From NCBI GenBank assembly GCA_003134695.1, contig PLCB01000026.1, forward strand, positions 196,045-260,044: a stretch of 64,000 nt of DNA, in the 5' to 3' direction. How positions within the stretch are numbered: the first letter of the stretch is position 1; the number at the start of each line of letters is the position of its first letter. Both the position numbers and the translations under genes were made by a program. This document shows, piece after piece, positions 1-64,000 of the stretch. Origin of the DNA: Candidatus Zemynaea palustris. GTDB lineage: Bacteria; Vulcanimicrobiota; Vulcanimicrobiia; Vulcanimicrobiales; Vulcanimicrobiaceae. The notes below the pieces were generated by a model, which was not told the origin of the DNA, searched no databases, and worked only from the letters and a program-made list of their open reading frames with translations.

Positions 1-738
1 GGACAAATGACGTCGGCCAACTTGCAAAAGTGGCTCGGCATCTTCCTCGACAAGAAGTACATGTCGGCCGCCGTCATCCAAGGCGTGATCACGAGCGAAG
101 GTCAGATCACCGGCTCGTTCACGGAAGATGACGTAGTCCGTATCTCCAACGAACTCAACGCCGGCGCGCTCCCGGTTGCGGTGACCGTGATCGAGAACGA
201 TACGATCGGTGCAATTCTCGGAAAAACCGATCTCCAGAAGTCGCTGGTGGCCTCGCTCATCGGGCTGACCCTCGTGTCGCTCTTCATGATCTTCGTCTAC
301 CGGCTGCCGGGTTTCATGGCGGTTATCGCACTCATCGTCTACGTCCTGATGCTGCTCGGCTTGCTGGCCGGGGTGAAGGCGGTCTTGACGCTGCCCGGGA
401 TCGCGGGTTTCGTGCTCTCGATCGGCATGGCGGTCGATGCCAACGTCCTGATCTTCGAACGGCTCAAGGAAGAGTTGTGGTCGGGGAAGAGTCTGCGCGC
501 CTCGGTGCAGATCGGTTTCCGGCGCGCGTTCACCGCGGTCTTCGACAGCCACGTGACGACCATCGTCGGCGCGGGGGTGCTCTTCATGCTCGGGACCGGA
601 ACGGTCAAAGGCTTCGCGTACACGTTGTTCTGGGGGACGGTCTTCTCGCTCGTGACCGCGGTCTTCATCACGCGCTACTTCATGGATGTCGTCGTCGAAA
701 ACGATCTGGTTACGAACCACAAGGCATACGGGGTCTAA
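1..738 (+). CDS. secD: Protein translocase subunit SecD, C-terminal part (5' end outside window)
   Basis: This is the membrane half of SecD, which with SecF uses the proton motive force to help SecYEG release exported proteins on the periplasmic side. The frame is open from base 1, so the gene starts upstream. Visible are the end of the periplasmic P1 region, the first hydrophobic segment after it (about codons 80-100), and the conserved SecD motif GMAVDANVLIFERLKEEL followed by further membrane segments. The stop is immediately followed by the secF start at 739, so the two are co-transcribed. Family identity is clear from the motif and the neighbour. Confidence 0.96.
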   Translation, partial: GQMTSANLQKWLGIFLDKKYMSAAVIQGVITSEGQITGSFTEDDVVRISNELNAGALPVAVTVIENDTIGAILGKTDLQKSLVASLIGLTLVSLFMIFVYRLPGFMAVIALIVYVLMLLGLLAGVKAVLTLPGIAGFVLSIGMAVDANVLIFERLKEELWSGKSLRASVQIGFRRAFTAVFDSHVTTIVGAGVLFMLGTGTVKGFAYTLFWGTVFSLVTAVFITRYFMDVVVENDLVTNHKAYGV

Positions 739-2049
739 ATGTTCTTCCGTAGGCTGAACTGGAACGTCGTCGGCTGGTTCAAGCTCGTCTCGGCGATCTC
801 GTATACGATCATCGCCGCCGGCGCGATCATGATCGCGTACAACTGGTTCGCGCACGGCTACCCGATCAAACTCGGCCTGTCGTTTACCGGCGGTACCGAC
901 GTTACGGTCAAGTTCAATCAGCCCGTGACGCCCGAGAAGATCAAAACGGCGCTGGCCACCGTGGGCGTGACCGACGCGCAGGTCAACACGCTGCAGAAGA
1001 CCGGCGAATTGGCGAGCGAGCGGTTCACGATCTCGACGCAGGTCGACTTCGGCGATCAGCCGGCCAAGGTGTGGAACGCCCTGAGCGCCGTCGCTCCCGT
1101 CGATCGCGGTCAGTCGCAGATCGAATCGGTCGGCCCCTCGCTCTCGCACGAGTACCTGATCAAGGCCCTCGAGGCGCTGGTCATCGCGATCAGCATCCAG
1201 TTCCTCTACATCGCCTTCCGTTTCGGCTGGAACTACATTTTCGGCCAAGTCGTCGTGATCGCGCTCGTGCGCGACGCGGCGATGATGATCGGCATCTACG
1301 CGCTGGCGCAGAAGCGCGCCGACGACGCCTTCCTCGCTGCGGTGCTGACCGTCATCGGCTACTCGGTCATGGACACGATCGTGATCCTCGATCGGATCCG
1401 CGAGAACGTCAAGCTCATGCCCAACGCGCCGTACGACAAGATCGTCAACTCTTCGATCTTGCAGACCATGACGCGCTCGTTCAACACGCTCGCAACCGTC
1501 GTGATCACGCTCGTCGCGCTGCTCGCCTTCGGCGGCGCCTCGCTGCAGAATTTCGCATTCGCATTGCTGGTCGGAATCTGCTCGGGAGGTTACCACTCGA
1601 TCTTCTACTCGGCGCCGTTGGTGTACGTGATGCGCGAGCGTGAGCAGCGCCGTACCGCAAAGCGCCGCACCCGGGAGCGTGCCGACGCCGAACGACCGCG
1701 CACGGTCGCCGAAGCGCGCGAACAGGCCGCGCGCGGGATGTCGCGCGATCAGATCTTGGCGGCGCGCCGCGAGCGCCGCGCGCGCGAGAAGACTTCCGGC
1801 CGGCCGACCGGCGGTCCGGCGCGATATCGCAAGAAATCGCAGCCCGGGGCGCCCATCGCGACGTCGCTCGAGGACGAACAGTTCTACGACGAATCGAGCG
1901 AGATGGATCCGCTCGACGCGCAGCGCGCCGGTCTTCACGACGCCGAGCTCGAACTCGGTCACGAAGAGATCCATTTCGATCTCGACGACGAACCAGAGAC
2001 GAGCGGTGAAACGCAGAGCGAAGCCTCCGCAGCGGCAAAGCAGGAGTAA
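739..2049 (+). CDS. secF: Protein translocase subunit SecF with long charged C-terminal tail
   Basis: SecF partners SecD in the SecDF export motor of the inner membrane. The protein has an N-terminal membrane segment (about residues 15-37), the periplasmic motif LSFTGGTDV near residue 50, and the family signature VMDTIVILDRIREN near residue 215, followed by the remaining membrane helices to about residue 300. The last ~130 residues are hydrophilic, first Arg/Glu-rich then strongly acidic. Typical SecF proteins end shortly after the last helix at around 300-330 residues, so this tail is an unusual cytoplasmic extension. The start directly abuts the secD stop. Confidence 0.96.
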   Translation: MFFRRLNWNVVGWFKLVSAISYTIIAAGAIMIAYNWFAHGYPIKLGLSFTGGTDVTVKFNQPVTPEKIKTALATVGVTDAQVNTLQKTGELASERFTISTQVDFGDQPAKVWNALSAVAPVDRGQSQIESVGPSLSHEYLIKALEALVIAISIQFLYIAFRFGWNYIFGQVVVIALVRDAAMMIGIYALAQKRADDAFLAAVLTVIGYSVMDTIVILDRIRENVKLMPNAPYDKIVNSSILQTMTRSFNTLATVVITLVALLAFGGASLQNFAFALLVGICSGGYHSIFYSAPLVYVMREREQRRTAKRRTRERADAERPRTVAEAREQAARGMSRDQILAARRERRAREKTSGRPTGGPARYRKKSQPGAPIATSLEDEQFYDESSEMDPLDAQRAGLHDAELELGHEEIHFDLDDEPETSGETQSEASAAAKQE

Positions 2050-2092
2050 GACCGAAACCCCGACGCGTCGCCGGCGAGCGACTCGCGCCGCC

Positions 2093-4081
2093 GTGTTGCC
2101 GCCGCCTACCCGGTCGGAGGCCGCCTTCGAAGCGCTGCTCGCGCGTTTCGATCGGGACGAAGATGGCGTGCCGGGCGCGCCTGCACTGGACGTGCCCGCG
2201 CCGGACAGGCCTGAGCCAAGTGGCGTGCAGGTGTTCGTCGATGCATTGTTTGCGAAGGGCAACGAATATCTCGAGAAAGACCGGTTCGCGACCATCGGCG
2301 ACGCAAGTGATTTTTTCACGAAGATCGTCGGCGTCTCGTTCGAGCGGCGTCAAGAGAAGATCGTCGGCTTGGAACCCGGCGAGATGCTCGAACTCTTGCG
2401 CGAACCCGACAACCAACACGATGCCAACGCGATCGCCGTGCGCTACGGGGCGATCCAATTGGGATACCTCCGGCGGGAGATCGCGAAGCGTCTCGCGCCG
2501 AACATCGACGGCGGCGAACGCTATTCGGCGGTCGTCGGCAGCATCACGGGCGGCGGCCCCGACAAGCACACCGGCGTCAACATTCACGTACGCCGTCACC
2601 GCGCCGCGCGACCGAGCGCGGAGGACGCGAGTGCGCGGGCAACGTTCGCGAGAGAGTCCGATGCGATTCGCGCGCTCTTCCTCGGCGAGCGCCCGCTGCG
2701 ACCGGCGCAAGTCGCGGTCCTCGAACGACTCGCCGAGAAGCGCAACACGCTCGCGGTCATGGGCACCGGGCGTGGGAAATCGTTGTGTTTCCAGCTCCCG
2801 GCGACCGAATCGGCGTTGCGCGAGCATGCCAAGACGCTCGTCTTCTACCCGCTGCGCGCGCTCGCCAACGATCAGCACGATGCGCTGGTCAGGCGCCTCG
2901 AGCCGCTCGGGCTGCGCATTCTGCGCGCAAACGGCGCGATTGACGGCGACGAGCGAGCGGCGCTGGAACTCGCGCTCGAAGACGGTTCCTGGGACGTCAT
3001 CCTGGCGACGCCTGAGTTCGCAACCTATCATCACCAAGCGTTCGCACGCCCGCCGAATCGGCCGGCTTTGCTCGTCGTCGACGAAGCGCATCATCTCTAC
3101 GAGTCGCGCCACCGACCGGCGTACGTCGGTTTCGGCGATCTGGTCAAAGAGCTCGGCTCGCCGCAGGTGCTCGCTCTGACGGCGACCGCCGGCGACGACG
3201 CGTTTCACGAGATTCGCCGCGTCCTCGCCATCGAGTCCTGGGTGATCGATCCGACGGTACGCGAAAACCTTCACGTCGTGGACGCGCGCAACACCAAAGA
3301 CAAACTTGCCTACTTGGAGCGAACGCTCGACGGCGAGGGAAAGGCGATCGTGTATTGCATGTCGCGCAGCGAGGCACACAAGGCCGCCGATCGGCTGCGG
3401 CGCCGCTTCGGCCCGACCGTCGCCTTTTATCACGCAGGGATGCCGAGCGGAGAACGGACGCTGGTGGAAGATTTCTTTCGCAGCGGAGGCTTGCGCATCG
3501 TCGTCGCGACCTCGGCGTTCGGCGAGGGCATCGACCTCCCCGACGTGCGCGCGGTCGTTTTGTATCATTTGAATTTCGCGTTCACCGAATTCAATCAGCA
3601 GGCCGGTCGCGCCGGCCGGGACGACGCGCCGGCTCAGATCCATCTCCTGTACGGCGACGAAGACCGGCGCATCAACGATTACCTGCTCCGGCGCGCCGCG
3701 CCGTCGCTCGGCGTCTTGCGTGAACTGTATCGCGGGATGCGCGGCCTGGCGGCGTTGGACGTCGTGCGGACGAACTACGAAGACGTCGCGCGGACCCTCG
3801 AGCTCGACAACGTCGACGGCAGCACGGTGTCGACCGCCGTTCGGATCTGGGAGGAAGCCGGTCTGGTCGAAACTGGTCGCGACGACGACGGCCGCTTCGT
3901 ACGCTTTCTTGAGTTCGCCGGAAGAGTCGACTTGACGAAGACGACGCGTTATGCCGAAGCCGAGGCCGAACGCGAGAGCTTCGAACGGTTCTGCAAACTC
4001 GCGCTCACGGCCGACGCGACGACGCTCGAGCAGATCATCAACCGCCCCATTTATCCGGATCGGGTCGCCTTGGCGAAATGA
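2093..4081 (+). CDS. RecQ-like DEAH helicase with N-terminal HIRAN domain
   Basis: Superfamily 2 helicase of about 662 residues. An N-terminal HIRAN-type segment (about residues 75-165, with EPDNQHDANAIAV) is associated in other proteins with binding DNA ends or damaged DNA. The helicase core follows: Walker A GTGRGKS (224-230), DEAH (330-333), ALTATA, and the RecQ-like motif VI QQAGRAGR near residue 502. The GTG at 2093 is chosen as start because the open frame reaches back into secF, where its Arg/Ser-rich translation is only a secF shadow. The next gene overlaps its stop (ATGA). In many Firmicutes recJ occupies the slot after secDF, so a repair role is plausible, but no RecJ nuclease motifs are visible. 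Confidence 0.85.
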   Translation: MLPPPTRSEAAFEALLARFDRDEDGVPGAPALDVPAPDRPEPSGVQVFVDALFAKGNEYLEKDRFATIGDASDFFTKIVGVSFERRQEKIVGLEPGEMLELLREPDNQHDANAIAVRYGAIQLGYLRREIAKRLAPNIDGGERYSAVVGSITGGGPDKHTGVNIHVRRHRAARPSAEDASARATFARESDAIRALFLGERPLRPAQVAVLERLAEKRNTLAVMGTGRGKSLCFQLPATESALREHAKTLVFYPLRALANDQHDALVRRLEPLGLRILRANGAIDGDERAALELALEDGSWDVILATPEFATYHHQAFARPPNRPALLVVDEAHHLYESRHRPAYVGFGDLVKELGSPQVLALTATAGDDAFHEIRRVLAIESWVIDPTVRENLHVVDARNTKDKLAYLERTLDGEGKAIVYCMSRSEAHKAADRLRRRFGPTVAFYHAGMPSGERTLVEDFFRSGGLRIVVATSAFGEGIDLPDVRAVVLYHLNFAFTEFNQQAGRAGRDDAPAQIHLLYGDEDRRINDYLLRRAAPSLGVLRELYRGMRGLAALDVVRTNYEDVARTLELDNVDGSTVSTAVRIWEEAGLVETGRDDDGRFVRFLEFAGRVDLTKTTRYAEAEAERESFERFCKLALTADATTLEQIINRPIYPDRVALAK

Positions 4082-4614
4082 GCGAGAAGAAAGTTCTCAA
4101 GATAGCGACGCCGCGCCTGACACTCGTCGCCGCGACTCCGGAGCTGACTTGGGCCGATCTCGATGATCGAACGGCATTTGAGGAGATGCTTGGGGCGGCT
4201 GTGTCCCTGGAATGGCCGCCTTCGATTTTCGAAGACAAAGATCGCATTTATTTTGCTAAACGCTTGGAGAACAATCCGGAAAGCGTCGGCTGGTGGCATT
4301 GGTATTTCATCCTCGGCGAGAATTCACCGAGGTTGATCGGCAACGGCGGATTTGGTGGTTTTCCGGACGACGAGGGCAGCGTGATGGTGGGCTACTCCTT
4401 GCTTCCGCAATTTTATCGCCGCGGTTACGCAAGCGAGGCGGTTGCCGCGCTCATCGATTGGGCGTTCGCCGACGTGCGGGTGCGCCGCATCGTCGCGGAT
4501 GTCTTTCCGGATCTGGCACCGTCGATCGGCCTTCTCCGGAAATGCGGATTCGTTCAAAACGGCGGCGGTGACGAAGCTGGCACGATCCGCTTCGAGCGCC
4601 GCCGCGCCGGTTAG
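4078..4614 (+). CDS. GNAT family N-acetyltransferase (RimJ/RimL-like)
   Basis: Acetyl-CoA-dependent N-acetyltransferase of 178 residues. The protein opens with the RimJ-like pattern TPRLTL and has the acetyl-CoA binding motif A around QFYRRGYASEAV (residues 109-120), followed by the C-terminal motif LRKCGFVQNG. Members acetylate amino groups of proteins, antibiotics or small molecules, and the substrate cannot be read from the sequence. The start overlaps the helicase stop by four bases, suggesting translational coupling. It converges on the interrupted peptidase gene just downstream. Confidence 0.88.
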   Translation: MSEKKVLKIATPRLTLVAATPELTWADLDDRTAFEEMLGAAVSLEWPPSIFEDKDRIYFAKRLENNPESVGWWHWYFILGENSPRLIGNGGFGGFPDDEGSVMVGYSLLPQFYRRGYASEAVAALIDWAFADVRVRRIVADVFPDLAPSIGLLRKCGFVQNGGGDEAGTIRFERRRAG

Positions 4615-4618
4615 GCAC

Positions 4619-5308
4619 TTACGTAACGATCTTGGCAAGTTTGTCGGCGCCGACCGCTTTATAGAAGGCGTTGTCGGTCTCGCTGATCTTCGGCGCCCAC
4701 GGATCGATTTGCGCGCCGTTGACCGGAAAATGCACGGTCGGCCCGACGGCGTCGCCGTAATCCGCATCGGCGAACGGCGCGAAGTCTCCGCTTTCGCGAT
4801 GGGCGAGCACCGTCTGCCGGATCGCCGCCGAGGCGGCTTGCGCGGCACTGCGCACGCTGTCGGACAGGCGACCGTCCTCGGCAAACGTGTCGTACAGCGC
4901 GAGCGCCGGCCGATCGGCGCGCCACGGCAAGTGCCTCCCTTTTGGAAAGCGCACCATGCCGTCGATCGCCTTCGCATCTTCACGAATCGCGGCGCGAGCC
5001 GAGCGGTCGCGCGCGGCGGCGACCAGCGCACGGTCGAGGTTTTCGACGCCCGACTCGATCGAGGCGGTCTTCTTTGGATCGAGATCGAGGACGTCGAACG
5101 CTGCGGCCGGCGACCAGCCGCCGTTGCTCGGGAAGTAGCGCATCTCCATGACGCGATCGACGACGCCGCGCGCCATCGCCGCGGGATCGCCTGCGTGCGC
5201 CGCGATATCGATCGCAACTTCGCTGGGTACGCCCGGCGCAAGCATCGTCTCCGGTGACGCCGCCAGATAGCGCACGCCCGCGTGCGAGAGCGCCGACGAA
5301 AAGCCGAG
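4619..5308 (-). pseudogene. Clostripain-like (C11) cysteine peptidase, 3' fragment cut off by the casposon
   Basis: This is the C-terminal part (about 230 codons) of a peptidase whose N-terminal part lies at 24111-24682. The reading frame runs into the left terminal inverted repeat at 5308, and any ATG-like start beyond that belongs to transposon DNA. It begins LGFSSALSHAGVRYLAASPE, the segment that follows the catalytic Cys in clostripain-like proteins (compare the usual ASEE-type motif). Joining both fragments and counting the 14-bp duplication once gives a continuous 415-residue protein. As it stands it is separated from its promoter and catalytic dyad, so it is presumably non-functional. 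Confidence 0.88.
5295..5308. repeat. Left target-site duplication (14 bp)
   Basis: The sequence GACGAAAAGCCGAG lies directly outside the left inverted repeat and is found again at 24111-24124. The identity can be stretched to 18 bp (5293-5310 and 24109-24126) only by counting two bases that also belong to the inverted repeats on each side. Fourteen bases is the size typical for Cas1-driven casposon insertion. Confidence 0.92.
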
Positions 5309-5346
5309 GGGATAGGAGACAGAGCGCTCCAAGACGAGGCCCCCCC
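5309..5346 (+). repeat. Left terminal inverted repeat (38 bp)
   Basis: It starts GGGATAGGAGACAGAGCG and ends in a run of seven C. Its reverse complement occurs at 24073-24110 with a single mismatch (C at 5327 in the left copy). Weaker similarity between the two ends continues inward for several tens of bases. Confidence 0.95.
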
Positions 5347-5470
5347 ACCCCGGCGCTGGGCGGTCGTGGTGCGGGGTGGCTAGGTGCTTAGCTGGCTTAG
5401 GGTAGGGCCACGCGATTGGAGCCGGAACCCGAGAGTTGTCGTTAATCCGATCTCAGATTGAGGTAATTGG

Positions 5471-5899
5471 ATGTCGTCCTTACTGCTAAGCCGTTGGCGG
5501 ATGCTATTTCGATACGGACACCTTCTAACGATAGGAGGCGCCGTGTTTTTACTACATGAGGAAGCTTCAGCAGTAACGCCTGCTTATCGCTCTCCGCTCG
5601 TTCAATGTAAATCCGTCTCGAACGCTGCGCCCTTCCTATACGACGTCATCACGATCCGACTTTCGAGTGGAGGCTCTATGGGCAACGATGCTCTGCTGGT
5701 TGTAACCGACTCAGGATCGTGGGGCTCTATCGTGCAACGACTCGACTTCCCGAACGCGGCAGTTACCTTCTCCAACGATTGCCGAACAATGCATATACGC
5801 TCGGCAAGACGCGACTATAGTTCCCACACCTTTCGGATGCTTTATAACGATCATATTTACACATGGTCCGCAACATCACACAAGTTCGTCGAGCTGTAG
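5471..5899 (+). CDS. Exported protein of unknown function (element cargo)
   Basis: 142 residues, with a hydrophobic N-terminal segment (about residues 10-33) ending before an Ala-Ser-Ala stretch, consistent with a signal peptide. The rest is polar, with two Cys (in VQCKS and NDCRT) that could pair outside the cytoplasm. An AGG eight bases upstream of the ATG at 5471 supports this start; an internal ATG at 5501 is possible. It lies alone between the outer left end and the internal repeat copy at 5922, so it may be a late addition to the element. No family recognised. Confidence 0.55.
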   Translation: MSSLLLSRWRMLFRYGHLLTIGGAVFLLHEEASAVTPAYRSPLVQCKSVSNAAPFLYDVITIRLSSGGSMGNDALLVVTDSGSWGSIVQRLDFPNAAVTFSNDCRTMHIRSARRDYSSHTFRMLYNDHIYTWSATSHKFVEL

Positions 5900-5921
5900 G
5901 AAATCAGGCGGACAAGCGCGT

Positions 5922-5988
5922 CAGAGCGCTCCAAGACGAGGCCCCCCCGGTCCGGGCGGCGGTGGGCTGGGCGCCTTGGGGCTTAGCG
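5922..5988 (+). repeat. Internal copy of the element terminus
   Basis: Bases 5922-5948 are identical to the inner 27 bases of the left inverted repeat (5320-5346), including the C7 run. Continuing inward, 5949-5988 matches the right arm (reverse complement of about 24035-24071) better than the outer left arm does. The outermost 11 bases of the terminus are absent. This looks like the original or a second left end now lying about 600 bp inside. Confidence 0.85.
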
Positions 5989-6273
5989 TCAGGAGTCTGT
6001 ATCCTCGCCTAGAGCATCGGTTATATCGGCGCGGACGGTTCGAAGACGAACGCCGACTTGGCGCAACAACGGCTGGATACGTGGATCTCCTATGTGCGCT
6101 GAATAACGAAGAGGCAGGCTATCTAGCTCGTTCCCCGCGGCTTCAATTTGAGATACTAGCGGGTGCCCGCCCTCCAATGGCAACGCACCGCTGCGTATTA
6201 GGCCGTCGAGAACTCCGGCGATGCGGTCAATCTCGCCCCAAATCGCTCGAAGATGCGCTTCCAATTTGTCCAT
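5989..6273 (-). CDS. Small helical protein of unknown function
   Basis: 94 residues, without cysteines or membrane segments, predicted mostly helical (LEAHLRAIWGEIDRIAGVL). It starts 15 bases after the stop of the gene at 6289-6906 on the same strand, so the two probably form an operon. Its 3' end abuts the internal terminus copy. No family recognised. Confidence 0.5.
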   Translation of the reverse strand: MDKLEAHLRAIWGEIDRIAGVLDGLIRSGALPLEGGHPLVSQIEAAGNELDSLPLRYSAHIGDPRIQPLLRQVGVRLRTVRADITDALGEDTDS

Positions 6274-6288
6274 ATTTATGTTTCTTTC

Positions 6289-6906
6289 TTATTGCGTCGA
6301 AGCTGGGGCGTGCCTTTCGGCAAGGGCGACCGCGTTATCTAATCTACCTGCCGCATCCGTGTCTCCGAACAAGCGCCACACCTTAGAAAGCGCAATGCAC
6401 GGCGTTGCATACACGGATCGCATGGCTGCCTTCTGCCCGTCGGTCCAGTCGTCATAGACGTCCTCCGGATCAGCTCCTCCCTCGATCGCCGCCACCACCT
6501 CGGCTTTTCTATCGGCTTCGACTTGTCGTGCGGACCACCGCGCCGAGCGGATAGATTCGAGGGCATCATAAATCGCGTCAGCGAGAGCGTCATTCAGAGC
6601 GGCCGGCATGTCATCTTTCATCAAACGATCTCGAACCGTAAAATAGGCCACTTTCCACTTCTCCGGCGAAAGCGTGCCAGTTTCTAAGCCAGACATCATT
6701 ATGCTCGTTATTCGCTTGAGCAGGGCCTTGAGCTGCCTTCGTATACCTGCATCAAGACGATCAAATTCCATCCGCTTTATTTCTTTGTCCGCGGCGATTC
6801 TCGTGAGTTGCATCTGCTCTTGACGCCTCCCATTGAAATACTGAGAAGTCAAGACCGCCGCGGCACCCACTGCCGCGCCTAGAACGGGCCCTAGAAAGTC
6901 AGCCAC
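6289..6906 (-). CDS. Membrane-anchored coiled-coil-like protein of unknown function
   Basis: 205 residues. A short small-residue hydrophobic stretch at the N-terminus (GPVLGAAVGAAAVLTSQYF) could anchor it in the membrane, followed by a long charged helical region from about residue 28 to 85 (QEQMQLTRIAADKEIKRMEF). This layout, a single N-terminal membrane segment plus a cytoplasmic helix, recurs in many small proteins of mobile elements and defence loci, but no known domain is recognised. It is the first gene of a two-gene minus-strand operon with the protein at 5989-6273. Confidence 0.6.
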   Translation of the reverse strand: MADFLGPVLGAAVGAAAVLTSQYFNGRRQEQMQLTRIAADKEIKRMEFDRLDAGIRRQLKALLKRITSIMMSGLETGTLSPEKWKVAYFTVRDRLMKDDMPAALNDALADAIYDALESIRSARWSARQVEADRKAEVVAAIEGGADPEDVYDDWTDGQKAAMRSVYATPCIALSKVWRLFGDTDAAGRLDNAVALAERHAPASTQ

Positions 6907-7060
6907 GTCGCGCTAACTTTCTGACGTCAAGTGAAATCGTACCCTCGAATCCGTCCGCCGCGGGCCAGAACAGCTCAACCGCCCAAGAGAGGATGGTCAT
7001 CGTAGAGGACACGCTCGCCTTATTCTCACCCTCCTCGGTCTTGCGCTGCCTGCGCAGCGG

Positions 7061-7642
7061 CTACAAGACCGAATTGCCCGAGTTCTTGCGTCTCTGGAGT
7101 TCGATATGCCAGCCAGGCGACTCATAATTTAGCGAGACAGCGAGTCCTTTGGTTATCTCTTCATAAAGACCGCCGCCGTCGCTAAATTCCCAAAACGAAG
7201 AAAACACTCCCTTTCCTACTGCCAAGGCAGTCTCGTGCTCGCTCTCTGAGTCTGCTTCCGTGTAAGGATCCATCCAGAACTCATAGTGTTTCGCCGGCGC
7301 CCCGTATTTTGTTGACAGTGTAGCCTTCATCTCTACGTAATAGTTCAGTGCCTCGTCGTTGCTGGTTACGAAGACGACCTGCATTTTGACTAAGGTGCGC
7401 GCGGGTGTAAGAAACGCATAAACCCGGACATTCTTTCCGTTGATGGCGCCCGAGAAATCAAGATCTCCGTCGGAATCTACTTTGATAAATGTAAATCCCT
7501 TGGATTGCAATATTGCCTTCACTGTAACGGCCGATGAAAGCCAAGGTACGCCCGCAAAAGGTGGCGCACCCGCTGCATCAGCCGGGGCCACGCAAGTGAC
7601 GGCGGCAAAGATAGGAAGCAATAGCGCAAATAAGTAACGCAA
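7061..7642 (-). CDS. Exported protein of unknown function (element cargo)
   Basis: 193 residues with a clear signal peptide (RYLFALLLPIFAAVTCVAP followed by ADAAGAP). The mature part reads like a small secreted beta-rich domain with the pattern PFAGVPWLSS ... KVDSDGDLDF ... KYGAP, similar in style to short periplasmic proteins that begin with a GVPWG-type segment. No catalytic motif is visible. It stands alone on the minus strand, with about 200 bases of mostly non-coding sequence upstream. Confidence 0.65.
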   Translation of the reverse strand: MRYLFALLLPIFAAVTCVAPADAAGAPPFAGVPWLSSAVTVKAILQSKGFTFIKVDSDGDLDFSGAINGKNVRVYAFLTPARTLVKMQVVFVTSNDEALNYYVEMKATLSTKYGAPAKHYEFWMDPYTEADSESEHETALAVGKGVFSSFWEFSDGGGLYEEITKGLAVSLNYESPGWHIELQRRKNSGNSVL

Positions 7643-7734
7643 TTCATCCTCGCATTAGGCACACGCTAGCGCCTCGTTCGGTAACTGCGTTGCCAGACCT
7701 TGCGCTTGTGTCGGCTCGACAGTGCCCGCGTATA

Positions 7735-7803
7735 ATCCACGCGGCACACGCACTCGTCGCGTTCATCCTTGAGACTTGGGAACAACCTGACAGGGTGGTG
7801 TGA
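7735..7803 (+). pseudogene. Remnant of the 3' end of an Abi_C abortive-infection gene
   Basis: This stretch reads IHAAHALVAFILETWEQ then PDRVV and a stop, nearly the same as the last 22 codons of the intact Abi_C gene at 23118-23942 (IHAAHALVAFILETWEQ then HDGTT). The DNA is closely similar as well and lies in the opposite orientation to the intact copy. Upstream of 7735 the similarity stops, so only about 23 codons survive. It indicates that a second, related abi gene once sat at this end of the element. Confidence 0.8.
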
Positions 7804-7841
7804 TCCTTTCACCGATACGAGCGGCTTTAAATAACGCCGAT

Positions 7842-8768
7842 CTAAATAAGCCGCATCATGATTTCGAGATGCTGAGAGATGCCCAGTCTCTTAGGGACTC
7901 CTAAGCCAGGATAGTGGCCCTCTTGATGATATCGCTGATATTCTGCCGTCGCCAGGGTCCGATTACGTGGTCCGAGTGGGCGTATATCGGAAACGAGTTT
8001 CGCGACCGCTTCCGCAAATTTGCCCGCCTGGTCGTCCTGAGTCTCGTTTGTGTCGGATTTGTAGTGCCTTATATAAATCGCGTCGTTTTCGCCGCTGTTG
8101 ATGTAACAGTGATGTAGTGCAATGCAGTATGGGGCGAAACCGCTCTCCGTCGATTCACCAACGATTGAGTAATCGCCGAAGTGCTCGAAGGCATCATCCG
8201 GGATGACGAGGTGTCGGTCAGAGAAAAACTCATCGTCTGGATAGTCCTGATTGCGAGCCTGCCGATTGAATGGGTCGGTGATCTGAACGCGGATTTCTCT
8301 AGGAAAGAGATTTCGCAGCGCGACGGGCACCTGTCCCTCGCGAATAAGCGCGAATTCAGGATTGAGGGCGGCCGCCTCCTCAACGTGCTCCTTGCTGGCA
8401 CCTTGAGTAACAAAAACAGCTCGCCGATCTTCGTACTGCGCGGCGAATTCGGTAATTTCTTGCGAAGTCGAATCTCGATCTATATACAGAGTCGGCACAA
8501 ACAGATCATATTCGTCCAGGGTGCCGTCCACTAGGTCCGCATATGTTTCTCCGACAGTGCGTCCGCGGAGCGCCCCAAAGCGCGGATTTGTTATCAAACA
8601 GAACGAAGTAGAGTTGTCCACGAGTTCCTTGACCGTAAGTTCATATGACCCGTGGGCTCCCAATGGCTCTACTACAGGCATAATGGAATCGTCAGCGCCC
8701 AATTGACCAGCCAGATCTCTTAAAGCCAGCATCTCGTACATCTTGCCGCGCAAAACCGGAAAGTACAT
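7842..8768 (-). CDS. sce7725 family protein (beta-protein-like), putative defence component
   Basis: 308 residues. It starts MYFPVLRGKMYEMLALRDLA and ends with GVPKRLGISQHLEIMMRL, which fits the sce7725/beta-protein family as I remember it: these proteins open with a Y-P-L-L-R-G/K pattern and contain a TIM-barrel-like fold. The function is not established. It starts 13 bases after the sce7726-type gene, the usual partner, so they form an operon. Such pairs are frequent in accessory islands and are suspected of anti-phage roles; that role is inference here. Confidence 0.75.
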   Translation of the reverse strand: MYFPVLRGKMYEMLALRDLAGQLGADDSIMPVVEPLGAHGSYELTVKELVDNSTSFCLITNPRFGALRGRTVGETYADLVDGTLDEYDLFVPTLYIDRDSTSQEITEFAAQYEDRRAVFVTQGASKEHVEEAAALNPEFALIREGQVPVALRNLFPREIRVQITDPFNRQARNQDYPDDEFFSDRHLVIPDDAFEHFGDYSIVGESTESGFAPYCIALHHCYINSGENDAIYIRHYKSDTNETQDDQAGKFAEAVAKLVSDIRPLGPRNRTLATAEYQRYHQEGHYPGLGVPKRLGISQHLEIMMRLI

Positions 8769-8781
8769 TTTTACGAATTCC

Positions 8782-9690
8782 TCACGCGCAGCGCGACTCT
8801 AGCGCGGTCTCGAAGCGAGCTCGCGTAAGTCGTCCTCGCGCTTGTTCAGTAATAAGATTCAGAAAGATACCGCGAACGGCTGATGGCAGCGCGCTACAGT
8901 CCCGTTGCACAACGTTTCGATAACGCAATTTTAGGACCCTAATAAGCGAAGCGTGCGCAATTTCAGGGGCCAACGTCGCAAAAAGTGAGCGGCACTCGCG
9001 ATATAGCAGGGTGTTCGGCACCTGAGGAATTCCGCCAAACAGTCTTTCGATCTCGGGAAGGAACTCCGGCTTTCTCATGCACGAGAAAATGTTTTCGGCG
9101 CTCACGTTCGGAACATTATCCAAATGTTCGCGAACGGTAACAATCTCTCCGGGCGTGTCCAGCGTGAGTATCCCGGCTCGCGCATCTAGTGTCGCTTGGA
9201 CTGCCGCGAGATGCTTCGCGTCGCAGACCACGTAGACGCGATCGAAAACCTTGAGATAGGTATCAATTTGAACCTCGAGCCGACCCAACGAGTCGAACGC
9301 AGTCTTTATCTCGTAGGCACATGTCGTTCCATTTACGACGGCCAGGTCAACGCGAACCTTGCTCAACCGAAGCTCGGGAATCACGAGCGAACTTCCAGGT
9401 GTATGTCGAGAAGTTACTAGATAGTTTAGGAGCTCATTCTTGTAAACATACTCGCACCGATACGCCTCACGCATTTCGCCGTACACGCGGCTCAGGTAGG
9501 AAAGGACACTCTCCTGCGCATGGGCGACCAATCCAGTGGCGCGCCCGATTTGCGCGATTAGCGGTATGTGCGTCCCACTTTCGACGCGAGCCAAGAAACT
9601 CGGACGGAATAGCATCGCCACCGACGGGGTCAGGCGTGCTTTCTGAGGCGCGGGAAAAGTGTCAATCGAGGATGAAAGGAACTCGCTCAC
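8782..9690 (-). CDS. sce7726 family protein with PD-(D/E)XK nuclease-like core
   Basis: 302 residues. The segment VRVDLAVVNG ... AYEIKTAFDSLGRL ... Q ... Y has Asp115 and the E127-x-K129 pair expected of a PD-(D/E)XK nuclease fold, and it matches the typical sce7726 pattern of an RVDLA strand followed by YEIK, a basic residue and Gln. It is the first gene of a two-gene operon with the sce7725-like gene. Activity on nucleic acids is inference from the motif. Codon and base use look less GC-biased than the flanking chromosome. Confidence 0.78.
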   Translation of the reverse strand: MSEFLSSSIDTFPAPQKARLTPSVAMLFRPSFLARVESGTHIPLIAQIGRATGLVAHAQESVLSYLSRVYGEMREAYRCEYVYKNELLNYLVTSRHTPGSSLVIPELRLSKVRVDLAVVNGTTCAYEIKTAFDSLGRLEVQIDTYLKVFDRVYVVCDAKHLAAVQATLDARAGILTLDTPGEIVTVREHLDNVPNVSAENIFSCMRKPEFLPEIERLFGGIPQVPNTLLYRECRSLFATLAPEIAHASLIRVLKLRYRNVVQRDCSALPSAVRGIFLNLITEQARGRLTRARFETALESRCA

Positions 9691-9933
9691 CGATGGCGTT
9701 TCATCCCACGAGGATGCAGTACTCGCATGCGGGTCTTTTCGATTTCAGGGCCTTTGGGCCCTAGAGCTCAAGTAGGCTCGAAAAATAGCGATGCCTCGGA
9801 CTGTCCTCATGCCCGCTGGAATCGTTGTTGGCTGCGTCGGTAGGCCAATCGTGATTTTGAGGTCCTAGCGACGAACGACGATCCGACGCTTAGGCAGATT
9901 CTCGAGGCGCTTCCGACGTATCACCGCCGGTTC

Positions 9934-10782
9934 TTGTGCGAGAAATTTGGCGTGCGCAAGCGCTCAATCGAGGCGCAGGCTATCGACCTTTCGCGCCGTG
10001 TCCCGCGTGCCGAAATCCAGGTCTTACAAGGGATATACTTAGGTGCCGGCGGCGGCATAGCTTGGTATGACGTGCCTACGATTTCCGAGCAATGCGCCGA
10101 CGGTATCAAAGCGCTGCTGAAACGTCATCCAAACCTCGCCACAGAACGAGGACTGCGGCCACGACTGCGAGCGAACGGTCCGCCCAAACTAAATCGGATC
10201 TTTTCGTCCGGCGACCACAGCATGATTGAATACGCGGTTCGAGATAGTAGTCGCGCTCGATTTACGGAATACGAACGAATTGTCGAACCGCACGACCACC
10301 TGTATAGACTTACACCGTTGCAAGACCCAGCTACACTTGAGCTGCGAGTCGGCCACCCAACGATACGGCTCGAGTTAATCAATGCCTTCGCGAAGGATCT
10401 TGGTATCGACCCTCCTGTTTCGCAAATATATCGAGTTCGCGGCGCACGGGTTGATGAGCTCAGTAAGGAGCTCGAAGCCCGGCTCGTCAAGGCCAAATTA
10501 AGGACCGCTGGCGGCGGAGTTAAGTCAATTGAAATCGAAGCAGATGAAGTGCATGGCCTTTCCGAAGCAAAACGTTACAGTGATGAGATTGAGCTCGGGT
10601 CCGAGGAAACGCTGCGCGGTTATGAATTTGTTACGTCACACCCGGATGGATACAGTGAGAAAGCCGTCGTGGAAATCGTTTTACACAGCAGCGAGATGAA
10701 AGTGAGCTCGTGGATCAGCGAACGCGCCATCCTCAATTTGCGACGTAGCGTCGTGAAATTCGCCACGATCGAAAATGCGTAG
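9934..10782 (+). CDS. Protein of unknown function, first of three overlapping genes
   Basis: 282 residues from a TTG at 9934; no domain recognised. The sequence is mixed alpha/beta with DELSKELEARLVKAKLR near the middle and a beta-rich C-terminus. The same frame stays open upstream to the stop at 9841 and reads plausible protein (RDFEVLATNDDPTLRQILEA) with no start codon. An ATG at 9791 in another frame reads MPRTVLMPAGIVVGCVG, so the true N-terminus may be there with a one-base frameshift near 9840. The following gene overlaps its stop. Confidence 0.6.
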   Translation: MCEKFGVRKRSIEAQAIDLSRRVPRAEIQVLQGIYLGAGGGIAWYDVPTISEQCADGIKALLKRHPNLATERGLRPRLRANGPPKLNRIFSSGDHSMIEYAVRDSSRARFTEYERIVEPHDHLYRLTPLQDPATLELRVGHPTIRLELINAFAKDLGIDPPVSQIYRVRGARVDELSKELEARLVKAKLRTAGGGVKSIEIEADEVHGLSEAKRYSDEIELGSEETLRGYEFVTSHPDGYSEKAVVEIVLHSSEMKVSSWISERAILNLRRSVVKFATIENA

Positions 10783-11152
10783 GCCGGATCCTGTAGTTTA
10801 CGGTAGAGTTATGGAGTCACTGCGTTCAGAAGCCGAACGTGATCCCAGTGGTTCTGTTACCACGTCTTCCGTCAGCGGCGCTCTTGGGATCAGTCTTGAC
10901 GACGCTACGATCGCGCTAGAACACGCTCTCGATAAGCGTTTATTGCGGCGCGTCAATCAGAACGTGTGTGACCTTTGTGGCTCCGTCGCATTGAATTCAG
11001 GTGATTCTGGAGGCGCGTCCGATTTTTGCTCGGACTGCAACTCGATAACGCCCCAGACGCGCTATGTCATTTACAGATTTACCGAGCGCCTGCGACGGGA
11101 ATCGCGCCGCCCAAAAGACCCGCGGCGCAGGGCGCCGCTCGTCAGGGTTTAG
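10775..11152 (+). CDS. Winged-helix-like protein with a zinc-finger segment
   Basis: 125 residues. The N-terminal ~70 residues look like a winged helix-turn-helix (VSGALGISLDDATIALEHALDKRLLRRV). Then comes CDLC, about 20 residues, and CSDC, a four-cysteine zinc-binding pattern, and a basic tail. It overlaps the end of the previous gene by eight bases and is overlapped by the next, so the three are probably translated together. DNA or RNA binding is likely; its role is unknown. Confidence 0.65.
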   Translation: MRRPDPVVYGRVMESLRSEAERDPSGSVTTSSVSGALGISLDDATIALEHALDKRLLRRVNQNVCDLCGSVALNSGDSGGASDFCSDCNSITPQTRYVIYRFTERLRRESRRPKDPRRRAPLVRV

Positions 11153-11511
11153 GATCCACGCTCGCTCCAGCCGATCGCCTGGAAGCAGTTGCGGAGCGTC
11201 TCGAGAAACTTGATCTTCGGCGGCCATGGTGGCGCGAAGTCCTAAGCTTCATTGCGGACTTTTGGGCCTTCCTTACCATCGGTGTGCTGCTGATTGGTTT
11301 CCTGGTAAGTCTCGGCCCCGCAAGGCCATTCGTGGATCGTGTTCATTCAGTGTTGGTAACTGAGACTAACAGATTCGCGTCTTTTGTACGCCACTATCGC
11401 TCTAGCCAGCAAAGCCCGGCGACCGTGAGGACAGGAGGGACCGAAAAGAGCGACGCGCCTTTGCGGAGGCCGAGTCCGCCGGCCACGGCGAACCCCAAGT
11501 CGCCGCCGTAG
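11026..11511 (+). CDS. Small single-pass membrane protein of unknown function
   Basis: One clear membrane helix (FWAFLTIGVLLIGFLVSLG) is preceded by a short amphipathic segment (LEAVAERLEKLDLRRPW) and followed by a Pro/Ser-rich tail. The start is uncertain. TTG at 11026 lies inside the previous gene, and the convincing protein begins only near 11150, where no standard start codon is present. It is the third of three overlapping genes; a membrane protein beside a zinc-finger protein is a layout also seen in defence modules. Confidence 0.5.
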   Translation: MLGLQLDNAPDALCHLQIYRAPATGIAPPKRPAAQGAARQGLGSTLAPADRLEAVAERLEKLDLRRPWWREVLSFIADFWAFLTIGVLLIGFLVSLGPARPFVDRVHSVLVTETNRFASFVRHYRSSQQSPATVRTGGTEKSDAPLRRPSPPATANPKSPP

Positions 11512-11541
11512 GTCTTCCCCTCAGAACCGCGAGGCGAAGCC

Positions 11542-12675
11542 GTGAAACAACTTACTCGCTCCGAACTATTTGAGCTTGTCTGGAAGCAGCCGATGAGCAC
11601 GCTCGGACCAACCCTCGGCATTAGCGGCACTGGCCTAGCTAAGGTCTGTAAGCGCGCCGGGATACCGACGCCGCCGCACGGCTACTGGGCGAAACTGCAA
11701 CATGGGAAACGTGTCCGGCGACCAGCGCTTCCGCCGGCGCCGCAGGGGCAGAGTGAACAGGTCGAATTTGAAACCGGAGCGCTGAGCCGAAACCTGAGCG
11801 TTGACCAGATCCCGCAAGACATCGCAGCGCTCGTCGAGGCGGAACGCGCGGCTGAGAAACCGCTAACCGTGGCTCAACGCCCGACGAAGTTTCATGCAGT
11901 AGTTGAAAAATGGTGGCCACATGCCACGCGATCATTTGGTTCTCAAACGCGAAATGAAAGACAATCCAAAGCAGAAGTACGCCAGCGAAGCACTTTGAGT
12001 ACGTTCGCTTCCGAGATTGGCAGGCTTGGCGGGTCTGTCACCTGCGACGAACGGCGCAGGTTAACCGCGCGGATTGCTGGCGAGGACATAGAGTTCTCAC
12101 TGAGCGAGCGCTCCAAACAGATCCGAGTCCCTCTTACTGAGCAAGAGGCTCGATGGGGTTTCTACGCCGATCGGGGCTATAAGACCGAGAACGAAGCGAC
12201 CGGCGAGCTCAGACTGCGGATCGAGAATTACTTCGACCAACCGATCCGGAGACAATGGCACGATGCGCCGGACAAACCGCTCGAGCAGCAGTTAAGGGAC
12301 ATTCTGATCGGGTTTCTCTTCGCGAGCGCGCTCGAACGAGAAAAACGCCTTGAACGGGAAGAGCAGCAGCGCAGAAGGCTTGAGGAAGAGCGTCGCAGGT
12401 ACGCTCTCGCAGAGCGCCGGCGAGAAGTGAACACCGAACTACAGGCGCTTCGTGACGAGGTGGCAGCGTGGATCGAGGCGGCCCAGATCCGCGCCTACGT
12501 TAAAGCCTGCATGGGGGCCTCGGGCCAAGGCGGCGCGGATTCTCTTAGTCCGTGGGCTCGCTGGGCGATGGTTGCGGCAGATTCAATCGACCCCCTCATT
12601 CCCGATACGGACGAAAGCGTCTTGTTATCCACTGAATTGCCAAGCCCTAACCATGATACTGAGCCAGACGAATAG
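11542..12675 (+). CDS. Hypothetical protein with N-terminal HTH-like segment and charged coiled coil
   Basis: 377 residues. The N-terminus KQLTRSELFELVWKQPMSTL ... GISGTGLAKVCKRAGIPTPPHGYWAKL matches a widespread family of bacterial hypothetical proteins from accessory regions, with a likely helix-turn-helix. A long Arg/Glu-rich coiled coil occupies about residues 255-300 (EREKRLEREEQQRRRLEEER). A GAGGCGAAGCC stretch precedes the ATG. It ends six bases from the end of the convergent cas1 gene. Function unknown; DNA binding is inferred. Confidence 0.7.
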   Translation: MKQLTRSELFELVWKQPMSTLGPTLGISGTGLAKVCKRAGIPTPPHGYWAKLQHGKRVRRPALPPAPQGQSEQVEFETGALSRNLSVDQIPQDIAALVEAERAAEKPLTVAQRPTKFHAVVEKWWPHATRSFGSQTRNERQSKAEVRQRSTLSTFASEIGRLGGSVTCDERRRLTARIAGEDIEFSLSERSKQIRVPLTEQEARWGFYADRGYKTENEATGELRLRIENYFDQPIRRQWHDAPDKPLEQQLRDILIGFLFASALEREKRLEREEQQRRRLEEERRRYALAERRREVNTELQALRDEVAAWIEAAQIRAYVKACMGASGQGGADSLSPWARWAMVAADSIDPLIPDTDESVLLSTELPSPNHDTEPDE

Positions 12676-12681
12676 GGATTC

Positions 12682-14109
12682 TTACAACACGGCTTTCGTC
12701 TCGGCTTCACGCTTACGCTGCCGTAACTCCCGCTGCTGGGCGGCTCTTCGCGCTCGGTGCTGATCCGGAGTAAGACGCATGGCCCGCCGCTTGTTACTGG
12801 CGGCAATAGCGGCGCCGCGCTTCTTCGCTGCTTCGCCGCCGTGGCCGGGACTCAGACCCTCGCTGCGCATTTTCTGCAGTTTTGCTCGGGCCAATTCGAT
12901 CGGCCGCGCTACCTCGACGGAATACCGTAAATAACAATGCCTTGAGCAGAACTTGAGGCCGACTTTCTTGAGCGGTTTTTGGCAATAGCCGCACGGCCCA
13001 CCATCGCCGAGACGAAGCGCCGGGGCCTTGGCGGCCTTGCGATCATCGATGAGACGATAGGGGATGGTGATGTGCCGAAGGTCGCGTGCGAAGCTCGCAG
13101 CCGCTTCAGCCGCCGGGCGTCGCAGCTGGGGCATCAGCCAAGCCGCATAGGCTCGAGCAAGGTCCGGGTCCAGGCGGACAACGCCGTTCGGTAGCTCATG
13201 GAACATGTGTGGCCGCAAACCGGCGCGATGGCAGAACCCGAACGAAAGCGTATCGACCCGGGTTCGAATCGGCTCCTGAAGATCATAGATCGCTGACTGC
13301 CGAAGCCGATCATCAACGTGAATAAGGCCGAGGTCGGGGTCGAGCCCCTCCTGCCCGCACGCAATGCGCACTTCGACCTCGAGTAACGTGTACCCATAAT
13401 TCAGAAGCGCATTGAAAGGATCTGTGGCGTTTCGTACCCGAGCCTTCAGCCCAGACTCTCGCGGCCAGACTCGTAACCAATGTTCCGGTATTCTGGATTT
13501 GGTCCATGCCGGCCACGGTAGCGGAGTCCCGGCAAGAAGCTCCCAATAGGTTCGCGCCGCATAACCTTCGTGAGCCAGAAGATCACGTAATTCTCGATCT
13601 TTATGGAGCGAATCAACAATCGTCCCGATCTCATTTAGAGCGCGCGTCCTGCACGGGTCCGTTCGATTGATGATGCCAAGATCTGGCAACTCGGTCTCGA
13701 TGGCATCGATCTGACTCTTAAGCTTCCTGCGGAGCAAACTCTGTGCAACAGTTACGCCGTCCTCAGTGACGCCTGCGACCGCCTGTGCACGCTTTAGCGG
13801 CCCGTCGGAAACTATGCCCGGAACGTAGCAACTAAGAAGACGACTGTCCGAATTGAGGTACGCGATCGTGACGTTCTTTCGGCTGCACCAGTCAATCGCG
13901 GAAAAGGAGACAACCCCGGCGGGCGACCGAACGACGAGCCGGCATAACTTCGTGCGCCCCCGAGCGAACCTCGTCTTTCGACGCTTGGGTGCGGGCCCGT
14001 GACCATCTCGGATGATGAGGTGGGCGCCCTCAACATTGATACTCGCGCCGTAGCCGTCCACAACAAACACTGGTCCGGCATGGCGGCCTGTGATAGACTC
14101 GGTGAGCAT
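12682..14109 (-). CDS. cas1: Solo Cas1 endonuclease/integrase (casposase) with C-terminal zinc-binding tail
   Basis: 475 residues. The N-terminal beta domain (VFVVDGYGASINVEGAHLII ... AIDWCSRKNVTIAYLNSDSR, residues 14-90) is typical of Cas1. The catalytic helical domain has Glu181 (HEGYAARTYW), the FNALLNYGYTLLE helix (232-244), His264 (LGLIH) and Glu279 (YDLQEPIRTRVD), matching the Cas1 metal site. After about residue 370 comes an extra ~105-residue tail with CGYC (373-376) and CSRHC (388-392), a likely zinc site, then a very basic end. CRISPR Cas1 proteins are usually ~300-340 residues and lack this tail; archaeal casposases have a C-terminal HTH at this place. No cas2 or CRISPR array lies nearby. 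Predicted role: cutting, joining and target capture for the element. Confidence 0.93.
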   Translation of the reverse strand: MLTESITGRHAGPVFVVDGYGASINVEGAHLIIRDGHGPAPKRRKTRFARGRTKLCRLVVRSPAGVVSFSAIDWCSRKNVTIAYLNSDSRLLSCYVPGIVSDGPLKRAQAVAGVTEDGVTVAQSLLRRKLKSQIDAIETELPDLGIINRTDPCRTRALNEIGTIVDSLHKDRELRDLLAHEGYAARTYWELLAGTPLPWPAWTKSRIPEHWLRVWPRESGLKARVRNATDPFNALLNYGYTLLEVEVRIACGQEGLDPDLGLIHVDDRLRQSAIYDLQEPIRTRVDTLSFGFCHRAGLRPHMFHELPNGVVRLDPDLARAYAAWLMPQLRRPAAEAAASFARDLRHITIPYRLIDDRKAAKAPALRLGDGGPCGYCQKPLKKVGLKFCSRHCYLRYSVEVARPIELARAKLQKMRSEGLSPGHGGEAAKKRGAAIAASNKRRAMRLTPDQHRARRAAQQRELRQRKREAETKAVL

Positions 14110-14174
14110 TTTGGAGTCAGTACCTCCTGATGCGATGCCCCCGGTCCGTTTGCGCGGGTCGGGGGCAGCTAGTT

Positions 14175-15131
14175 TTATCCTGGGTTTCGAATTGAGTTCA
14201 ATTCAGTCTCGACGGCTGAACTAAGCTGCGTCAGCGCAGCCTCGGCGTTGTCGGCCATAATTCTCAGTTTTTCGGAGAGTTCTGGCTTCTTGCTTCTGAT
14301 CAGCACTAAGCCGGTGAAGAGAAGCGGGCCTCTAAGGGTCACCGGTTGACCTAAGAAGGAATCAGTGAAAACACCCAGCCCGAATCTGTTATCGCCGTAG
14401 AGGTTTTGCGCAAAGCCAGCCCACGCGATCATCTTTTCGTAATTCAGAAGATCAGTCTTAGCTTGAAGGAGTTGTTCGTCAGTCACTGAGTCGAGGCATG
14501 TAAGCCACTCGGAGCTCAGGCTCATCGCTTCCATAAAATCCGGCGTCGTTTCACCGCTCAGCCAAGGACCGATGCCGGGCAGCGTATCTGATCGCGCTTT
14601 ATCAAGGCCGGTGGCGGCCTCAAATTCCCTCGCAGCTTGCTTCTGCTGCTCGATACTTACTTGTCCGCCGAACGCCGCGGTAGCCATCGTGTCGAACAGA
14701 GTATAGAAACCGCCGTCGCGCGAGAGCGCCCGGACCTGTTTGGAAACCCCCTTCTTACGATGAAGGCCGTCCGCAATCTTCGTACTGTATTCCGCAACCT
14801 TTTGTGGGTCCGCGGTTCTCGGCACGATCTCTCGTAAAGCACGGCGCACACGCTCGATCGGTATGTCATAACCGTCGATCCACAGCCGAAAAGCGGCCAA
14901 GTCAAAGGAACGTTCTTCCTTTAAGAACTTCGCGAGGGCAACTAATTGCGCCACGGTCCCGGGCGGCGCGGTTCGTGCAATGCCCTTGCCGCGGCCGCGA
15001 CCTTCAGCGGTGGGTGTTGGCAACAGCTTCTCGGTCCGCCATCGATCGATCTGCTTGCTACCGACCTCGATACCGAGCGCGGCCGCCTCGTCGATCAGGG
15101 CCTGTTTCTCGGGGCTGACGGACGCTTTCAA
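14175..15131 (-). CDS. MerR-like HTH protein of unknown function
   Basis: 318 residues. The N-terminus (about residues 10-45, ALGIEVGSKQIDRWRTEKLLPTP split over the helix) resembles the first helix-turn-helix of MerR-type regulators, followed by a Gly/Arg-rich linker and a Leu-rich helical body. It precedes cas1 on the same strand with a 65-base gap, and its start faces the polB operon across a shared control region. It could regulate the element or help Cas1 or PolB recognise the ends; both are inference. Confidence 0.65.
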   Translation of the reverse strand: MKASVSPEKQALIDEAAALGIEVGSKQIDRWRTEKLLPTPTAEGRGRGKGIARTAPPGTVAQLVALAKFLKEERSFDLAAFRLWIDGYDIPIERVRRALREIVPRTADPQKVAEYSTKIADGLHRKKGVSKQVRALSRDGGFYTLFDTMATAAFGGQVSIEQQKQAAREFEAATGLDKARSDTLPGIGPWLSGETTPDFMEAMSLSSEWLTCLDSVTDEQLLQAKTDLLNYEKMIAWAGFAQNLYGDNRFGLGVFTDSFLGQPVTLRGPLLFTGLVLIRSKKPELSEKLRIMADNAEAALTQLSSAVETELNSIRNPG

Positions 15132-15159
15132 CTACCTTCGACCCCTATATTCACTTACG

Positions 15160-15205
15160 TTTACGGAATGCATTATGATTGTCTTAGGCCCAATGCATAA
15201 AGGTT
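15160..15205. promoter_or_regulatory. Divergent control region with two AATGCAT boxes
   Basis: The 102 bases between the minus-strand gene at 14175-15131 and the plus-strand operon hold two near-identical A/T-rich palindromic boxes, AATGCATTA at 15167-15175 and AATGCATAA at 15192-15200, 25 bases apart centre to centre. This is the most A/T-rich part of the neighbourhood. A binding site for one of the adjacent HTH proteins, controlling both transcripts, is the simplest reading. Confidence 0.45.
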
Positions 15206-15233
15206 CCTTCAACTGCCCGTGAGGGGTGTCATA

Positions 15234-15434
15234 ATGCTCCGTTTCAAGCTCTGGCGTCTCCAGAACCGCCTGACCCAAGGGCAGGCGGCCCAGCGACTGG
15301 GGATCGGCGAATCGACTCTCGCCCTCTTGGAAAGCGGTCGTCTCCGACCTTCGCCCGCTCAAATTGAGCAGCTTCGGCCGACGTTCGGCGAGCAGACGGG
15401 TTCGCTGTTCGAGCCCGTGCAGGAGCACGTTTAG
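15234..15434 (+). CDS. Small XRE-type HTH regulator
   Basis: 66 residues, almost entirely one helix-turn-helix: LWRLQNRLTQGQAAQRLGIG then ESTLALLESGRLRPS. The ATG at 15234 follows GAGGGGTG at a good distance; an in-frame GTG upstream at 15219 would only add five residues. It is the first gene of the plus-strand operon ending with polB, and its stop overlaps the next start. Autoregulation through the AATGCAT boxes is a reasonable guess. Confidence 0.78.
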   Translation: MLRFKLWRLQNRLTQGQAAQRLGIGESTLALLESGRLRPSPAQIEQLRPTFGEQTGSLFEPVQEHV

Positions 15435-16063
15435 TGGAAAACCTGGTTCGCGAAACCGTCGAGGAAGTGGCCGTCGCTCCGGGTGCCGTGCCCGAGCACA
15501 ACCGCGGCAACTCTGACAAGCCGGGCCTCCACGAACGACGGCGACGTGCGGAGCAGCTGCTCCGGGACCAGCCGGGTCTCTCGGATCGAACGATCTCTAA
15601 GGAAAGCGGTCTAGCGCGAGCGACCGTCGCGAACATGCGCGCCGCCCTCGAGAGAGCCGGCGAAATCGACTACGCATCGCAACGTGTACGATCTGACGGT
15701 CGGACATTTTCTGAACGCGTTGAGCGGCGCCAACCCGGCGAGCTCCCGGAGCCAGATCTGGGCGAAATAGTGTCGGACGGCCTGAAAGGGTTATTCATGT
15801 CGCGCGAGCGCCGGCGCGCGCGAAAAAGCGTGCGTTACCTGCAACATTTGCTTGTCGCTTTAAACGACCAATATGAACTTCCGTCGTGGGAAACTGCGAC
15901 TGATACAGCGGCGGCTTGTCTCGAGGTACTTGGCGCCGATAAAGCGCGCGAATTTGCGACGCGCCTCGCCCCTCCACTCCAAAATGTTACCGACGTGGTG
16001 CGCGCTCTCAATGCGCGACTAGCGACCCCTTCACCTCACAAACAACAGGAGAAATTACCATGA
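15434..16063 (+). CDS. HTH DNA-binding protein of the polB operon
   Basis: 209 residues from a GTG that shares a base with the previous stop codon. A helix-turn-helix lies at about residues 32-75 (RAEQLLRDQPGLSDRTISKE then SGLARATVANMRAALE), in the style of ParB-associated or winged-helix HTH proteins. The C-terminal half is helical (KSVRYLQHLLVALNDQYELP). The next gene overlaps its end by four bases (ATGA). A replication-initiator or partition-like role is possible given the polB linkage, but this is inference. Confidence 0.68.
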   Translation: MENLVRETVEEVAVAPGAVPEHNRGNSDKPGLHERRRRAEQLLRDQPGLSDRTISKESGLARATVANMRAALERAGEIDYASQRVRSDGRTFSERVERRQPGELPEPDLGEIVSDGLKGLFMSRERRRARKSVRYLQHLLVALNDQYELPSWETATDTAAACLEVLGADKAREFATRLAPPLQNVTDVVRALNARLATPSPHKQQEKLP

Positions 16064-16431
16064 GTAAACCGCGTAAACCAAAGGGCGGCGCGAGCGGCGC
16101 CGGCGACGATGACGGGTTCCAGTTCTCAAGCGGCAGCCCATATTCCGACAAGTCCGAATATCTCGAGAAAAATCTCATTTTTTCGATCACCGCGGTCGAG
16201 CATCAACCTGGCCAAGGCTTCGAGGGCGCCGATCGGTGGGCGGTGACCGTCGAGCCTGACGACGGACGCGGGCCCGAAATTATGACGTTTGCTTGCAACG
16301 AAAAGCGCGACGAACAACTTGAATCGGCGCGCCTTCACATACAACAGCGGGGCCCCATCCGCGACGTGGTCCTGACCAAGTCCGGCAAGGCCTACTACTT
16401 CCGCACGGCGGCACAGCGCCGCGCTTCCTAA
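16060..16431 (+). CDS. Small protein of the polB operon, possible ssDNA-binding protein
   Basis: 123 residues with a low-complexity Gly/Ala/Asp start and then a beta-rich body (YLEKNLIFSITAVEH ... DRWAVTVEP ... DVVLTKSGKAYYFRTAA). Alternating strands and conserved-looking aromatic residues would fit an OB-like fold, and an SSB next to PolB would make sense; this is inference and no signature is diagnostic. Its start overlaps the preceding gene, and a perfect hairpin follows its stop. Confidence 0.55.
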   Translation: MSKPRKPKGGASGAGDDDGFQFSSGSPYSDKSEYLEKNLIFSITAVEHQPGQGFEGADRWAVTVEPDDGRGPEIMTFACNEKRDEQLESARLHIQQRGPIRDVVLTKSGKAYYFRTAAQRRAS

Positions 16432-16443
16432 CACCAAACGAAG

Positions 16444-16473
16444 GAGGGCCGGCGATTAGCCTCGCCGGCCCTC
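16444..16473 (+). terminator. Strong GC hairpin after the third gene of the polB operon
   Basis: Perfect 11-bp stem GAGGGCCGGCG / CGCCGGCCCTC with an eight-base loop. No T run follows, so it may act as an mRNA-stabilising hairpin or a partial terminator rather than a full intrinsic terminator. Confidence 0.55.
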
Positions 16474-16557
16474 AAGGACTGTTACGTACATGCAAATTGT
16501 AGAGAAGAACCCGCCGCCGCGTCAAGCCGCGACCTCCGCGGGAGCTCAGGGTGGCCC

Positions 16558-17070
16558 ATGAAGGGCGGCAAACGGCTCTCGGCCGCCAACGTCCGAAATC
16601 TCAAAGAATATAGCGCGCTGCCGCACGCGGAGAAACTGCGCCGGGAGAAGGCTTTAAAAGCCCTGGGGCTCGTGCGCAGGGGTTTGTCCTTGAGGTCGGC
16701 CGCCAAACAATTGGAAACGCCCCCTCAATCGGTCGTGTCGATCGTTGGGTCAGCGCTCAAGAAAGACCGCGGCCGATACGTGCCGACCAAGGGCGACCGC
16801 AGGCTGAGGGTCATGGTCATCCCCACCCGCCAGGGTCCTAAAGAGGTGGCTTTCTACAGTTTTGCGACCGCGCAGAAGATTTCGCGCTACGACGAGGCGG
16901 TGAAGGCGTTGTCCCTTCGCGGCGACTATGGCCCGATCCAGCGCCTCAAGGACACGAAGATTTTTGCCAACGGCGAGTGGATCGAACTCCTGACCGATAT
17001 TGACGAGCTCGAGCGCCTCGATCGCTCGCACGCACTTTCATTTGAAAGCATCTACGCGGGAACCGCCTGA
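16558..17070 (+). CDS. HTH-like protein of the polB operon
   Basis: 170 residues, with a basic N-terminal half containing a likely helix-turn-helix (LGLVRRGLSLRSAAKQLETP then PQSVVSIVGSALKK, about residues 38-75), followed by a beta-rich C-terminal part. The intergenic space before it contains the hairpin at 16444-16473. Its stop overlaps the next start (TGATG). Unknown family; DNA binding inferred. Confidence 0.6.
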   Translation: MKGGKRLSAANVRNLKEYSALPHAEKLRREKALKALGLVRRGLSLRSAAKQLETPPQSVVSIVGSALKKDRGRYVPTKGDRRLRVMVIPTRQGPKEVAFYSFATAQKISRYDEAVKALSLRGDYGPIQRLKDTKIFANGEWIELLTDIDELERLDRSHALSFESIYAGTA

Positions 17071-17564
17071 TGTCGGACGCGCCGCGGGTCAGTCGCATCA
17101 TGAGCCAGTCGCGCAAGGCGCGCAAGGCCCGGGTGCGCGGCGTCGGCGCGAAATGCAAGGACTGCGGAACCGACGATCCGCTGGTGCTCCTCAAGACGCG
17201 GCCGATTCTCTGCGAAGCGTGTAAGCGGCGCCGCGACGAAAAATCCGCACGTGACGGTCATCACCCCAGCGCCAAGGCAAACTCGACGTTCACCATACCG
17301 GTCCCGGTCAATTCACATCGCCGGCTTACCGATGCCCAGAATAATTGGGATCCAGAGACGTGGAGAAACCCAACGGGCTGCCCCTTACGCGCGGCCGCCG
17401 GCTGCATTCAAGGCTTTATTGACACATGCAAAGAGATGATGGACGCGATGCTCGCGTGGATCGTGGAAATGCTGGAGGCGCTTTCGGATCTTCTGCGCGA
17501 GCAACTCGGCGAGCGCTGGTGGGTCGGAACGCCCCTCGAGCAATGGGCTCGCCCGCCCGAGTAG
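17070..17564 (+). CDS. Zinc-finger protein directly upstream of polB
   Basis: 164 residues. A four-cysteine zinc ribbon (CKDC ... CEAC, residues about 29-55) sits behind a basic N-terminus, and the C-terminal third is a helix with repeated hydrophobics (MMDAMLAWIVEMLEALSDLL). It overlaps the previous stop by one base and the polB start by 22 bases, so it is almost certainly co-translated with polB. A role as replication accessory or primer protein is possible but not shown by the sequence. Confidence 0.6.
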   Translation: MSDAPRVSRIMSQSRKARKARVRGVGAKCKDCGTDDPLVLLKTRPILCEACKRRRDEKSARDGHHPSAKANSTFTIPVPVNSHRRLTDAQNNWDPETWRNPTGCPLRAAAGCIQGFIDTCKEMMDAMLAWIVEMLEALSDLLREQLGERWWVGTPLEQWARPPE

Positions 17565-20500
17565 AGTCGGGCGAGCCGGAACCTCTGAAAATCGCCGTTC
17601 GCGGTTTCACGGAGTGGGACGGCGCGAAAGAGCGTCGGGCTGCGACATATCGGAAATTCGCGGGCAACGTCCTCATCCTCGATACCGAGACGCGCATCAG
17701 CGCGGCGCAGAATCTGACCTTCGGGAGTTACCGGCTCCTGGAGGCCGGCCAATGCACCGAAGAAGGCCTATTTTACGGCGATGACCTCACTCCGAAAGAA
17801 ATGGCCTGCCTGCATGAATACGTGAGATCGCGCGACGCTGACGTCGCCCCCGGATTTTCGAAAAAACTCTTGCTTTATAACCAGCGCGATTTCCTGAGGT
17901 TGTTTTACGAGGCTGCCTTTCGGTCGCGGTTCCTCGTCGTTGCTTTCAACCTACCTTTCGATCTGTCTCGCCTTGCTTTCGACGTGGCGTCGGCTCGGGA
18001 CGAATTCGCCGGCGGATTTTCACTTATGTTATGGCAGCGGCCCGGGAGCGAGCTCGAAAACAAGTACCGCCCCCGCTTCGCCGTCAAACACATAGACTCG
18101 AAGCGCGCCCTCAAGGGATTCACCAAACCGGTTGTGCTCGATTATGCCGACCGGATTCCCGAGGGATCGAAGACCGGTAAGCCAGACAAACGATACACAT
18201 TTCGTGGCCACTTTTTAGATCTGCGCACCCTAGCCTTCGCGTTGACTGATCGCGGCCACTCACTGAAAACCGCGTGCGAAGCCTTCGGCGTCGAGCACGG
18301 GAAAACCGAACCGGACCGGCATGGGATCGTAACGCCGGAATATATTGACTATAATCGCCGCGACGTTCTGGCGACGACAGAGCTCTATTTCAAACTCATG
18401 GAGGAATACGAGCGCCATCCCATCCCGCTCCAGGCCACCCGCGCCTTTTCACCCGCCTCGATCGGCAAAGCCTACGAACGGGCTATGAGCGTCGTGCCCC
18501 CCACTGGACCGGCAGCCAGACTTTGACAAGGTGTTTGTCGGAAATGCGATGTCCGCATTTTTTGGGGGCCGCGCCGGGGTCCACATACGTCGCGTGCTGG
18601 TGCCGATCGTGTATTGCGACTTTTTGTCGATGTACCCCACGGTCAACGCACTGATGGGTTTATGGGACTTCATTATCGCCCGCAAGATCGAGGTTGTCGA
18701 AGCGACGACCGAGGTTCAGTCTTTTCTGAACACGGTCGATCAAGACCGACTCTTTGATTCCAAGACGTGGCGCAAATTGCCGGCATTCGTACAGCTGGAA
18801 CCGGCCGGCGACATTCTTCCCGTCCGCTCCGCATTCGACCCCGACACGAAGGACTGGCAGATCGGGGTGAATTTCTTACACACCGGCAAGGAAGGCCCGC
18901 GCGAGGCGCTATGGTACAGTTTGCCGGACGTCGCCGCCTCGGTGCTCCTGACCGGGCGTATCCCAAAGATCATGCGAGCGCTTCGGCTCAAAGCGGTGGG
19001 GAGGCAGCGCGGCCTGAAATCCGTCAAGTTCCGGGGCGACATTCCCATCGACCCTCGCACCCGCGATTTTTTCAAAACGGTCGTGGAACAGCGCAAGCTC
19101 CTCGACCAGCGCACGGACCTGTCGGAAGACGAGGTAAAGCGGCGGGGCGGCAGCCTGAAGGTCACCGCCAACGCGACCAGTTACGGCATCCTGGCCGAAA
19201 TGACGCGGCACGAACTAGGCGAGCGGCGCAAGGCGTGGGTCACCGTGTATGGCGTCGATGACGAATCGTTCCGCTGCAAGGTGGCGGCGCCCGAAACGCC
19301 GGGGGAATACTGCTTCCCACCCTTGGCGGCGCTCATTACCGGCGCGGCACGTTTGCAGCTCGCGTTACTCGAGCGTTGCGTTACCGATCTTGGCGGTACG
19401 TACGCGATGGAGGACACTGACTCTATGGCGATCGTCGCCACGCGCGACGGCGGCCTCATTCCGTGCCGGGGCGGCCCGCACGTCGTAGGGGGCCGGGAAA
19501 TGATCAAAGCGCTGTCCTGGGCCCAGGTTAGGGGGATTGCCGGGCAATTCCAGGACCTCAACCCCTACGAACCTTCGGCCGTGGACGGATCGGCCCTAGA
19601 AATCGAACCCGACAATTTCGACCCGGTAACGGGCGAACAACGCGAGATCTATTGCTTCGCGATCTCGGCAAAGCGCTACGCGTTCTTCATGTTCGACGCG
19701 AACGGCGACCCGCAGATTCTTCAGAAGAAAGTGAACAATAAGGACGACGGATGGTCCGAACACGGACTGGGTCATCTCCTTAATCCAATAAGCCCAAATA
19801 GCGAGGATCGAGGCTGGATCCGCGAGGTTTGGCTATACCTCATTCGGTCCGCGATAGGATTGAAGGCGGAGGCGCCGTCCTGGTTCGACCGCCCCGCGTT
19901 AACCCGGATGAGCGTGAGCAGCCCGGCGATGCGCGAATTGTTTGAAAGAATCAACGAAAATAAGCCATACAAAAAGCAAATAAAGCCATTCAATTTCCTG
20001 TTGACCGCGCATATTGCGCCAGATGGTTACCCGATCGGCGTCGATCGGGATCATTTCCATCTTTTTGCGCCATACGAATCCGATCGCCGGAAATGGGAAA
20101 ATCTGACCTGGGTTGACCGTTACAGTCGGAAAACGTGGAAGGCATCGACGCTGATCAATCGCGGGACGAGCACGATGGCGCGACTGCAAACCTATCGTGA
20201 CATCATCGAAAAATACGCGTTCCGCAAAGAAGCAAAAAGCGCGGACGCTTCGGGTGAGGTCTGTGGCAAGAAAACCGTCGGCCTCCTGCAGCGCCGACAC
20301 ATTGCCGTCGGCAAACTAACCCATATCGGAAAAGAATCAAACAAGCTCGAGGATGTGCAATCTGGGATAGTTCACGATGTCGATGAGGTCACGACGGAGC
20401 TCGTTGACCCAAAGCGCGATGAATGGACGACCGTCATTTTGCCGATCCTGCGCGAAATGCCGATTTCATTATTGATGCGCGAAAGTGGTCTTTCTCGAGC

Positions 20501-20591
20501 AACGATTCAAGCAATTCGCGCCGGCCGGCGCCCTTACAAGAAGAATATGGAGCGCCTCGTGGCGCTCCGATTTGCCCGGGGCAAAACCTGA
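17543..20591 (+). CDS. polB: Family-B DNA polymerase, split by a one-base frameshift
   Basis: Two adjacent frames together make one ~1015-residue polymerase. Frame one (17543-18526) holds the 3'-5' exonuclease: Exo I DTE (47-49), Exo II AFNLPFDL (Asn136, Asp140), Exo III YIDYNRRD. Frame two (palm frame, open before 18531 to 20591) has palm motif A DFLSMYPT (Asp359), motif B KVTANATSYG (Lys539) and motif C EDTDS (Asp624, Asp626). The join is at a C6 run (18497-18502): with one C fewer the text reads VVPPLDRQPDFDKVF without a break. The 180-residue spacing A-B and ~85 B-C are larger than in many RNA-primed PolBs, which would fit protein-primed types, but this cannot be decided here. An HTH-like segment ends the protein (LLMRESGLSRATIQAIRAG). 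Start ATG 17543 chosen over upstream frame that shadows the previous gene. Confidence 0.9.
18497..18502 (+). other. polB: C6 homopolymer frameshift site in polB
   Basis: Six C residues between the exonuclease and polymerase halves; one C too many for a continuous frame. It may be a sequencing or assembly error, a real inactivating mutation, or a site of translational slippage. The coding quality is high on both sides, right up to the run. Confidence 0.85.
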
Positions 20592-20692
20592 CCGTGGGGC
20601 ACTGAGCCTCCTCGGCCGCACGCGGAGACGGCTCACCCCGCGGCGAAATCGCCGGCCTTACCGACGCGGATCGGTTAATGGAGGTGCGTTAT

Positions 20693-20998
20693 ATGCTGCG
20701 CCGTCTTTTGGCTCTCGGATTGTTCCTGGCGATCGTCCAGGCGGTCCCGATCTCGGCCTCAAGTCGCCATGCTACACCGGCGCCGGCGACCGCAAAGAGC
20801 GGGCAGCTCGCAATGTTCACGACGGAGGCCACGGCGCAAGCGCATTGCCCGAAGGACGAAGTGGTCTGGCTCAATACGAACAGCGGGATCTACCACGAAA
20901 AGGGCATGCGCTGGTATGGGCGCACTAAGCACGGCGCTTTCGTTTGCCGGAGAGAAGCCGACGCGGCCGGCGATCGCGATACGCGAAACGGTCAGTAG
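20693..20998 (+). CDS. Small exported protein with a CPKDEVVWLNTNSGIYH motif
   Basis: 101 residues from the ATG at 20693. The signal peptide LRRLLALGLFLAIVQAVPIS is followed by a linker and a compact domain CPKDEVVWLNTNSGIYH ... GMRWYGRTKHGAFVC, a recurring small extracytoplasmic module (a Cys, a W-x-N-T-x-S-G-x-Y-H strand and a second Cys) found widely in bacteria, often at protein ends. Function unknown. It lies 100 bases after polB on the same strand, possibly in its own transcript. Confidence 0.68.
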   Translation: MLRRLLALGLFLAIVQAVPISASSRHATPAPATAKSGQLAMFTTEATAQAHCPKDEVVWLNTNSGIYHEKGMRWYGRTKHGAFVCRREADAAGDRDTRNGQ

Positions 20999-21058
20999 CG
21001 ACGTTCCCGATGAGCGATGGTGGGCGCTTCGAACAACCGGGCGCGTCAAGAACATAAA

Positions 21059-21136
21059 ATGGCGATAAAGATGCGCTTGTGGTGGGCCCTGGGAGCGGCG
21101 GCGCTTGCGATCGGCTTGGGTGGCGAATCGGAGTAG
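21059..21136 (+). CDS. Tiny hydrophobic peptide, possibly a truncated signal peptide
   Basis: A 25-codon frame MAIKMRLWWALGAAALAIGL then GGESE. It looks like a signal peptide whose mature part is missing. No ribosome-binding site is obvious. It may be a decayed exported gene. Confidence 0.3.
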   Translation: MAIKMRLWWALGAAALAIGLGGESE

Positions 21137-21143
21137 GCCCGGT

Positions 21144-21692
21144 CTAGTGAACCGTGATTCGGACGTGCTTCGAAAAGAACTGATCAGCCGCATTCATGCC
21201 GGCGTTTGCGGCATCCACCGACCATGCGTCGTGCGCATCTTTGCAAGTCGTGGAGGCTTCGATATACGAAAACCGAGCGCGCTCCCAGTCCACGACGACG
21301 AGGATTGGCGCGTAGGTGTGCGTTACGAGCTTAGGGTTGTGTACTATCCAATCCAATTGAATTCCACCGGCGCGCGCAAACACGTTGCCTGCGGAAAGGT
21401 ACAGGCTGCAAGCCTGCTGCGCCGAGTTTGACGAGACGTCGTAAGTCCGCGCACAACTCTCTTGCTCGCCAGCCGCCCGTTCGAGTTCTTTGGCCGTCGC
21501 CAGCGCCGGTCCGAGCGCGGCGCTTTCAACGCTGTTGCCTCGACTACCGCCGATCGCGGAGGCTAGGATCTCCTGGGCTCGCTGGCAAGGGTTCGCCGAC
21601 TCAGTTACCGATGTGGTCGCCCCAACCGGGGCCGCAACGAATACGAGCGCAACAGCGAGCGCGAAGGATGCCTTGGCAAATCGGCCTTTCAT
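21144..21692 (-). CDS. Exported protein of unknown function (element cargo)
   Basis: 182 residues from the ATG at 21692, chosen because a signal peptide follows at once (KGRFAKASFALAVALVFVAA then PVGA). The mature protein is Ala-rich and helical, with four Cys (NPCQRA, ESCART, QQACSL, STTCKD) that could form two disulphides. It sits in a row of short exported genes near the right end of the element. No family recognised. Confidence 0.6.
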   Translation of the reverse strand: MKGRFAKASFALAVALVFVAAPVGATTSVTESANPCQRAQEILASAIGGSRGNSVESAALGPALATAKELERAAGEQESCARTYDVSSNSAQQACSLYLSAGNVFARAGGIQLDWIVHNPKLVTHTYAPILVVVDWERARFSYIEASTTCKDAHDAWSVDAANAGMNAADQFFSKHVRITVH

Positions 21693-21915
21693 TCTCGTTC
21701 CTTTTCTCACCGGAGGTCCCGTCCAGTTTCCGTGTCGTTCGAGGTCGGCACGCCTACTCATCGACGAGCCTCCCGCGCTATCGCGCCGGCCGACGCGAGA
21801 ACGTACCCCTCGTCAGCGCGTTCGAGAACCGTGAACGCTGAACAACCTGCCACGCGCCACTCGGGGTCTATGAGGCCCTGATGACGCTCGAACCTCTACT
21901 TGCCTGCCCGTCGCG

Positions 21916-22383
21916 TTATTTCGCAAAGCGTTCTTCAATCCGCGCGGGTTCGTCGCATTTCGAGCCGCTCATCACAGCGCATTGAACGAACAGTGAAACA
22001 TTCAACTTGAGCAACTTGGGATGGGTATCGTAAACCTTGTCGATCTCGTCTACCATTGTCTTGAATGTACGGTCGCTCAAGGTCGGTTTAACTTTGTCTA
22101 CACGGCGCTTAAAAGATTGTAGCGGCGGCGAGAAGCGTCCAGTCTGGTGCAGATTGCTTTGAAGAGCGGTTGTCGCATAGAATGAGGCGAGTCCATAGCC
22201 TGCATCAAAACCTACGAGAATTCCCTCAATAGCGATGGTTCTTTGTGCTCGATCCATCGATTGCCACCAAACACCGTCATGGGTGACGATGATGGTCTCG
22301 GAACTGCCGACCGGAATTGGCGCGACAAGTGCAGCCACGATCAAGCATACCGACGCTGCACGCTTCGTAATGAAAATGAGCAT
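21916..22383 (-). CDS. Exported protein of unknown function (element cargo)
   Basis: 155 residues. Signal peptide: hydrophobic stretch AASVCLIVAALVAPIPVG. The mature part contains helices with conserved-looking aromatic residues and two Cys near the C-terminus (VQCAV, SKCDE). The layout is like small periplasmic Rap1/lysozyme-inhibitor-type proteins, but no match is claimed. Same strand and style as its neighbours on both sides. Confidence 0.58.
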   Translation of the reverse strand: MLIFITKRAASVCLIVAALVAPIPVGSSETIIVTHDGVWWQSMDRAQRTIAIEGILVGFDAGYGLASFYATTALQSNLHQTGRFSPPLQSFKRRVDKVKPTLSDRTFKTMVDEIDKVYDTHPKLLKLNVSLFVQCAVMSGSKCDEPARIEERFAK

Positions 22384-22518
22384 CTTAGAACCCTCCCTCG
22401 CATATCCCGAGTTTTCGCGACAGCCGTAGTGTCTTTTCAGAGTCGGATTAGAGCGAAAGTCGAATTGGTCACCGCCGCGCCGAAGAATCGGACCTGACGC
22501 GATTGCGTCTTTGTGACG

Positions 22519-22938
22519 TTACCTGGACGCGGGCGATGGAGACGCAGCGACTGGCGCCGCCCACTCCGTGCCATCGTCAAAGCGAACCGCGAGAACCGCG
22601 CACTCGCCGGGACGTGCGGCGATGCGCCAAGCAATCACGGCACCCGGAGAGAACGTACCGATCTTGGTGAAGTCGGTGGCGCCGATTCGGATCATGACGA
22701 TCTTCGCGGCTTTTGTTGTCGTGTTCACAAACGAGACGTCGAACCCGACGACTTGATCGCCTCTCGCGCTGGCACTTAGCGTTGAGTTGTTCGCGAAAAT
22801 GCTCGCGTGCTTGGCCTTCACCTTCTGGGCGCAGCCTTGGAGCACGATAGGTGGGATGACGCTGGTCGGCGCGGGGGTTGGGGCCTGCGCGGTCAAAGCC
22901 GCGAACGCGACCATCGGCAGAACGCATTGAATCTTCAA
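22519..22938 (-). CDS. Exported protein of unknown function (element cargo)
   Basis: 139 residues. The N-terminal signal peptide (QCVLPMVAFAALTAQAPTPA) is followed by a Pro-rich linker and a beta-rich domain: two Cys (QGCAQK, GECAVL), the strand pattern VVGFDVSFVNTTTKAAKIV, and WRIAARPG near the end. This resembles an immunoglobulin-like extracytoplasmic domain, but that is only an impression. It is the last of the exported genes before the Abi_C gene. Confidence 0.6.
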   Translation of the reverse strand: MKIQCVLPMVAFAALTAQAPTPAPTSVIPPIVLQGCAQKVKAKHASIFANNSTLSASARGDQVVGFDVSFVNTTTKAAKIVMIRIGATDFTKIGTFSPGAVIAWRIAARPGECAVLAVRFDDGTEWAAPVAASPSPASR

Positions 22939-23117
22939 TGTTACCCCTTCCGTGAAGAACTGTCGCTCGGGCTGATTCGCGCCTGCGCCGAGTGTGGCCT
23001 AGCCGATCCGTGATCGGGGAATTGAAACTGCTCCGCCTGCACTCGTTCTCGGCCAGCCGGCAGCTGCGCGTTAAGTTTCGAGAACTAGCTCGTTGATGCG
23101 ACTTTTGGCGAAAAACA

Positions 23118-23942
23118 TCAGGTCGTTCCGTCATGCTGCTCCCAAGTCTCAAGGATGAACGCGACAAGTGCATGGGCAGCGTGGATCGCCAACCTTGCAT
23201 GGCGTGGCGTCAACCGGTATCCTCTTTTTGAGGTTCCCTGTGCGTGAGCAGAACTAGCGTGCGTGCGCAGGGCGGCGATGCCCCCAGCGGTTGCTATCAA
23301 ACCGCCCAGGATTGCCTTTAGGTCATCATCTTCAATCGCCGACGGGTCGAAGCCGAGATCCTTACGGACGACTCCAAAGACACCGCTCAAGTCTTGTTTG
23401 GAGGGCATTGATAAATGCGGGTGTTGAACAATGTATTCCTTACAAATCGCCTCTAATATGTTAGCGGCAGCCGACACCGCCTCTCTAGGCTTGGTTTCCA
23501 CATTTTCGGTAGCACGTTGAAACTCATCATGAACCGCTGGAAAGTCTCTCTGTTTTAAGATCGTTGCTAAGGTAGCCGTTGAACTTCCAGCCATCGAGGC
23601 AGCCCGGATTATTTTTCCACCTGTGACGTAACGTAAGCCGTACTTGCCGAGCAGCGCGTGAAGACTCTCGCGATCTTTCTCGTATTGTGAACCCGTCGAA
23701 ACCTCGCGCTCCATGAAGTCCTCCAGCAGCTTTCCCAAAGTCACAAACGCGGTTTGTGGTTCGTCCCGGTTGACTGCTCGCAGCCAGTGCGTGATGGTAT
23801 CGACCTTGTTGCCGCCTGGGCTTTCTACAGCCGTGCCGCTATGATAAAAGAGATTCTCGAACTGGCTCCTTGTGTAGTATTGGTCAAAGAGCCGAGCAGT
23901 CAACGCAATCACGGGCATGGGAATCGTTTCGAGCCGAGTCAT
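23118..23942 (-). CDS. Abortive infection family protein (Abi_C-type C-terminus)
   Basis: 274 residues. The C-terminal half fits the Abi_C pattern: EAVSAAANILEAICKEYI, then LKAILGGLIATAGGIAALRT with HASSAHAQG (the usual R-x-x-x-x-x-x-H-G type motif), and the closing helix ARLAIHAAHALVAFILETW. Proteins of this family are linked to abortive phage defence and occur mostly in accessory regions. The first half is helical with no known domain. It stands alone just inside the right end. A remnant of a second copy lies at 7735-7803 in inverse orientation. Confidence 0.82.
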   Translation of the reverse strand: MTRLETIPMPVIALTARLFDQYYTRSQFENLFYHSGTAVESPGGNKVDTITHWLRAVNRDEPQTAFVTLGKLLEDFMEREVSTGSQYEKDRESLHALLGKYGLRYVTGGKIIRAASMAGSSTATLATILKQRDFPAVHDEFQRATENVETKPREAVSAAANILEAICKEYIVQHPHLSMPSKQDLSGVFGVVRKDLGFDPSAIEDDDLKAILGGLIATAGGIAALRTHASSAHAQGTSKRGYRLTPRHARLAIHAAHALVAFILETWEQHDGTT

Positions 23943-24072
23943 ATCTGGTTCTGTAGCACAAGGCAGCGAGCGATATCAAGCTCGCGAGATCTCGACCCAT
24001 GGGGCGCTCATCTTGCAACGCTCCCGCCCCTAGCCGCTAAGCCCAGGCGCCCAGCCCACCGCCGCCCGGACA

Positions 24073-24110
24073 GGGGGGGCCTCGTCTTGGAACGCTCTGT
24101 CTCCTATCCC
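24073..24110 (-). repeat. Right terminal inverted repeat (38 bp)
   Basis: Reverse complement of the left repeat with one mismatch: seven G inward, GGGATAGG outward when read on the minus strand. A degraded second copy of its core (TCTTGCAACGCTC, about 24011-24023) lies some 75 bases further inside, against TCTTGGAACGCTC in the repeat itself. Confidence 0.95.
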
Positions 24111-24124
24111 GACGAAAAGCCGAG
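24111..24124. repeat. Right target-site duplication (14 bp)
   Basis: GACGAAAAGCCGAG, identical to 5295-5308. On the minus strand it encodes Leu-Gly-Phe-Ser-Ser of the interrupted peptidase. Confidence 0.92.
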
Positions 24125-24682
24125 GGTTGCCATCATGCATTGATTGGCGACCACGCCGTCGACGCGACGACCCGCGTCTTCGGGATGGGCTTTCGCGTGC
24201 AGCGCGACGCCGTCGGCGATCGCTCCGGCCATGTCGTCTTCGCGCATGATTCCGACGTGCCGTCCGCCGGGAGTCGGCGGACCGCCGCCGGCGTGATCGG
24301 CCTCGAGTCCACCGCCGTCGCCGGCCCCGTGATCGACGAGGTCGATCCAAGTTTCTTTCGCGCCGGATTTCTCGGCATTGTCGAGCGTTCGGGCCACGAA
24401 CTGGGCGAGGTTGGCGCGCGACGACATGTCGTGCATCGGCGATTCCTTGAAGCTGAATTCTTGCCCGTCGTCGAGACGGTAACTCTGCGTGGAGAGGGTG
24501 TCTTCGGTATCGACCATATCCGTGTCTTCGACGGTGAACTCGATCGAGGGCTGCTTGGCGCTGACCTCGATGGCTTGGTCGAGCACGATCGACTGGATGT
24601 CGTCGAGGTTATTGTCGCCGTCGCGGTAGATGCCGAATTCGAGCGCGCGCGTCCGCCGCTCGGGGGAGAGGGTCGCGATCAT
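24111..24682 (-). pseudogene. Clostripain-like (C11) cysteine peptidase, 5' fragment cut off by the casposon
   Basis: Start of the interrupted gene, with a good ribosome-binding site (GGAGGT, spaced by three bases from the ATG). It has the FGIYRDGDNNLDDIQ opening typical of clostripain-like proteins, the catalytic His118 (VDHGAGDGGG) and catalytic Cys182 (VANQCMMATLGF). The frame then enters the right inverted repeat and stops at a TAG within it after SSG. The 3' part is at 4619-5308. A ~191-residue truncated protein could still be made, but it would lack about half the domain. Confidence 0.88.
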
Positions 24683-24833
24683 GAGACCTCCGCAGGAGTG
24701 ATTGCAGAGGACCTACTGCGACGAACCGGCCCGGCGTCAAGACCCCACCACACTGCTCTTGGCGGACGAAGTTGCGCGAAGTATCCACAGGTGGGAAACA
24801 TCTTGGCAATACCGAACCGCTACGCTCCCTTCC

Positions 24834-25226
24834 ATGAAGAAGCAACGGAAAAAGCGCCTCACTCTTGCAGACGTAGCGGGCGGTCTGGCAGACCTAAAAG
24901 TTACGACCGCGGAAATCTACGACGGCCTCATGGACTTGAAGGCCGCAGTCGAACACGGCTTCACTCAGCAGGAAGCTCGCCTCGAGACTCGTGTCGCAAA
25001 GACGGAGGATCTGATGTGGCGGCGCTTCGATGTCATCGATGATCGCTTCGATGCCATCGACCTGCGCTTCGAGGCCGTCGACCGGCGCTTCGAGGCCATC
25101 GACCGGCGCTTCGAGGCCATCGACCGGCGCTTCAATGATATGGACGCTCGCTTCAATGATATGGACGTGCGCTTCGACAGGCTTGACGCACGAGTCGGCA
25201 TCATCGAACTGAGACCGCCGACCTAG
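24834..25226 (+). CDS. Coiled-coil protein with heptad repeats
   Basis: 130 residues from ATG 24834 (the open frame extends upstream to 24702 but with poor coding character). From about residue 62 a seven-residue unit, RRFEAID and variants, repeats about nine times, predicting a long coiled coil. The DNA carries matching 21-base tandem repeats (around 25045-25190). Similar short coiled-coil proteins are common in many bacteria; the function is unknown, and self-assembly or partner binding is likely. Confidence 0.7.
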   Translation: MKKQRKKRLTLADVAGGLADLKVTTAEIYDGLMDLKAAVEHGFTQQEARLETRVAKTEDLMWRRFDVIDDRFDAIDLRFEAVDRRFEAIDRRFEAIDRRFNDMDARFNDMDVRFDRLDARVGIIELRPPT

Positions 25227-25232
25227 TCGCTG

Positions 25233-25796
25233 CTACATCTTTGGCCAATCGATCGGGCCTTTAGTGAAGCGCCGGTAGAGGAGGCCGAGGAGTTGCGCGT
25301 TGCCGTCGGTGAGATAGGCGTAGGCTTGGGACCATTCGTCGCCGTCCTGCCAGCCCGTTTGCGCCAGATGCACGTCGGTGCTGTTGGCGCCTTGCGGGGT
25401 GAACGTGAAGACCGCGAGCGTTCGCTCGCGCCGCACGGTCGGGAACTTTTCGGGCGCCATCGCCCTGATCGCGAGCAGCGTCTTCGGTTGGTAGACGACG
25501 ATCGTCCCTCCGCCCGGCGCCGCTCCGGGGAAATTGACGAGCCAGTCGCCGCCGCTGCGGAGATCGACCGTCGCGCCCGGAGCGATCCAGCTCGTCATCC
25601 CCGCTTGCGTCGTGAATGCGTCCCAGACGGCGTCGAGCGAAGCCGGGACGACGACGTCCCAGTCGATTCGCTTGGGATCGTCGCTGGTCGTCACGTGAAC
25701 CTGACCGCGGTCGAAGGTCGCCGTCGTTTTCGCGTTTGTGGGAGCGGCGAGGGAGGCGCAGAGTGCGACGACGAGCGCCGTGATGCTGGCACGCAT
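25233..25796 (-). CDS. Exported SRPBCC (AHSA1-like) domain protein
   Basis: 187 residues. The signal peptide RASITALVVALCASLAAPTNA is followed by an SRPBCC/START-type fold: KRIDWDVVVPASLDAVWDAF, WIAPGATVDLRSGGDW, and a C-terminal helix after HLAQTGWQDGDEW. AHSA1-type domains bind hydrophobic ligands or partner proteins in a deep pocket. The ATG at 25796 is used because the longer open frame upstream is a shadow of the tetR gene. It follows tetR by 11 bases on the same strand, so they are likely co-transcribed and TetR may control it. Confidence 0.85.
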   Translation of the reverse strand: MRASITALVVALCASLAAPTNAKTTATFDRGQVHVTTSDDPKRIDWDVVVPASLDAVWDAFTTQAGMTSWIAPGATVDLRSGGDWLVNFPGAAPGGGTIVVYQPKTLLAIRAMAPEKFPTVRRERTLAVFTFTPQGANSTDVHLAQTGWQDGDEWSQAYAYLTDGNAQLLGLLYRRFTKGPIDWPKM

Positions 25797-25807
25797 GGTG
25801 TTCCTCG

Positions 25808-26389
25808 TTATTTCAAGAGTGACGTGAGATAGGCTCGCAGGTGGGCGATGGACTCGTCGTACGGCTCGGCCGAGCGATGGGCCGCCGCTTGCATGACGCC
25901 GCCTTCCATCACGGTGAGGACGAAGGCCGCGAGCGATGCGGGATCGTTGCCGCGCCTCAGGCGCAATTGCGAGAGCTGCGAAGCGATAGCGGCGCGCCAC
26001 GCGGCGAAATTCGCGTCGATCAGGACGCGCGCGCGTTCCGAAACCGGGCCGACTTCGAGTGCGAGGCTGCCGATCGGGCAGCGGTACTTGAAGGCGGTCG
26101 TCAGGAGACGGTTGCGGTAATCGGCGAGGACGGCGAAGATGCGTTCGAGCGGATCGCGTTCGCGCTGAAACGGCGGATCGAAAATGTGCGGGATCAGGGC
26201 CGCCTGGTACGTCTCGAGGACGGCGACCAGCACGTGCTCCTTGTTCTCGAAGAAGTGGTACAAGCTGCCGCTGCGCACGCCGGCCCGCTCGACGATGTCG
26301 GATATCCCCGTCGCCTCGTAGCCGCGCTCCCAGAAGAGCTCGAGCGCGGAACCGACAATCTTGTCGCGGGTCGCAACCGGTCCGGCCAC
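25808..26389 (-). CDS. TetR family transcriptional regulator
   Basis: 193 residues. The N-terminal HTH is standard for TetR: TRDKIVGSALELFWERGYEA, TGISDIVERAGVRSGSLYHF, then FENKEHVLVAVL. The C-terminal domain would bind an unknown small molecule; TetR_C-type features PIGSLALEVG and FVLTVMEGGVMQA are visible. It is the first gene of a pair with the SRPBCC protein and diverges from the gene at 26448, so the short gap between them probably holds its operator. Confidence 0.92.
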   Translation of the reverse strand: MAGPVATRDKIVGSALELFWERGYEATGISDIVERAGVRSGSLYHFFENKEHVLVAVLETYQAALIPHIFDPPFQRERDPLERIFAVLADYRNRLLTTAFKYRCPIGSLALEVGPVSERARVLIDANFAAWRAAIASQLSQLRLRRGNDPASLAAFVLTVMEGGVMQAAAHRSAEPYDESIAHLRAYLTSLLK

Positions 26390-26447
26390 GCCGCGTCGCT
26401 TGGTTGGTCAATCAACCAAATCCTGCCACGTGCGCCGTGGCGATGAG

Positions 26448-26717
26448 ATGCAATTCATGGTGGTCGAACGCTTCCGAGGCCAAGACGCGAAGGCGGTCTA
26501 CGCACGCCTTCGCGAGCAGGGGCGGATGATGCCGGAAGGCCTGAAGTTCGTCAGCAGCTGGGTCGCCGCCGACCTGAGCCGTTGCTTTCAACTGATGGAA
26601 TGCGACGACCCGACGCTTTTTCAGCGCTGGATCGCGGAGTGGTGCGACCTCATGGAGTTCGAGGTCGTCCCCGTATCGCTTGGCTCGGAGACCGCCGAGT
26701 CGCTGAAGCCGCACTGA
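26448..26717 (+). CDS. DUF3303-like small protein
   Basis: 89 residues. QFMVVERFRG ... VYARLREQGRMMPEGLKFVS, SWVAADLSRCFQLMECDD and WCDLMEFEVVPV follow the DUF3303 pattern (small ferredoxin-like alpha/beta proteins of unknown role). Start ATG 26448; the ATG three codons later is also possible. It diverges from tetR with 58 bases between and may be part of the same regulon. Confidence 0.8.
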   Translation: MQFMVVERFRGQDAKAVYARLREQGRMMPEGLKFVSSWVAADLSRCFQLMECDDPTLFQRWIAEWCDLMEFEVVPVSLGSETAESLKPH

Positions 26718-26793
26718 CGCAACCGGGGACGGCCCAGTTTGCACGCACCGAAAATGGGGGCGCCGTCGGACATGAGAAGTAGGACGCGGAATA

Positions 26794-28266
26794 ATGTCTG
26801 CTATTCCGGAAGCCGTACCGCTCGGTCTCGCTTCGGCACACTATCTTGCAGCCGCCGGGGATCGGCGCGCGCTCTCGCTGGCACTGGTCTCGGCAGGCCG
26901 CCGTCCAGACGCGGCTCGCCTCTGCTTGGAGGCCGCCATCGCGCAGCACGACGGCGACCTCGACCGCTGCGTCGCGCTGTTCCGGCGTGCACTCCTGGCT
27001 GCCGAGGCCCAGGAGAAGGCGTACGTCGTCGATTTGCTCGTGCCGATCTACGTGACGCAAGATCGAATTGACGAAGCGGAAACGCTACTCGAAGCCGACC
27101 ACGGTAAGCCCGATTTTGAACCGGCTCGCCAAGCGCTGAAGACGGTATGCCTTGCGCGCCGCGGGAAGGCCGCGGCTGCACGGGCTTTGCGCCGCGAGGT
27201 CGAGGCGATGGACTGCAGTCATTCGGACCTGATCGCTGGCCGGGTCGCTCAGCGTCTAGCGTTATCATGTTTCTACTCGCACGACTACGACGAGGCGCTG
27301 GAACATGCGGATCGGAGCGCGCACATCTATACGTCGTTCAATGCGGGCCGGCTGCTTGCCACCTCCTATTCGATCGCTTACATCATTCATTACACGGTGA
27401 CCGGTGAGATTCATGAGGCTCGACGCATCGCGGAGTTAATGACGTCAGCTGCGCAAAGCAGCGGCGACACATCTTTCGCGACCACGGGGTTGGTCGCGCA
27501 ATACGAAATCGCCGCTCAAACCGGCGATGAAGGACGGCTCACCGAGTTGCGCGCGCTCTTGCGGAAGGAAGCGCATCCCGAACTTTATCAAGAGCGATTC
27601 CCGGCGAGGATAGCAGACTTCATGCCTTTCGCTTGGGCGGGAGATTTTGACGCATTTCGAGCAGGCATCGTCGTCGTCGCCGACGCGCTTGCGAAAACGC
27701 CGGGAATGAAGTCGGTATGCTTTGCGTTGCAGGGCCTCGCTCTTTTGGCGGGGGGGGCCGAAGGCGACGCGCGCCGGCTTTCTCGCCACGCGCTGCATCT
27801 CGCCGCGCAGAAAGCGACGTCCTCGGATCCTGCTTACGAGCGTCATTCGCGCCGGGTCGGTCGGGCGCTGGCTGGGGCGACTTGCCTACTTCTGGGCGAC
27901 TCCGTTCGCGGCAACCGTGCCTTGGCGATCAAACACGGGGACGGTAGCCTCGAGAATTCTGCGCTCGCTTCCATCGTTCGCGGCGGCGACTGGTCGGACG
28001 CACCGCTACGAGTGAGAGGTGTTGCGCGGATCGTTGCAGCGGTCCGTGACATCGTTCGCAGATCCGCGACGGACGGACTCCTCACTAGGAGCGAACTCTC
28101 AGTGCTCCGCTCCTTGGCCGATGGAATGACGCCCGCGCAGATCGCGCACGGCTCCGGGAGGGCCGTCAAGACGGTCCGAAATCATGCCTTTGGCATCATG
28201 CAGAAACTTCGCGTGAACGATCGCTTGGCGGCGGTCGCTCAAGCGCGCCGGATGGGTCTGATCTAA
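26794..28266 (+). CDS. LuxR-type transcriptional regulator with TPR-like helical repeats
   Basis: 490 residues. The C-terminal ~60 residues form a LuxR HTH: TRSELSVLRSLADGMTPAQI then AHGSGRAVKTVRNHAFGIMQ with KLRVNDRLAAVAQA. The rest consists of helix pairs (for example ALSLALVSAGRRPDAARLCL, FRRALLAAEAQEKAYVVDL) typical of TPR-type sensor regions as in MalT-like regulators, but no N-terminal ATPase is present. Targets are unknown. An isolated gene between DUF3303 and a small operon. Confidence 0.87.
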   Translation: MSAIPEAVPLGLASAHYLAAAGDRRALSLALVSAGRRPDAARLCLEAAIAQHDGDLDRCVALFRRALLAAEAQEKAYVVDLLVPIYVTQDRIDEAETLLEADHGKPDFEPARQALKTVCLARRGKAAAARALRREVEAMDCSHSDLIAGRVAQRLALSCFYSHDYDEALEHADRSAHIYTSFNAGRLLATSYSIAYIIHYTVTGEIHEARRIAELMTSAAQSSGDTSFATTGLVAQYEIAAQTGDEGRLTELRALLRKEAHPELYQERFPARIADFMPFAWAGDFDAFRAGIVVVADALAKTPGMKSVCFALQGLALLAGGAEGDARRLSRHALHLAAQKATSSDPAYERHSRRVGRALAGATCLLLGDSVRGNRALAIKHGDGSLENSALASIVRGGDWSDAPLRVRGVARIVAAVRDIVRRSATDGLLTRSELSVLRSLADGMTPAQIAHGSGRAVKTVRNHAFGIMQKLRVNDRLAAVAQARRMGLI

Positions 28267-28386
28267 AATTCGGAGGGCCTAAGAAACTTTACGGGGCGGC
28301 CGTCCGCGGCGCATCTGGGTAATTTGCCTCATGCGCCAAATGGCGCCGTTCGATAGCATGGCGGGACTCTCTTTAGGAGGACCGCC

Positions 28387-28524
28387 ATGCCTGATATTCT
28401 CGCGTTCATTCTTTGGGTCGAGGCCCAGATGCCATCCAGCTCGGCGTCGCTAGCCATTACCTGTCCGATCGACGGTAGCGGCGGCGGCGGCATCGACGGC
28501 GGCGTCCCACCACTCTGCTCTTGA
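28387..28524 (+). CDS. Small 45-residue peptide, first gene of a three-gene operon
   Basis: MPDILAFILWVEAQMP followed by a Ser/Gly-rich tail and a C-terminal Cys. It has a perfect AGGAGG at 28376-28381 spaced correctly from the ATG at 28387, much better than its neighbours. The next gene's TTG overlaps its TGA. It may be a leader peptide serving mainly to couple translation. No family known. Confidence 0.5.
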   Translation: MPDILAFILWVEAQMPSSSASLAITCPIDGSGGGGIDGGVPPLCS

Positions 28525-28781
28525 ACGTCCGTACGCTGCCCAGACGAGATCTCGCGAAGCAGCGGCGCCAACGCCGCCTTCTCGGCGTCCCTGAGCTGCG
28601 CCTCATCGAACCGGAAACCAAGACAGATTCGACCCTTGAGTTTCTGGTGCTTTGCGAGTTTCTGGCCGGGCTCTCGATCGACCAGACGGCGACGCAGTTC
28701 CGGATGAGCAGCGAAGACGCGCAGAAACTCATACGAAGTGCGCTGCTGCAGTACGGTTTCCACTCGGTTCGCGGACGCTAG
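28521..28781 (+). CDS. Small HTH-like protein
   Basis: 86 residues from a TTG overlapping the previous stop. A Leu-rich helical section EFLVLCEFLAGLSIDQTATQ then FRMSSEDAQKLIRSALLQYG looks like a helix-turn-helix that could recognise DNA. Translation probably depends on coupling to the preceding peptide. Followed after four bases by a membrane protein gene. Confidence 0.5.
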   Translation: MNVRTLPRRDLAKQRRQRRLLGVPELRLIEPETKTDSTLEFLVLCEFLAGLSIDQTATQFRMSSEDAQKLIRSALLQYGFHSVRGR

Positions 28782-28785
28782 CGAC

Positions 28786-29160
28786 TTGGCACGAGGTCCG
28801 TTGGCACGATTTCTTACGGCGACGTTGATCGTCGTGCTGATCGTCGCGGGCCTCGTGCTGAGCTTCCAATTCGAACTCGGCAGGCCGCTCATCATCTTCG
28901 CCGGCGGCATCTGCGTTCTCGACGCGTTCGCGCGATCGCTCGAACGCAACCGGCGCATCGTCGTTTCGACCGACCTCGCGATGTGGGCCCTAGCCGGATT
29001 GCTGTCGATGTTCATTGGGATCGCTTGGGATCATATCGGTCACGTCGTCCGCGAAAGCGCAGCCGCCGTGATCTGCGGTCTCTTGTTTCTCGCGTACAAA
29101 AACATCGCAATCACGGTCAAGCAGCGGATCGACGAACCCGACCACCGCTATCGGAATTGA
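28786..29160 (+). CDS. Small membrane protein of unknown function
   Basis: About 124 residues; four hydrophobic segments (LTATLIVVLIVAGLVLSF, LIIFAGGICVLDAF, LAMWALAGLLSMFIGIAW, AAAVICGLLFLAY). Start uncertain: TTG at 28786 is adopted, and TTG 28801 is also possible. Last gene of a three-gene unit with small proteins at 28387 and 28521. Confidence 0.6.
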   Translation: MARGPLARFLTATLIVVLIVAGLVLSFQFELGRPLIIFAGGICVLDAFARSLERNRRIVVSTDLAMWALAGLLSMFIGIAWDHIGHVVRESAAAVICGLLFLAYKNIAITVKQRIDEPDHRYRN

Positions 29161-29346
29161 CCTGTGTATTTCTATAAAGTGGTCAGGTCCGTCCGATGCG
29201 CTCACGATCACCTTCGGCTCCGTTTTGGTTTGCTCGTCTAAGAAAGATAGAAGCGCAGAGAGGTTGGGAGAGCTGGGAAGGTCCCACCATTCCTCGAGCA
29301 AACGGCATTGCCGACCGTGGCGGATTGGGAGTATACTGTTGCCCTT

Positions 29347-30006
29347 ATGCGGCGATATTTTGCGGTCATCGTTGTTGCCTTCATCGTGCTCGGAGCAGCG
29401 CCGCATGCCTCGCCCACGCCAGGCGGCCACTCGGTAGATTGGGGCTCAATTCATTCCTTTGCCGGAACGTATCACGCGGTAACGGTGCAGGATGGCGGCA
29501 ACCGCGAGGAGGTCTCCGGTCACTCGAAGATCCCGTTTAGCCGCTCGTTCCCGGTCTCTGGGGCCATGGAGTACGTCTTCACCGGGGGTTCCAATGCAAC
29601 CGCGCGCACGTCGGGTTCGGCGCCTACCGGCCCCTGCGCCTTCCAGCAGGAGCAGCCTAACCACTCGGGTCAGGATTCTGCGGTGCGGATCGATCTCTTC
29701 ATCAATCTGAAAAACCACACGTATTCGTGGAATGCGCAGCCGATCAAGATCCATTTCGAAGAGGGCGGTTCTTCGCCCGAGTGCGGCGGCACGCCGCGAG
29801 CGATGACCACACGGGACGTCGGCATGGCGGCGGTCGGTAGTCTTCGGCTGCCGACCGGGACCGACGTGCTGTGCGGCAAAGCGACCTTCTCCGACCCAGG
29901 CGATTTCACGGCGCACGTGGATTGGTATTTTTATCCGGACGACGGTAAGCGGCGCCAAGCTCCGGTTTGTCCCGCAGCAGTGAATCCGACCGGAGGAACG
30001 TCGTAG
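29347..30006 (+). CDS. Exported protein of unknown function
   Basis: 219 residues from ATG 29347. Signal peptide RRYFAVIVVAFIVLGAAPHA, then a beta-rich mature domain with four Cys (GPCAFQ, PECGGT, VLCGKA, PVCPAA) that may form two disulphides. No known domain recognised. It is followed 29 bases later by another exported protein gene with an excellent ribosome-binding site. Confidence 0.65.
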   Translation: MRRYFAVIVVAFIVLGAAPHASPTPGGHSVDWGSIHSFAGTYHAVTVQDGGNREEVSGHSKIPFSRSFPVSGAMEYVFTGGSNATARTSGSAPTGPCAFQQEQPNHSGQDSAVRIDLFINLKNHTYSWNAQPIKIHFEEGGSSPECGGTPRAMTTRDVGMAAVGSLRLPTGTDVLCGKATFSDPGDFTAHVDWYFYPDDGKRRQAPVCPAAVNPTGGTS

Positions 30007-30035
30007 GGAAATTTTTCTGCTCGCAGGAGGTTCCG

Positions 30036-30599
30036 ATGAGAAAGCTCGTTTCGATTTCTGCCTGCGTCGGATTGGCGCTGGTTGCGCCCCTCGTATTCGC
30101 CCTGGCCGGCGAGATCTATCTCTCCGATTCGCCGTTCCAGCCCGCCGGGCTCAAGTACATCAACGGCGGCTACTTCGACGGCATTCGCGTCGACAACCAC
30201 CAGTCGATCCGGACCATGTCGGGCGTCCAAGCCTACACCTGGGATGCGCCGATGAAGATCGGCTCGCAACCGTACAGCAAAGGGCTAATGTTTCACCTGG
30301 TTGGCAGCGAGACCGTCAAGGCCACTTGGAAGTTGAATAAACGCTACCGGAGTTTGTCTGCGATCATCGGCCTGGACAATGTACAGGACGTCCCGGGCGT
30401 ATTTCCGCACGTGGTCGTGAACTTCATCGGCGACGGCAAGAGGGTTGGCACCGCCACGATCGACGATCAGTACGGGAAGCCGGCACCGACAGCCAGCGTC
30501 AACGTTCCCTTGACCGGCGTGAGGTCGCTCATCGTCGAGGTCATTTTGGCTCGCGCACAAGGCACAAACATCGACATCGTGAACCCGGAGCTCCAATAG
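30036..30599 (+). CDS. Exported NPCBM-domain protein
   Basis: 187 residues. The ATG at 30036 has AGGAGG nearby (about 30025-30030), supporting this start over the longer frame. A signal peptide (RKLVSISACVGLALVAPLVF) is followed by an NPCBM-like domain: SDSPFQPAG, SKGLMFHLVGSETVKATWKL, YRSLSAIIGLDN and VNFIGDGKRV. NPCBM domains bind carbohydrate and usually sit on glycosidases; here the domain stands alone as a small secreted protein. Confidence 0.82.
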   Translation: MRKLVSISACVGLALVAPLVFALAGEIYLSDSPFQPAGLKYINGGYFDGIRVDNHQSIRTMSGVQAYTWDAPMKIGSQPYSKGLMFHLVGSETVKATWKLNKRYRSLSAIIGLDNVQDVPGVFPHVVVNFIGDGKRVGTATIDDQYGKPAPTASVNVPLTGVRSLIVEVILARAQGTNIDIVNPELQ

Positions 30600-30629
30600 T
30601 CACACAGCCCTAGCCGGAAAGAAGTTATC

Positions 30630-31127
30630 GTGCGCGTTCTCGCCCTTCCGATCACGGTCTTTGCCGCGATGCTGCTTTCGGTTGTGCCGGGCGCAGCTGC
30701 TCCGGTACCAACAATCACCGTACGGGCCTCCGTCAATCCCAACTCTTCAGGACCTGTCCTAAGTAGTCCGGTGACCATCAACTTCCTAGGGACAATCGAG
30801 GTGGTCAACTGGCCCGGGAACGCAAAATATGACCAGATCGTAGTTCAGTACAGGTGGATCGGCAGCGGAAACTTCGCATCGCCGACTCAGACGGTGCGCG
30901 GCGTTCCGGCATCGGCGGCGCTACTCAACTACACGTACGCGTGGACGATCAACTGCCCGGCCGGCGCGAGCGGCACGAATTGGCTAGCGCTTCAAGTTAT
31001 CTCTCCGCGAATCAGCAAGAACACCTCGAACCCCCACGCCACTTTTATGCTGACCTGCCCCACTACCGTCAATGGCAAGAAAGTGGCGGGAAGACTCACG
31101 ATCCCGACCCGGCCTCGTCGTATCTGA
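30630..31127 (+). CDS. Exported protein of unknown function
   Basis: 165 residues from a GTG. Signal peptide VLALPITVFAAMLLSVVPGA and a beta-rich mature part with two Cys (INCPAG, LTCPTT). The repeated TVRASVNPNSS and VQYRWIGSG segments suggest an Ig-like fold. Follows the NPCBM gene by 30 bases and is likely part of the same transcript. No family recognised. Confidence 0.6.
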   Translation: MRVLALPITVFAAMLLSVVPGAAAPVPTITVRASVNPNSSGPVLSSPVTINFLGTIEVVNWPGNAKYDQIVVQYRWIGSGNFASPTQTVRGVPASAALLNYTYAWTINCPAGASGTNWLALQVISPRISKNTSNPHATFMLTCPTTVNGKKVAGRLTIPTRPRRI

Positions 31128-31181
31128 TTCCCGCAACGCGCAACGCGCTGCTCATTATATCCGGTATCGGAGGTAATTTCG

Positions 31182-31301
31182 ATGAAATGCAAAGGGCCTG
31201 ATTGTAACTGTCAAGTCTCGGAAGGCGAATACTGCAGCGACGACTGCAAGACTACGAGCGGCCACGGTCATTGTCACTGCGGCCACGCGGCCTGCCACTA
31301 A
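31182..31301 (+). CDS. Metallothionein-like short Cys/His-rich protein (39 residues)
   Basis: The frame reads MKCKGPDCNCQV, EGEYCSDDCKT and GHGHCHCGHAACH: nine Cys and five His in 39 residues, in the arrangement of bacterial metallothioneins (CxxxxCxC, YCSxxC, CxCGHxxC). A strong GGAGG at 31169-31173 lies eight bases before the ATG. Family members sequester zinc, cadmium or copper. It stands alone between two exported protein genes. Confidence 0.85.
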   Translation: MKCKGPDCNCQVSEGEYCSDDCKTTSGHGHCHCGHAACH

Positions 31302-31331
31302 GACGGACTAGCGGGTCGGCGATTCGTACGG

Positions 31332-32123
31332 CTATTTCTTCACAAAGACGCGTACGACGCAGGTCTTCAGCGAGTTAATGGGGCCCCAGCTGGGGACATA
31401 GGAGGTGCTAACAATATTCAAAGAAACCGCGCCGCGTGGATCGACCGTATAATTAACGAATCGCGTCGGACAGGTCGCCGAGTGCGTCACAGGGTAACCT
31501 TGCGCCGTCGGCGGCCCCGGATTGAACTTCAGGATGTACTGATTCGGATAATAGTACGAGCAACCCAACATCTTCATAGTGCTTGTGAAGTTCGGTTGGC
31601 CACCCTCCGATGTGCACTGCTTCGCGTCGGTGATCAAATAGTCGTAGTCCATGTAGAAGGAAGGTCCCACAAAGGGCGTCCCGCCCGGAAGGTACAGGCA
31701 GGCCGTGACGCGCGCGGCTTTGCAGAATGCTAACATATCCGCTGGAAGCGGGCCCAAGACCGCGGGTAGGTTGAAGTTCTTGAGTGAAAAATTCATGGGG
31801 ACCAGTGTGCCCGCGCCTCCCCCTTTTTTCTTTTTCTCGAACTTCGACCCAGCCCGCTTTCCAAGCATCGCGGCGTTCGCGAAGCGTTGCAGCCGGCGCT
31901 TGTGTTCTGAGCGAAGGACTCCAAGTGAGACCCTGCGGCCGGTTTTGCTGATCGTGACCAGCGTGGCGTCGGGCAAACTGGTGCGTTCGGCGGCGCTCAG
32001 GGATTCCACGGCGCGCGCCGTAGGTGCGCCGAACGTTGGACAAGTAGTGGCGGCGAGCAAGAGCATCAAGGCCGCGCAGCCCACGCCGCGAACGATCCGA
32101 GACGAATAGGCACGGAGCATCAT
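31332..32123 (-). CDS. Exported protein of unknown function
   Basis: 263 residues; signal peptide (CAALMLLLAATTCPTFGAP). A lysine/glycine run EKKKKGGGAG near residue 97 separates a basic N-terminal part from a Cys-containing beta-rich C-terminal domain (CKAARVTACLYLPGG, QCTSEGG, LGCSYYYPN, ATCPTRF, KTCVVRVF). The eight or so cysteines suggest several disulphides, fitting a stable secreted protein. No family is recognised. Confidence 0.65.
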   Translation of the reverse strand: MMLRAYSSRIVRGVGCAALMLLLAATTCPTFGAPTARAVESLSAAERTSLPDATLVTISKTGRRVSLGVLRSEHKRRLQRFANAAMLGKRAGSKFEKKKKGGGAGTLVPMNFSLKNFNLPAVLGPLPADMLAFCKAARVTACLYLPGGTPFVGPSFYMDYDYLITDAKQCTSEGGQPNFTSTMKMLGCSYYYPNQYILKFNPGPPTAQGYPVTHSATCPTRFVNYTVDPRGAVSLNIVSTSYVPSWGPINSLKTCVVRVFVKK

Positions 32124-32203
32124 GACGTGGCCTCCCTCGATAGAACGGACTAATGACGGTTACAGACGCTCGACGCTAAATACCTGGTGTGTGGCGCGAG
32201 GAG

Positions 32204-33100
32204 CTACTGAGCCGGAATATACGGCGCCGGGCAATCCTCGAGATCTGTAAAACCTTGCGAGTCGGTGTGCTTGACCGCAAAGACGGTCGCAGCATTCTGC
32301 TTGCCCGTCAAGTCGTAACCCGGCGGAGGCAGCTGTAGGAGCGCCGGGGTTCCGATACGTTGGCCGGCTTTCGAGAACGGATCGTCGACCTCGCGGTGGT
32401 AGGAAAAGCGCCAGCCCAAGACGTCGTCGATCGTCGAGCCGTCGGAGAGCGTCACCTGAATCCTGATGCGCATGGTGCGGCCTCCGTCGTGGTTGATCAC
32501 GAGCGTCCCGCCGATCGGATCGAGCCAAACTTCGCCGCACGGTTTGACGCCGGCGCCGCTGCCGTTGCCCGTCCCGCCGAGACCGCTGCCGCTGCCGGCC
32601 AGGCCGCCGTTGCCGTTCTCACCCGGACCCGCGCCGTTCCCCGATCCGCCGTTCTGAACGCCGACGGCCGGTGCAGTGGCCAGCGCGATCGCCGCGGGCG
32701 TCGCGTGCACCGTGTGCGGCGGCTTCACGTGCACGGCGCGCGGCGCGGCCTTCCCGCCGAGATGCCGGCGAATCGGCGCCGCAGCCCTCGCCGCGGCCCG
32801 CGCGCGTGACGCTGTAGCGGCAAATGTTACGATCGGCTCCGGCGTCACGCGCGGCGTCGGCGGCGGCGATGGTTTGGGCGTCGGCGTTTGCAACAAGATC
32901 GTCAACACTTGCGCTTTCGACTGCTCTTCGGGGTGATCCGACGTCCCGCGCGGAAACAGTCCCGCGAACAACTCGTGCAAACCGATCGCAACCGCGAACG
33001 CGATCGCGAAGCGCCGCCAGTACGTGCGGTCACGCGCATCGGCCAGATGCGACGACGAAGGCCACTCGCCTGCGACGAGTGGCCTCTGCTGAGTGCTCAC
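32204..33100 (-). CDS. TonB-like periplasmic-spanning protein with Pro- and Gly-rich regions
   Basis: 298 residues. One N-terminal membrane helix (about residues 28-48, FAIAFAVAIGLHELFAGLF) is followed by a Pro-rich stretch (TPTPKPSPPPTPRVTPEP), a Gly/Asn-rich stretch near 150-182, and a C-terminal domain. TonB and TolA proteins share this architecture, and a TonB-dependent receptor is encoded at 50581; but the C-terminus (DGSTIDDVLGWRFSYHREVD) is not a certain TonB_C match. Energy transducer is the favoured guess. It lies next to a small exported gene on the same strand. Confidence 0.6.
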   Translation of the reverse strand: MSTQQRPLVAGEWPSSSHLADARDRTYWRRFAIAFAVAIGLHELFAGLFPRGTSDHPEEQSKAQVLTILLQTPTPKPSPPPTPRVTPEPIVTFAATASRARAAARAAAPIRRHLGGKAAPRAVHVKPPHTVHATPAAIALATAPAVGVQNGGSGNGAGPGENGNGGLAGSGSGLGGTGNGSGAGVKPCGEVWLDPIGGTLVINHDGGRTMRIRIQVTLSDGSTIDDVLGWRFSYHREVDDPFSKAGQRIGTPALLQLPPPGYDLTGKQNAATVFAVKHTDSQGFTDLEDCPAPYIPAQ

Positions 33101-33131
33101 TTCAAGCCCTTTGCGTCGCCCTCAACCCAAC

Positions 33132-33437
33132 CTATGAAGGTTCCACGCCGTACGTGCGCACGTACCAGTCGTGCACCTGTTGCGGCGTCGGATAGTAACC
33201 GTACTTGCGGTAGAAGAAAGCCCGGTACGAGGATTGCCGGCGACCGGACTCCTCCATTTCCGCCTTCTTGAGCCGCTTCTTGTGATTGTAATTGGTAATG
33301 CCGATCGCGGCGGCGGCGCCGCCGAGGATAAGAATGTTGCGGGTGCTCGCCGCGCCGTCGGCCAGCGCCGGTGCCGCTGCGAACGGCGTTACGGCCATCG
33401 CGCTCGCGAGCGCCGCGGTCAGAATCCTTTTTGTCAT
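33132..33437 (-). CDS. Small exported protein of unknown function
   Basis: 101 residues. Signal peptide TKRILTAALASAMAVTPFAA then APALADGA, a Gly/Ala-rich hydrophobic stretch, and a basic tyrosine-rich C-terminus (FFYRKYGYYPTPQQVHDWYV). It starts on the side of apt, diverging from it by 186 bases. No family recognised. It is the first gene of a possible pair with the TonB-like protein. Confidence 0.65.
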   Translation of the reverse strand: MTKRILTAALASAMAVTPFAAAPALADGAASTRNILILGGAAAAIGITNYNHKKRLKKAEMEESGRRQSSYRAFFYRKYGYYPTPQQVHDWYVRTYGVEPS

Positions 33438-33622
33438 AGCTCTTCCTTTCTATCCGCCGCGTGCGTGCTTCTAACGTCCCACGGCGGATTCGAGCTCACA
33501 TTACCCTCAACGTTCGTCCCTTCGCGCGCATTTCTTGCCCCGGTGGCCCAAGGAGCGAGACGGCGTGCCCCCGGCTGGCACAAGGTCCGGGTTCCGAGAG
33601 CCCGAACGGTCGCACGTTTGCT

Positions 33623-34156
33623 ATGGAGGACAAAGCGCTGCAGATCGAGTCGCTGGTCCGGGCGATCCCGGACTTCCCGATCCCCGGCATCCTGTTTCGC
33701 GACATTACCCCCTTGCTCAAAGACGCGAAGGGATTCAAAGCCGCGGTCGACTTGTTCGTCGACAAATACAAGGGACAAGAAATCGATTATGTCGTCGCGA
33801 TCGAAGCGCGCGGCTATATGCTCGGCGCGCCGCTGGCGTACTCGATCGGAGCCGGTTTCGTCCCCGTGCGTAAACCCGGAAAACTGCCGGGGACGAAATT
33901 CACCGAAGAATACGCGCTCGAGTACGGCACCAATTCGCTCGAGATCCACGACGACGCGATCGGCCATGGTCAGCGCGTCTTGGTCGTCGACGACCTGCTT
34001 GCGACCGGCGGGACGGCCGCCGCGACGGCGCGCCTCCTGGAACGCCTGGGCGCGCAGATCACCGGCTTTTCCTTCTTGATCGAGCTCTCGTTCCTCGACG
34101 GACGTTCGACGCTCGAAGCCCTCGGCCATGACGTCACGAGCTTCATAACCTACTGA
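33623..34156 (+). CDS. apt: Adenine phosphoribosyltransferase
   Basis: Converts adenine and PRPP to AMP (purine salvage). 177 residues, the usual length. The start has IPDFPIPGILFRDITPLL, the PRPP-binding motif VLVVDDLLATGGTAAA (residues ~115-130), and the family motif VAIEARGYMLGAPLAYSIGA. ATG 33623 is used; the frame extends upstream without coding character. The next gene is rel, an order also found in Firmicutes (recJ-apt-relA). Confidence 0.97.
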   Translation: MEDKALQIESLVRAIPDFPIPGILFRDITPLLKDAKGFKAAVDLFVDKYKGQEIDYVVAIEARGYMLGAPLAYSIGAGFVPVRKPGKLPGTKFTEEYALEYGTNSLEIHDDAIGHGQRVLVVDDLLATGGTAAATARLLERLGAQITGFSFLIELSFLDGRSTLEALGHDVTSFITY

Positions 34157-34236
34157 GCGCGGCGCGTTCGGCACTTCGCGCTGCGGGTTCCGGCGTAGAC
34201 TTTCGTCCGGAGTCTATGGCATGATAGGCACCACCT

Positions 34237-36420
34237 ATGCCTACGCTCGAGCCGATCGATGATCTGATCGCCAAAGTCCGGTCGTACGACCCGACGGTCG
34301 AGGCGTCATGGCTGCGCGAGGTCTACGAGGTCGCCGACAAAGCCCACGAGGGGCAGCAGCGGGCGTCGGGAGAGTCGTACATCGAGCACCCGCTGGCCGT
34401 CGCGCGCGTCCTTGCGGACATGGAGATGGACCGGGCGACGATCGCCGCCGCGCTTCTGCACGACGTCGTCGAGGATACCTCGCTCACGAGCGAGCAGGTC
34501 AACGAGAAATTTGGGCCCGAGATCGCACAGCTCGTCGAAGGCGTCACCAAGCTGACGCGCATCCCGTATCAGACCAAAGAAGACGCGCAGGTCGAGAACC
34601 TCCGCAAGATGTTCATGGCGATGGCCAAGGACATCCGGGTGATCATCATCAAGCTCGCCGACCGCCTGCACAACATGCGGACCTTGGCGAGCCTCCCGGC
34701 CGACAAGCAAGAGTCGATCGCGCGCGAGACGATCGAGATCTACGCTCCGATCGCCCATCGCCTGGGCATCTGGAAGGTCAAGTGGGATCTCGAGGACCTC
34801 TCGCTGCGCCATCTCGACGCGAAAGCGTATGGCGACATCGCCGACCGCGTCGCAAAGAAGCGCGCCGAACGCGAGGCCGCGGTGAATTCCGTCATCGCCG
34901 AATTGCGCAAGACGTTCGCAACCGTCGACGTTCAGGCCGAAGTCACCGGCCGGCCCAAGCACTTCTACTCCATCTACGAGAAGATGCGCCGCGGTCGCGA
35001 CTTCGCGACGATCTACGATCTCACCGCGGTGCGCGTGATCGTCGACTCGGTGAAAGACTGTTACGGGGCGCTTGGCGCGGTGCACTCGGTGTGGAAGCCG
35101 ATCCCCGGGCGCTTCAAAGATTACATCGCGATGCCGAAACCCAACGGCTATCAGTCGTTGCACACGACCGTCGTCGGGCCAGGCGGCGATCCGATCGAGA
35201 TCCAGATCCGCACCTTCGAAATGCACCGCGTCAGTGAATATGGGGTCGCGGCGCATTGGCGTTATAAGGAAGGCGGCAAGGTCGACGATTTCGAGAAGAA
35301 GCTGACCTGGTTGCGCTCCCTGCTCGAGACCCAAAGCGACGTCAGCGATTCGCGCGCGTTCATGGAGAACCTGAAGCTCGATCTCTTCGAGAACCAGGTT
35401 TTCATTTTTTCTCCCAAGGCCGACGTCTACTCGCTCGCCGCCGGCTCGACGCCGCTCGACTTCGCCTACCAGGTGCACACCGACATCGGCCACCACTGCG
35501 TCGGCGCGAAGGTCAACGGCAAGATCGTTCCGCTCGATTATAAGTTGCGTAACGGCGACATTTGCGAAGTCTTGGTCAATAAGACGTCGCGACCGTCCCT
35601 CGACTGGCTCACGATCGTCCACACCTCGAGCGCGAAACACAAGATCAAGCAGTGGTTCCGCAAGGAACGCAAACACGAGAACGTCGTGCTGGGCCAAGAA
35701 GCGGTCGAACGCGAACTTGCGCGCGAACACCTGCGACCCGATCTCGCGCGCGGCGAGTTGATCGAACGGATCGCCAAGCGGATGAATCACGCGGAGCCGA
35801 CCGATTTGTTCGCGGCGATCGGCTTCGGCGACACCTCGGCGACGACCGTGGTGCAACGCATCAAGGACGAGATGAAGTCGTCCAACATCGTCGAGCTCTC
35901 GACCCTGCAGCGCGTCGCACCGCCGGCCTCGGCCGCGAGGCGGCCGTCGCGCAACGCGAGCGGCATTCGCATCGCCGGCGTCGACGACGTCTTAGTGCGC
36001 GTTTCGAAGTGTTGCAGCCCGGTGCCGGGCGACCCGATCATGGGCTACGTCACGATCGGCAAGGGCGTCTCGGTCCACCGGGCCGACTGCCCGAACGTGG
36101 CGTACATGGCAGCCTCGCCCGAACGGATTCTCCAAGCCTCGTGGATCGAGACCGCCGAGCACACGCACGCCGTCGACGTCGAGGTCGAGGCCATCGATCG
36201 CGCGGGCCTGCTGCAAGACGTGATGGCGGCGTGCGCCGAGTATAAGACGAACGCCTCGTCGGTGACCGCGCGCGTCAAACGCGACAAGACCGCCGTGATC
36301 AGCCTCACGCTCGAGATCGCCAACCTCGTCCACCTGCACAAGGTGCTCGAGAAACTGCGCGCCATCAAGGACGTGCGCACCGTCTATCGCGTCACGAAGC
36401 GCGAAGCCAAGAGCGGCTAG
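34237..36420 (+). CDS. rel: Bifunctional (p)ppGpp synthetase/hydrolase (Rel/SpoT family)
   Basis: 727 residues with the complete long-RSH architecture: HD hydrolase domain (HDVVEDT around residues 75-81, with EHPLAVARVL ahead), synthetase domain (RPKHFYSIYEKM, FKDYIAMPKPNGYQSLHT, about 240-320), TGS (VFIFSPKADVYSLAAGSTPL, about 388-450), a zinc-finger/RIS region with CCSPVPGD and HRADCPN, and a C-terminal ACT domain. The intact HD motif predicts an active hydrolase. It controls the stringent response to starvation. Starts 80 bases after apt. Confidence 0.96.
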   Translation: MPTLEPIDDLIAKVRSYDPTVEASWLREVYEVADKAHEGQQRASGESYIEHPLAVARVLADMEMDRATIAAALLHDVVEDTSLTSEQVNEKFGPEIAQLVEGVTKLTRIPYQTKEDAQVENLRKMFMAMAKDIRVIIIKLADRLHNMRTLASLPADKQESIARETIEIYAPIAHRLGIWKVKWDLEDLSLRHLDAKAYGDIADRVAKKRAEREAAVNSVIAELRKTFATVDVQAEVTGRPKHFYSIYEKMRRGRDFATIYDLTAVRVIVDSVKDCYGALGAVHSVWKPIPGRFKDYIAMPKPNGYQSLHTTVVGPGGDPIEIQIRTFEMHRVSEYGVAAHWRYKEGGKVDDFEKKLTWLRSLLETQSDVSDSRAFMENLKLDLFENQVFIFSPKADVYSLAAGSTPLDFAYQVHTDIGHHCVGAKVNGKIVPLDYKLRNGDICEVLVNKTSRPSLDWLTIVHTSSAKHKIKQWFRKERKHENVVLGQEAVERELAREHLRPDLARGELIERIAKRMNHAEPTDLFAAIGFGDTSATTVVQRIKDEMKSSNIVELSTLQRVAPPASAARRPSRNASGIRIAGVDDVLVRVSKCCSPVPGDPIMGYVTIGKGVSVHRADCPNVAYMAASPERILQASWIETAEHTHAVDVEVEAIDRAGLLQDVMAACAEYKTNASSVTARVKRDKTAVISLTLEIANLVHLHKVLEKLRAIKDVRTVYRVTKREAKSG

Positions 36421-36503
36421 CCGCCGCGCCGCCTCCCTCGGCGGGAACGCCGGGCGCGCGGAGTGCGTTTCTCAGGTAGAGAGAGACTGCCGAGAGCCCA
36501 ACC

Positions 36504-37910
36504 GTGCCCATCTTTCGAATCCTTGCCGCCACCGCCGCCGTTGTCGCGGCCCTTTTTGCCGTCTCGCAGGTCGCGGTCGCCCAGACGGGAGATCCGGCGC
36601 GGCCGGACGTGTTGGTCGTCGGCGGGACGCCGGCCGGCGTTGCGGCGGCGATCTCTGCGGCGCGCCGCGGCGAGCGCGTGACGCTGGTCAGCGCCGGCGA
36701 CGACCTCGCGGGCGTCCTGGGCGACGGGATGATGGACCAGTGGGATCTCAATCTGACGCCGGGCGGCGCACCGGTCGAGAGCGGCATCTTCACGGAAATC
36801 TACGATCGCCTCGGGGAATCGTTCAGCCCGCAGACCGCTGAGGAGGTTCTTGCGCAGATGGTCGCCGCCGAACCACGCGTCGCCGTGGTCTACGACGAAC
36901 AACCCGTCGCGGTTACGTTGCCGCTCGGTTTCGGCGACGCCGTCGTCGAGAGCGTTACCTTTCAGAATAGCGAGACGCACGCGCGCTCGAGCATCGGCGC
37001 GCCGTTCGTCATCGACGCGACCGACAACGGCGACGTCGCGGTGCTCGCCGGCGCGCGTTACGATCTCGGCCGCCAAGACGCGGGTGTCGACGAGCGGATG
37101 CAGCCGGTCACGTTGATGTTCACGCTCGACGGCGTCGATTGGCCGAGGGTGGCGAGTACCTACGAGCCGCTGCGCTACGGGCCCGGCGGCGCGACCGATC
37201 GTAGCGCTTGGGGCTATCACGATCTTATGGCCGCCTACGAGCCGCGGTCGGCGCACGTCCTCGTCCCGGACTTGAATCTGGGCCGGCTCCACAGCGGCGA
37301 AGTCAGCGTCAACGCCATCGACGTCCTCGGGATCAACGGCCTCGATCCGAAGCAACTCGATCTTGCGCGCCGCGTGACGCTGCGCGAGGCGCCACTTTTA
37401 GTCGCGTATCTGCGCGCCAAGCTGCCGGGGTTCGAGAACGCGCGCATCGGCCGCTTCGCGTCGGAAGTCTACGTCCGCGAAACGCGTCACATCGCCGGGC
37501 TCGAGCGATTGGCCGGAGACGACGTTTGGGGTGGAAAGATCCCCGCCGACACGATCGGGCTGGCCTCGTATCCGATCGACATCCACCCGGTCGTCGCAAC
37601 CGATAAGTCGGCCTACGCGCCGCAGCGTCACGTTTACGGCATCCCGTTCGGCGCGATGGTGCCGAAGGGTTTGACGAACGTGCTGGTCGCCAGTCCGGCA
37701 ATTTCGGCGACGCATCTCGCCGCCGGCAGCGCGCGTACGATTCCGACGACGATCGAGGAAGGCGAAGCGGCAGGCGCGGCGTGCGCACTCGCGCTGACGG
37801 AGAAGATCGATTTTCTTCAACTCGCCCAGCAGCCGGACGACATCGCCGAACTGCGCAGCAATCTCGTCGCAGCCGGCGTCCTGTTGTCAGGCTCCCTGCG
37901 CCGCGGTTAA
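36504..37910 (+). CDS. Exported FAD-dependent oxidoreductase
   Basis: 468 residues. An N-terminal hydrophobic segment (ATAAVVAALFAVSQVAVAQ) looks like a signal peptide. Then comes a Rossmann dinucleotide motif VLVVGGTPAGVAAAISAARR, and DATDNGDVAVLAGARY further on. This fits the FAD_oxidored group, to which several xanthan- or sugar-related enzymes belong, but the substrate is unknown. Its end overlaps the convergent amidohydrolase by 24 bases. Confidence 0.85.
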   Translation: MPIFRILAATAAVVAALFAVSQVAVAQTGDPARPDVLVVGGTPAGVAAAISAARRGERVTLVSAGDDLAGVLGDGMMDQWDLNLTPGGAPVESGIFTEIYDRLGESFSPQTAEEVLAQMVAAEPRVAVVYDEQPVAVTLPLGFGDAVVESVTFQNSETHARSSIGAPFVIDATDNGDVAVLAGARYDLGRQDAGVDERMQPVTLMFTLDGVDWPRVASTYEPLRYGPGGATDRSAWGYHDLMAAYEPRSAHVLVPDLNLGRLHSGEVSVNAIDVLGINGLDPKQLDLARRVTLREAPLLVAYLRAKLPGFENARIGRFASEVYVRETRHIAGLERLAGDDVWGGKIPADTIGLASYPIDIHPVVATDKSAYAPQRHVYGIPFGAMVPKGLTNVLVASPAISATHLAAGSARTIPTTIEEGEAAGAACALALTEKIDFLQLAQQPDDIAELRSNLVAAGVLLSGSLRRG

Positions 37911-39161
37911 CAAGTCTTTGACGATTCGCCCCTCTTTGAGGATGAGCAGGAGCGACTCGTCGGTACGCTCCAGCAGGCCGAGGTCTTCCAGCGGATTGCC
38001 GTCGATCACCAGCAGGTCGGCGATCGCGCCGGCCGCGACCGTCCCAAGTTTTCCGGCGCGCTGAACGAGATCGGCATTGATCGACGTTGCCGAACGCAGG
38101 ACGTCGACCGGGTCCTGAACCTTCGCGCGCAAGATGAACTCGTGCGACTGAAAGCGATGGAGATCGCCGAGCAAATCGGTTCCGAACCCGAGGCGAATCC
38201 CGGCTTCATGACAGTACGCGACGGCCTGCAGGCCGGAGCCTTCCACTTCTTTGAGCTTCGCGAGGCTCTGCGGGAGCAAGCCTTCGTTGCTGCCGCACAT
38301 CGCGTCGTACGTGACGAGCGTCGGGTCGACGAACGCATCGTGATCCGCGACGAATTTGGCGGTCTCGCGATCGATCAAGTTGGCGTGCTCGATCGAGCGG
38401 ACGCCGAGTGCAACCGAGCGGCGGATGCTGCGTGACGTGTAGGCGTGCGCAAGGACGTAGGCGCGGCGCGTCGCCGCCTCTTCGACGGCCGCGCGAATCT
38501 CGTCGTCCGAAAACTGATCCATCCAGATCGGATCGGTCGGCGAAACGACGCCTCCCGAGACGAAGATCTTGATTTGGTGCGCGCCGCGCCGGAGTTCTTC
38601 GCGCGCCGCGAGCCGAACGGCGTCGGCGCCGTCGACAATTTGCGTAAGCCCGAGGCTCTTGCAGCCGCACGAGTCGTCGCCGGGTCGCATGTCCCCGTGT
38701 CCACCGGTTTGCGTGAGCGCTTTGCCGCCGAAGAAGATGCGCGGCCCAACGATCAGGCCTTCGTCGACCGCGCGAGCGAGGCCGGCATCGGCGCCCGCGG
38801 CGTCGCGAACCGTCGTAAAGCCGCGCAGCAACGCGGCTTCGAGCAGCGGCCGCGCTCGGTGCGCCCGCAGTACCGGGTGCGTGGCGTCGATCTCGCGGAC
38901 CGAACGGCTCGTGGCGTAGGCGTGAAAGTGCGCGTCGATCAAGCCGGGCATCACGGTTCGGCCGCCGACGTCGATGCGCCGGGCATGCGCGACCTCGAGC
39001 GCCTGCGTCGAAATCTCGACGATCTCGCCGTTGCGAACGAGGATGTCGCCGTGCGCAAGCGCCGCTTTGACGCCGTCGAAGATGCGGCAGTTCGCTAGGA
39101 GCAGGCCACCGGTCGAGCTCGGCGTAGTTTCACCTCGTGGTGAATGTGCGTGCCGCGGCAT
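37887..39161 (-). CDS. Metal-dependent amidohydrolase (imidazolonepropionase-like)
   Basis: 424 residues with amidohydrolase motifs: GLIDAHFHA near residue 75, HAYTSRSIRRSVALGVRSIE then HAN (metal-binding His), and GFGTDLLGD near the C-terminus (catalytic Asp region). Family members cleave cyclic amides, dipeptides with proline, or similar substrates; the specific one cannot be named. The ATG at 39161 overlaps the divergent SGNH hydrolase by 25 bases, so a later start is possible. Confidence 0.88.
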   Translation of the reverse strand: MPRHAHSPRGETTPSSTGGLLLANCRIFDGVKAALAHGDILVRNGEIVEISTQALEVAHARRIDVGGRTVMPGLIDAHFHAYATSRSVREIDATHPVLRAHRARPLLEAALLRGFTTVRDAAGADAGLARAVDEGLIVGPRIFFGGKALTQTGGHGDMRPGDDSCGCKSLGLTQIVDGADAVRLAAREELRRGAHQIKIFVSGGVVSPTDPIWMDQFSDDEIRAAVEEAATRRAYVLAHAYTSRSIRRSVALGVRSIEHANLIDRETAKFVADHDAFVDPTLVTYDAMCGSNEGLLPQSLAKLKEVEGSGLQAVAYCHEAGIRLGFGTDLLGDLHRFQSHEFILRAKVQDPVDVLRSATSINADLVQRAGKLGTVAAGAIADLLVIDGNPLEDLGLLERTDESLLLILKEGRIVKDLLTAAQGA

Positions 39162-39862
39162 GCGCCGTGCTTCTCACAATGACGGCACCCAGTCCTTCGT
39201 TCGCTCAGTCCGCGCCACACGTCTTGCACGACAGTGATCAGGCCGATGCGGAGCGCTGGTTTGCGTGGCATCGTTCGTATGTCGATCGTGCGAACGCGGG
39301 CGACGTCCGCGTCCTTTTTCTCGGCGATTCACTCACCTACGGCTGGCTCGTCGACGGACTCGCGACGTGGAAGTCGGTTTTCGTTCCGTTGGGCGCGGAA
39401 GATTTCGGGATCGGCGGCGATCGCACCGATGACGTCCTCTGGCGGATCCATCACGGAGAACTCGACCGCATCGCACCGCGGCTGGTCGTCCTTTCGATCG
39501 GAACGAACGATCTGGGCATCGGGCGCAGCGTCGACGAAACCGTCGCCGGAATCGCCGCGTGCGTTCACGCGATTCGCGCGAAATTACCGAAGACCAGCAC
39601 GCTGGTCATCGGCATCTTTCCGCGCGGCACGGGTGGCCCTTCGACGCCGATGCGCCGCTCGGTTATCGGCGTGAACGCGCGGGTCGCGAAACTCGACGAC
39701 GGGCGCCGCGTCCGCTACGTCGACTCGGGCGTCGTTTTCCTCGCGCCGGACGGTAGCCTCAAGGCCGCGCTATTCCGCCCCGATCGGCGTCATCTCTCGA
39801 GCGCCGGCTATCGTGCGTGGTCGGAGACCTTGCGTCCGAAGATCGCCGTGCTCTTGCGCTAA
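39137..39862 (+). CDS. Exported SGNH/GDSL-type hydrolase
   Basis: 241 residues. Signal peptide (RAAACAVLLTMTAPSPSFAQ), then SGNH blocks: LFLGDSLTYGW (nucleophile Ser), IGGDRTDDVLWRI (Gly), SIGTNDLGIG (Asn), and RPDRRHLSSAGY (Asp/His pair near the C-terminus). A lipase/acylhydrolase or esterase acting outside the cytoplasm is likely. The GTG start at 39137 overlaps the divergent amidohydrolase gene. Confidence 0.9.
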   Translation: MVNVRAAACAVLLTMTAPSPSFAQSAPHVLHDSDQADAERWFAWHRSYVDRANAGDVRVLFLGDSLTYGWLVDGLATWKSVFVPLGAEDFGIGGDRTDDVLWRIHHGELDRIAPRLVVLSIGTNDLGIGRSVDETVAGIAACVHAIRAKLPKTSTLVIGIFPRGTGGPSTPMRRSVIGVNARVAKLDDGRRVRYVDSGVVFLAPDGSLKAALFRPDRRHLSSAGYRAWSETLRPKIAVLLR

Positions 39863-39872
39863 CCGATCGGCG

Positions 39873-40838
39873 CTACGACGACACCTTCGTAAAGTCCGAG
39901 GGAATCTGGAAGATCGAATTGTCGCTGCGAACCGATGCGGTGTGACCGCGCTGGGTGGCGATCGCCAGCGTCCCGCTCTGACCGCCTCGGCCCTGGCCGC
40001 TGAACGTCACGACCAAGAACATCGCGAAACGATTCGTCGGTAGCGCCGGGCCCGTCGCACTCATCGTAAAGCGCGGGTTCTTCCCGCTGAGGCTCATCGC
40101 GCGCATCAACGACGCGTACTGCCCCATCCCCATCGCCGCCGGCCCCGTCGCGCCGAGCATCCCGGCCGCCGGACAAACCAGTGAGATCTGCGACATCTTG
40201 GCGAGGTATTCGGTCATTCCCATGTTCGACGTCCCCGTGTCGCCGTTCGGACGCGTGACCGTCATCGCGACGTTCGATTGGTATCCGTCGGTGGTCACGC
40301 CGGCGACGTTGCGCGGTCCCAGCGCCTTATTGGTGAGCGCGATCGCGATCTTCGAGCCGTCGTCGCTCGTGCTCGGCGCGTTCCCGCCGCTCGAGTGTCC
40401 GCCGGCGACGGCGGTCGGCTTCGGCTGGTCGAGCGAGACAAGTGTGTAGGTCTTGTTCTTGAGATCGAGCTTCGCGATCGTCCGCGCGTCGCAGTCGGTT
40501 ATCGTCGCTTGTTGCATCGCCGGGTAGTCGACGCGCTCCTTATCGCCCGCGATATAGTGTCGCGTGGCGAGCCCCGTCTTGAACATTGCCATCGCGGCGG
40601 CCGCCTGCTGAACCGCCGCCCCGAGCCCGAACATCCCGCCTCCGCCCTTGATGGGCGCCGCCGGCTGGGACGCCGTCTGAAAATCCGATTCGAAGTCGCC
40701 GGGCTGGACGCCCGCCGTATCGCCCGTCGAGAATTTCATGACCTCGTCGTACGACATGCCGGTCACCGGCGCGGCGGAAGCGGGCGCGAGCGCAACGAGC
40801 ATCGCGCTCAAGGCGACGAAAACGAGCAAACGCTTCAT
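39873..40838 (-). CDS. Exported protein of unknown function
   Basis: 321 residues with a signal peptide (KRLLVFVALSAMLVALAPAS followed by AAP). The mature part has a Gly/Ala-rich helix region (residues ~65-85, GGGGMFGLGAAVQQAAAAMA) and YIAGDKERVDYP, KIAIALTNKALGPRNVAGVT. Extracytoplasmic proteins with this architecture resemble the DUF4412 type, but this is not certain. It converges on the SGNH gene. Confidence 0.65.
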   Translation of the reverse strand: MKRLLVFVALSAMLVALAPASAAPVTGMSYDEVMKFSTGDTAGVQPGDFESDFQTASQPAAPIKGGGGMFGLGAAVQQAAAAMAMFKTGLATRHYIAGDKERVDYPAMQQATITDCDARTIAKLDLKNKTYTLVSLDQPKPTAVAGGHSSGGNAPSTSDDGSKIAIALTNKALGPRNVAGVTTDGYQSNVAMTVTRPNGDTGTSNMGMTEYLAKMSQISLVCPAAGMLGATGPAAMGMGQYASLMRAMSLSGKNPRFTMSATGPALPTNRFAMFLVVTFSGQGRGGQSGTLAIATQRGHTASVRSDNSIFQIPSDFTKVSS

Positions 40839-40961
40839 TAGTACGCTCTCCTCAATCCGAGACTAGGGTGGGTGTCGGAGAGCTTCGCATCTCGCGAAGT
40901 CTCCTTCTCGAGCCTGCTAGTCTCGTTACGGCGCCTTCCACGACCGTCCTTTGGCGGGCGG

Positions 40962-43900
40962 CTACTTATAGACGCCGGCGGGTTCGCGCTTGGTGGGCAG
41001 TGGCGGAGTCGGGGGCGGCGTCGTTGGGAAGAGCCTCGGCGGTTTCGCCGTGAAGCGCGATTCGACGTTGCGCACGAGCCACAGATACAGCGTCGGCACG
41101 AACAACAGCGAGAGCATCGTCGAGGTGATCAGGCCGCCGACCACGACCGTTCCGAGCGGCGCCTGCGTCGAACTTCCGGCTTCGATGCCGAGCGCGAGCG
41201 GCAGCATCCCGCCGATCGTGGCGAGCGTCGTCATCAGAATCGGCCGCAGCCGGCGCGGCCCGGCGTGTAGCAACGCCTCGACCGGACCCATCCCAGCGCG
41301 GCGCATCTGTTTGGTGAACTCGATGACCAGGATCGCGTTCTTGACGCAGATGCCGACGAGCATCAGCGAGCCGATGAACGCCGTCAAGCCGAAAGCGCGA
41401 TGCGTCACCAAGAGCCCCCCGATGATGCCGATCGCCGCGAATGGTACGGCCATCATGATCGCGAACGGATCGATGAACGACTCGAACTGCGACGCGAGCA
41501 GCATATAGATGAGCAGAATCGCGAGGATGACGACCAGCGCCATCGAGCTGAAGGTATCGGTGTTCTGTTTGATCGACGGCCCAAAATCCCAACGATAGCC
41601 GGCCGGCAGCGGGTAGGTCGCCATGATCTTTCCCGCTTCGTCGACAACTTCGCCGAGTGGGTGGCCGAGCACGGTCGCGTTGATGTCGATGCGGCGCTGT
41701 TTGTTTTGGCGGCTGATTTGCGACGGGCCAACGCCGTTGACGACTTGCGCCAACGCACCTAACGGAACGCTACCGAGCGTTTGCGCGGTGCCGGCATTTC
41801 CGGTGGTGCCGATCGGATTGTTCCCGCTCAGAATGCCGCTGCCGCTGCTGCCGCTCCCGCCCGTCGATCCCGTAGTACTCGTCGTAGGGCCGCTCGAGCC
41901 GCCGGGCGTCACGCTTCCCGACGCCGTCGAGGAGCTGCCGCCACCCGAAGGCGGCGTCAACTGCAAGGTCGCGATCGAGTCGAACGAGCGTCGCTGAGCG
42001 GGCGGCGCTTCCACCATGATCGGGTACTGCACGCCGTTGATCAGGTAGTACGACGCGATCGTGCCGCTGGTCGCGGTCGCGATGTCGGTGGCGACGTCGG
42101 CGGTCGTAAAACCGTACTGCGCCGCCTTGCGCCGGTCGATCCTTACGTCGACCTCCGGCTGCGTCGGTGACACGTTGGTATCGGGCCGGATGACGCCGGG
42201 AATCAGCGCGAGCTGCGTGATCGCGCCCTGGGCAAGGTCGTATAACTTGTCGACGTCGGGGCCGAAGATTTGAACTTGCAGGCTGTCCGCGCCTTGCGTC
42301 ACTTGCTGCTGCAGAATGTCGATCGTCCGGCCGCGGATCGTGGTCCCGACGAGCGCCTTGCGCAGTGCGCGGCGCTCTGCCAAGACCTGGGGCGAGACGT
42401 TCGGCGCCGGCGTCGGGGCTGCAGCACCTGGTCCCGGCCGGGTCGCTGATCCGCCGAGGCGGCGCTGCCATTCGTTGACGAACGCGGTCGCTTTCGGGCC
42501 CTCGATCCCTTCGCGCAGGATGACCGAAAACTGCGCTTGATTGGTAATCTGTCGGGCGCCGCCGCCGCCGAATGCCGAGCCAACCGTCACGCCGACGCCG
42601 ATGACGCGCGGATCGCTACGGAACGCCGCTTCGACGAGTTTCGCGACTCTGTTCGTGGAAGCAAGCGCGCTACCGTTGGGCAGCCGAACGTCGAAGCGCG
42701 TGAAGCGCGAGTCCGACGCCGGGAAGATCTCGGTCTTCACGATACCGACCTTGACGAGGGTAACCGAAATCACCAGAAGCAGGACGCCGGTTCCCAAGAT
42801 GGGCCCAGGCCGCTCGATCGCCCAACCGAGCACGTTGCGATACCAATTCTCGAAGCGATCGTAGACTTCGTCGAATCGGATCGAGAACCGATTCTTGATA
42901 TGTGCGTCGGCGGGCTTCAAGAAGATGCTGGAAAGCATCGGGACCGTCGTCACCGCCACGAGGAGCGAGATTGCGACGGCCGTCATGACCGTCAGCGCGA
43001 ACGGGCCGAAGATGAGCCCCTGCAGACCCGGGATGAGGAGCAGCGGTACGAACACCGTGATGACGGTGACGCTCGACGAGAAGACGGCGCTGAAGATCTG
43101 CGTCGTCGCGTTGCGGGCGGCGTCGAGCGGGGAGTCGCCTTCGTCGAGATGCCGGAAGATGTTCTCGATGACGACGACCGCGTCGTCGACGATCAGGCCG
43201 ACAGAGAGTGCCATGCCGCCGAGGGTCATCGTGTTGAGCGTCTGGTGCGTGATATATAAGGCGAAGATCGTTCCGAGCACCGCTATCGGCAGCGAAATCG
43301 CGACGATGACGGTCGAGCGCCACGCATGCAGGAACAGGAGGATGATGAGCACCGCAAGGACGGCGCCGAATATCGCCGTATGCTCCAGCGCGTTGATCGC
43401 TTCGAGGATGAAGCCACGCTGCTCGAGGACCGGCTGGAAGTGCATCGTGGGATAGCGACGCTGAAGTTCGGCCATCTTGGCGTAGATGCCGTTGGCGACG
43501 GAGACGACGTTGGCGTCGGGCTGAGCGCTGATGCCCATCCGAAGCGCCGGAATGCCGTCGAGCCGCGTGAAGATGCGCTGTTCCTCGATCGAATCGGTGA
43601 CTCGCGCGACGTCGCGCAGATAGATCGGCGCTCCGTTCTTCACCGTGGCGACGGTGTTGGCCAATTCGTCGGCCGACCTATAGAGTTGGCTAGTGCGGAT
43701 GCCGAACTCGTTGGGGCCGATGGCGATGATGCCGGCCGGATTGTCGACGTTCTGCGTCGAGATCGTCTGGATGATCGAATTGTTCGTCAGTCCGTAACCG
43801 GCCAGCAGCTTCTGGTCGGGTTCGACCATGATGGCGCGGGTCTGCCCGCCGGTGACGAACGCGCTGCCGACGCCCGGGATCGCCGAGAACTCGTCGGCGA

Positions 43901-44618
43901 GAAAATTCGTGAACAGGTCGTTGAGGTCGCGTTGCGTTCGCGACGGGTCCGTCACGTACATGAAGACGACCGGCAGCGAGTTCGGGTCGGCCTTCTGGAT
44001 CTGCGGCGGCTGAAGGCTCGGATCGTTCGGCAGTTGGTTGGAGATGCGCGCGATCTGTTGCTGAATATCGGTGGCAGCGACATTGATGTCGGTTCCGAAC
44101 TTGAAGATCGCGCGGACGACGGTCTGTCCCTGATACGAATCCGATTGCAGATAGTCGATTCCCGAGACGCGCGCGACCGCGTTTTCGATCGGTCGTGTGA
44201 CCGTCGATTCCATCGTCGCCGGCGCGACGTTCCCGTAGTTGACCGTTACCGAAATGACGGGCGGCTGAAAGGTCGGGAGTAGGTCGATCGGCAGACGCGG
44301 AAACGCAAAAATGCCGAGGACGACGATCGCCAGCGCGAGCATGGTGACCGTAACGCGCCGCGTGACGGCGAACTTGGCGACTGGGGCGGCTTCGTGGTCG
44401 CGGTCGGACAGAGCGGACTCTCCGGTTTTGGAGGACGTCAGATGGCCTGGGCTCTTCGTCGGCAGTCTGCTGGATTCGTCCCCGGCGAGGGGTCGGCGCC
44501 TGAATTTCGCGCGACGACCCTTGTTGTTTCTGAAACCGGCGTGATATGGTAGGTGAGTTTTTCCGGCAGGTGAAACGGCCGGATGACTCGTGCGGAGCCG
44601 TACTCGCGCACGACCCAC
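40962..44618 (-). CDS. RND family multidrug efflux transporter
   Basis: Inner-membrane pump of the AcrB/MdtB type, driven by protons. Up to 1218 residues. It shows FAVTRRVTVTMLALAIVVLG (first helix), GIDYLQSDSYQG and GMALSVGLIVDDAVVVIENI with adjacent acidic residues in helix 4, and GICVKNAILVIEFT. A ~60-residue Ser/Gly/Thr-rich insertion occurs in the second periplasmic domain (about residue 900), unusual for the family. Start uncertain: GTG at 44618 gives a long non-conserved leader; real translation may begin near 44411 (CTG). No membrane-fusion partner gene is adjacent. Confidence 0.92.
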   Translation of the reverse strand: MGRARVRLRTSHPAVSPAGKTHLPYHAGFRNNKGRRAKFRRRPLAGDESSRLPTKSPGHLTSSKTGESALSDRDHEAAPVAKFAVTRRVTVTMLALAIVVLGIFAFPRLPIDLLPTFQPPVISVTVNYGNVAPATMESTVTRPIENAVARVSGIDYLQSDSYQGQTVVRAIFKFGTDINVAATDIQQQIARISNQLPNDPSLQPPQIQKADPNSLPVVFMYVTDPSRTQRDLNDLFTNFLADEFSAIPGVGSAFVTGGQTRAIMVEPDQKLLAGYGLTNNSIIQTISTQNVDNPAGIIAIGPNEFGIRTSQLYRSADELANTVATVKNGAPIYLRDVARVTDSIEEQRIFTRLDGIPALRMGISAQPDANVVSVANGIYAKMAELQRRYPTMHFQPVLEQRGFILEAINALEHTAIFGAVLAVLIILLFLHAWRSTVIVAISLPIAVLGTIFALYITHQTLNTMTLGGMALSVGLIVDDAVVVIENIFRHLDEGDSPLDAARNATTQIFSAVFSSSVTVITVFVPLLLIPGLQGLIFGPFALTVMTAVAISLLVAVTTVPMLSSIFLKPADAHIKNRFSIRFDEVYDRFENWYRNVLGWAIERPGPILGTGVLLLVISVTLVKVGIVKTEIFPASDSRFTRFDVRLPNGSALASTNRVAKLVEAAFRSDPRVIGVGVTVGSAFGGGGARQITNQAQFSVILREGIEGPKATAFVNEWQRRLGGSATRPGPGAAAPTPAPNVSPQVLAERRALRKALVGTTIRGRTIDILQQQVTQGADSLQVQIFGPDVDKLYDLAQGAITQLALIPGVIRPDTNVSPTQPEVDVRIDRRKAAQYGFTTADVATDIATATSGTIASYYLINGVQYPIMVEAPPAQRRSFDSIATLQLTPPSGGGSSSTASGSVTPGGSSGPTTSTTGSTGGSGSSGSGILSGNNPIGTTGNAGTAQTLGSVPLGALAQVVNGVGPSQISRQNKQRRIDINATVLGHPLGEVVDEAGKIMATYPLPAGYRWDFGPSIKQNTDTFSSMALVVILAILLIYMLLASQFESFIDPFAIMMAVPFAAIGIIGGLLVTHRAFGLTAFIGSLMLVGICVKNAILVIEFTKQMRRAGMGPVEALLHAGPRRLRPILMTTLATIGGMLPLALGIEAGSSTQAPLGTVVVGGLITSTMLSLLFVPTLYLWLVRNVESRFTAKPPRLFPTTPPPTPPLPTKREPAGVYK

Positions 44619-44676
44619 TGCCCCGAGAGGGGCCGTTCGTCTCGGCTCGAGGCGACGTCCGGAGAGGGAACGACCA

Positions 44677-44970
44677 ATGACGACTGACTACGAAGTAACT
44701 TATATTATGCGCCCGTCCTTGGAGGAGGCTGAGATTGACGTGAAAGTCGATCAGGTGGCCAAGGTCCTCAAGGACAACGGCGGCCAGCTGGTCGGTGAGA
44801 TCGAGAAGATGGGCAAGCGCCGCCTGGCCTATGAGATCGACGACGTCCGGGAAGGTTACTATGTCGTCATGAAGTTTAAAAGCGAGCCTGCGACCGCGAA
44901 AGAGCTCGAGCGGCAGCTGCGCCTGAACGAAGACGTGATGCGCGCGCTGTTGATCAACGTCAACGGATAA
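44677..44970 (+). CDS. rpsF: Small ribosomal subunit protein bS6
   Basis: 97 residues, typical length. TTDYEVTYIMRPSLEEAEID, GKRRLAYEIDDVREGYYVVM and LRLNEDVMRALLI are characteristic. It binds 16S rRNA together with bS18. ATG 44677, preceded by GGAGAGGG. First gene of the conserved block rpsF-ssb-rpsR-rplI. Confidence 0.97.
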   Translation: MTTDYEVTYIMRPSLEEAEIDVKVDQVAKVLKDNGGQLVGEIEKMGKRRLAYEIDDVREGYYVVMKFKSEPATAKELERQLRLNEDVMRALLINVNG

Positions 44971-44983
44971 GAAAGGCACACAC

Positions 44984-45424
44984 ATGGCAGGGAGCTACAA
45001 TCGCATCGTCCTCGTCGGGAACCTGACCCGCGACCCCGAGATTCGCTACGTCGACGGCGGCGGAAAAGCCGTCACCAAGTTCGCCCTCGCAGTCAACCGG
45101 CGCACCAAAGCGGGCGACGAAGCGATGTTCATCGACATCGTCGCCTGGGATCGCCTCGGCGAAATCTGCAATCAGTATTTGAAGAAAGGGATGTCGGCGC
45201 TGGTTGAAGGTCGGCTCGCAATCCGTAAATACGAAACCAAGGAAGGCGAGAAACGCACCGCCGTCGAGGTCGTCGCCTCCGACATGCAGATGCTCGACAA
45301 GCGCGCGGCGGGCGGTAACGGCGACGGCGGCTCGTACGGATCGCGCGCGAGCGCGGTTGCCGGTGCCGGCGCTGCGGCCGGAGAGGGCACCGAAGAAGAA
45401 GCCGGCGACGAGATTCCGTTCTAA
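44984..45424 (+). CDS. ssb: Single-stranded DNA-binding protein
   Basis: 146 residues with the OB fold: NRIVLVGNLTRDPEIRYVDG, FALAVNRRT, FIDIVAWDRLGEICNQYLKK. The C-terminus ends DEIPF, the acidic tip that recruits partner proteins. The spacer between is Gly-rich. It begins 13 bases after rpsF. Protects single strands in replication and repair. Confidence 0.97.
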   Translation: MAGSYNRIVLVGNLTRDPEIRYVDGGGKAVTKFALAVNRRTKAGDEAMFIDIVAWDRLGEICNQYLKKGMSALVEGRLAIRKYETKEGEKRTAVEVVASDMQMLDKRAAGGNGDGGSYGSRASAVAGAGAAAGEGTEEEAGDEIPF

Positions 45425-45612
45425 ACGAAGACGGGATCGAGCGCGGCCGGCGACCGGCGGCTATTCCTCCTTGCCGGTCGGTGGCTTTTGGGTTACTATC
45501 GTTTGGTTTCCCAAATCCAGCCTTTGAGCCGGTCGTGGCGCGGAGCTACGTGTGTAGGGTTGCGGGCCCGCCAGGCCACGCAGCCGACTCCACCTACATT
45601 TGAAAGAGAGCT

Positions 45613-45867
45613 ATGGCAGCCAATCCGAAAAAACGCGCCGCCGCGAAAAAAGAGCGACGCCCAAAACGCAAGACTTGTACCTTCTGCGCGGACAAGGTGA
45701 CCGAGATCAACTATAAGGACGTCGGACGTCTGCGCAAATACGTCTCCGAGCGCGGAAAGATCCTGCCGCGCCGGATCTCCGGTAACTGTGCGAAGCACCA
45801 GCGCGCGCTCACCGTCGCCGTCAAACGCGCGCGCATCATCGCTTTCCTCCCCTTCGTCGCCGAGTAA
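45613..45867 (+). CDS. rpsR: Small ribosomal subunit protein bS18, Cys-containing form
   Basis: 84 residues. [33 protein letters not shown] and the family C-terminus are standard. CTFC near residue 22 and CAKH near 58 form the zinc-binding set found in the zinc-containing variant. A ~190-base gap after ssb separates it from the first two genes; ATG follows GAAAGAG. Confidence 0.96.
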
Positions 45868-45871
45868 CGCC

Positions 45872-46324
45872 ATGAAAGTCATCTTGATGAGCGACGTCAA
45901 GTCGCTCGGCTCCGCCGGAGCCGTCCTCGACGTCGCCGACGGTTACGCCCGTAACTTCTTGCTTCCGAAAGGTCTCGCCGCCGAGGCTTCGTCAGGCTCG
46001 CTCGCGCTGCTCGATCAGAAACGGCGCGCGAAGGCGCGTCGCGACGCGGAGGATCTCGCTAACGCCAAAGAACTCGCGGCGAAACTCGAGGCCGCGCAGG
46101 TGAGCGTTCCGGCCAAGAGCGGAGGAAACGGGAAGTTGTTCGGCTCGGTGACCAACTCGAACGTCGCGGAGGCGATCTTGCGTGAGCTCGGGATCGAAAT
46201 CGACCGGCACAAGATCGAGTTGCCCGACAACATCAAAACGCTGGGCAGCTACACGGCCGAGATCCGCCTCGGCAAGAATCTCGTCGCCAAGACTACGGTA
46301 AAGGTCGTCTCGGCCGAGAACTGA
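45872..46324 (+). CDS. rplI: Large ribosomal subunit protein bL9
   Basis: 150 residues. The N-terminal domain KVILMSDVKSLGSAGAVLDV and DGYARNFLLPKGLA (rRNA binding) is followed by the long connecting helix and the C-terminal domain GKLFGSVTNSNVAEAIL. Starts four bases after rpsR. Confidence 0.97.
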   Translation: MKVILMSDVKSLGSAGAVLDVADGYARNFLLPKGLAAEASSGSLALLDQKRRAKARRDAEDLANAKELAAKLEAAQVSVPAKSGGNGKLFGSVTNSNVAEAILRELGIEIDRHKIELPDNIKTLGSYTAEIRLGKNLVAKTTVKVVSAEN

Positions 46325-46329
46325 GCCAC

Positions 46330-48246
46330 ATGAAGGTCGCGAACCAAGCCTACGTCGCACGTTTTCGCCGCAAGGCCGGCGGAGACGAAGGGATGCGCCG
46401 CTACGTTGCGGCGCTCTACGACGTGCTGTCGAACACGATCGGGTCCGACAAACTGGTGCTGCGCGCCGGCAAACTCAACGCGCTCAAGATGATGCGCTCG
46501 CCGCTATTACCCGAACGCGTCCTCGCATTGCAGCGCTTGGTCTTTGAAGATCCGACGCTCGATCGACTGCCGCAAGCGGGGAAATATCGAGATGTCATTG
46601 CCGAGATCGAGGACGGGCTCGCCGACCTGGTCGCGCAGCGCAGCGTCGAAGACAAGATCGGCACGAAGGTCAACGTCAAGATGGCCGAGCGTCATCAGGA
46701 GTATCTTAAAGATCTCAAACTCGAGGCGCTTCGCGAAGACGGCGGTCCGGAGACGCCGGCGACCCAAAAGCGGCTCGAAGAACTCGAAGCGCTCGACAAG
46801 CGAAAGCTCGCGGCGTCGGCGCTGCAGTTACTGCGACCGAGTGCGCTCGCTCAAGTCGTCGGTCAGGAACCTGCGATCCGCTCGCTCCTCGCGAAGATCT
46901 CGTCGCCGTATCCGCAGCACGTGATTCTGTACGGTCCGCCTGGCGTTGGAAAGACGACCGTTGCGCGGCTCGCGCTCGAAGTCGCGAAGCGCCGCGACTA
47001 CACGCCGTTCGCCGAAGATGCGCCGTTCGTCGAAGCGAGTGGTGCGACGCTGCGCTGGGATCCGCGCGAGACGACCAACCCGCTCTTGGGGAGCGTCCAC
47101 GATCCGATCTATCAAGGTACCCGTCGCGAATTCGCCGAGACCGGAATCCCCGAACCGAAACTCGGTCTGGTCACCAAAGCGCACGGCGGCGTGCTGTTCA
47201 TCGACGAACTCGGCGAGATGGATGCGACGCTGCAGTCGAAGTTGCTCAAGGTCCTCGAGGATAAACGCTTCGTTTTCGAATCGTCGTATTTCGACGCCGC
47301 CGATCCGAGCGTTCCGGCCTACATCAAGAAGCTCTTCCGCGACGGCGCGCCGGCCGACTTCGTGCTGATCGGCGCGACGACGCGCGACCCCGAGGAGATC
47401 GACGCCGCGATTCGCTCGCGTTGTGCCGAGGTCTACTTCGAGCCGCTCTCCGAGCCACGGATTCGCGAGATCGTCGTGGGTGCCGCCCGGCGTTTGGGCG
47501 TCAAACTCGGGCGCACCGTCCCAAAGATGATCGCCTCGTACACCATCGAGGGCCGCAAAGCGGTCCAGATCCTCGCCGACGCGTTCGGTCATGCCATCGA
47601 GCGAGCCGGCAAGTCCAAGACGATCTCCGAGGCCGACGTCGTCGAGGTGGTGCAGGCCGGGCGGATGGTCCAGCACACGCCCGTGCGCGCGCGGCGCGGG
47701 CGAGAGGTGGGGAAAGTCTTCGGCCTCGGCGTCTCGCATCACGTCGGGAGCCTGATCGAGATCGAGGCGGTCGCCTTTCCGTCCGCCGAGCGGCACAAGG
47801 GCTCGATTCGCTTCAACGAGACGGCCGGCTCGATGGCGAAGGATAGCGTCTTCAACGCCTCGTCGGTCGTGCGCGCGGTCGCCGGCATCGACCCGCTCGA
47901 CTACGACCTGCACGTGAACATCGTCGGCGGCGGCGACATCGACGGACCGTCGGCCGGGCTTGGGATCTTTCTTGCGCTGTATTCGGCGCTGACCAAGACG
48001 CCGGTTCCTCAGGACGTCGCGCTAACGGGCGAGCTTTCTATTGCCGGAAAGGTCCGCGCCGTCGGCGGCGTAATCGAGAAGGTCTACGCCGCGAGGCAGG
48101 CGGGGATGCGGCTCGTGCTGATTCCAAAGGAAAACGAACGGGAGATTCGGGCCGGAACCACCGGCATAGAAATCGTCCCGGTCCAGAACGTCGACGAGGC
48201 GCTCGCCGCGCTCCTTTCCGTGCGCAAGCACCGGACGAAACGCTGA
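46330..48246 (+). CDS. Lon-family ATP-dependent protease (LonB/LonC-like)
   Basis: 638 residues. AAA+ domain with Walker A YGPPGVGKTT (about residues 200-210) and Walker B VLFIDELGEM (~294), then an S16 protease domain with Ser541 (DGPSAGLG) and Lys584 (GGVIEKVYAA), the catalytic dyad. The long N-terminal substrate domain of classical Lon is absent; instead there is a ~180-residue helical region. This places it with LonB/LonC-type shorter proteases. Starts six bases after rplI and overlaps dnaB by one base. Confidence 0.9.
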   Translation: MKVANQAYVARFRRKAGGDEGMRRYVAALYDVLSNTIGSDKLVLRAGKLNALKMMRSPLLPERVLALQRLVFEDPTLDRLPQAGKYRDVIAEIEDGLADLVAQRSVEDKIGTKVNVKMAERHQEYLKDLKLEALREDGGPETPATQKRLEELEALDKRKLAASALQLLRPSALAQVVGQEPAIRSLLAKISSPYPQHVILYGPPGVGKTTVARLALEVAKRRDYTPFAEDAPFVEASGATLRWDPRETTNPLLGSVHDPIYQGTRREFAETGIPEPKLGLVTKAHGGVLFIDELGEMDATLQSKLLKVLEDKRFVFESSYFDAADPSVPAYIKKLFRDGAPADFVLIGATTRDPEEIDAAIRSRCAEVYFEPLSEPRIREIVVGAARRLGVKLGRTVPKMIASYTIEGRKAVQILADAFGHAIERAGKSKTISEADVVEVVQAGRMVQHTPVRARRGREVGKVFGLGVSHHVGSLIEIEAVAFPSAERHKGSIRFNETAGSMAKDSVFNASSVVRAVAGIDPLDYDLHVNIVGGGDIDGPSAGLGIFLALYSALTKTPVPQDVALTGELSIAGKVRAVGGVIEKVYAARQAGMRLVLIPKENEREIRAGTTGIEIVPVQNVDEALAALLSVRKHRTKR

Positions 48247-49622
48247 TGGCGACGCTCGCACCGGCCGGCGCCGGCAACGTCGACCGCATCCCGCCCAACA
48301 ACCTCGAAGCCGAGATGGCGGTGATCGGCTCGGTCATGGTCGATCGCGAGATGATGGCGATCGTGAGCGAGGTCGTGCAGCCGAACGATTTTTACGCGCA
48401 CGTGCACGAATCGATCTATACGTCGCTCCTGCAACTGTACGAGCGCGGCGAGCCGCTCGACAAGGTAACGCTCGCCGAGGACTTGCGGCGGCGCAACATG
48501 CTCGACAAAGTCGGCGGCATCGCCTACTTGAGCTCGTTGATGGACACCGTTCCGACGGCAGCCTCGGCCGAATACTACGCAAAGATCGTTCGCGAGAAGT
48601 CGACCTTGCGCTCGCTGATCCACGCCGGAACCGTGATCACGCAAGCCGGCTACGAGAACGAAGAAGACGTCGACGGCGCGCTCGATCGCAGCGAGCAGAT
48701 CGTCTACGAGATCGGCCGCCGCCAGCGGCGCGGCGAGTTCGTCCCAATCTACAAACTGCTCAAAGGCACTTTCGAGCAGATCGATCGCCTCTATCATAGC
48801 CATGGCGATCGTACCGGGATCACCTCGGGCTTCCGCGACATCGACGAGTACACGGCCGGCTTCCAGCCCGGAAATCTCATCATTTTGGCGTCGCGCCCCG
48901 CGATGGGGAAAACTTCGATGGCGCTGACCATGGCCGTCGCCGCGGCACGCGAAGCGCAGAAGCCGATCGCGTTCTTCTCGCTCGAGATGACGAGCGACGA
49001 ATTAGTGCAGCGGCTCCTGTCGGCGGAAGCGCGCATCGACTCGCAGGCGCTGCGTCGTGCGAAGATCGAGGACCACCAGTGGGAGAAGATCTCCGAAGGG
49101 ATGAGCGTCCTCTCGCAGATTCCGATCTACATCGACGACTCGGGATCGATCACCGTTACCGAGATTCGTAGCCGCTGCCGGCGCCTGCAATCCGGCGAGG
49201 GTCTCGGCGCCGTCTTCATCGATTACTTGCAGTTGGTGCGACCGGCCACGCTCTCGCGCAATCAAACGCGCAACGATGAATTGTCGGAGATTTGCCGGTT
49301 GCTCAAGGCAACGTCGAAGGATCTGAGCGTGCCCATCATCGCGCTCGCGCAATTGAACCGCGGCGTCGAATCGCGCAACGACAAGCGCCCGATGCTTTCA
49401 GATTTGCGCGATAGCGGAGCAATCGAGCAAGAAGCCGACATGGTCAGTTTCCTGTATCGCGACGCCTACTACAATCCGGAGAGTGCGCCGGAGCCGGACC
49501 TGACCGAGTTCATCATCGCCAAACAACGCAACGGTCCGACCGGGATGGTAAAGCTCCGCTTCCTCAAAGAGCACACGCTGTTCGTCCCATACGGCGAAGC
49601 TTCGTACTACAGCCTTCCTTAA
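48246..49622 (+). CDS. dnaB: Replicative DNA helicase DnaB
   Basis: 458 residues. The N-terminal domain (PPNNLEAEMAVIGSVMVDRE) binds primase/loader. The RecA-like motor has ASRPAMGKTSMAL (Walker A near 220), FFSLEMTSDELVQRLL and IDYLQLV, plus the closing IIAKQRNGPTG. Unwinds the chromosome at replication forks. The order rplI-dnaB is conserved in many bacteria; here lon lies between. Confidence 0.97.
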   Translation: MATLAPAGAGNVDRIPPNNLEAEMAVIGSVMVDREMMAIVSEVVQPNDFYAHVHESIYTSLLQLYERGEPLDKVTLAEDLRRRNMLDKVGGIAYLSSLMDTVPTAASAEYYAKIVREKSTLRSLIHAGTVITQAGYENEEDVDGALDRSEQIVYEIGRRQRRGEFVPIYKLLKGTFEQIDRLYHSHGDRTGITSGFRDIDEYTAGFQPGNLIILASRPAMGKTSMALTMAVAAAREAQKPIAFFSLEMTSDELVQRLLSAEARIDSQALRRAKIEDHQWEKISEGMSVLSQIPIYIDDSGSITVTEIRSRCRRLQSGEGLGAVFIDYLQLVRPATLSRNQTRNDELSEICRLLKATSKDLSVPIIALAQLNRGVESRNDKRPMLSDLRDSGAIEQEADMVSFLYRDAYYNPESAPEPDLTEFIIAKQRNGPTGMVKLRFLKEHTLFVPYGEASYYSLP

Positions 49623-49637
49623 GCCGCGGGCCGCGGC

Positions 49638-50192
49638 TTAGAGGGGCTTGGCTTCGACGATTTCGTGGACTTCGGGATCGCCGATCCCGTGACGCAGATA
49701 CGACCGCGATAGGTGCACGTACTCGGGTCCGGCGTGATCGACCCAGCCGACCGCGACGCCTTCGAGTTTCTTTTTGACCTGCGCCGGGGCGCCGGCGGCG
49801 ACCGTCTCGGGCGGAATCTTCGCGTTCGCGCCGACCACGCTGCCGGCGCCGACCAGCGCGCGGCGGCCGACCGTCGCGCCGTTGAGGATGACGGCGTTGG
49901 TGCCGATCAGCGCGCCGTCTTCGATCACGCAATCCTCCATGAACGCGCAGTGCCCGATCGTGACGTCGTCCCCGATGAGCGTTTGACTATTTTCGCTGAC
50001 GTGCAGGACGGCGTTGTCTTGCACGTTGCTGCGTGCGCCGATGCGAATGAAGCCGTTGTCGCCGCGGATCACGGTGCCGAACCAAATGCTCGCTTCTTCA
50101 CCGACCTCGACGTTGCCGATGAGCACGGCCGTCGGGGCGACGAAGGCCGACGGATGGACGCGGGGAGACTTTCCTTTGTATTCGATGAACAT
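49638..50192 (-). CDS. Gamma-carbonic-anhydrase-like hexapeptide protein (third metal ligand replaced)
   Basis: 184 residues forming a left-handed beta-helix of hexapeptide repeats (AVLIGNVEVGEEASIWFGTV, VIEDGALIGTNAVI). The zinc site of gamma-class enzymes uses three His; His64 (AVLHVS) and His81 (IGHCAF) are present, but the third, expected five residues after His81, is Glu86 (CAFMEDC). Whether this still binds metal is doubtful. Related PaaY/YrdA proteins lack or retain activity variably. Function as carbonic anhydrase is therefore open. Confidence 0.9.
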   Translation of the reverse strand: MFIEYKGKSPRVHPSAFVAPTAVLIGNVEVGEEASIWFGTVIRGDNGFIRIGARSNVQDNAVLHVSENSQTLIGDDVTIGHCAFMEDCVIEDGALIGTNAVILNGATVGRRALVGAGSVVGANAKIPPETVAAGAPAQVKKKLEGVAVGWVDHAGPEYVHLSRSYLRHGIGDPEVHEIVEAKPL

Positions 50193-50251
50193 GTTCTCTC
50201 CTCGGCGAAACGGGGTCCGATGCTTTTGCCGCCCGCTTGCCCTGTACCCGC

Positions 50252-50521
50252 ATGAGCGCGCATCGTCATAAGACGCCGTTGCGGGGCGTCAAGGTCACCC
50301 CGCACCCGCGAGCCGACGATCCGCTCTACACGAGCGTCAACTACGCGTACGCGGGGAAGACCGGCCACGTCCACGAGGTCGTCACAATCGGCGGCCGCGA
50401 GTTGGCCAAAGTCGGCTTCGACGATCGCAAGATCGTGTATTACTTGCTCGACGATCTCGAGACGGACGACTCGGCTGCGCGCGGCACCTTCCACGACGGC
50501 GATCGCACGCCGACAGAATGA
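50252..50521 (+). CDS. Small conserved-looking protein of unknown function
   Basis: 89 residues from the ATG at 50252 (a TTG at 50237 is a possible alternative). The sequence is polar and His-rich at the start (SAHRHKTPLRGVKV), with a beta-strand segment HVHEVVTIGGRELAKVGFDD and VYYLLDDLE. No cysteines or membrane segments. It diverges from the carbonic-anhydrase-like gene by about 60 bases. Confidence 0.6.
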   Translation: MSAHRHKTPLRGVKVTPHPRADDPLYTSVNYAYAGKTGHVHEVVTIGGRELAKVGFDDRKIVYYLLDDLETDDSAARGTFHDGDRTPTE

Positions 50522-50580
50522 ACGCGGTCCAAGCGCGTCTCAGCGTTCCTTAAGCCGGATTTGCTAGCCTACGGCCAGCC

Positions 50581-53500
50581 ATGACCCGCTTTCGCGCCGC
50601 CATCGTTGCCGTCGTGCTCGCCCTGGCCTCAACCGTCGGCTCGGCGGTCCCCGTCGCGGCGCAAAGCGATCTCGGCGAGATCGACATCACCGTTATCGAC
50701 GCGTCGACGCAAAAGCCGCTCGCCAATGCGCGCACGGTCTTGCTGGGTCCTCAGACCGCGAGCTCGCTCACGACGGCGGCCGGCGCGATTCATTACATCG
50801 ACGTCCCGATCGGTATCTACCGGATTCGCGTGCAGCGCCAGGGGTACGATCCCGGCGTCACGCGCGAATTCGACGTGCTCCCGGATCGTGCGGTCGAGAT
50901 TCGCATCGAACTTGCCAAACGCGCGCCGCGTACGGGCAGCCCCGGTCCCCTCCCCTCACCGGGCCCCGATAGCAGCGGGCTGAAAACGATCGCCGTCGTG
51001 GCGGCGCGCGCACACATCGAGATCAACTCGGTCGATATCGCCGAGAACAGCCCGATGCGCCGTCTCTCGGATTCACTGACCGATGCGCTCGACAAACTCG
51101 CCGGCGTCACGGTGACGAGCGACGCGACCGATCCGTCGAGCGCGATCACGATCTCACTTCACAATCAAGACGAATCGCAGACGGCCCTCACGCTCGACGG
51201 GATCCCGCTCTCGGCGCCCGGCGTCGCCGGCAATTTGCGCGGCATCGGCTCCGATCTCTTCTCGGGTTCGCGCGTAAGTTTCTCTCCGCAAGCCGGCAGC
51301 TTGGGCGGCAGCGTCAATTTCCGAACGCTCGAACCGACGCAAGCGTTCCAAGCTCGCACCAGCGGCACCACCGGAACGTTCGACCGGTCGAACTACTCGC
51401 TCGCCGCAACCGGCTCGCTCGGCAGCCTGGGGCTTGCGCTGCAGCATACGTGGCGTGGCGCGAACAGCCCGCTGACGTTCCAAGACTACGAAGATCAAAG
51501 CGGCTTGACCTATCCGCATGAGGGCGAGTCGACCCAGCTCGGCGATTTCGTGAAGTTCCGCTACCGCGTCAACGATGACCGCACGACGATTACCGGAACC
51601 GCGCTCTCCAACAATCGCGACGCGTCCGCGATCTGCGCGCGTGACGTGACGACGCTTCCCTGCGGGATCGGTCCCGACAACCGTTCCTTCGGTCGTTACG
51701 GTTTCGCGTACACCACGATTCAATCGCTCGTAGGCAACATCCAAACCACGCTCTCGGGATATACCAATGCGAGCAATCAGACGACGGACTACGTCAACCG
51801 CTTCGTACTCGACCCGACCAACAACTACCAGCCGACCCTCGACCCGTCGCTGGCAGATAACGTATCGACGACGCGAGGGATCGTAGCGAGTGCCGCGATC
51901 GCGCAGGGCAATCACACCTTCACGCTTTCGGGCACGACCTACTCGGCGCTCTCGACGTCGACACCCCTCGCGGGTTCGCAATTCGAGGTTCCGTTTACCA
52001 ACGCGGCCTCGTCGACGTCGTACAAATTCGCCGATAACATCAAGTCGAACGATCGGCTGACGATCACGCCCCAGGTTTCGCTAGCCGACACGACGGGGCT
52101 CGGTGCGTCGTTTTTAGGCGGCGTCGCGCTGTCGTGGCAGCCCCAGCCGGCCAACGCGTTCTCTTTCTCGCTCAACGTCGGCAGTTCGCAGCCGAACCTC
52201 AACGCGAATCGCTCGTACTCGGATCCGAACGCCGCACGCTTCGACTGCGGCGCGCAGACGGCGATCGTGAGCGGACCCGGCGACACGGGCAGCGGCACCC
52301 GGCAATCGGCGACGGTACTCAACCTGGGCTGGTCGCACCAATTCAACGGCGGCGCGTTGGTGACGGTGAGCGCGTTCAGCCAGGTCCAATCGGGGCAAAT
52401 CATCAGCGCCCTCATCCAGGAGCCGGCATCGTTCTATCCGGCGGGTTACTTGCCCATCCTGTTTCAAGCCTATCGCGCGCCGACGGTTTGCGGCGTGAGC
52501 GCAGCGGCGCCGACGGTGTATGCGCAGGAATCAGTCGCGGGGACGCGCCGCGTCTATCAAGGTTTCGATCTCAGTGGACGCTTCGCGCTGTCCAAATACG
52601 TTCAGATTCTCCCCACCTATTCACTCAATCTCGCGACCTTGACCGCTGCGAGCGCGCGCCTGCAAGACGGCCCGTCGACGAGCATCGTCGGGATGCAACT
52701 GCCGGGCCGGCCGATCCACCGTGCCGGCGTCACGCTCGACGGCCTGCTGCCCCGCAGCGGCATCGAGATGCTCGCCAACGCGCAATTCACGGGTGCAAAC
52801 AACAACCAGAATCTGGGGCCCTACGTCAACGTGAGTTTCGGCGTTTCGCACAAATTCGGCCCCGGCCAAATCACACTGTTCGAGAACAACGCCTTCGGCA
52901 CGTACGCCGGCGACTTTGCGAGCGACACGTTTGCGGCCCCGCGGGTGCTTTCGAACGGGCTTCCGTTCATGACCGCGGCAACTCCGCTGACTCCGCGCAC
53001 GATCTTCCTTTCGTACAGCGCGGCGATCGGCGGTCCGGCGCCTGGACCTGCTTTCAATTCGCTCGGGCGCGGCGCCCGAGTCGCCGCGGCGCCGCAGCCG
53101 ACGCCGAGTGGACGGCCGCGCCAGCAGCGCTTGACCTCGTATCCACCGCCGGCCGGTGTCGACCCACTTTCGTTGGCGAGGGATCGTCCCGGATGCACCG
53201 CGGACCTGCAAACCGCCGGGCAACCGGTGCTCGCAGCGCTGCAGGCGTACGTCACGGCATACGAATCCGGCGCGACGCCGCCGCCGATTCCGAACGTGAA
53301 CGTCACGGCGCATAAAGCGGCCGATGCTACGCTCGGATATTTTCTCGAGTTGCGAGCGAATTTGCCGCGGCCGCCCGGCGCGCAAGGAAACGGCGACGGC
53401 CAAGGCGCGCGCGTTCCACGCGCTCGTGGTGCCGGTGGCGGCGGAGCGGGTGGACTCGGTGGCGGCGGCGGCTTCCCCGGGATGGAAGGCGCTCCAACCG

Positions 53501-53811
53501 GCGGTGAGCCCGGCGCGCAGCCGGGCGGAGCGCCGCCGGCCGGAGGGAACGGTCAAGGCGCTCAGAGCGCGGACAATGCGGCCGCTCGTAGCGCGTTCCA
53601 AGCCTACGCCAATTTACCGGAAGTGCGCGCCTATCGCGGCTTCACCGGCTGCACGTACGTGACGCTGTTGTTGGCGAGCGACGCGAAGGTGAAGGGAATC
53701 GTCACCGAAAACGGGCGCCCGGGGATCTTCTACGTTCCGAAGATCGGCCTCGTCTTCGTGCAAGCGTTGCAGCTTCCGCAGGGCGGCGGCAGCCTCAAAC
53801 AAGGGAAATAA
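50581..53811 (+). CDS. TonB-dependent receptor with a Gly-rich C-terminal extension
   Basis: 1076 residues. Signal peptide (FRAAIVAVVLALASTVGSAV), a carboxypeptidase-regulatory-like domain (ITVIDASTQKPLANARTVLL, ~35-120), plug (MRRLSDSLTDALDKLAGVTV ... GSLGGSVNF, ~155-245) and a beta-barrel to about residue 815. Instead of ending with an aromatic residue, the protein continues for ~250 residues rich in Gly/Ala/Pro (GGGGAGGLGGGGGFPGMEG) with a conserved-looking tail (TGCTYVTLLLASDAKVKGIV). It imports a large or scarce nutrient across the outer membrane; the ligand is unknown. Confidence 0.92.
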   Translation: MTRFRAAIVAVVLALASTVGSAVPVAAQSDLGEIDITVIDASTQKPLANARTVLLGPQTASSLTTAAGAIHYIDVPIGIYRIRVQRQGYDPGVTREFDVLPDRAVEIRIELAKRAPRTGSPGPLPSPGPDSSGLKTIAVVAARAHIEINSVDIAENSPMRRLSDSLTDALDKLAGVTVTSDATDPSSAITISLHNQDESQTALTLDGIPLSAPGVAGNLRGIGSDLFSGSRVSFSPQAGSLGGSVNFRTLEPTQAFQARTSGTTGTFDRSNYSLAATGSLGSLGLALQHTWRGANSPLTFQDYEDQSGLTYPHEGESTQLGDFVKFRYRVNDDRTTITGTALSNNRDASAICARDVTTLPCGIGPDNRSFGRYGFAYTTIQSLVGNIQTTLSGYTNASNQTTDYVNRFVLDPTNNYQPTLDPSLADNVSTTRGIVASAAIAQGNHTFTLSGTTYSALSTSTPLAGSQFEVPFTNAASSTSYKFADNIKSNDRLTITPQVSLADTTGLGASFLGGVALSWQPQPANAFSFSLNVGSSQPNLNANRSYSDPNAARFDCGAQTAIVSGPGDTGSGTRQSATVLNLGWSHQFNGGALVTVSAFSQVQSGQIISALIQEPASFYPAGYLPILFQAYRAPTVCGVSAAAPTVYAQESVAGTRRVYQGFDLSGRFALSKYVQILPTYSLNLATLTAASARLQDGPSTSIVGMQLPGRPIHRAGVTLDGLLPRSGIEMLANAQFTGANNNQNLGPYVNVSFGVSHKFGPGQITLFENNAFGTYAGDFASDTFAAPRVLSNGLPFMTAATPLTPRTIFLSYSAAIGGPAPGPAFNSLGRGARVAAAPQPTPSGRPRQQRLTSYPPPAGVDPLSLARDRPGCTADLQTAGQPVLAALQAYVTAYESGATPPPIPNVNVTAHKAADATLGYFLELRANLPRPPGAQGNGDGQGARVPRARGAGGGGAGGLGGGGGFPGMEGAPTGGEPGAQPGGAPPAGGNGQGAQSADNAAARSAFQAYANLPEVRAYRGFTGCTYVTLLLASDAKVKGIVTENGRPGIFYVPKIGLVFVQALQLPQGGGSLKQGK

Positions 53812-53814
53812 CTC

Positions 53815-54111
53815 ATGTATTACATCTTGTTCTACGACGTCGTCGACGATTACGTCGAGCGCCGCAAGCCCTTGCGTGAAGAACATCTGGCGCTTGGCCG
53901 CGCGGCCTTCGAGCGCGGCGAACTCGTGATGGCGGGAGCCTTTGCCGAACCCGCCGACGGCGCGGCATTCGTGTTTCGCGTCGACGATCCGGCGATCGTC
54001 CAGCGCTTCGCGCAGGCGGATCCGTACGTACGCAACGGCCTCGTGAAAGCGTGGCGCGTCCGTCCCTGGACGGTCGTCGTCGGCGCCGCGGCCGACGCAG
54101 CGAAAACGTAG
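53815..54111 (+). CDS. YciI family protein
   Basis: 98 residues. YYILFYDVVDDYVERRKPLR, EEHLALGRAAFERGELVMAG and AFVFRVDDPAIVQRFAQADP match the YciI fold (ferredoxin-like, with a His-Asp pair). Substrate unknown. It starts three bases after the TonB receptor and is likely co-transcribed. Confidence 0.93.
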   Translation: MYYILFYDVVDDYVERRKPLREEHLALGRAAFERGELVMAGAFAEPADGAAFVFRVDDPAIVQRFAQADPYVRNGLVKAWRVRPWTVVVGAAADAAKT

Positions 54112-54164
54112 CTTCTCTAAAGGGTCCGAGGCTGCGCCGGGGAAACGAAGCGGGCCGCAAGGGT

Positions 54165-54240
54165 GCCGACGTAGCTCAGTTGGTAGAGCAGCTGTTTCGT
54201 AAATAGCAGGTCGCCGGTTCGAGTCCGGCCGTCGGCTCCA
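54165..54240 (+). tRNA. tRNA-Thr (anticodon CGU)
   Basis: The 7-bp acceptor stem GCCGACG/CGTCGGC is perfect, the D arm is GCTCAGTTGGTAGAGC, the anticodon loop is TTCGTAA (anticodon CGU, decoding ACG), and the T arm contains GGTTCGAGTCC. The 3' CCA is encoded. Not the target of the transposon. Confidence 0.95.
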
Positions 54241-54326
54241 GACGCCGAAAATTCGCCCCTCCCAGGGCGGCTTTTCCTATCGGCTTCCCGGTGGGAGACC
54301 ATCGCTGAGCATGCTATAATTCGTAC

Positions 54327-54632
54327 ATGCGGCTCACCGGCGCTGTCGTTTCGGCGTGTGCGTTGCTCTTGATAGCAGCGGCGCCACCCATACCGTCGAG
54401 CGCACCTTCGCCGAAGACGATCATCACTCAACCGCTCTCGGTCAATGCGCCCGGTGGGGCGATTACCACGCGGTCGCTGTCGGTCAACGGGCCGGCTGGG
54501 CCGACCGCGACGCAGGCGCGGTTGCTCAGCCAGCCGATTGGGGCGATCACCACTCAAGCGCTCTCGGTCAATGCACCCGGTGGAATCATTCAGACGCAAC
54601 CGCTGTCCGTCGTCGCGCCGACGAGACGCTGA
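54327..54632 (+). CDS. Exported repeat protein of unknown function
   Basis: 101 residues with a signal peptide (VVSACALLLIAAAPPIPSSA). The mature part is built from a short repeat of the form I-T-T-Q-x-L-S-V-N-A-P-G-G, present four to five times; Ser/Thr/Ala/Pro/Gly make up most of it. This could form a beta-solenoid or a flexible surface segment. The short DNA repeats are visible but imperfect. Confidence 0.6.
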   Translation: MRLTGAVVSACALLLIAAAPPIPSSAPSPKTIITQPLSVNAPGGAITTRSLSVNGPAGPTATQARLLSQPIGAITTQALSVNAPGGIIQTQPLSVVAPTRR

Positions 54633-54649
54633 TCTAAAAGGAGGACAAC

Positions 54650-55042
54650 ATGCGCACGTTCTTATCCACACTCGTGGCGGTTTTTCTGACGGCAATACCG
54701 GCTGCGGTGTTCGCCGACTACGCCTACACTTTTCAAGTTCCCGTCACGGCGAGTAATCTCCCGGCAAATACCGGGCTTCAAGCAACTTGTATCCTCTTTT
54801 CCGGAGCGCTTGGCGGAGGTTCAACCTTGAGTTTCGGCACTTCGCCGAATGCTAAACTGACGAACGGCGGATATTCGGGAAGCCTAACCGTAACGGCCAG
54901 CAGTGCGACAAAGCCGGGATCCTATCAGTGCATCGTCCTAGTCAAGTCCGGAGCGAATAACCTCAATCTCGTTGGCACGGACCCCAAGGCGCCGGCGTCG
55001 GGATGGTCGGGGACGATGCAGACAACCGCCAACATTCCATAG
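54650..55042 (+). CDS. Exported protein of unknown function
   Basis: 130 residues. AAAAGGAGG (54636-54644) precedes the ATG at 54650. Signal peptide RTFLSTLVAVFLTAIPAAVF followed by ADYAYTFQVPVTASN. Mature part beta-rich, with two Cys (QATCILF, YQCIVLV), Ig-like appearance. Directly downstream of the repeat protein, 17 bases apart, so probably one transcript. Confidence 0.62.
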   Translation: MRTFLSTLVAVFLTAIPAAVFADYAYTFQVPVTASNLPANTGLQATCILFSGALGGGSTLSFGTSPNAKLTNGGYSGSLTVTASSATKPGSYQCIVLVKSGANNLNLVGTDPKAPASGWSGTMQTTANIP

Positions 55043-55067
55043 TCCGCGGCGCGCCGCCGATTCGGTC

Positions 55068-55253
55068 CTAGGAATCGTGAGGATGGAGTCTGTCTTGCAC
55101 GCTTTGGACTCCGCCCTCGACGGCGGCTTCGGTTTTCCGGAACGCGTTGACGATCCAGCTGATCACGGCGAAAAATCCAATCACCGCGAAAAGGAAAACG
55201 ATCCCAAAAATCCAGGCACCGATGTGAAGCAATTGTCCGACGAAGTGTTCCAA
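55068..55253 (-). CDS. Small single-pass membrane protein
   Basis: 61 residues. Strong hydrophobic section IGAWIFGIVFLFAVIGFFAV then ISWIVNAF, and a short hydrophilic tail. Preceded by an AGGAGGGC-type site on the minus strand. Function unknown. Confidence 0.6.
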   Translation of the reverse strand: MEHFVGQLLHIGAWIFGIVFLFAVIGFFAVISWIVNAFRKTEAAVEGGVQSVQDRLHPHDS

Positions 55254-55306
55254 GAATTAGCCCTCCTTTGATGAACGGCGTGAAGCCATTTTCTTACGAG
55301 CGGCCG

Positions 55307-56584
55307 CTAGCCCTGGCTGCCGTCAGGCGCGCCCGCAACGGCCTTCTTGAAGGACTCGTAGTCCCGTTCGACCTGGCCGGCATACGAGCGCGCGAATCGG
55401 ACGAGCCCGCGATCGAAACGGTCGGACCGGCCGAGATATCCGGAAATCGCCGCTGGATCGCCGGTGCGCGCGTGCGCGCGCGCGAGCGCCCGGGCACAGG
55501 TCGTGGCGTACTCCACCAACCCAGCGGGCCGCAGTACGTCGAGTTTCACCGAAACCTTCATGTCGCGGAGTTGCCGCACGTAAAAGTCGTGGCCCTCGTC
55601 GTCCCTTAGCCAACCGAGCAAGACGTCGCTGGCTGCTTGCATCTTGCGCTGGCCGGTGACGACGCGTTCGCCCTGATTCTTGAACGGACTCGGCGCGACG
55701 AACGGCTCGAGCACCGAGGGGCGCGCCTCCTTCACTTGAAGCATCAGCGGCTCGTCGTCGGGCGTCGTAAAGAGCGCGACGGCACAGCGCGTGCCCACGC
55801 TTCCGATGCCGACCACCTTGATTGCCGCGTCGACGAACTGGTAGTGATCGAACAGTTCGCACACTTCGACGCGAAGATTGCGGCGATAGGCGGCGATTCT
55901 CGTGCGCGTCCGCTTCTCGAGCGGATCGCCTTCGGGGCGGTGGTAGATGAAGGGCGGGTTGTCGACGAAGCGCAGCCGGCCGTCGACGATGGCGGTGATC
56001 TTGGGCAAGAGATGCTCGGGATTCTGCGGGCGTCCGAGGAGGCGCGCCGCGTCGATGCGCGTGTACCAAATTTCGAGCGGCGACTGTTGAGCGAATTGAA
56101 CCATGCATTCGCGATAGGTTCGAACCGTTTCCGAGACGGCATCTGAGGCCGCCGGCGCACGCATCCCGATCTCGCGCGCGGCGAGCACCACGCTGACGCT
56201 CAAACGTTTGACGTCCCAGTCCCACGGGCCGCGAAGCGTCTCGTCGAAATCGTTGACGTCGAAGACCAGATTGCGTTCGGGCGTCGCGTAGCCGCCGAAG
56301 TTCATGAGGTGGCAGTCGCCGCAGAGTTGAACGTGAAGCGACGTGGTCGGCGTGTGCGCCAGGTCGGCGGCCATGATGGCCGCTCCGCCGCGGTAGAAGG
56401 CGAATGGGCTCAGCGACATTCGCTGATGACGAACGGGAACGAGTTCGGGCAGCCGTCCCTCGTCGTTGCGCCGGAGGATCGCGACCGGATCTTCGCGTCC
56501 GTCCGGGCTCCACTGCCCGTGCGTCGAGCGAGGGACCTCAGATCGCAGCGACCTGCCTTGAGCGAGGCGCTCGGCGCGATTCAC
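55307..56584 (-). CDS. DUF2252 family protein
   Basis: 425 residues. SPFAFYRGGAAIMAADLAHT, LCGDCHLMNFGGYATPERNL and VFDVNDFDETLRGPWDWDVK are the hallmark of DUF2252, whose members resemble phosphotransferase/kinase folds. Biochemical role not established. It overlaps the mscL gene stop on the same strand by four bases, indicating coupling. Confidence 0.92.
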   Translation of the reverse strand: MNRAERLAQGRSLRSEVPRSTHGQWSPDGREDPVAILRRNDEGRLPELVPVRHQRMSLSPFAFYRGGAAIMAADLAHTPTTSLHVQLCGDCHLMNFGGYATPERNLVFDVNDFDETLRGPWDWDVKRLSVSVVLAAREIGMRAPAASDAVSETVRTYRECMVQFAQQSPLEIWYTRIDAARLLGRPQNPEHLLPKITAIVDGRLRFVDNPPFIYHRPEGDPLEKRTRTRIAAYRRNLRVEVCELFDHYQFVDAAIKVVGIGSVGTRCAVALFTTPDDEPLMLQVKEARPSVLEPFVAPSPFKNQGERVVTGQRKMQAASDVLLGWLRDDEGHDFYVRQLRDMKVSVKLDVLRPAGLVEYATTCARALARAHARTGDPAAISGYLGRSDRFDRGLVRFARSYAGQVERDYESFKKAVAGAPDGSQG

Positions 56585-56997
56585 GACGGCGTCGCGGACA
56601 ACGTGACGGTGCAGAACTTACAGCGGCGCGCCGCCTCCGGGATCTCACTCAGACATTCGGGACACTCCTTGAGTTTGGGCGGCGACTCGTCTTCTTGCGG
56701 ATGCAAGCGCTTGGTGAGCGCGTTGAGGGGCGTGATGACGAGGTAATAGACGGCGCCGGCGACCAGCACAAACGAAACGACCGCGTTGATGAACTCGCCG
56801 TAGAGAAAGCGGCTGTTGTGCAGGCTGAACGTCATATTGGCGAAGTCCGGCTTCCCGACGATCGCCGCGATCAGCGGCGTCAACAGATCTTTGACCAGCG
56901 CCGTCACGACCGCACCGAAGGCCGCGCCCATGACGACCGCGACGGCAAGGTCGACGGCGTTGCCGCGCATGATGAACTTGGTGAACCCTTTGAACAA
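56581..56997 (-). CDS. mscL: Large-conductance mechanosensitive channel
   Basis: 138 residues. FTKFIMRGNAVDLAVAVVMG and FGAVVTALVKDLLTPLIAAI (first membrane helix), FINAVVSFVLVAGAVYYLVI (second helix). Opens under osmotic downshock. A C-terminal zinc-ribbon-like extension CPECLSEIPEAARRCKFC is present, as in many MscL proteins of actinobacteria and related groups. Upstream of DUF2252 on the same strand. Confidence 0.95.
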   Translation of the reverse strand: MFKGFTKFIMRGNAVDLAVAVVMGAAFGAVVTALVKDLLTPLIAAIVGKPDFANMTFSLHNSRFLYGEFINAVVSFVLVAGAVYYLVITPLNALTKRLHPQEDESPPKLKECPECLSEIPEAARRCKFCTVTLSATPS

Positions 56998-57100
56998 GCG
57001 TGTCTCCCTTTGCGACGTGCTAGGTCGACAATCGGCGTCGAAGCGCTTGCTTCCTACGCGGCGTCAAGGGCGGGCTGCGAGTCCGCCGAACCCGGTGAGC

Positions 57101-57868
57101 ATGACGCCCACCGATCTCGTGCGCGCGGAATTTGTCGCCCTCGACGGAGAGCGGCGCGGTTATCTCGCGCTGCCCGGCGCCGCCGGACCGCATAAGGCGG
57201 TTCTGGTGTATCAAGAAGCGTTCGGCGTCAATCGCTACGTTCAAGCCGAGTGCGAGCGTTTAGCGCGCGCAGGCTACGCCGCGCTGGCGCCCGATCTCTT
57301 TCGGGGTGAGACGTATTCCTACGGCGACCGACCGAAGGTCGTCGAAAAACTCAAAAGCTTGAGCGACAACTATCTCCTCGGCGACGTTCGCGCCGCGATC
57401 GGCTATCTGGACAAACTCGGAGTGGTCGAACACGGCACCTATGGCGCTCTCGGTTTTTGCATGGGCGGTCGTCTCGCCATCCTCACCGCGATTGAGCTGG
57501 GGAAGAAGATCGCAGCCGCGGTTTCGTTTTACGGCGGCAACATCGCTCCGCAGATCTCGCGTTTCGGCTGGCCGATACTGCTCGAGCGCGTCGCCGAGAT
57601 CGAGGGGGCCGTGCTCTTGTTCTACGGTGCGGACGACGACACGATCGCACCGGACGAGCACGCGCGACTCGCCGACGCGCTTTCGACGGCGAAGAAACGT
57701 TACGCGATCTCCGTCTTTCCGAATTCCGGCCACGCCTTCGCCTCGGTCGACCGCGAATCGTACCGCCCCGCGGCCGCCGAAGCCGCCTGGCGCGAGGCCC
57801 TGGTGTTTCTGCGCGAGACGCTGGCGCCCGCAGGCGCGCAGCACCAAGAGAGAAAGGTCCGCACATGA
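57101..57868 (+). CDS. Dienelactone hydrolase family protein
   Basis: 255 residues from ATG 57101 (the frame extends upstream without coding character). Catalytic triad: Cys in LGFCMGGRLAI, Asp in FYGADDDTIAPDEH, His in FPNSGHAFAS. Family members hydrolyse dienelactones or related esters. Its stop overlaps the next start by four bases (ATGA). Confidence 0.9.
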   Translation: MTPTDLVRAEFVALDGERRGYLALPGAAGPHKAVLVYQEAFGVNRYVQAECERLARAGYAALAPDLFRGETYSYGDRPKVVEKLKSLSDNYLLGDVRAAIGYLDKLGVVEHGTYGALGFCMGGRLAILTAIELGKKIAAAVSFYGGNIAPQISRFGWPILLERVAEIEGAVLLFYGADDDTIAPDEHARLADALSTAKKRYAISVFPNSGHAFASVDRESYRPAAAEAAWREALVFLRETLAPAGAQHQERKVRT

Positions 57869-58872
57869 AACAGAGGATTTCACGTCGCAAATTCGCCCTC
57901 GCTTCGGCGGCGACGCTTGCGAGCATCGCCGTCATCAAGGCGCCCGCGAAAGCGGCGCAGTTCCAATACAAATACGGCAACGATCAGACGATCAGCTCGC
58001 CGGTCAACGTGCGCGCGATCGAGATGTGGAATGCAATCGAGACGGAGACGGGCGGGAAACTCTCGGTCAAGACTTTCCCCGACAGCCAACTCGGCGGCGA
58101 CTCGCAGATGATCACGCAGTGCCGCAGCGGCGCGCTCGAGTTCTTGACCGAACCCGGTGCGCTGCTCGGCAACGTCGTCCCGCCGGCGTCGATCGACGGT
58201 TTGGCCTTCGCCTTCAAGGACACGAAGCAGGCCTTTGCGGCGATGGACGGCGAGCTTGGCGATTACGTCCGCTCCGAAATCGAGACGCGCGGGATGCACG
58301 CCTTGCCCAATCCGTTCGACAACGGCTTCCGGCACATTACAGCCAACAAGCCGGTGCGAAACGTCGCCGACGTCGACGGCCTCAAAATCCGCGTCCCGGT
58401 GGCGCCGCTCTTCGTCGACACCTGGAAGACGCTGGGGGCCGCGCCGACCCCGATCAACGTCAGCGAACTCTACACGGCGCTCAAGACGCGCATCGTCGAC
58501 GCCGAAGAGAACGCGCTGATCAACATCAATCAGTCAAAGTTGTTCGAGGTTCAGAAGACGCTGAACTTTTCGTATCACGCCTGGGCCTGTTGGTGGATGC
58601 TGGTCAACAAGGATGCCTGGGACGCGCTCGGCCCGCAGATCCAAGCCATCGTCACTCGGAACCAGAAGAAATACGCGGCCCTGCAACGGCGCGACTTCCA
58701 ACTCCTGACCGACTCGCTGACCGACAAGCTCCACCGCTACGGGATGGAGATCTACCAGTGCGACATCGCCTCGTTCAAGGCGAAGCTCGGGCCCTACTAC
58801 ACCAAATGGAAGGGCCAATTCGGATCCAAAGCCTGGGAGACGCTCGAGAAATACACCGGGAAATTGGCTTGA
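57865..58872 (+). CDS. TRAP-type transporter substrate-binding protein (DctP-like)
   Basis: 335 residues. The N-terminal segment RISRRKFALASAATLASIAV looks like a twin-arginine-type signal. The DctP pattern follows: MWNAIETETGGKLSVKTFPD, SQLGGDSQMITQCRSGALEF, GFRHITANKPVRNVADVDGL, GLKIRVP. It binds organic acids in the periplasm. The membrane partners DctQ/DctM are not in this window, so it may work with distant genes. Coupled to the dienelactone hydrolase by overlap. Confidence 0.9.
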   Translation: MKQRISRRKFALASAATLASIAVIKAPAKAAQFQYKYGNDQTISSPVNVRAIEMWNAIETETGGKLSVKTFPDSQLGGDSQMITQCRSGALEFLTEPGALLGNVVPPASIDGLAFAFKDTKQAFAAMDGELGDYVRSEIETRGMHALPNPFDNGFRHITANKPVRNVADVDGLKIRVPVAPLFVDTWKTLGAAPTPINVSELYTALKTRIVDAEENALININQSKLFEVQKTLNFSYHAWACWWMLVNKDAWDALGPQIQAIVTRNQKKYAALQRRDFQLLTDSLTDKLHRYGMEIYQCDIASFKAKLGPYYTKWKGQFGSKAWETLEKYTGKLA

Positions 58873-58979
58873 GCGGGTAGCTTTTGCGTCTAAAGTATGC
58901 CCGCCGTCACACCGATAGCTTAATTGCCGGCGGGAGCCCACTCGAGATTGAGTTCATGTCTCCGCAGACCGGGTGGGAG

Positions 58980-59001
58980 GGTGCCTCAAAGGGCACCTTT
59001 T
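58980..59001 (+). terminator. Rho-independent-type terminator, first of two
   Basis: Stem GGTGCC/GGCACC with a six-base loop (TCAAAG), followed by TTTT. Preceded by two more stems (CCCGCCG/CGGCGGG and CCCAC/GTGGG) from about 58905. Confidence 0.7.
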
Positions 59002-59039
59002 CGCGTTCCGCCGAGTTTTTTTTGCGTTCAGAGGACGGG

Positions 59040-59220
59040 ATGATTCGCGTGTGTGCCAGGGTGTTGGCACACTGGCCTGCTTAAATGAGCTTGGGCCTTC
59101 GGTAGGCCCGCAGGGAGAGGCGCCGGGTTACCGGACCTCGACGATCTGCGAAGTGAGCTATCACCCGGCGAAACCGGGTTCCGTGAAAGCGGAGGGCACA
59201 CACAACGATAGACCGGATGG
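59040..59220 (+). ncRNA. Candidate structured RNA of unknown class
   Basis: This 180-base stretch has several consecutive self-complementary parts: TGTGCCA/TGGCACA, CCTGC with GGGCC/GGCCC and GCAGG, and CGCCGGGT/ACCCGGCG about 40 bases apart. It contains no convincing reading frame and is flanked by terminators at 58980 and 59221. This layout fits a small RNA or a regulatory leader. I compared it by eye with common riboswitches (SAM, cobalamin, FMN, TPP, c-di-GMP, glycine) and with SRP and 6S RNA and found no match. Confidence 0.45.
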
Positions 59221-59245
59221 AAAAGTGCTCGACCGAGCACTTTTT
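59221..59245 (+). terminator. Rho-independent terminator, second of two
   Basis: Stem AAAAGTGCTC/GAGCACTTTT with a four-base loop and a following T run. Closes the candidate RNA region and precedes the next gene start by about 33 bases. Confidence 0.8.
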
Positions 59246-59277
59246 CGTTTCCCGGTCCGGACTACCCCAAAAGTCCT

Positions 59278-59907
59278 ATGTCGGCGCTCTCGCGGCCGAG
59301 CGTGGCCCGTCCGAAACCTTGTGATGGGTGCGCTTTGAGCGCTTCCCGGACCGGGAGCAAACACGTGTACTATAATTCGACCGAAAGCGCCGACGCCGAC
59401 GTCATCCGCTGCGCCGCGCTGCTGCCCGACCACCACCTGCTGACCAAGGACGACTCCGAAGTCGTCAGCCATATTCTGGGGGGCCAGAATTTCAGCTACT
59501 CTTACAAGGAAGACGGCGGCCCGGTCAGCTGGGGCGCCTTCGGGGAATCGTTCTCGACGATCGGCGAGCTCCGCCGCCTCGCCATGGACCACCCCGCCGA
59601 AGAGAGCTCGGCCCCCGAGGTCGCGCTCGAGACGGTCGGCCTCGACCTGTTCGGGAACATGTTGGACACGATCGCCTTCCTGCGCGTGCGCCTGCGGGCG
59701 CTCGCCGACGTCTGCATCGAGCGTGGGATCATCACGGGTCCCGAACTGCTCGGTAAGTACAACGAATACCACGAGCGTAGCTACCAAGCGTATCGCGATC
59801 TCATGCTGCTACGCCCGGACGTCTTCGTTCAGCGCTTCGCCGAGTGGCTCCAGACCGAGCGCGACTACCGCGTGCGCCTGGCCGGAGACCCCGCTCCGCA
59901 ACCGTAA
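59278..59907 (+). CDS. Protein of unknown function
   Basis: 209 residues from ATG 59278; a GTG at 59365 (VYYNSTESADAD) is the likely alternative because the first 29 residues have poor coding character, although they include CDGC. The body is acidic and helical (LDLFGNMLDTIAFLRVRLRA, YNEYHERSYQAYRDLMLL). No recognised domain. Follows the terminator, so it has its own promoter in the RNA-like region or the terminator is conditional. Confidence 0.6.
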   Translation: MSALSRPSVARPKPCDGCALSASRTGSKHVYYNSTESADADVIRCAALLPDHHLLTKDDSEVVSHILGGQNFSYSYKEDGGPVSWGAFGESFSTIGELRRLAMDHPAEESSAPEVALETVGLDLFGNMLDTIAFLRVRLRALADVCIERGIITGPELLGKYNEYHERSYQAYRDLMLLRPDVFVQRFAEWLQTERDYRVRLAGDPAPQP

Positions 59908-60041
59908 CCCGATCCAGCGGGATTTTGCGGCGAGGGCGCCAATCCTCATATCAGCGAATCCCGCTGGCTCGCTCGGCCGCGTCACCGCGTTTCCCGGGGC
60001 GACCATCGCGCGTCCGCTTTCGATAACCTCGTAAGCTGGGC

Positions 60042-61898
60042 GTGCCGACGCGCGCGAGATTCGTCGTTCGTCACCACCGAGTGATAGGGTCACATTTGAA
60101 CTTCAGTACCCTCCGCCTGCGCCCGTATCAACTTGGGGCGCAAGAGGCGATTCTCGAAGCGCGGAAGCGTGGCTTTCGCGCACAACTGGTTTCCCTTGCG
60201 ACCGGACTTGGCAAGAGCGTTGTAATAGCAACGCTCCCCGAGCTGCTGGAGCTGCGGCCCGGCGACGTCACGTTGATCATCGCGCATCGCGACGAACTCA
60301 TCCAGCAGCTCGTCGAGAAGATGAAGGCGCAGAACCCGGACGCGATCGTCGGCGTCGAGAAGGCCGAAGAGTACGCCGCCGAAGATAGCACGATCGTCGT
60401 CGCGACCGTCCAGACGCTGACCGGTCCGCGGCTCAACCGCTTCGTCACCAAGTTTGGCCGGCGCATCGCGCTCTTCGTGATCGACGAAGCCCATCACGCC
60501 GCCGCGCCGACGTACCGCGCGATCGTCGACAAGATTCAACTCAAGCGGCCCGACGCGCTGGTCATCGGCTTCACCGCGACGCCGCAACGCGGCGACGGCG
60601 CGCGGCTGGTCGACATTTTCCCCGACATCGTCTACTCGATGGACGCGCGCGCAGCGATCGACGACGGCTACCTCACACCGGTGCGCTCGTACGCCATCGC
60701 TACCGACACCAACCTCGACGAGGTTGCCTCGCGCGGCGGAGATTTCGTCCTCGGCCAACTCGCCGAAGCGGTCGACACCGACGAGCGCAATCAGAAGGTC
60801 GTCGAGTCGTATCTTCAATTGACGCCGGGCCTCAAGACGCTCGTCTTCACGGCGTCGGTCGAACACGCGAAACACGTCGCCAAGCTCTTCAAAGCGGCCG
60901 GCGTCAAGGCGGCCTTCGCGAGCGGTGAGACGCCGCCGCGCGAACGCGAAGCGATCGTCGCCGGCTTCCGCGGGACGAAGATCGACGTCTTGGTCAATTG
61001 CGGACTCTACCTCGAGGGCTTCGACGTCCCGTCGATTCAGGTGATCATCAACGCGCGCCCGACGAAATCCGCGACGCTCTACACCCAGGTCACGGGGCGC
61101 GGCCTACGACCGCTCGACAACGATGCGTTTCTCCTGTCTCAATTACCGAGCCCCGAGGCGCGGCGTGAAATGATCGCGATGAGCGAGAAGCCGTATGCGA
61201 CCATCATCGACATCGTCGACCAAGCACGCCGCCATCAATTGATCACGCTGCCCTACTTGTGGGGCTTGCCGGCGCAGATCGACGCACAGGGCCGGCCGAT
61301 CTCGCAGGTCGCCGAACGCTACGAAGAACTCTTTGGGCGCTCGCCGCGCGAAGCGGCTCGGGCGCGCACCGCCGAGGCAATCGAAACGGCGCTCATCGAA
61401 CTCGACGAAGCCGCCAAACCGAAAACCAATCAGGTTGCCGCGTGGCAGCAGGTCGGCGTCGATCACTGGCGCCTCGAGCGCCCTCCGCACCGCGTCGCGC
61501 GCGACCGGCGCGGCCGCATCGTGCCGCACTTCGAGGAGCAATTCGAACGGCTCATTTCGATGGCCAAGAAGATCGCGCCGCACGAAGACGCGGCCGGCTT
61601 CGCGCTGCGCATCCTCAACGTCGATCGGCGAGCGGTGCGCGAAGAGTCGATGCAGATCGACGTGACGCAGCGCGGTGATTCTTGGGTGACCGCGTTCCGA
61701 AATGGGAAAGGCCAGCCGCGCGACATCGGGACGGCGAGTTCGCTTGCCGAAGCGATCGGCGCGGCGCAAACGCGCCTTCAGAACGGGGATCTACCGGTCG
61801 CGCAGGTCCGGCCGCCGGGGAACAAGGGTCGGCGTCCACGCCATTTCCGCGGCCGCCGTCGGCGCCAGCACGCGGCGCCTTCAACCGCCGCTTCGTAG
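60042..61898 (+). CDS. DEAD/DEAH-box (SF2) helicase
   Basis: 618 residues. LRPYQLGAQEAI (Q-motif-like), Walker A LATGLGKS (about 52-59), DEAH in VIDEAHHAAAPTYRAI, IGFTATPQRGDGARL and motif VI QVTGRGLRP. This matches the ComF/RadD-type or type III restriction-like DEAD helicase family. The C-terminus is a basic extension (GNKGRRPRHFRGRRRRQ). Start uncertain: GTG 60042 is used, and a TTG at 60096 also fits. Confidence 0.9.
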   Translation: MPTRARFVVRHHRVIGSHLNFSTLRLRPYQLGAQEAILEARKRGFRAQLVSLATGLGKSVVIATLPELLELRPGDVTLIIAHRDELIQQLVEKMKAQNPDAIVGVEKAEEYAAEDSTIVVATVQTLTGPRLNRFVTKFGRRIALFVIDEAHHAAAPTYRAIVDKIQLKRPDALVIGFTATPQRGDGARLVDIFPDIVYSMDARAAIDDGYLTPVRSYAIATDTNLDEVASRGGDFVLGQLAEAVDTDERNQKVVESYLQLTPGLKTLVFTASVEHAKHVAKLFKAAGVKAAFASGETPPREREAIVAGFRGTKIDVLVNCGLYLEGFDVPSIQVIINARPTKSATLYTQVTGRGLRPLDNDAFLLSQLPSPEARREMIAMSEKPYATIIDIVDQARRHQLITLPYLWGLPAQIDAQGRPISQVAERYEELFGRSPREAARARTAEAIETALIELDEAAKPKTNQVAAWQQVGVDHWRLERPPHRVARDRRGRIVPHFEEQFERLISMAKKIAPHEDAAGFALRILNVDRRAVREESMQIDVTQRGDSWVTAFRNGKGQPRDIGTASSLAEAIGAAQTRLQNGDLPVAQVRPPGNKGRRPRHFRGRRRRQHAAPSTAAS

Positions 61899-61910
61899 GC
61901 TTCAGCGCGT

Positions 61911-62390
61911 CTAGTGCGCGCCGTGTTTTTCGAAATAACGCTGATGGTATGCTTCGGCGGGATAGAACGGCGCAGCCGCTTCGATCGCGGTCGCGATCGG
62001 CTTCTTGTAGCGACCTGACACGGCGAGTCGCGCTTTCGACGCCTCCGCCGCCGCCTTTTGCTGGGGCGTGTGATAGAAGATCGCCGACCGGTATTGCCGG
62101 CCCACGTCGGGGCCCTGACGGTTGGTTTGCGTCGGATCGTGCATCTCCCAGAACGCGTCGAGCAATCGCTCGTAGCCGACCTTCGCCGGGTCAAAGCGAA
62201 CCTCGACGACCTCCGCGTGACCGGTTCGGTCGGTGCAGACTTGTTCGTAGCTTGGATTGGGGACCGAGCCGCCGCTATACCCCGAGGTCACTTCGAGCAC
62301 ACCTGGGATCTCGCGGAAGGCCGCCTCGACGCCCCAGAAACACCCGGCGCCGAAGGTCGCGACCTCGGTCTCTTGCATGGAATCGCCCAT
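61911..62390 (-). CDS. msrA: Peptide-methionine (S)-S-oxide reductase
   Basis: 159 residues. [13 protein letters not shown] (catalytic Cys17), [25 protein letters not shown], and [18 protein letters not shown] are all standard. Repairs oxidised methionine. Also visible are the C-terminal [13 protein letters not shown]. The second Cys (VCTD) could take part in regeneration. Convergent with the helicase. Confidence 0.96.
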
Positions 62391-62463
62391 CCTAAAGGGT
62401 TCTTAGAAACAAGCAGCAGCAACCCTAGCGGGGGAAGTACTCGAATGCGGCAAATCCGGTCGC

Positions 62464-64000
62464 GTGAACCCCTTTATAGCCGCCAGACTCGTATTTCTCA
62501 GCGCCGCTCTCAGCGCCATCGTCACGGGTAGCGTGGGCGCGCAGACGCAACCGCAACCCACGCCGTCGCCCGCACCGAGCGGAGCGCCAGACCGCACCGG
62601 ATTCCCGTCGATTCCGGGACTCAGCGGTTTACTTGGCGGCGCATCGCCGCAGCCGCAGCAATACACCGCTTTCGTGCGCAACGCGGAGCGGCAAACCGGA
62701 CTGATCGATATCTTGCGCAAGGACGACGAGGTCTATCTCGATCTCAGTTCCGAGCAACTCGATCATCCCTTCATCATCGCGCCCGTGCTCGCCGCCGGCG
62801 TCGGCCAAGGTGCGTTCGCAGGGCGCATCTACAGTCCGTTCATCGTCGAGTTCAAGCGCGTCGGCAAACGCATTCTGTGGGTTGAGCCGAAATATTCGTT
62901 CGTCGCGCCGCCGGGTTCGACGGCAGCGAACGCTCTCGCCATCTCGACGGCCGACTCGGTCATCAGTTCTTCGCCGATCGTCGCGCAAGACGAGACCAAG
63001 AAGCGGGTGGTGATCTCGGCCGGTTTCTTCTTGGGCGATTTCGAAAACGTCGGCCGCGACCTCGGCGGCGGCGGCGGAAACCCGGGACCGATCATCATCC
63101 TCGGACTGACCCCGCGCGCCGGCTACGCTCTCGACGGTTCGCGTTCGTACATCGAGAAGACGAAAGCACTTGCCAAGAACGACGAGATCTTGAGCAACCT
63201 CGTGTTCAGTGGTCCCCCGGGCGGTACGATCGCCGCTCCCGACAGTCGCGGCGTGCAGATTCGGATGCACTACTCGATCGCCGACGCGCCGGCGGCCAGC
63301 AACTACGTGCCGCGTTACGCCGACGATCGCGTCGGCTATTTCATCACGGCCCAAAAACATTTCGACGACGACAGTGCGACCACACCGTCCATCCGCTATA
63401 TGAACCGCTGGAATTTCAACAACGGCCCGATCGTCTATTACCTGAGTAACGAGATTCCGGTGCAGTACAAGCCGGCGATTCGGGCCGGGCTGCTCGAATG
63501 GAACTCCGCCTTCGCGAAGGTCGGCATCCCCAACGCGATCGAAGTGCGCGATCAGCCGAACGATCCAGCCTGGGATCCCGACGACATTCGTTACTCGACG
63601 GTTCACTGGATCACGAGCGATCGCCCCGGCTTTAGCGCTTACGGTCCGAGCGTCGCCGACCCGCGGACGGGCGAAATCATTCGCGTCTCGATCGTCATCG
63701 ACGGCGAGAACATGCGTGCCGTCAAGCGCGGCTACGCCGATCAGATCTTCCCGACGCGAATCGCACGGGGCGGCCCGATCTCGGCGGCGCAAATCGTCGA
63801 CTCGACCCTCAACTGCGAAGACACTTCGGTCTGCGACAATTACGGCGAAGAATCGGCTGAAATGGCCGCCGTCGGGACCTTGGCGATGCTCGCGTCGGGC
63901 GCGACGCCCGCCATGAGGGACAAATATGCCGAGCAGTACCTGCAGTCGGTCGTGCTTCACGAAGCCGGCCACAACTTCGGTCTGCGCCACAACTTTGCGG
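62464..64000 (+). CDS. Exported zinc metalloprotease (3' end outside window)
   Basis: The frame is open from GTG 62464 to the window end (512 codons). Signal peptide LVFLSAALSAIVTGSVGAQ, a Pro-rich linker (QPQPTPSPAPSGAP), then a DUF5117/DUF5118-like region (YLDLSSEQLDHPFIIAPVLA, YFITAQKHFDD), YYLSNEIPVQYKPAIRAGLL with EWNSAFAKVG, and the zinc motif HEAGHNFGLRH (HExxHxxGxxH) near the last codons. Related to a large secreted metalloprotease group with an N-terminal beta-sandwich. The antisense open frame at 62629-63990 is a shadow. Confidence 0.88.
   Translation, partial: MNPFIAARLVFLSAALSAIVTGSVGAQTQPQPTPSPAPSGAPDRTGFPSIPGLSGLLGGASPQPQQYTAFVRNAERQTGLIDILRKDDEVYLDLSSEQLDHPFIIAPVLAAGVGQGAFAGRIYSPFIVEFKRVGKRILWVEPKYSFVAPPGSTAANALAISTADSVISSSPIVAQDETKKRVVISAGFFLGDFENVGRDLGGGGGNPGPIIILGLTPRAGYALDGSRSYIEKTKALAKNDEILSNLVFSGPPGGTIAAPDSRGVQIRMHYSIADAPAASNYVPRYADDRVGYFITAQKHFDDDSATTPSIRYMNRWNFNNGPIVYYLSNEIPVQYKPAIRAGLLEWNSAFAKVGIPNAIEVRDQPNDPAWDPDDIRYSTVHWITSDRPGFSAYGPSVADPRTGEIIRVSIVIDGENMRAVKRGYADQIFPTRIARGGPISAAQIVDSTLNCEDTSVCDNYGEESAEMAAVGTLAMLASGATPAMRDKYAEQYLQSVVLHEAGHNFGLRHNFA

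Follow-up and report, generated by a model that had tools for sequence, protein, structure and literature searches.

A casposon-borne sce7725/sce7726 gene pair as a likely anti-phage module of the P4 gop-beta-cII kind

What does a pair of genes known by the database names sce7725 and sce7726 do on a mobile element that moves with a Cas1 casposase? The pair lies in a stretch of 64,000 nucleotides from Candidatus Zemynaea palustris, here called the window. The preliminary description, made from the letters alone, presented it as an uncharacterised PD-(D/E)XK-like and beta-protein-like pair, carried by a casposon together with an Abi_C gene, and took this as support for a defence or toxin-immunity function. 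The pair itself is real: both curated NCBIfam models match far above their cut-offs, NF033831 for sce7725 (E 8.7e-69, 232.6 bits, cut-off 60) and NF033832 for sce7726 (E 4.5e-45, 153.8 bits, cut-off 70); a Pfam scan of the two proteins matched neither. Both genes are full length and co-directional on the minus strand with a gap of 13 bp (Table 1), and the GC content at the pair is 53-55% in 1-kb steps, compared with 60-67% in the first 6 kb of the window.

Table 1. Features of the casposon and of its target gene, in window coordinates.
Feature	Coordinates	Strand	Basis or remark
Target gene, C-terminal part; first ORF codons lie inside the casposon end	4619..5332	-	Uninterrupted in G001 and relatives
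Left target-site direct repeat, at most 18 bp	5293..5310	.	Perfect match to right copy
Left terminal inverted repeat, 36 bp; may begin at 5309	5311..5346	+	35/36 identical to right end
sce7725, 308 aa	7842..8768	-	Predicted TIM-like barrel; NCBIfam NF033831
sce7726, 302 aa	8782..9690	-	PD-(D/E)XK nuclease-like; NCBIfam NF033832; P4 cII homologue
Cas1 casposase with C-terminal extension	12682..14109	-	Pfam Cas_Cas1, E 1.1e-34
PolB-like gene, exonuclease part, own frame	17426..18526	+	tblastn to sibling polymerase-like N-termini; motif by eye
PolB-like gene, polymerase part	18531..20591	+	Motifs conserved in 4 elements
Protein with an Abi_C domain, second cargo gene of defence-like type	23118..23942	-	PF14355, E 6.8e-17
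Right terminal inverted repeat	24073..24108	-	35/36 identical to left end
Target gene, N-terminal part	24104..24682	-	Uninterrupted in G001 and other relatives
Right target-site direct repeat, at most 18 bp	24109..24126	.	Perfect match to left copy

The sce7726 protein carries the motif of the PD-(D/E)XK superfamily, a D followed by ExK (D115, E127, K129). Asp115 and Glu127, the two residues singled out in the preliminary description, are present in the window copy and, like E106 and K129, invariant among 36 aligned sce7726 sequences. Its structure model (pLDDT 86) was matched by Foldseek, with partial coverage and low TM-scores, to 3dnx (E 5e-5) and SfsA (E 1.3e-3), both of which we take to be members of the same superfamily. 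At the sequence level, profiles of sce7725 and sce7726 each returned two weak rows from the PDB, which were taken as chance.

Judged by sequence comparison, sce7726 is homologous to cII of phage P4. BLASTP aligns the window protein to P4 cII with 29% identity over 107 residues (E 4e-13), and hhalign aligns the sce7726 profile to it at 98.5% probability (E 2.6e-15). The PADLOC family 'cll' recognises both the window protein (E 1.9e-21) and P4 cII (E 3.2e-113), so the window holds a homologue of the cII component of gop-beta-cII. In the NCBI record of P4, cII is annotated as sce7726 family and the adjoining beta as beta family. Phages lambda and P1 are both held off by gop-beta-cII of P4, in which Gop is toxic if beta is missing and beta likely acts as an antitoxin; the study reporting this cloned 18 systems and the P4 set, of which seven protected (PMC9122126).

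The relation of sce7725 to beta is more distant. Its AlphaFold2 model (pLDDT 88, pTM 0.87) is a TIM-like barrel, and the PDB structures that match it are generic TIM barrels (best Z 11.0), uninformative on function. Foldseek found no PDB match below E 0.001, and a search of BFVD gave one match past this value, an uncharacterised Gordonia phage protein for which we found no tie to beta; P4 beta is not named among the 50 BFVD matches listed. The beta models of Pfam (PF14350) and PADLOC do not match sce7725, and its profile aligned to the single P4 beta sequence with a probability of 1.2%. A profile of 7 beta sequences, compared with profiles of 37 or 9 sce7725 sequences, gave 52-78% (E 1.5e-4 to 1.9e-5), in alignments that start at an N-terminal motif common to both families, whereas control comparisons of sce7726 profiles with beta or sce7725 profiles gave 0.4-0.5%. 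We regard sce7725 as a probable, not a proven, remote relative of P4 beta. The earlier label 'beta-protein-like' thus holds weakly: the profile-profile comparison speaks for it, the missing Pfam match against it.

The likeness to P4 extends to the company the proteins keep: beta and sce7725 both pair with a protein of the cII/sce7726 type, and P4 cII and the Escherichia coli relative of the pair both adjoin an integrase gene. Six plasmid and phage records with beta were examined. After beta, three of them (L201, L202, L203) have a gene annotated as sce7726 and two (L200, L204) a gene without a name, convergent to beta in all five; the remaining record has no annotation. The systems differ in that sce7725 takes the place of a PF14350 beta in the window, in orientation (P4 cII is convergent to beta, whereas the window genes are co-directional) and in that no gop was found with the window pair: tblastn of P4 Gop against window positions 1-26000 at E 1 gave no match, in a search that likewise failed to pick up a Gop in the Pasteurella phage locus L204, and there was no gop model among the window ORFs scanned with PADLOC. 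A second tested system, PD-lambda-2 of E. coli, shares the beta side: its third component, C, is described as related to a P4 phage antitoxin; defence depends on it, toxin neutralisation does not (PMC9519451). P4 beta matches the PADLOC model PD-Lambda-2_C at 8e-14. The partners of C are different, HigB-like and HigA-peptidase proteins, with no cII or sce7726 protein named in the excerpt of that study (PMC9519451).

How firmly does the pair belong to a casposon? The placement proposed earlier is borne out by the Cas1 gene, by inverted ends identical at 35 of 36 positions, by the direct repeat of at most 18 bp, and by genus-mate G001, in which the target gene runs continuously across the insertion point and so represents an empty site. 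The ends together with this empty site therefore delimit an element of about 18.8 kb that holds the pair and, as had also been stated, the Abi_C (PF14355) gene. Sibling elements suggest a shorter duplicated core, probably of 14 bp (5295-5308), in which case the inverted repeats would begin at 5309. The Cas1 gene is not tied to CRISPR: no other cas model rose above its cut-off among the window ORFs scanned (Cse1, at E 0.14, stayed far below), and a repeat listing of window positions 1-22000 contained no short regularly spaced repeat. The PolB-like gene gave no Pfam or PDB sequence match above cut-off; its conserved motifs, read by eye, we take to be those of family B DNA polymerases.

Three further observations concern the element and its genome. 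The PolB-like gene is in two frames at 18526-18531, where three siblings have a single ORF of 956-1034 aa. A third copy of the casposon end, closer to the right end than to the left, lies at 5917-5980, 600 bp inside the left end, and is possibly a remnant of an earlier or tandem insertion. Elsewhere in the genome there is a second, distant Cas1 match (L015, G000:C45:190617-190907), which possibly belongs to a CRISPR locus.

The interrupted gene presumably encodes a clostripain-like peptidase, to go by its motifs; Pfam on both halves and a PDB search with the uninterrupted protein gave no match. Relatives of the casposase with about 50% identity occur in G018, G038, G012 (two) and G107. In each of the first three genomes, a copy of the target gene is cut where the window copy is, at the codon right after a conserved NQC motif, and gives way to a casposon-like end. 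G012 carries two elements in tandem with single copies of a 14-bp repeat between. Less in keeping with a simple shared target, the interrupted copy in G018 stands at a contig start, that genome has a second, uninterrupted copy elsewhere (L168), and no right end of the G038 element was located within the stretch examined. In G107, the common target codon is occupied by an insertion of about 4 kb whose ends are casposon-like (L174, reverse strand, ~11,105-15,120), about 125 kb from the casposase gene on the contig; it is possibly a non-autonomous casposon. In all, casposons or casposon-ended insertions sit at this codon in five genomes (the window; L020, L021, L023, L024, L174). Because one codon is hit in genomes with five genus labels while the end sequences differ, the sequences point to a fixed target for these casposons. 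The insertion in G018 may be tandem too. Two further copies of the target gene, in L176 (G035) and L177 (G036), are interrupted by something else about 20 codons past this point, which suggests that a second element family uses the same gene.

With their Cas1, PolB-like gene, inverted ends, target duplication, siblings at a common target and tandem insertion (G012), these elements are like known casposons; they differ in taking the middle of a protein gene as target and in their defence-type cargo. Passages of a casposon review give as targets the 3' ends of tRNA and EF-2 genes and, for some casposons, other conserved sites. A cargo scan of 59 ORFs from five elements, leaving out seven (the sce pair and five Cas1 genes, one from the window and four from siblings), gave for the siblings, among the matches listed, nSTAND3, Mrr, OLD-type and other AAA ATPase and PIN matches, as well as beta-lactamase-type and trypsin-like matches that do not look like defence genes. 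Three Walker-A proteins were placed in the siblings L021, L023 and L024, and the remaining cargo was placed by eye. The cargo stretches are L021:8066-10336, L023:16357-18099 and L024:11301-13250, with nSTAND3/Mrr, an OLD-type ATPase and AAA plus PIN; by eye, L023:18303-19973 appears SIR2-like. Since casposons also carry such seemingly unrelated genes, carriage by a casposon says little on defence when taken alone.

More can be learned from the relatives of the pair in E. coli. A relative with 22% identity to the window sce7725 is present in 421 of 5,426 E. coli genomes at an identity of at least 99%, in 420 of them over at least 80% of the query, and among the matches listed an integrase gene is named at 25 of 25. 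At the one locus examined, the pair is part of a P4-like satellite, flanked by an ogr/Delta-like gene on one side and the integrase gene on the other. In five related satellites without the pair, the same slot holds SLATT plus reverse transcriptase (two), an AAA ATPase plus DUF4435 (one) or an unnamed single gene (one), the fifth satellite being more distant with unnamed genes; the SLATT, reverse transcriptase and DUF4435 calls are RefSeq annotations. According to Rousset and colleagues, the cargo locus between psu and int in P4-like satellites is a reservoir for anti-phage systems, and they report from it an RT plus SLATT pair and PARIS, an AAA plus DUF4435 pair (PMC9122126). We equate the two slots because of the integrase position and the gene content; the slot of the pair borders ogr/Delta, not an annotated psu. 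In one E. coli genome (NZ_AP022549, 1520684-1523314), the satellite pair is split by an IS1 transposase gene.

The surroundings in other genomes are in keeping with this picture. A PADLOC comparison at E up to 1e-8 set 120 ORFs from the neighbourhood of 16 loci against 120 control ORFs taken some 200 kb along the same contigs; the former match 98 models, the latter 37. The best 25 of the 98 are led by PDC-M01, PtuA, PDC-M11, Upx, KwaB and KwaA, whereas the best 25 of the 37 are mostly helicase-type. These loci, from 16 of 20 genomes, are all of the RES type described below, and the comparison is only suggestive because the matched gene is not identified and several models can match one gene. 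Defence-type genes thus appear to neighbour RES-type sce7725 loci; for the location in defence islands that had been proposed as a check, the matches to PDC-M01, PtuA, KwaB and KwaA are a hint and not a statistic.

But what partner, if any, does the pair work with? RES proteins are a toxin family, and in 80 of 80 genome loci a match to the RES model directly follows sce7725, at a distance of -44 to 12 bp; in three of the 80 the match is in pieces. These loci are the best 80 of 295 sce7725 loci, a biased sample, gathered with a search profile led by a RES-type protein from Salmonella. Pfam confirmed the RES assignment on one protein, from Rhizobium (PF08808, E 3.3e-18); RES had no match among PDB sequences. 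The two sce genes are rarely apart: sce7726 stands beside sce7725 in 79 of the 80 genome loci and 16 of 17 viral-contig loci. The order sce7726-sce7725-RES recurs in five of six plasmid records examined (11 matched), the sixth being an Enterococcus plasmid with neither a RES nor a sce7726 match beside sce7725. RES was found in two of three phage-collection records (L036 and L040, not L039) and in 2 of the 17 viral-contig loci, 11 of which (L045-L055) have identical match values and lack RES; L045 is the E. coli form. Carriers of the pair include plasmids, an ICE, satellites and a casposon, and an excerpted listing of a Pseudomonas IME names RES, sce7725 and sce7726 with no functional claim there (PMC9394441). 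We found no description of this operon group as a defence system in the open-access literature.

The window pair has the same two proteins in the same order as the sce7726-sce7725-RES operon of Salmonella, Rhizobium and Moraxella but not its third gene (PF08808): no RES match adjoins sce7725, and none was found in window positions 1-26000 or in the whole genome searched. A candidate for a downstream RES gene, the ORF at 7061-7642, was rejected, having no Pfam match and, by eye, a signal-peptide-like start. In the phylum of the window the sce family is patchy, occurring in 4 of 149 genomes, and none of these four loci has RES in the 1-1.5 kb past sce7725 (26 kb for the window); RES genes do occur elsewhere in the genomes of G121, G125 and G027. 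In a tree with long branches, the window copy groups with those of G125 and G121 (support 97/88).

The interpretation of the preliminary description is partly supported by these results. That the pair is uncharacterised is true insofar as we found no open-access description of sce7725/sce7726 as a defence system, but the sce7726 half belongs with cII of the experimentally tested gop-beta-cII, and the 80 sampled loci are RES operons. A function in defence or toxin control is predicted from the homology to P4 cII, the P4-type cargo slot and the RES partner, and more weakly from the defence-type neighbours. We consider a defence role for the pair likely, and the link is one of association: its relatives sit in satellite anti-virus slots and beside a predicted NAD-destroying toxin, hence probably a phage-defence or toxin-control pair. 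Our main reading, to which we give a probability of roughly 0.62, is a two-gene, toxin-antitoxin-like anti-phage module of the P4 gop-beta-cII kind, carried as casposon cargo. In such a module, sce7726 is the cII-type PD-(D/E)XK protein and sce7725 would be the counterpart of beta; the two would form the constant part and the toxin the variable part. As the control and sensing subunit, sce7725 would hold a toxic partner in check until disturbed by a phage product, this partner being Gop in P4 and, in the sampled genome loci, the RES-family protein, predicted to degrade NAD+. In the two-gene form of the casposon and the E. coli satellites, the effector would be the nuclease-like sce7726 itself, cutting nucleic acid and arresting either phage growth or the cell, unless an unlinked host factor takes this part; with no RES and no Gop match found, the toxic partner of this form is a guess. 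The casposon would benefit, and with it the host against competing phages. Toxicity, restraint, trigger and any phage protection by the pair are inferred.

The same observations can be read in other ways. The near-constant adjacency of the two genes, their presence on plasmids, an ICE, satellites and a casposon, and a partner from a toxin family would all suit an addiction module that merely stabilises its carrier casposon or satellite and has no anti-phage role, as would the likely antitoxin activity of P4 beta (PMC9122126). We consider this unlikely, as the E. coli satellite slot otherwise holds RT and PARIS-type genes and the homologous P4 module protects against phages (PMC9122126). More doubtful again is that the window copy is a decayed three-gene operon whose toxin, RES or another, was lost, leaving an anti-toxin or anti-defence remnant or nothing functional. 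RES is present at every one of the 80 sampled genome loci, no RES was found in the window genome, and the window copy is on a long branch, as such decay would predict; yet both genes are full length with their catalytic residues, and 420 E. coli genomes carry the two-gene form at 99% identity or more over at least 80% of its length. This conservation, together with the grouping of the window, G125 and G121 copies without RES (97/88), implies that the two-gene form seems to be kept.

Could sce7726 instead serve the casposon directly? Cas4 is likewise a PD-(D/E)XK protein and works with Cas1, and 4ic1 (SSO0001), which we take to be a Cas4, is a weak Foldseek match to the sce7726 model (E 0.012), so one could imagine a Cas4-like accessory nuclease that processes ends with the casposase. 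We give this very little credence, as annotated plasmid, ICE and satellite stretches that carry the pair list no cas1. A place for sce7726 as such a casposon part was also rejected because neither protein gave a tblastn match at E 1e-4 in the stretches examined of the sibling casposons L020, L021, L023 and L024, or in L026.

A broader reading also suggests itself, which we put forward tentatively and would at present sooner doubt than believe: a beta or sce7725 protein with a cII or sce7726 protein might be a general immune core for pluggable toxins, and the casposons of this lineage might be site-specific carriers of defence genes that home to one codon of one protein gene. The toxins plugged into such a core would be Gop in P4, HigB/HigA-peptidase in PD-lambda-2 (for the beta part only), a RES-family NAD+ phosphorylase in the widespread three-gene operon and, in the two-gene form, the nuclease itself.

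The analysis presented here turns a database name without a function into a testable anti-phage module tied to P4 gop-beta-cII, and across a large operon group it predicts a tightly linked NAD+-degrading toxin. Casposons have been discussed as ancestors of CRISPR adaptation; here they appear with ordinary defence-type cargo at a common target.

Follow-up and report, generated by a model that had tools for sequence, protein, structure and literature searches.

Casposases differ in what they carry behind the Cas1 core, and the locus described here raises the question which DNA, that of the casposon end or that of the target, is held by an extra C-terminal domain. The role of this domain bears on the origin of CRISPR adaptation; Cas1-Cas2 has no such extra C-terminal domain. 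The casposase of Methanosarcina mazei dies without its C-terminal domain, since deletion of the HTH abolishes integration (PMC6977970), whereas family 1 works without one, the family-1 casposase being site-specific without a HTH (PMC6614799). In the window, i.e., the whole stretch of 64,000 nucleotides that was analysed, which comes from an uncultured soil bacterium, a stand-alone cas1 gene with the full set of catalytic residues encodes a casposase ending in a zinc motif and a basic tail. A preliminary description of this DNA had regarded this end as a departure from the usual HTH and as a possible different mode of terminal repeat recognition.

The casposase and its C-terminal tail

The casposase gene comprises the following features.
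12682-14109, minus strand (14109 to 12682): casposase (Cas1 integrase) of 475 aa with E181, H264 and E279, called by Pfam, PDB profile and structure model
12934-12993, minus strand: zinc motif C373xxC376-x11-C388xxxC392, called by cysteine conservation and a zinc knuckle in the tail model
12685-12933, minus strand: basic helical tail without HTH, residues 393-475, called by structure models, composition, and Pfam and Foldseek searches without HTH match

The open reading frame 12682-14109 lies on the minus strand, which had not been given before. That it encodes the casposase of a casposon was borne out, as the 475-aa product matches Pfam Cas_Cas1 (E 1.1e-34), the best PDB match of the family profile is the M. 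mazei casposase (6opm, E 1.5e-41), and the gene is part of an element with terminal inverted repeats (TIRs) and a target site duplication (TSD). The full-length structure model (pLDDT 88.7) has a Cas1 fold, again with 6opm as top match (E 1.5e-20). Likewise, the catalytic core is intact as originally reported, since E181, H264, and E279 show no variation in alignments of 20 and of 51 casposases. No relatives were found by a single-sequence genome scan and a viral scan. A search that covered 149 genomes of the phylum, in which the named relatives are Candidatus Eremiobacterota, gave nine further casposases of ~50% identity, and their match to the window casposase extends through the tail. These nine and the window casposase are referred to as clade A.

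The four cysteines C373, C376, C388, and C392 (CGYC-x11-CSRHC) and the strongly basic end, with 27 K+R vs. 8 D+E in residues 371-475, are present as first described. A comparison of the tails of the closest Cas1 relatives, which had been proposed as a check, showed that the nine further casposases keep all four cysteines. Thus, none of the four varies within clade A (10/10 sequences), and three remain invariant over the 20/20 sequences of clade A and the clade B described below. Because of this conservation the cysteines are not due to chance, and we infer that the tail binds zinc through four conserved ligand cysteines. A random basic extension was ruled out for the same reason. In the full model the tail consists of a zinc-type knuckle followed by the helices 390-416, 426-443, and 448-474, and a model of the tail only (pLDDT 88.9) also gave a zinc knuckle plus helices. 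Foldseek with the latter model returned nine PDB matches, none of them significant (best E 0.54), of which the top ones are weak matches to zinc fingers (a MYND domain, with YacG third). None of these nine is described as a HTH, and Pfam detected no HTH in the tail; no tail homologues were matched in phages or plasmids. A HTH fold with incidental cysteines, which had been named as the finding that would speak against a zinc-type tail, is ruled out by both structure models, by Pfam, and by the conservation of the cysteines. According to the models, the C-terminus is most likely a treble-clef-like finger stabilised by zinc, with basic helices behind it.

The element and its split polymerase gene

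The casposase gene is embedded in the following features.
5295-5308, no strand: left TSD GACGAAAAGCCGAG, an identical 14-mer on both sides
5309-5353, plus strand: left TIR (GGGATAGGAGACAG... ACGAGGCCCCC), pairing with the right TIR
5922-5979, plus strand: additional copy of the TIR interior inside the element, minus the terminal GGGATAGGAGA, 58 nt with 95% identity to 24042-24099
7842-9690, minus strand: cargo pair sce7725 (7842-8768) and sce7726 (8782-9690), NCBIfam 8.6e-69 and 4.5e-45
11542-12675, plus strand: gene convergent with cas1, best match (37.5%) in the clade A element of genome G019
14175-15131, minus strand: conserved protein upstream of cas1, of B-type affinity
15201-15434, plus strand: small XRE-type HTH protein of 77 aa near cas1, Pfam HTH_31 2.2e-9, with relatives in B-type elements
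15434-16063, plus strand: winged-HTH-like protein
16060-17564, plus strand: three conserved genes upstream of the polymerase, two clearly of B-type affinity
17423-18526, plus strand: family B DNA polymerase (PolB), exonuclease part, PHROG DNA polymerase 8.4e-8, 50-56% identical to PolB of B-type casposons
18489-20591, plus strand: PolB, polymerase part (DFLSMYP, NATSYG, EDTDS), in a frame different from that of the exonuclease part
20409-20567, plus strand: HTH at the C-terminus of PolB, akin to the terminal HTH of B-type casposases (hmmsearch E 1.7e-5)
23118-23942, minus strand: cargo gene with an abortive-infection C-terminal domain (AbiJ-like), Pfam Abi_C 6.8e-17, PADLOC AbiJ 1.5e-7
24066-24110, minus strand: right TIR, pairing with the left TIR
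24111-24124, no strand: right TSD GACGAAAAGCCGAG, an identical 14-mer on both sides

The region 5309-5346, previously named as an end of the element, is part of a genuine TIR, as 5309-5353 pairs with 24066-24110 over 45 nt (91%). The element measures 18.8 kb from TIR to TIR (5309/24110) with a 14-bp TSD, and it unites what characterises a casposon as a Cas1-driven, self-synthesising transposon, namely cas1 together with a family B DNA polymerase, and TIRs flanked by a duplication of ~14 bp. No HNH match was found among the ORFs of the element scanned with Pfam. By sequence, the sce7725/sce7726 pair and the AbiJ-like cargo resemble defence genes.

The PolB call rests on the PHROG match of the exonuclease part, on homologues beside cas1 in other casposons, and on motifs; the polymerase part had no match in Pfam and PDB. 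The frame switches near a run of six C at ~18495-18500 (overlap 18489-18526), and the PolB of G102, another genome with a clade A element, is also split near the same place. The split is either an assembly error, an inactivation or a frameshifting, and this copy of the element may be inactive owing to the PolB frameshift. Programmed frameshifting was set aside, as the shift in the window is near the C6 run and the G102 split looks different. Taken together with the internal TIR copy, the frame change in two PolB genes could also mean that the casposon is a relic and that its tail has no present role. This is very improbable, since the cas1 frame, the TIRs, and the TSD are intact and the tail is clearly constrained over ten sequences, whereas a single wrong base in the assembly of the C run would be enough to account for the PolB split.

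The internal TIR copy lies 613 bp inward of the left end and shares with the right end a longer match (58 nt, 95%) than the genuine left end has, which may point to a captured or nested end. Moreover, a 57-nt inverted repeat (88%) at 7735-7791 and 23130-23186 duplicates the 3' end of the Abi_C gene near the opposite end of the element.

Relatives of the casposase and the mixed origin of the element

A HTH is not the usual tail of casposases, as had been presumed, but marks family 2, in which alone HTH fusion is general (PMC4046053); it is absent in family 1 and in two of the four family-3 casposases (PMC4046053, PMC6614799). The casposases of StrAlb-C1 and HenMar-C1 have no extra domain, NitAL212-C1 has an N-terminal zinc domain and a C-terminal HTH (PMC4046053), and AceAut-C1 of family 3 has a zinc-binding domain plus a HTH at the casposase C-terminus (Krupovic et al. 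2014, PMC4046053). Like the window element, AceAut-C1 is a bacterial casposon with a zinc-binding domain at the Cas1 C-terminus, PolB, TIR, and TSD, but it has a HTH in addition, whereas clade A has none.

With AceAut-C1 described in 2014, a zinc-ribbon tail is no departure, and it proved to be common among the bacterial casposases found. Scanning named genomes produced 80 loci, distributed over Eremiobacterota, Acidobacteriota, Chloroflexota, Actinomycetota, an Armatimonadota bin, Hyphomonas, and Methanosarcinaceae, in which the usual bacterial layout is Cas1, zinc ribbon, linker, and a HTH ending PHPRHW. The label zinc plus HTH applies to 43 of 69 rows; the four ribbon cysteines are invariant in 29 of these, among which the Pfam double zinc ribbon model matches 13/29 and a HTH model 6/29, weakly. 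Neither the zinc-ribbon nor the HTH models of Pfam match clade A, and the Methanosarcinaceae rows contain no zinc ribbon. The zinc tail as such is therefore already known, and the missing HTH behind it is the new variant.

We refer to the zinc-plus-HTH casposases of Acidobacteriota, Chloroflexota, Actinomycetota, and Eremiobacterota as clade B. They share with the window the Cas1 core, the CxxC..CxxC ribbon, the divergent cas1-polB layout, and in several cases a linker with 'GxDPxHGG..RG', and the PolB and TIR of the window are of clade B type. Unlike the window casposase they have a C-terminal HTH (IRxGxxxPHPRHW), their targets are varied (some coding), and their core is about 28-38% identical; a second set of casposases from the phylum search has the same identity of about 28-38%, chiefly in the core only. 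Family 2 (M. mazei 6opm, A. boonei) offers the closest solved structure, the same catalytic residues, a 14-bp TSD, and GGGATA ends in the mapped Methanosarcinaceae elements. However, it carries a HTH after the core, has no zinc ribbon, and uses mostly tRNA 3' ends, and its C-terminal HTH fused to Cas1 is lacking in the window casposase. Family 1 (NitAR1) resembles the window element in being site-specific without a HTH and in using a protein-coding target gene, but it has no tail domain and its site is at the 3' end of EF-2, so that the gene is spared.

In a tree of the Cas1 core only, clade A forms a single branch (support 100) with zinc-plus-HTH rows on either side, although the deep branches have moderate support (SH-aLRT 87-91). 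Loss of the HTH is the simplest reading of this position, and the tail of clade A looks inherited, its HTH lost rather than replaced; repeated HTH gains elsewhere may have occurred instead. The window Cas1 groups with other bacterial casposases, apart from the archaeal Methanosarcinaceae rows, in a tree built without published references of families 1, 3, and 4 and with Hyphomonas L097 as a mere stand-in for HenMar-C1.

The polymerase has another affinity than the casposase. PolB of the window is 50-54% identical to the PolBs of B-type elements such as Granulicella L057 and Eremiobacterota L060 vs. 30-34% to other clade A PolBs, in a PolB tree it is placed among the B-type rows (support 99), and joining it with the clade A PolBs is rejected (AU p 5e-5). 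Its C-terminal HTH is of B type, and several neighbouring genes have B-type affinity as well. The same holds true for the ends: the window TIR (GGGATAGGAGACAG, then ACGAGGCCCCC) matches that of L060 and with its first 14 bases also that of L057, whereas GGGATANTACA, followed by CGTCCGG or TTCCGG, is the usual start in the remaining clade A elements of which the ends were mapped. Beyond GGGATA it differs from all other clade A TIRs, and a search for clade A TIR motifs inside the window found none, but B-type ends only. On another contig of the same genome there is a decayed casposase of B type accompanied by similar TIRs, which shows that this host has had B-type elements. Comparison thus shows the window element to be a natural chimera, in a single case, of an A-type casposase and target with a B-type polymerase and terminal repeats.

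The decayed region (L143, contig C45, positions 1758, 6480, 10545-11558, and 15177) is a second casposon region in the window's own genome; its casposase is N-terminally truncated and of the zinc-plus-HTH type, and its TIRs follow the pattern GGGATAGGAGTTAAG, two of which point the same way. At L051:8107-8601 a 165-residue open frame without Cas1 contains two fingers and a 'HGGEAAKKRGAK' motif, and might represent a stand-alone tail module. A single open frame at L043:9854-10930 fuses a clade A Cas1 fragment to an apparent PolB C-terminus, probably by internal deletion of a casposon. The 6.4-kb clade A element G117:C3:131-6535 (L036) has no recognised PolB and an IS3-like transposase gene inside, and is non-autonomous or decayed.

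The target site and what the tail may hold

The window element interrupts a gene, the halves of which are found at both of its ends.
4619-5308, minus strand: 3' half of the interrupted clostripain-like gene, beginning LGFSSALSHAGVRYLAASPETM
24111-24682, minus strand: 5' half of the same gene, with NQCMMATLGFS at its end

Both ends were mapped in the window, G102, G019, G109 (two in tandem), G038, G052, and G117, with 14-bp duplications in all. In the window, G019, and G109 the flanks are halves of genes from a single family; in G117 the left flank is short and ends in the same motif as this target gene. The motif is seen by eye in the flanks of G038 and G052 (MATMALAA and QCLMNTLDYAA), in G038 also by pattern search. 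With the 5' half as query, the target gene was found in 92 genomes of the phylum, typically intact with 410-450 aa, and in G043, G114, and a second place of G102 it is continued, from the same position on, by an A-type GGGATA end. Hence, in 9/9 genomes that encode a clade A casposase, an insertion or what looks like a casposon end is located at one codon position, [LM]-[GAD]-[FLY] shortly after NQC(L/M)M, with the exception that the intact clade A element of G102 is inserted elsewhere. No B-type bacterial element with mapped ends is at the clostripain-like site; their sites are varied, some in other coding genes. As a positive control, two archaeal elements were located at tRNA-Leu, as published for family 2.

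The name clostripain-like is based on a weak similarity only: one intact homologue matches PF03415 (Peptidase_C11) over the NQC region with an E of 0.024, below the cut-off, a second one does not match it, and the target gene had no match in the PDB. A synonymous-site comparison of occupied and empty targets comprised too few sites to separate a signal from coding constraint. Such a target is unusual, as the casposons described in 2014 left coding targets unaltered, whereas clade A elements interrupt one. Reported family-3 insertion sites are intergenic (PMC6614799), in contrast to the coding site interrupted by the window element.

An A-type casposase in a B-type backbone at an A-type target suggests that target choice goes with the casposase, while end recognition would be minimal (GGGATA) or aided by other proteins. 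The preliminary description had suggested that the zinc-basic tail takes the place of the HTH as reader of the TIRs. The tail is indeed basic, conserved, and without HTH, and integration by the M. mazei casposase needs the C-terminal domain (PMC6977970). However, the tails are 66% identical between the window and other clade A sequences (residues 371-440, core 50%), yet the window TIR is unlike the others beyond GGGATA, and bacterial casposases with the same zinc ribbon have very different TIRs plus a HTH. That the archaeal HTH reads the ends, as had been presumed, is also questionable: the authors of the M. mazei study suggested a possible role in recognising sequence that lies upstream of the target (PMC6977970), and the A. 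boonei casposase requires five terminal TIR bases, which alone matter in the TIR, plus a target motif upstream (PMC6614799). We therefore consider TIR reading by the tail improbable, and the chimera points to the target and not to the TIR interior.

As the tail is kept better than the core despite differing TIRs, a contact of the tail on the target side is favoured. The tail might alternatively serve assembly, as a dimer or tetramer or by contacts to PolB or other element proteins, or give non-specific DNA affinity, while the Cas1 core itself sets the target. Such contacts or such binding could explain the conservation of the tail, and it fits that the core residues R191/R192 touch target bases in the M. 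mazei complex (PMC6977970) and that site specificity occurs in a family-1 casposase which has no tail domain at all (PMC6614799). Given that the window and other clade A sequences agree more in the tail than in the core, and that the many basic residues of the tail favour nucleic acid, though still compatible with non-specific binding, this alternative appears rather unlikely.

We infer instead, as the explanation that is somewhat better than evenly probable, that the integrase of a complete casposon shares its finger and basic-helix tail with the zinc-plus-HTH enzymes, has lost the HTH in clade A, and holds target or leader DNA by the tail. The Cas1 core would join the casposon ends to the target, for which the shared terminal GGGATA bases alone would need recognition, and the zinc-basic tail would most likely grip target or leader DNA, the clade A target being a fixed coding site (NQCLMATLGFA codons) in the clostripain-like gene. 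The TIR interior would be handled by other element proteins, possibly HTH ones such as the PolB C-terminus or the small XRE-type protein (15201-15434), which is a possible HTH acting in trans. More tentatively, one might think of a strict division of labour, in which the tail picks the target, the polymerase HTH or the small XRE protein reads the TIR interior, and a swap of cas1 re-targets the casposon with its ends unchanged. If this were true, a cas1 swap would send a whole casposon to a fixed site within what is presumably the catalytic motif of a protease-like host gene. Of the new facts, the fixed coding target and the natural swap of cas1 are the most useful; with a zinc ribbon without HTH, a defined and reused target, and this swap, clade A allows direct domain-swap tests of end vs. 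target recognition.

At the target, a tandem casposon pair in G109 (C6:282978-314072; L040, L041) has one shared 14-bp target in the clostripain-like gene, and apparent extra TIRs lie directly beside the element ends in G117, G052, and G038. Furthermore, all mapped ends, archaeal and bacterial, start with GGG, mostly GGGATA, and the duplications are ~14 bp.
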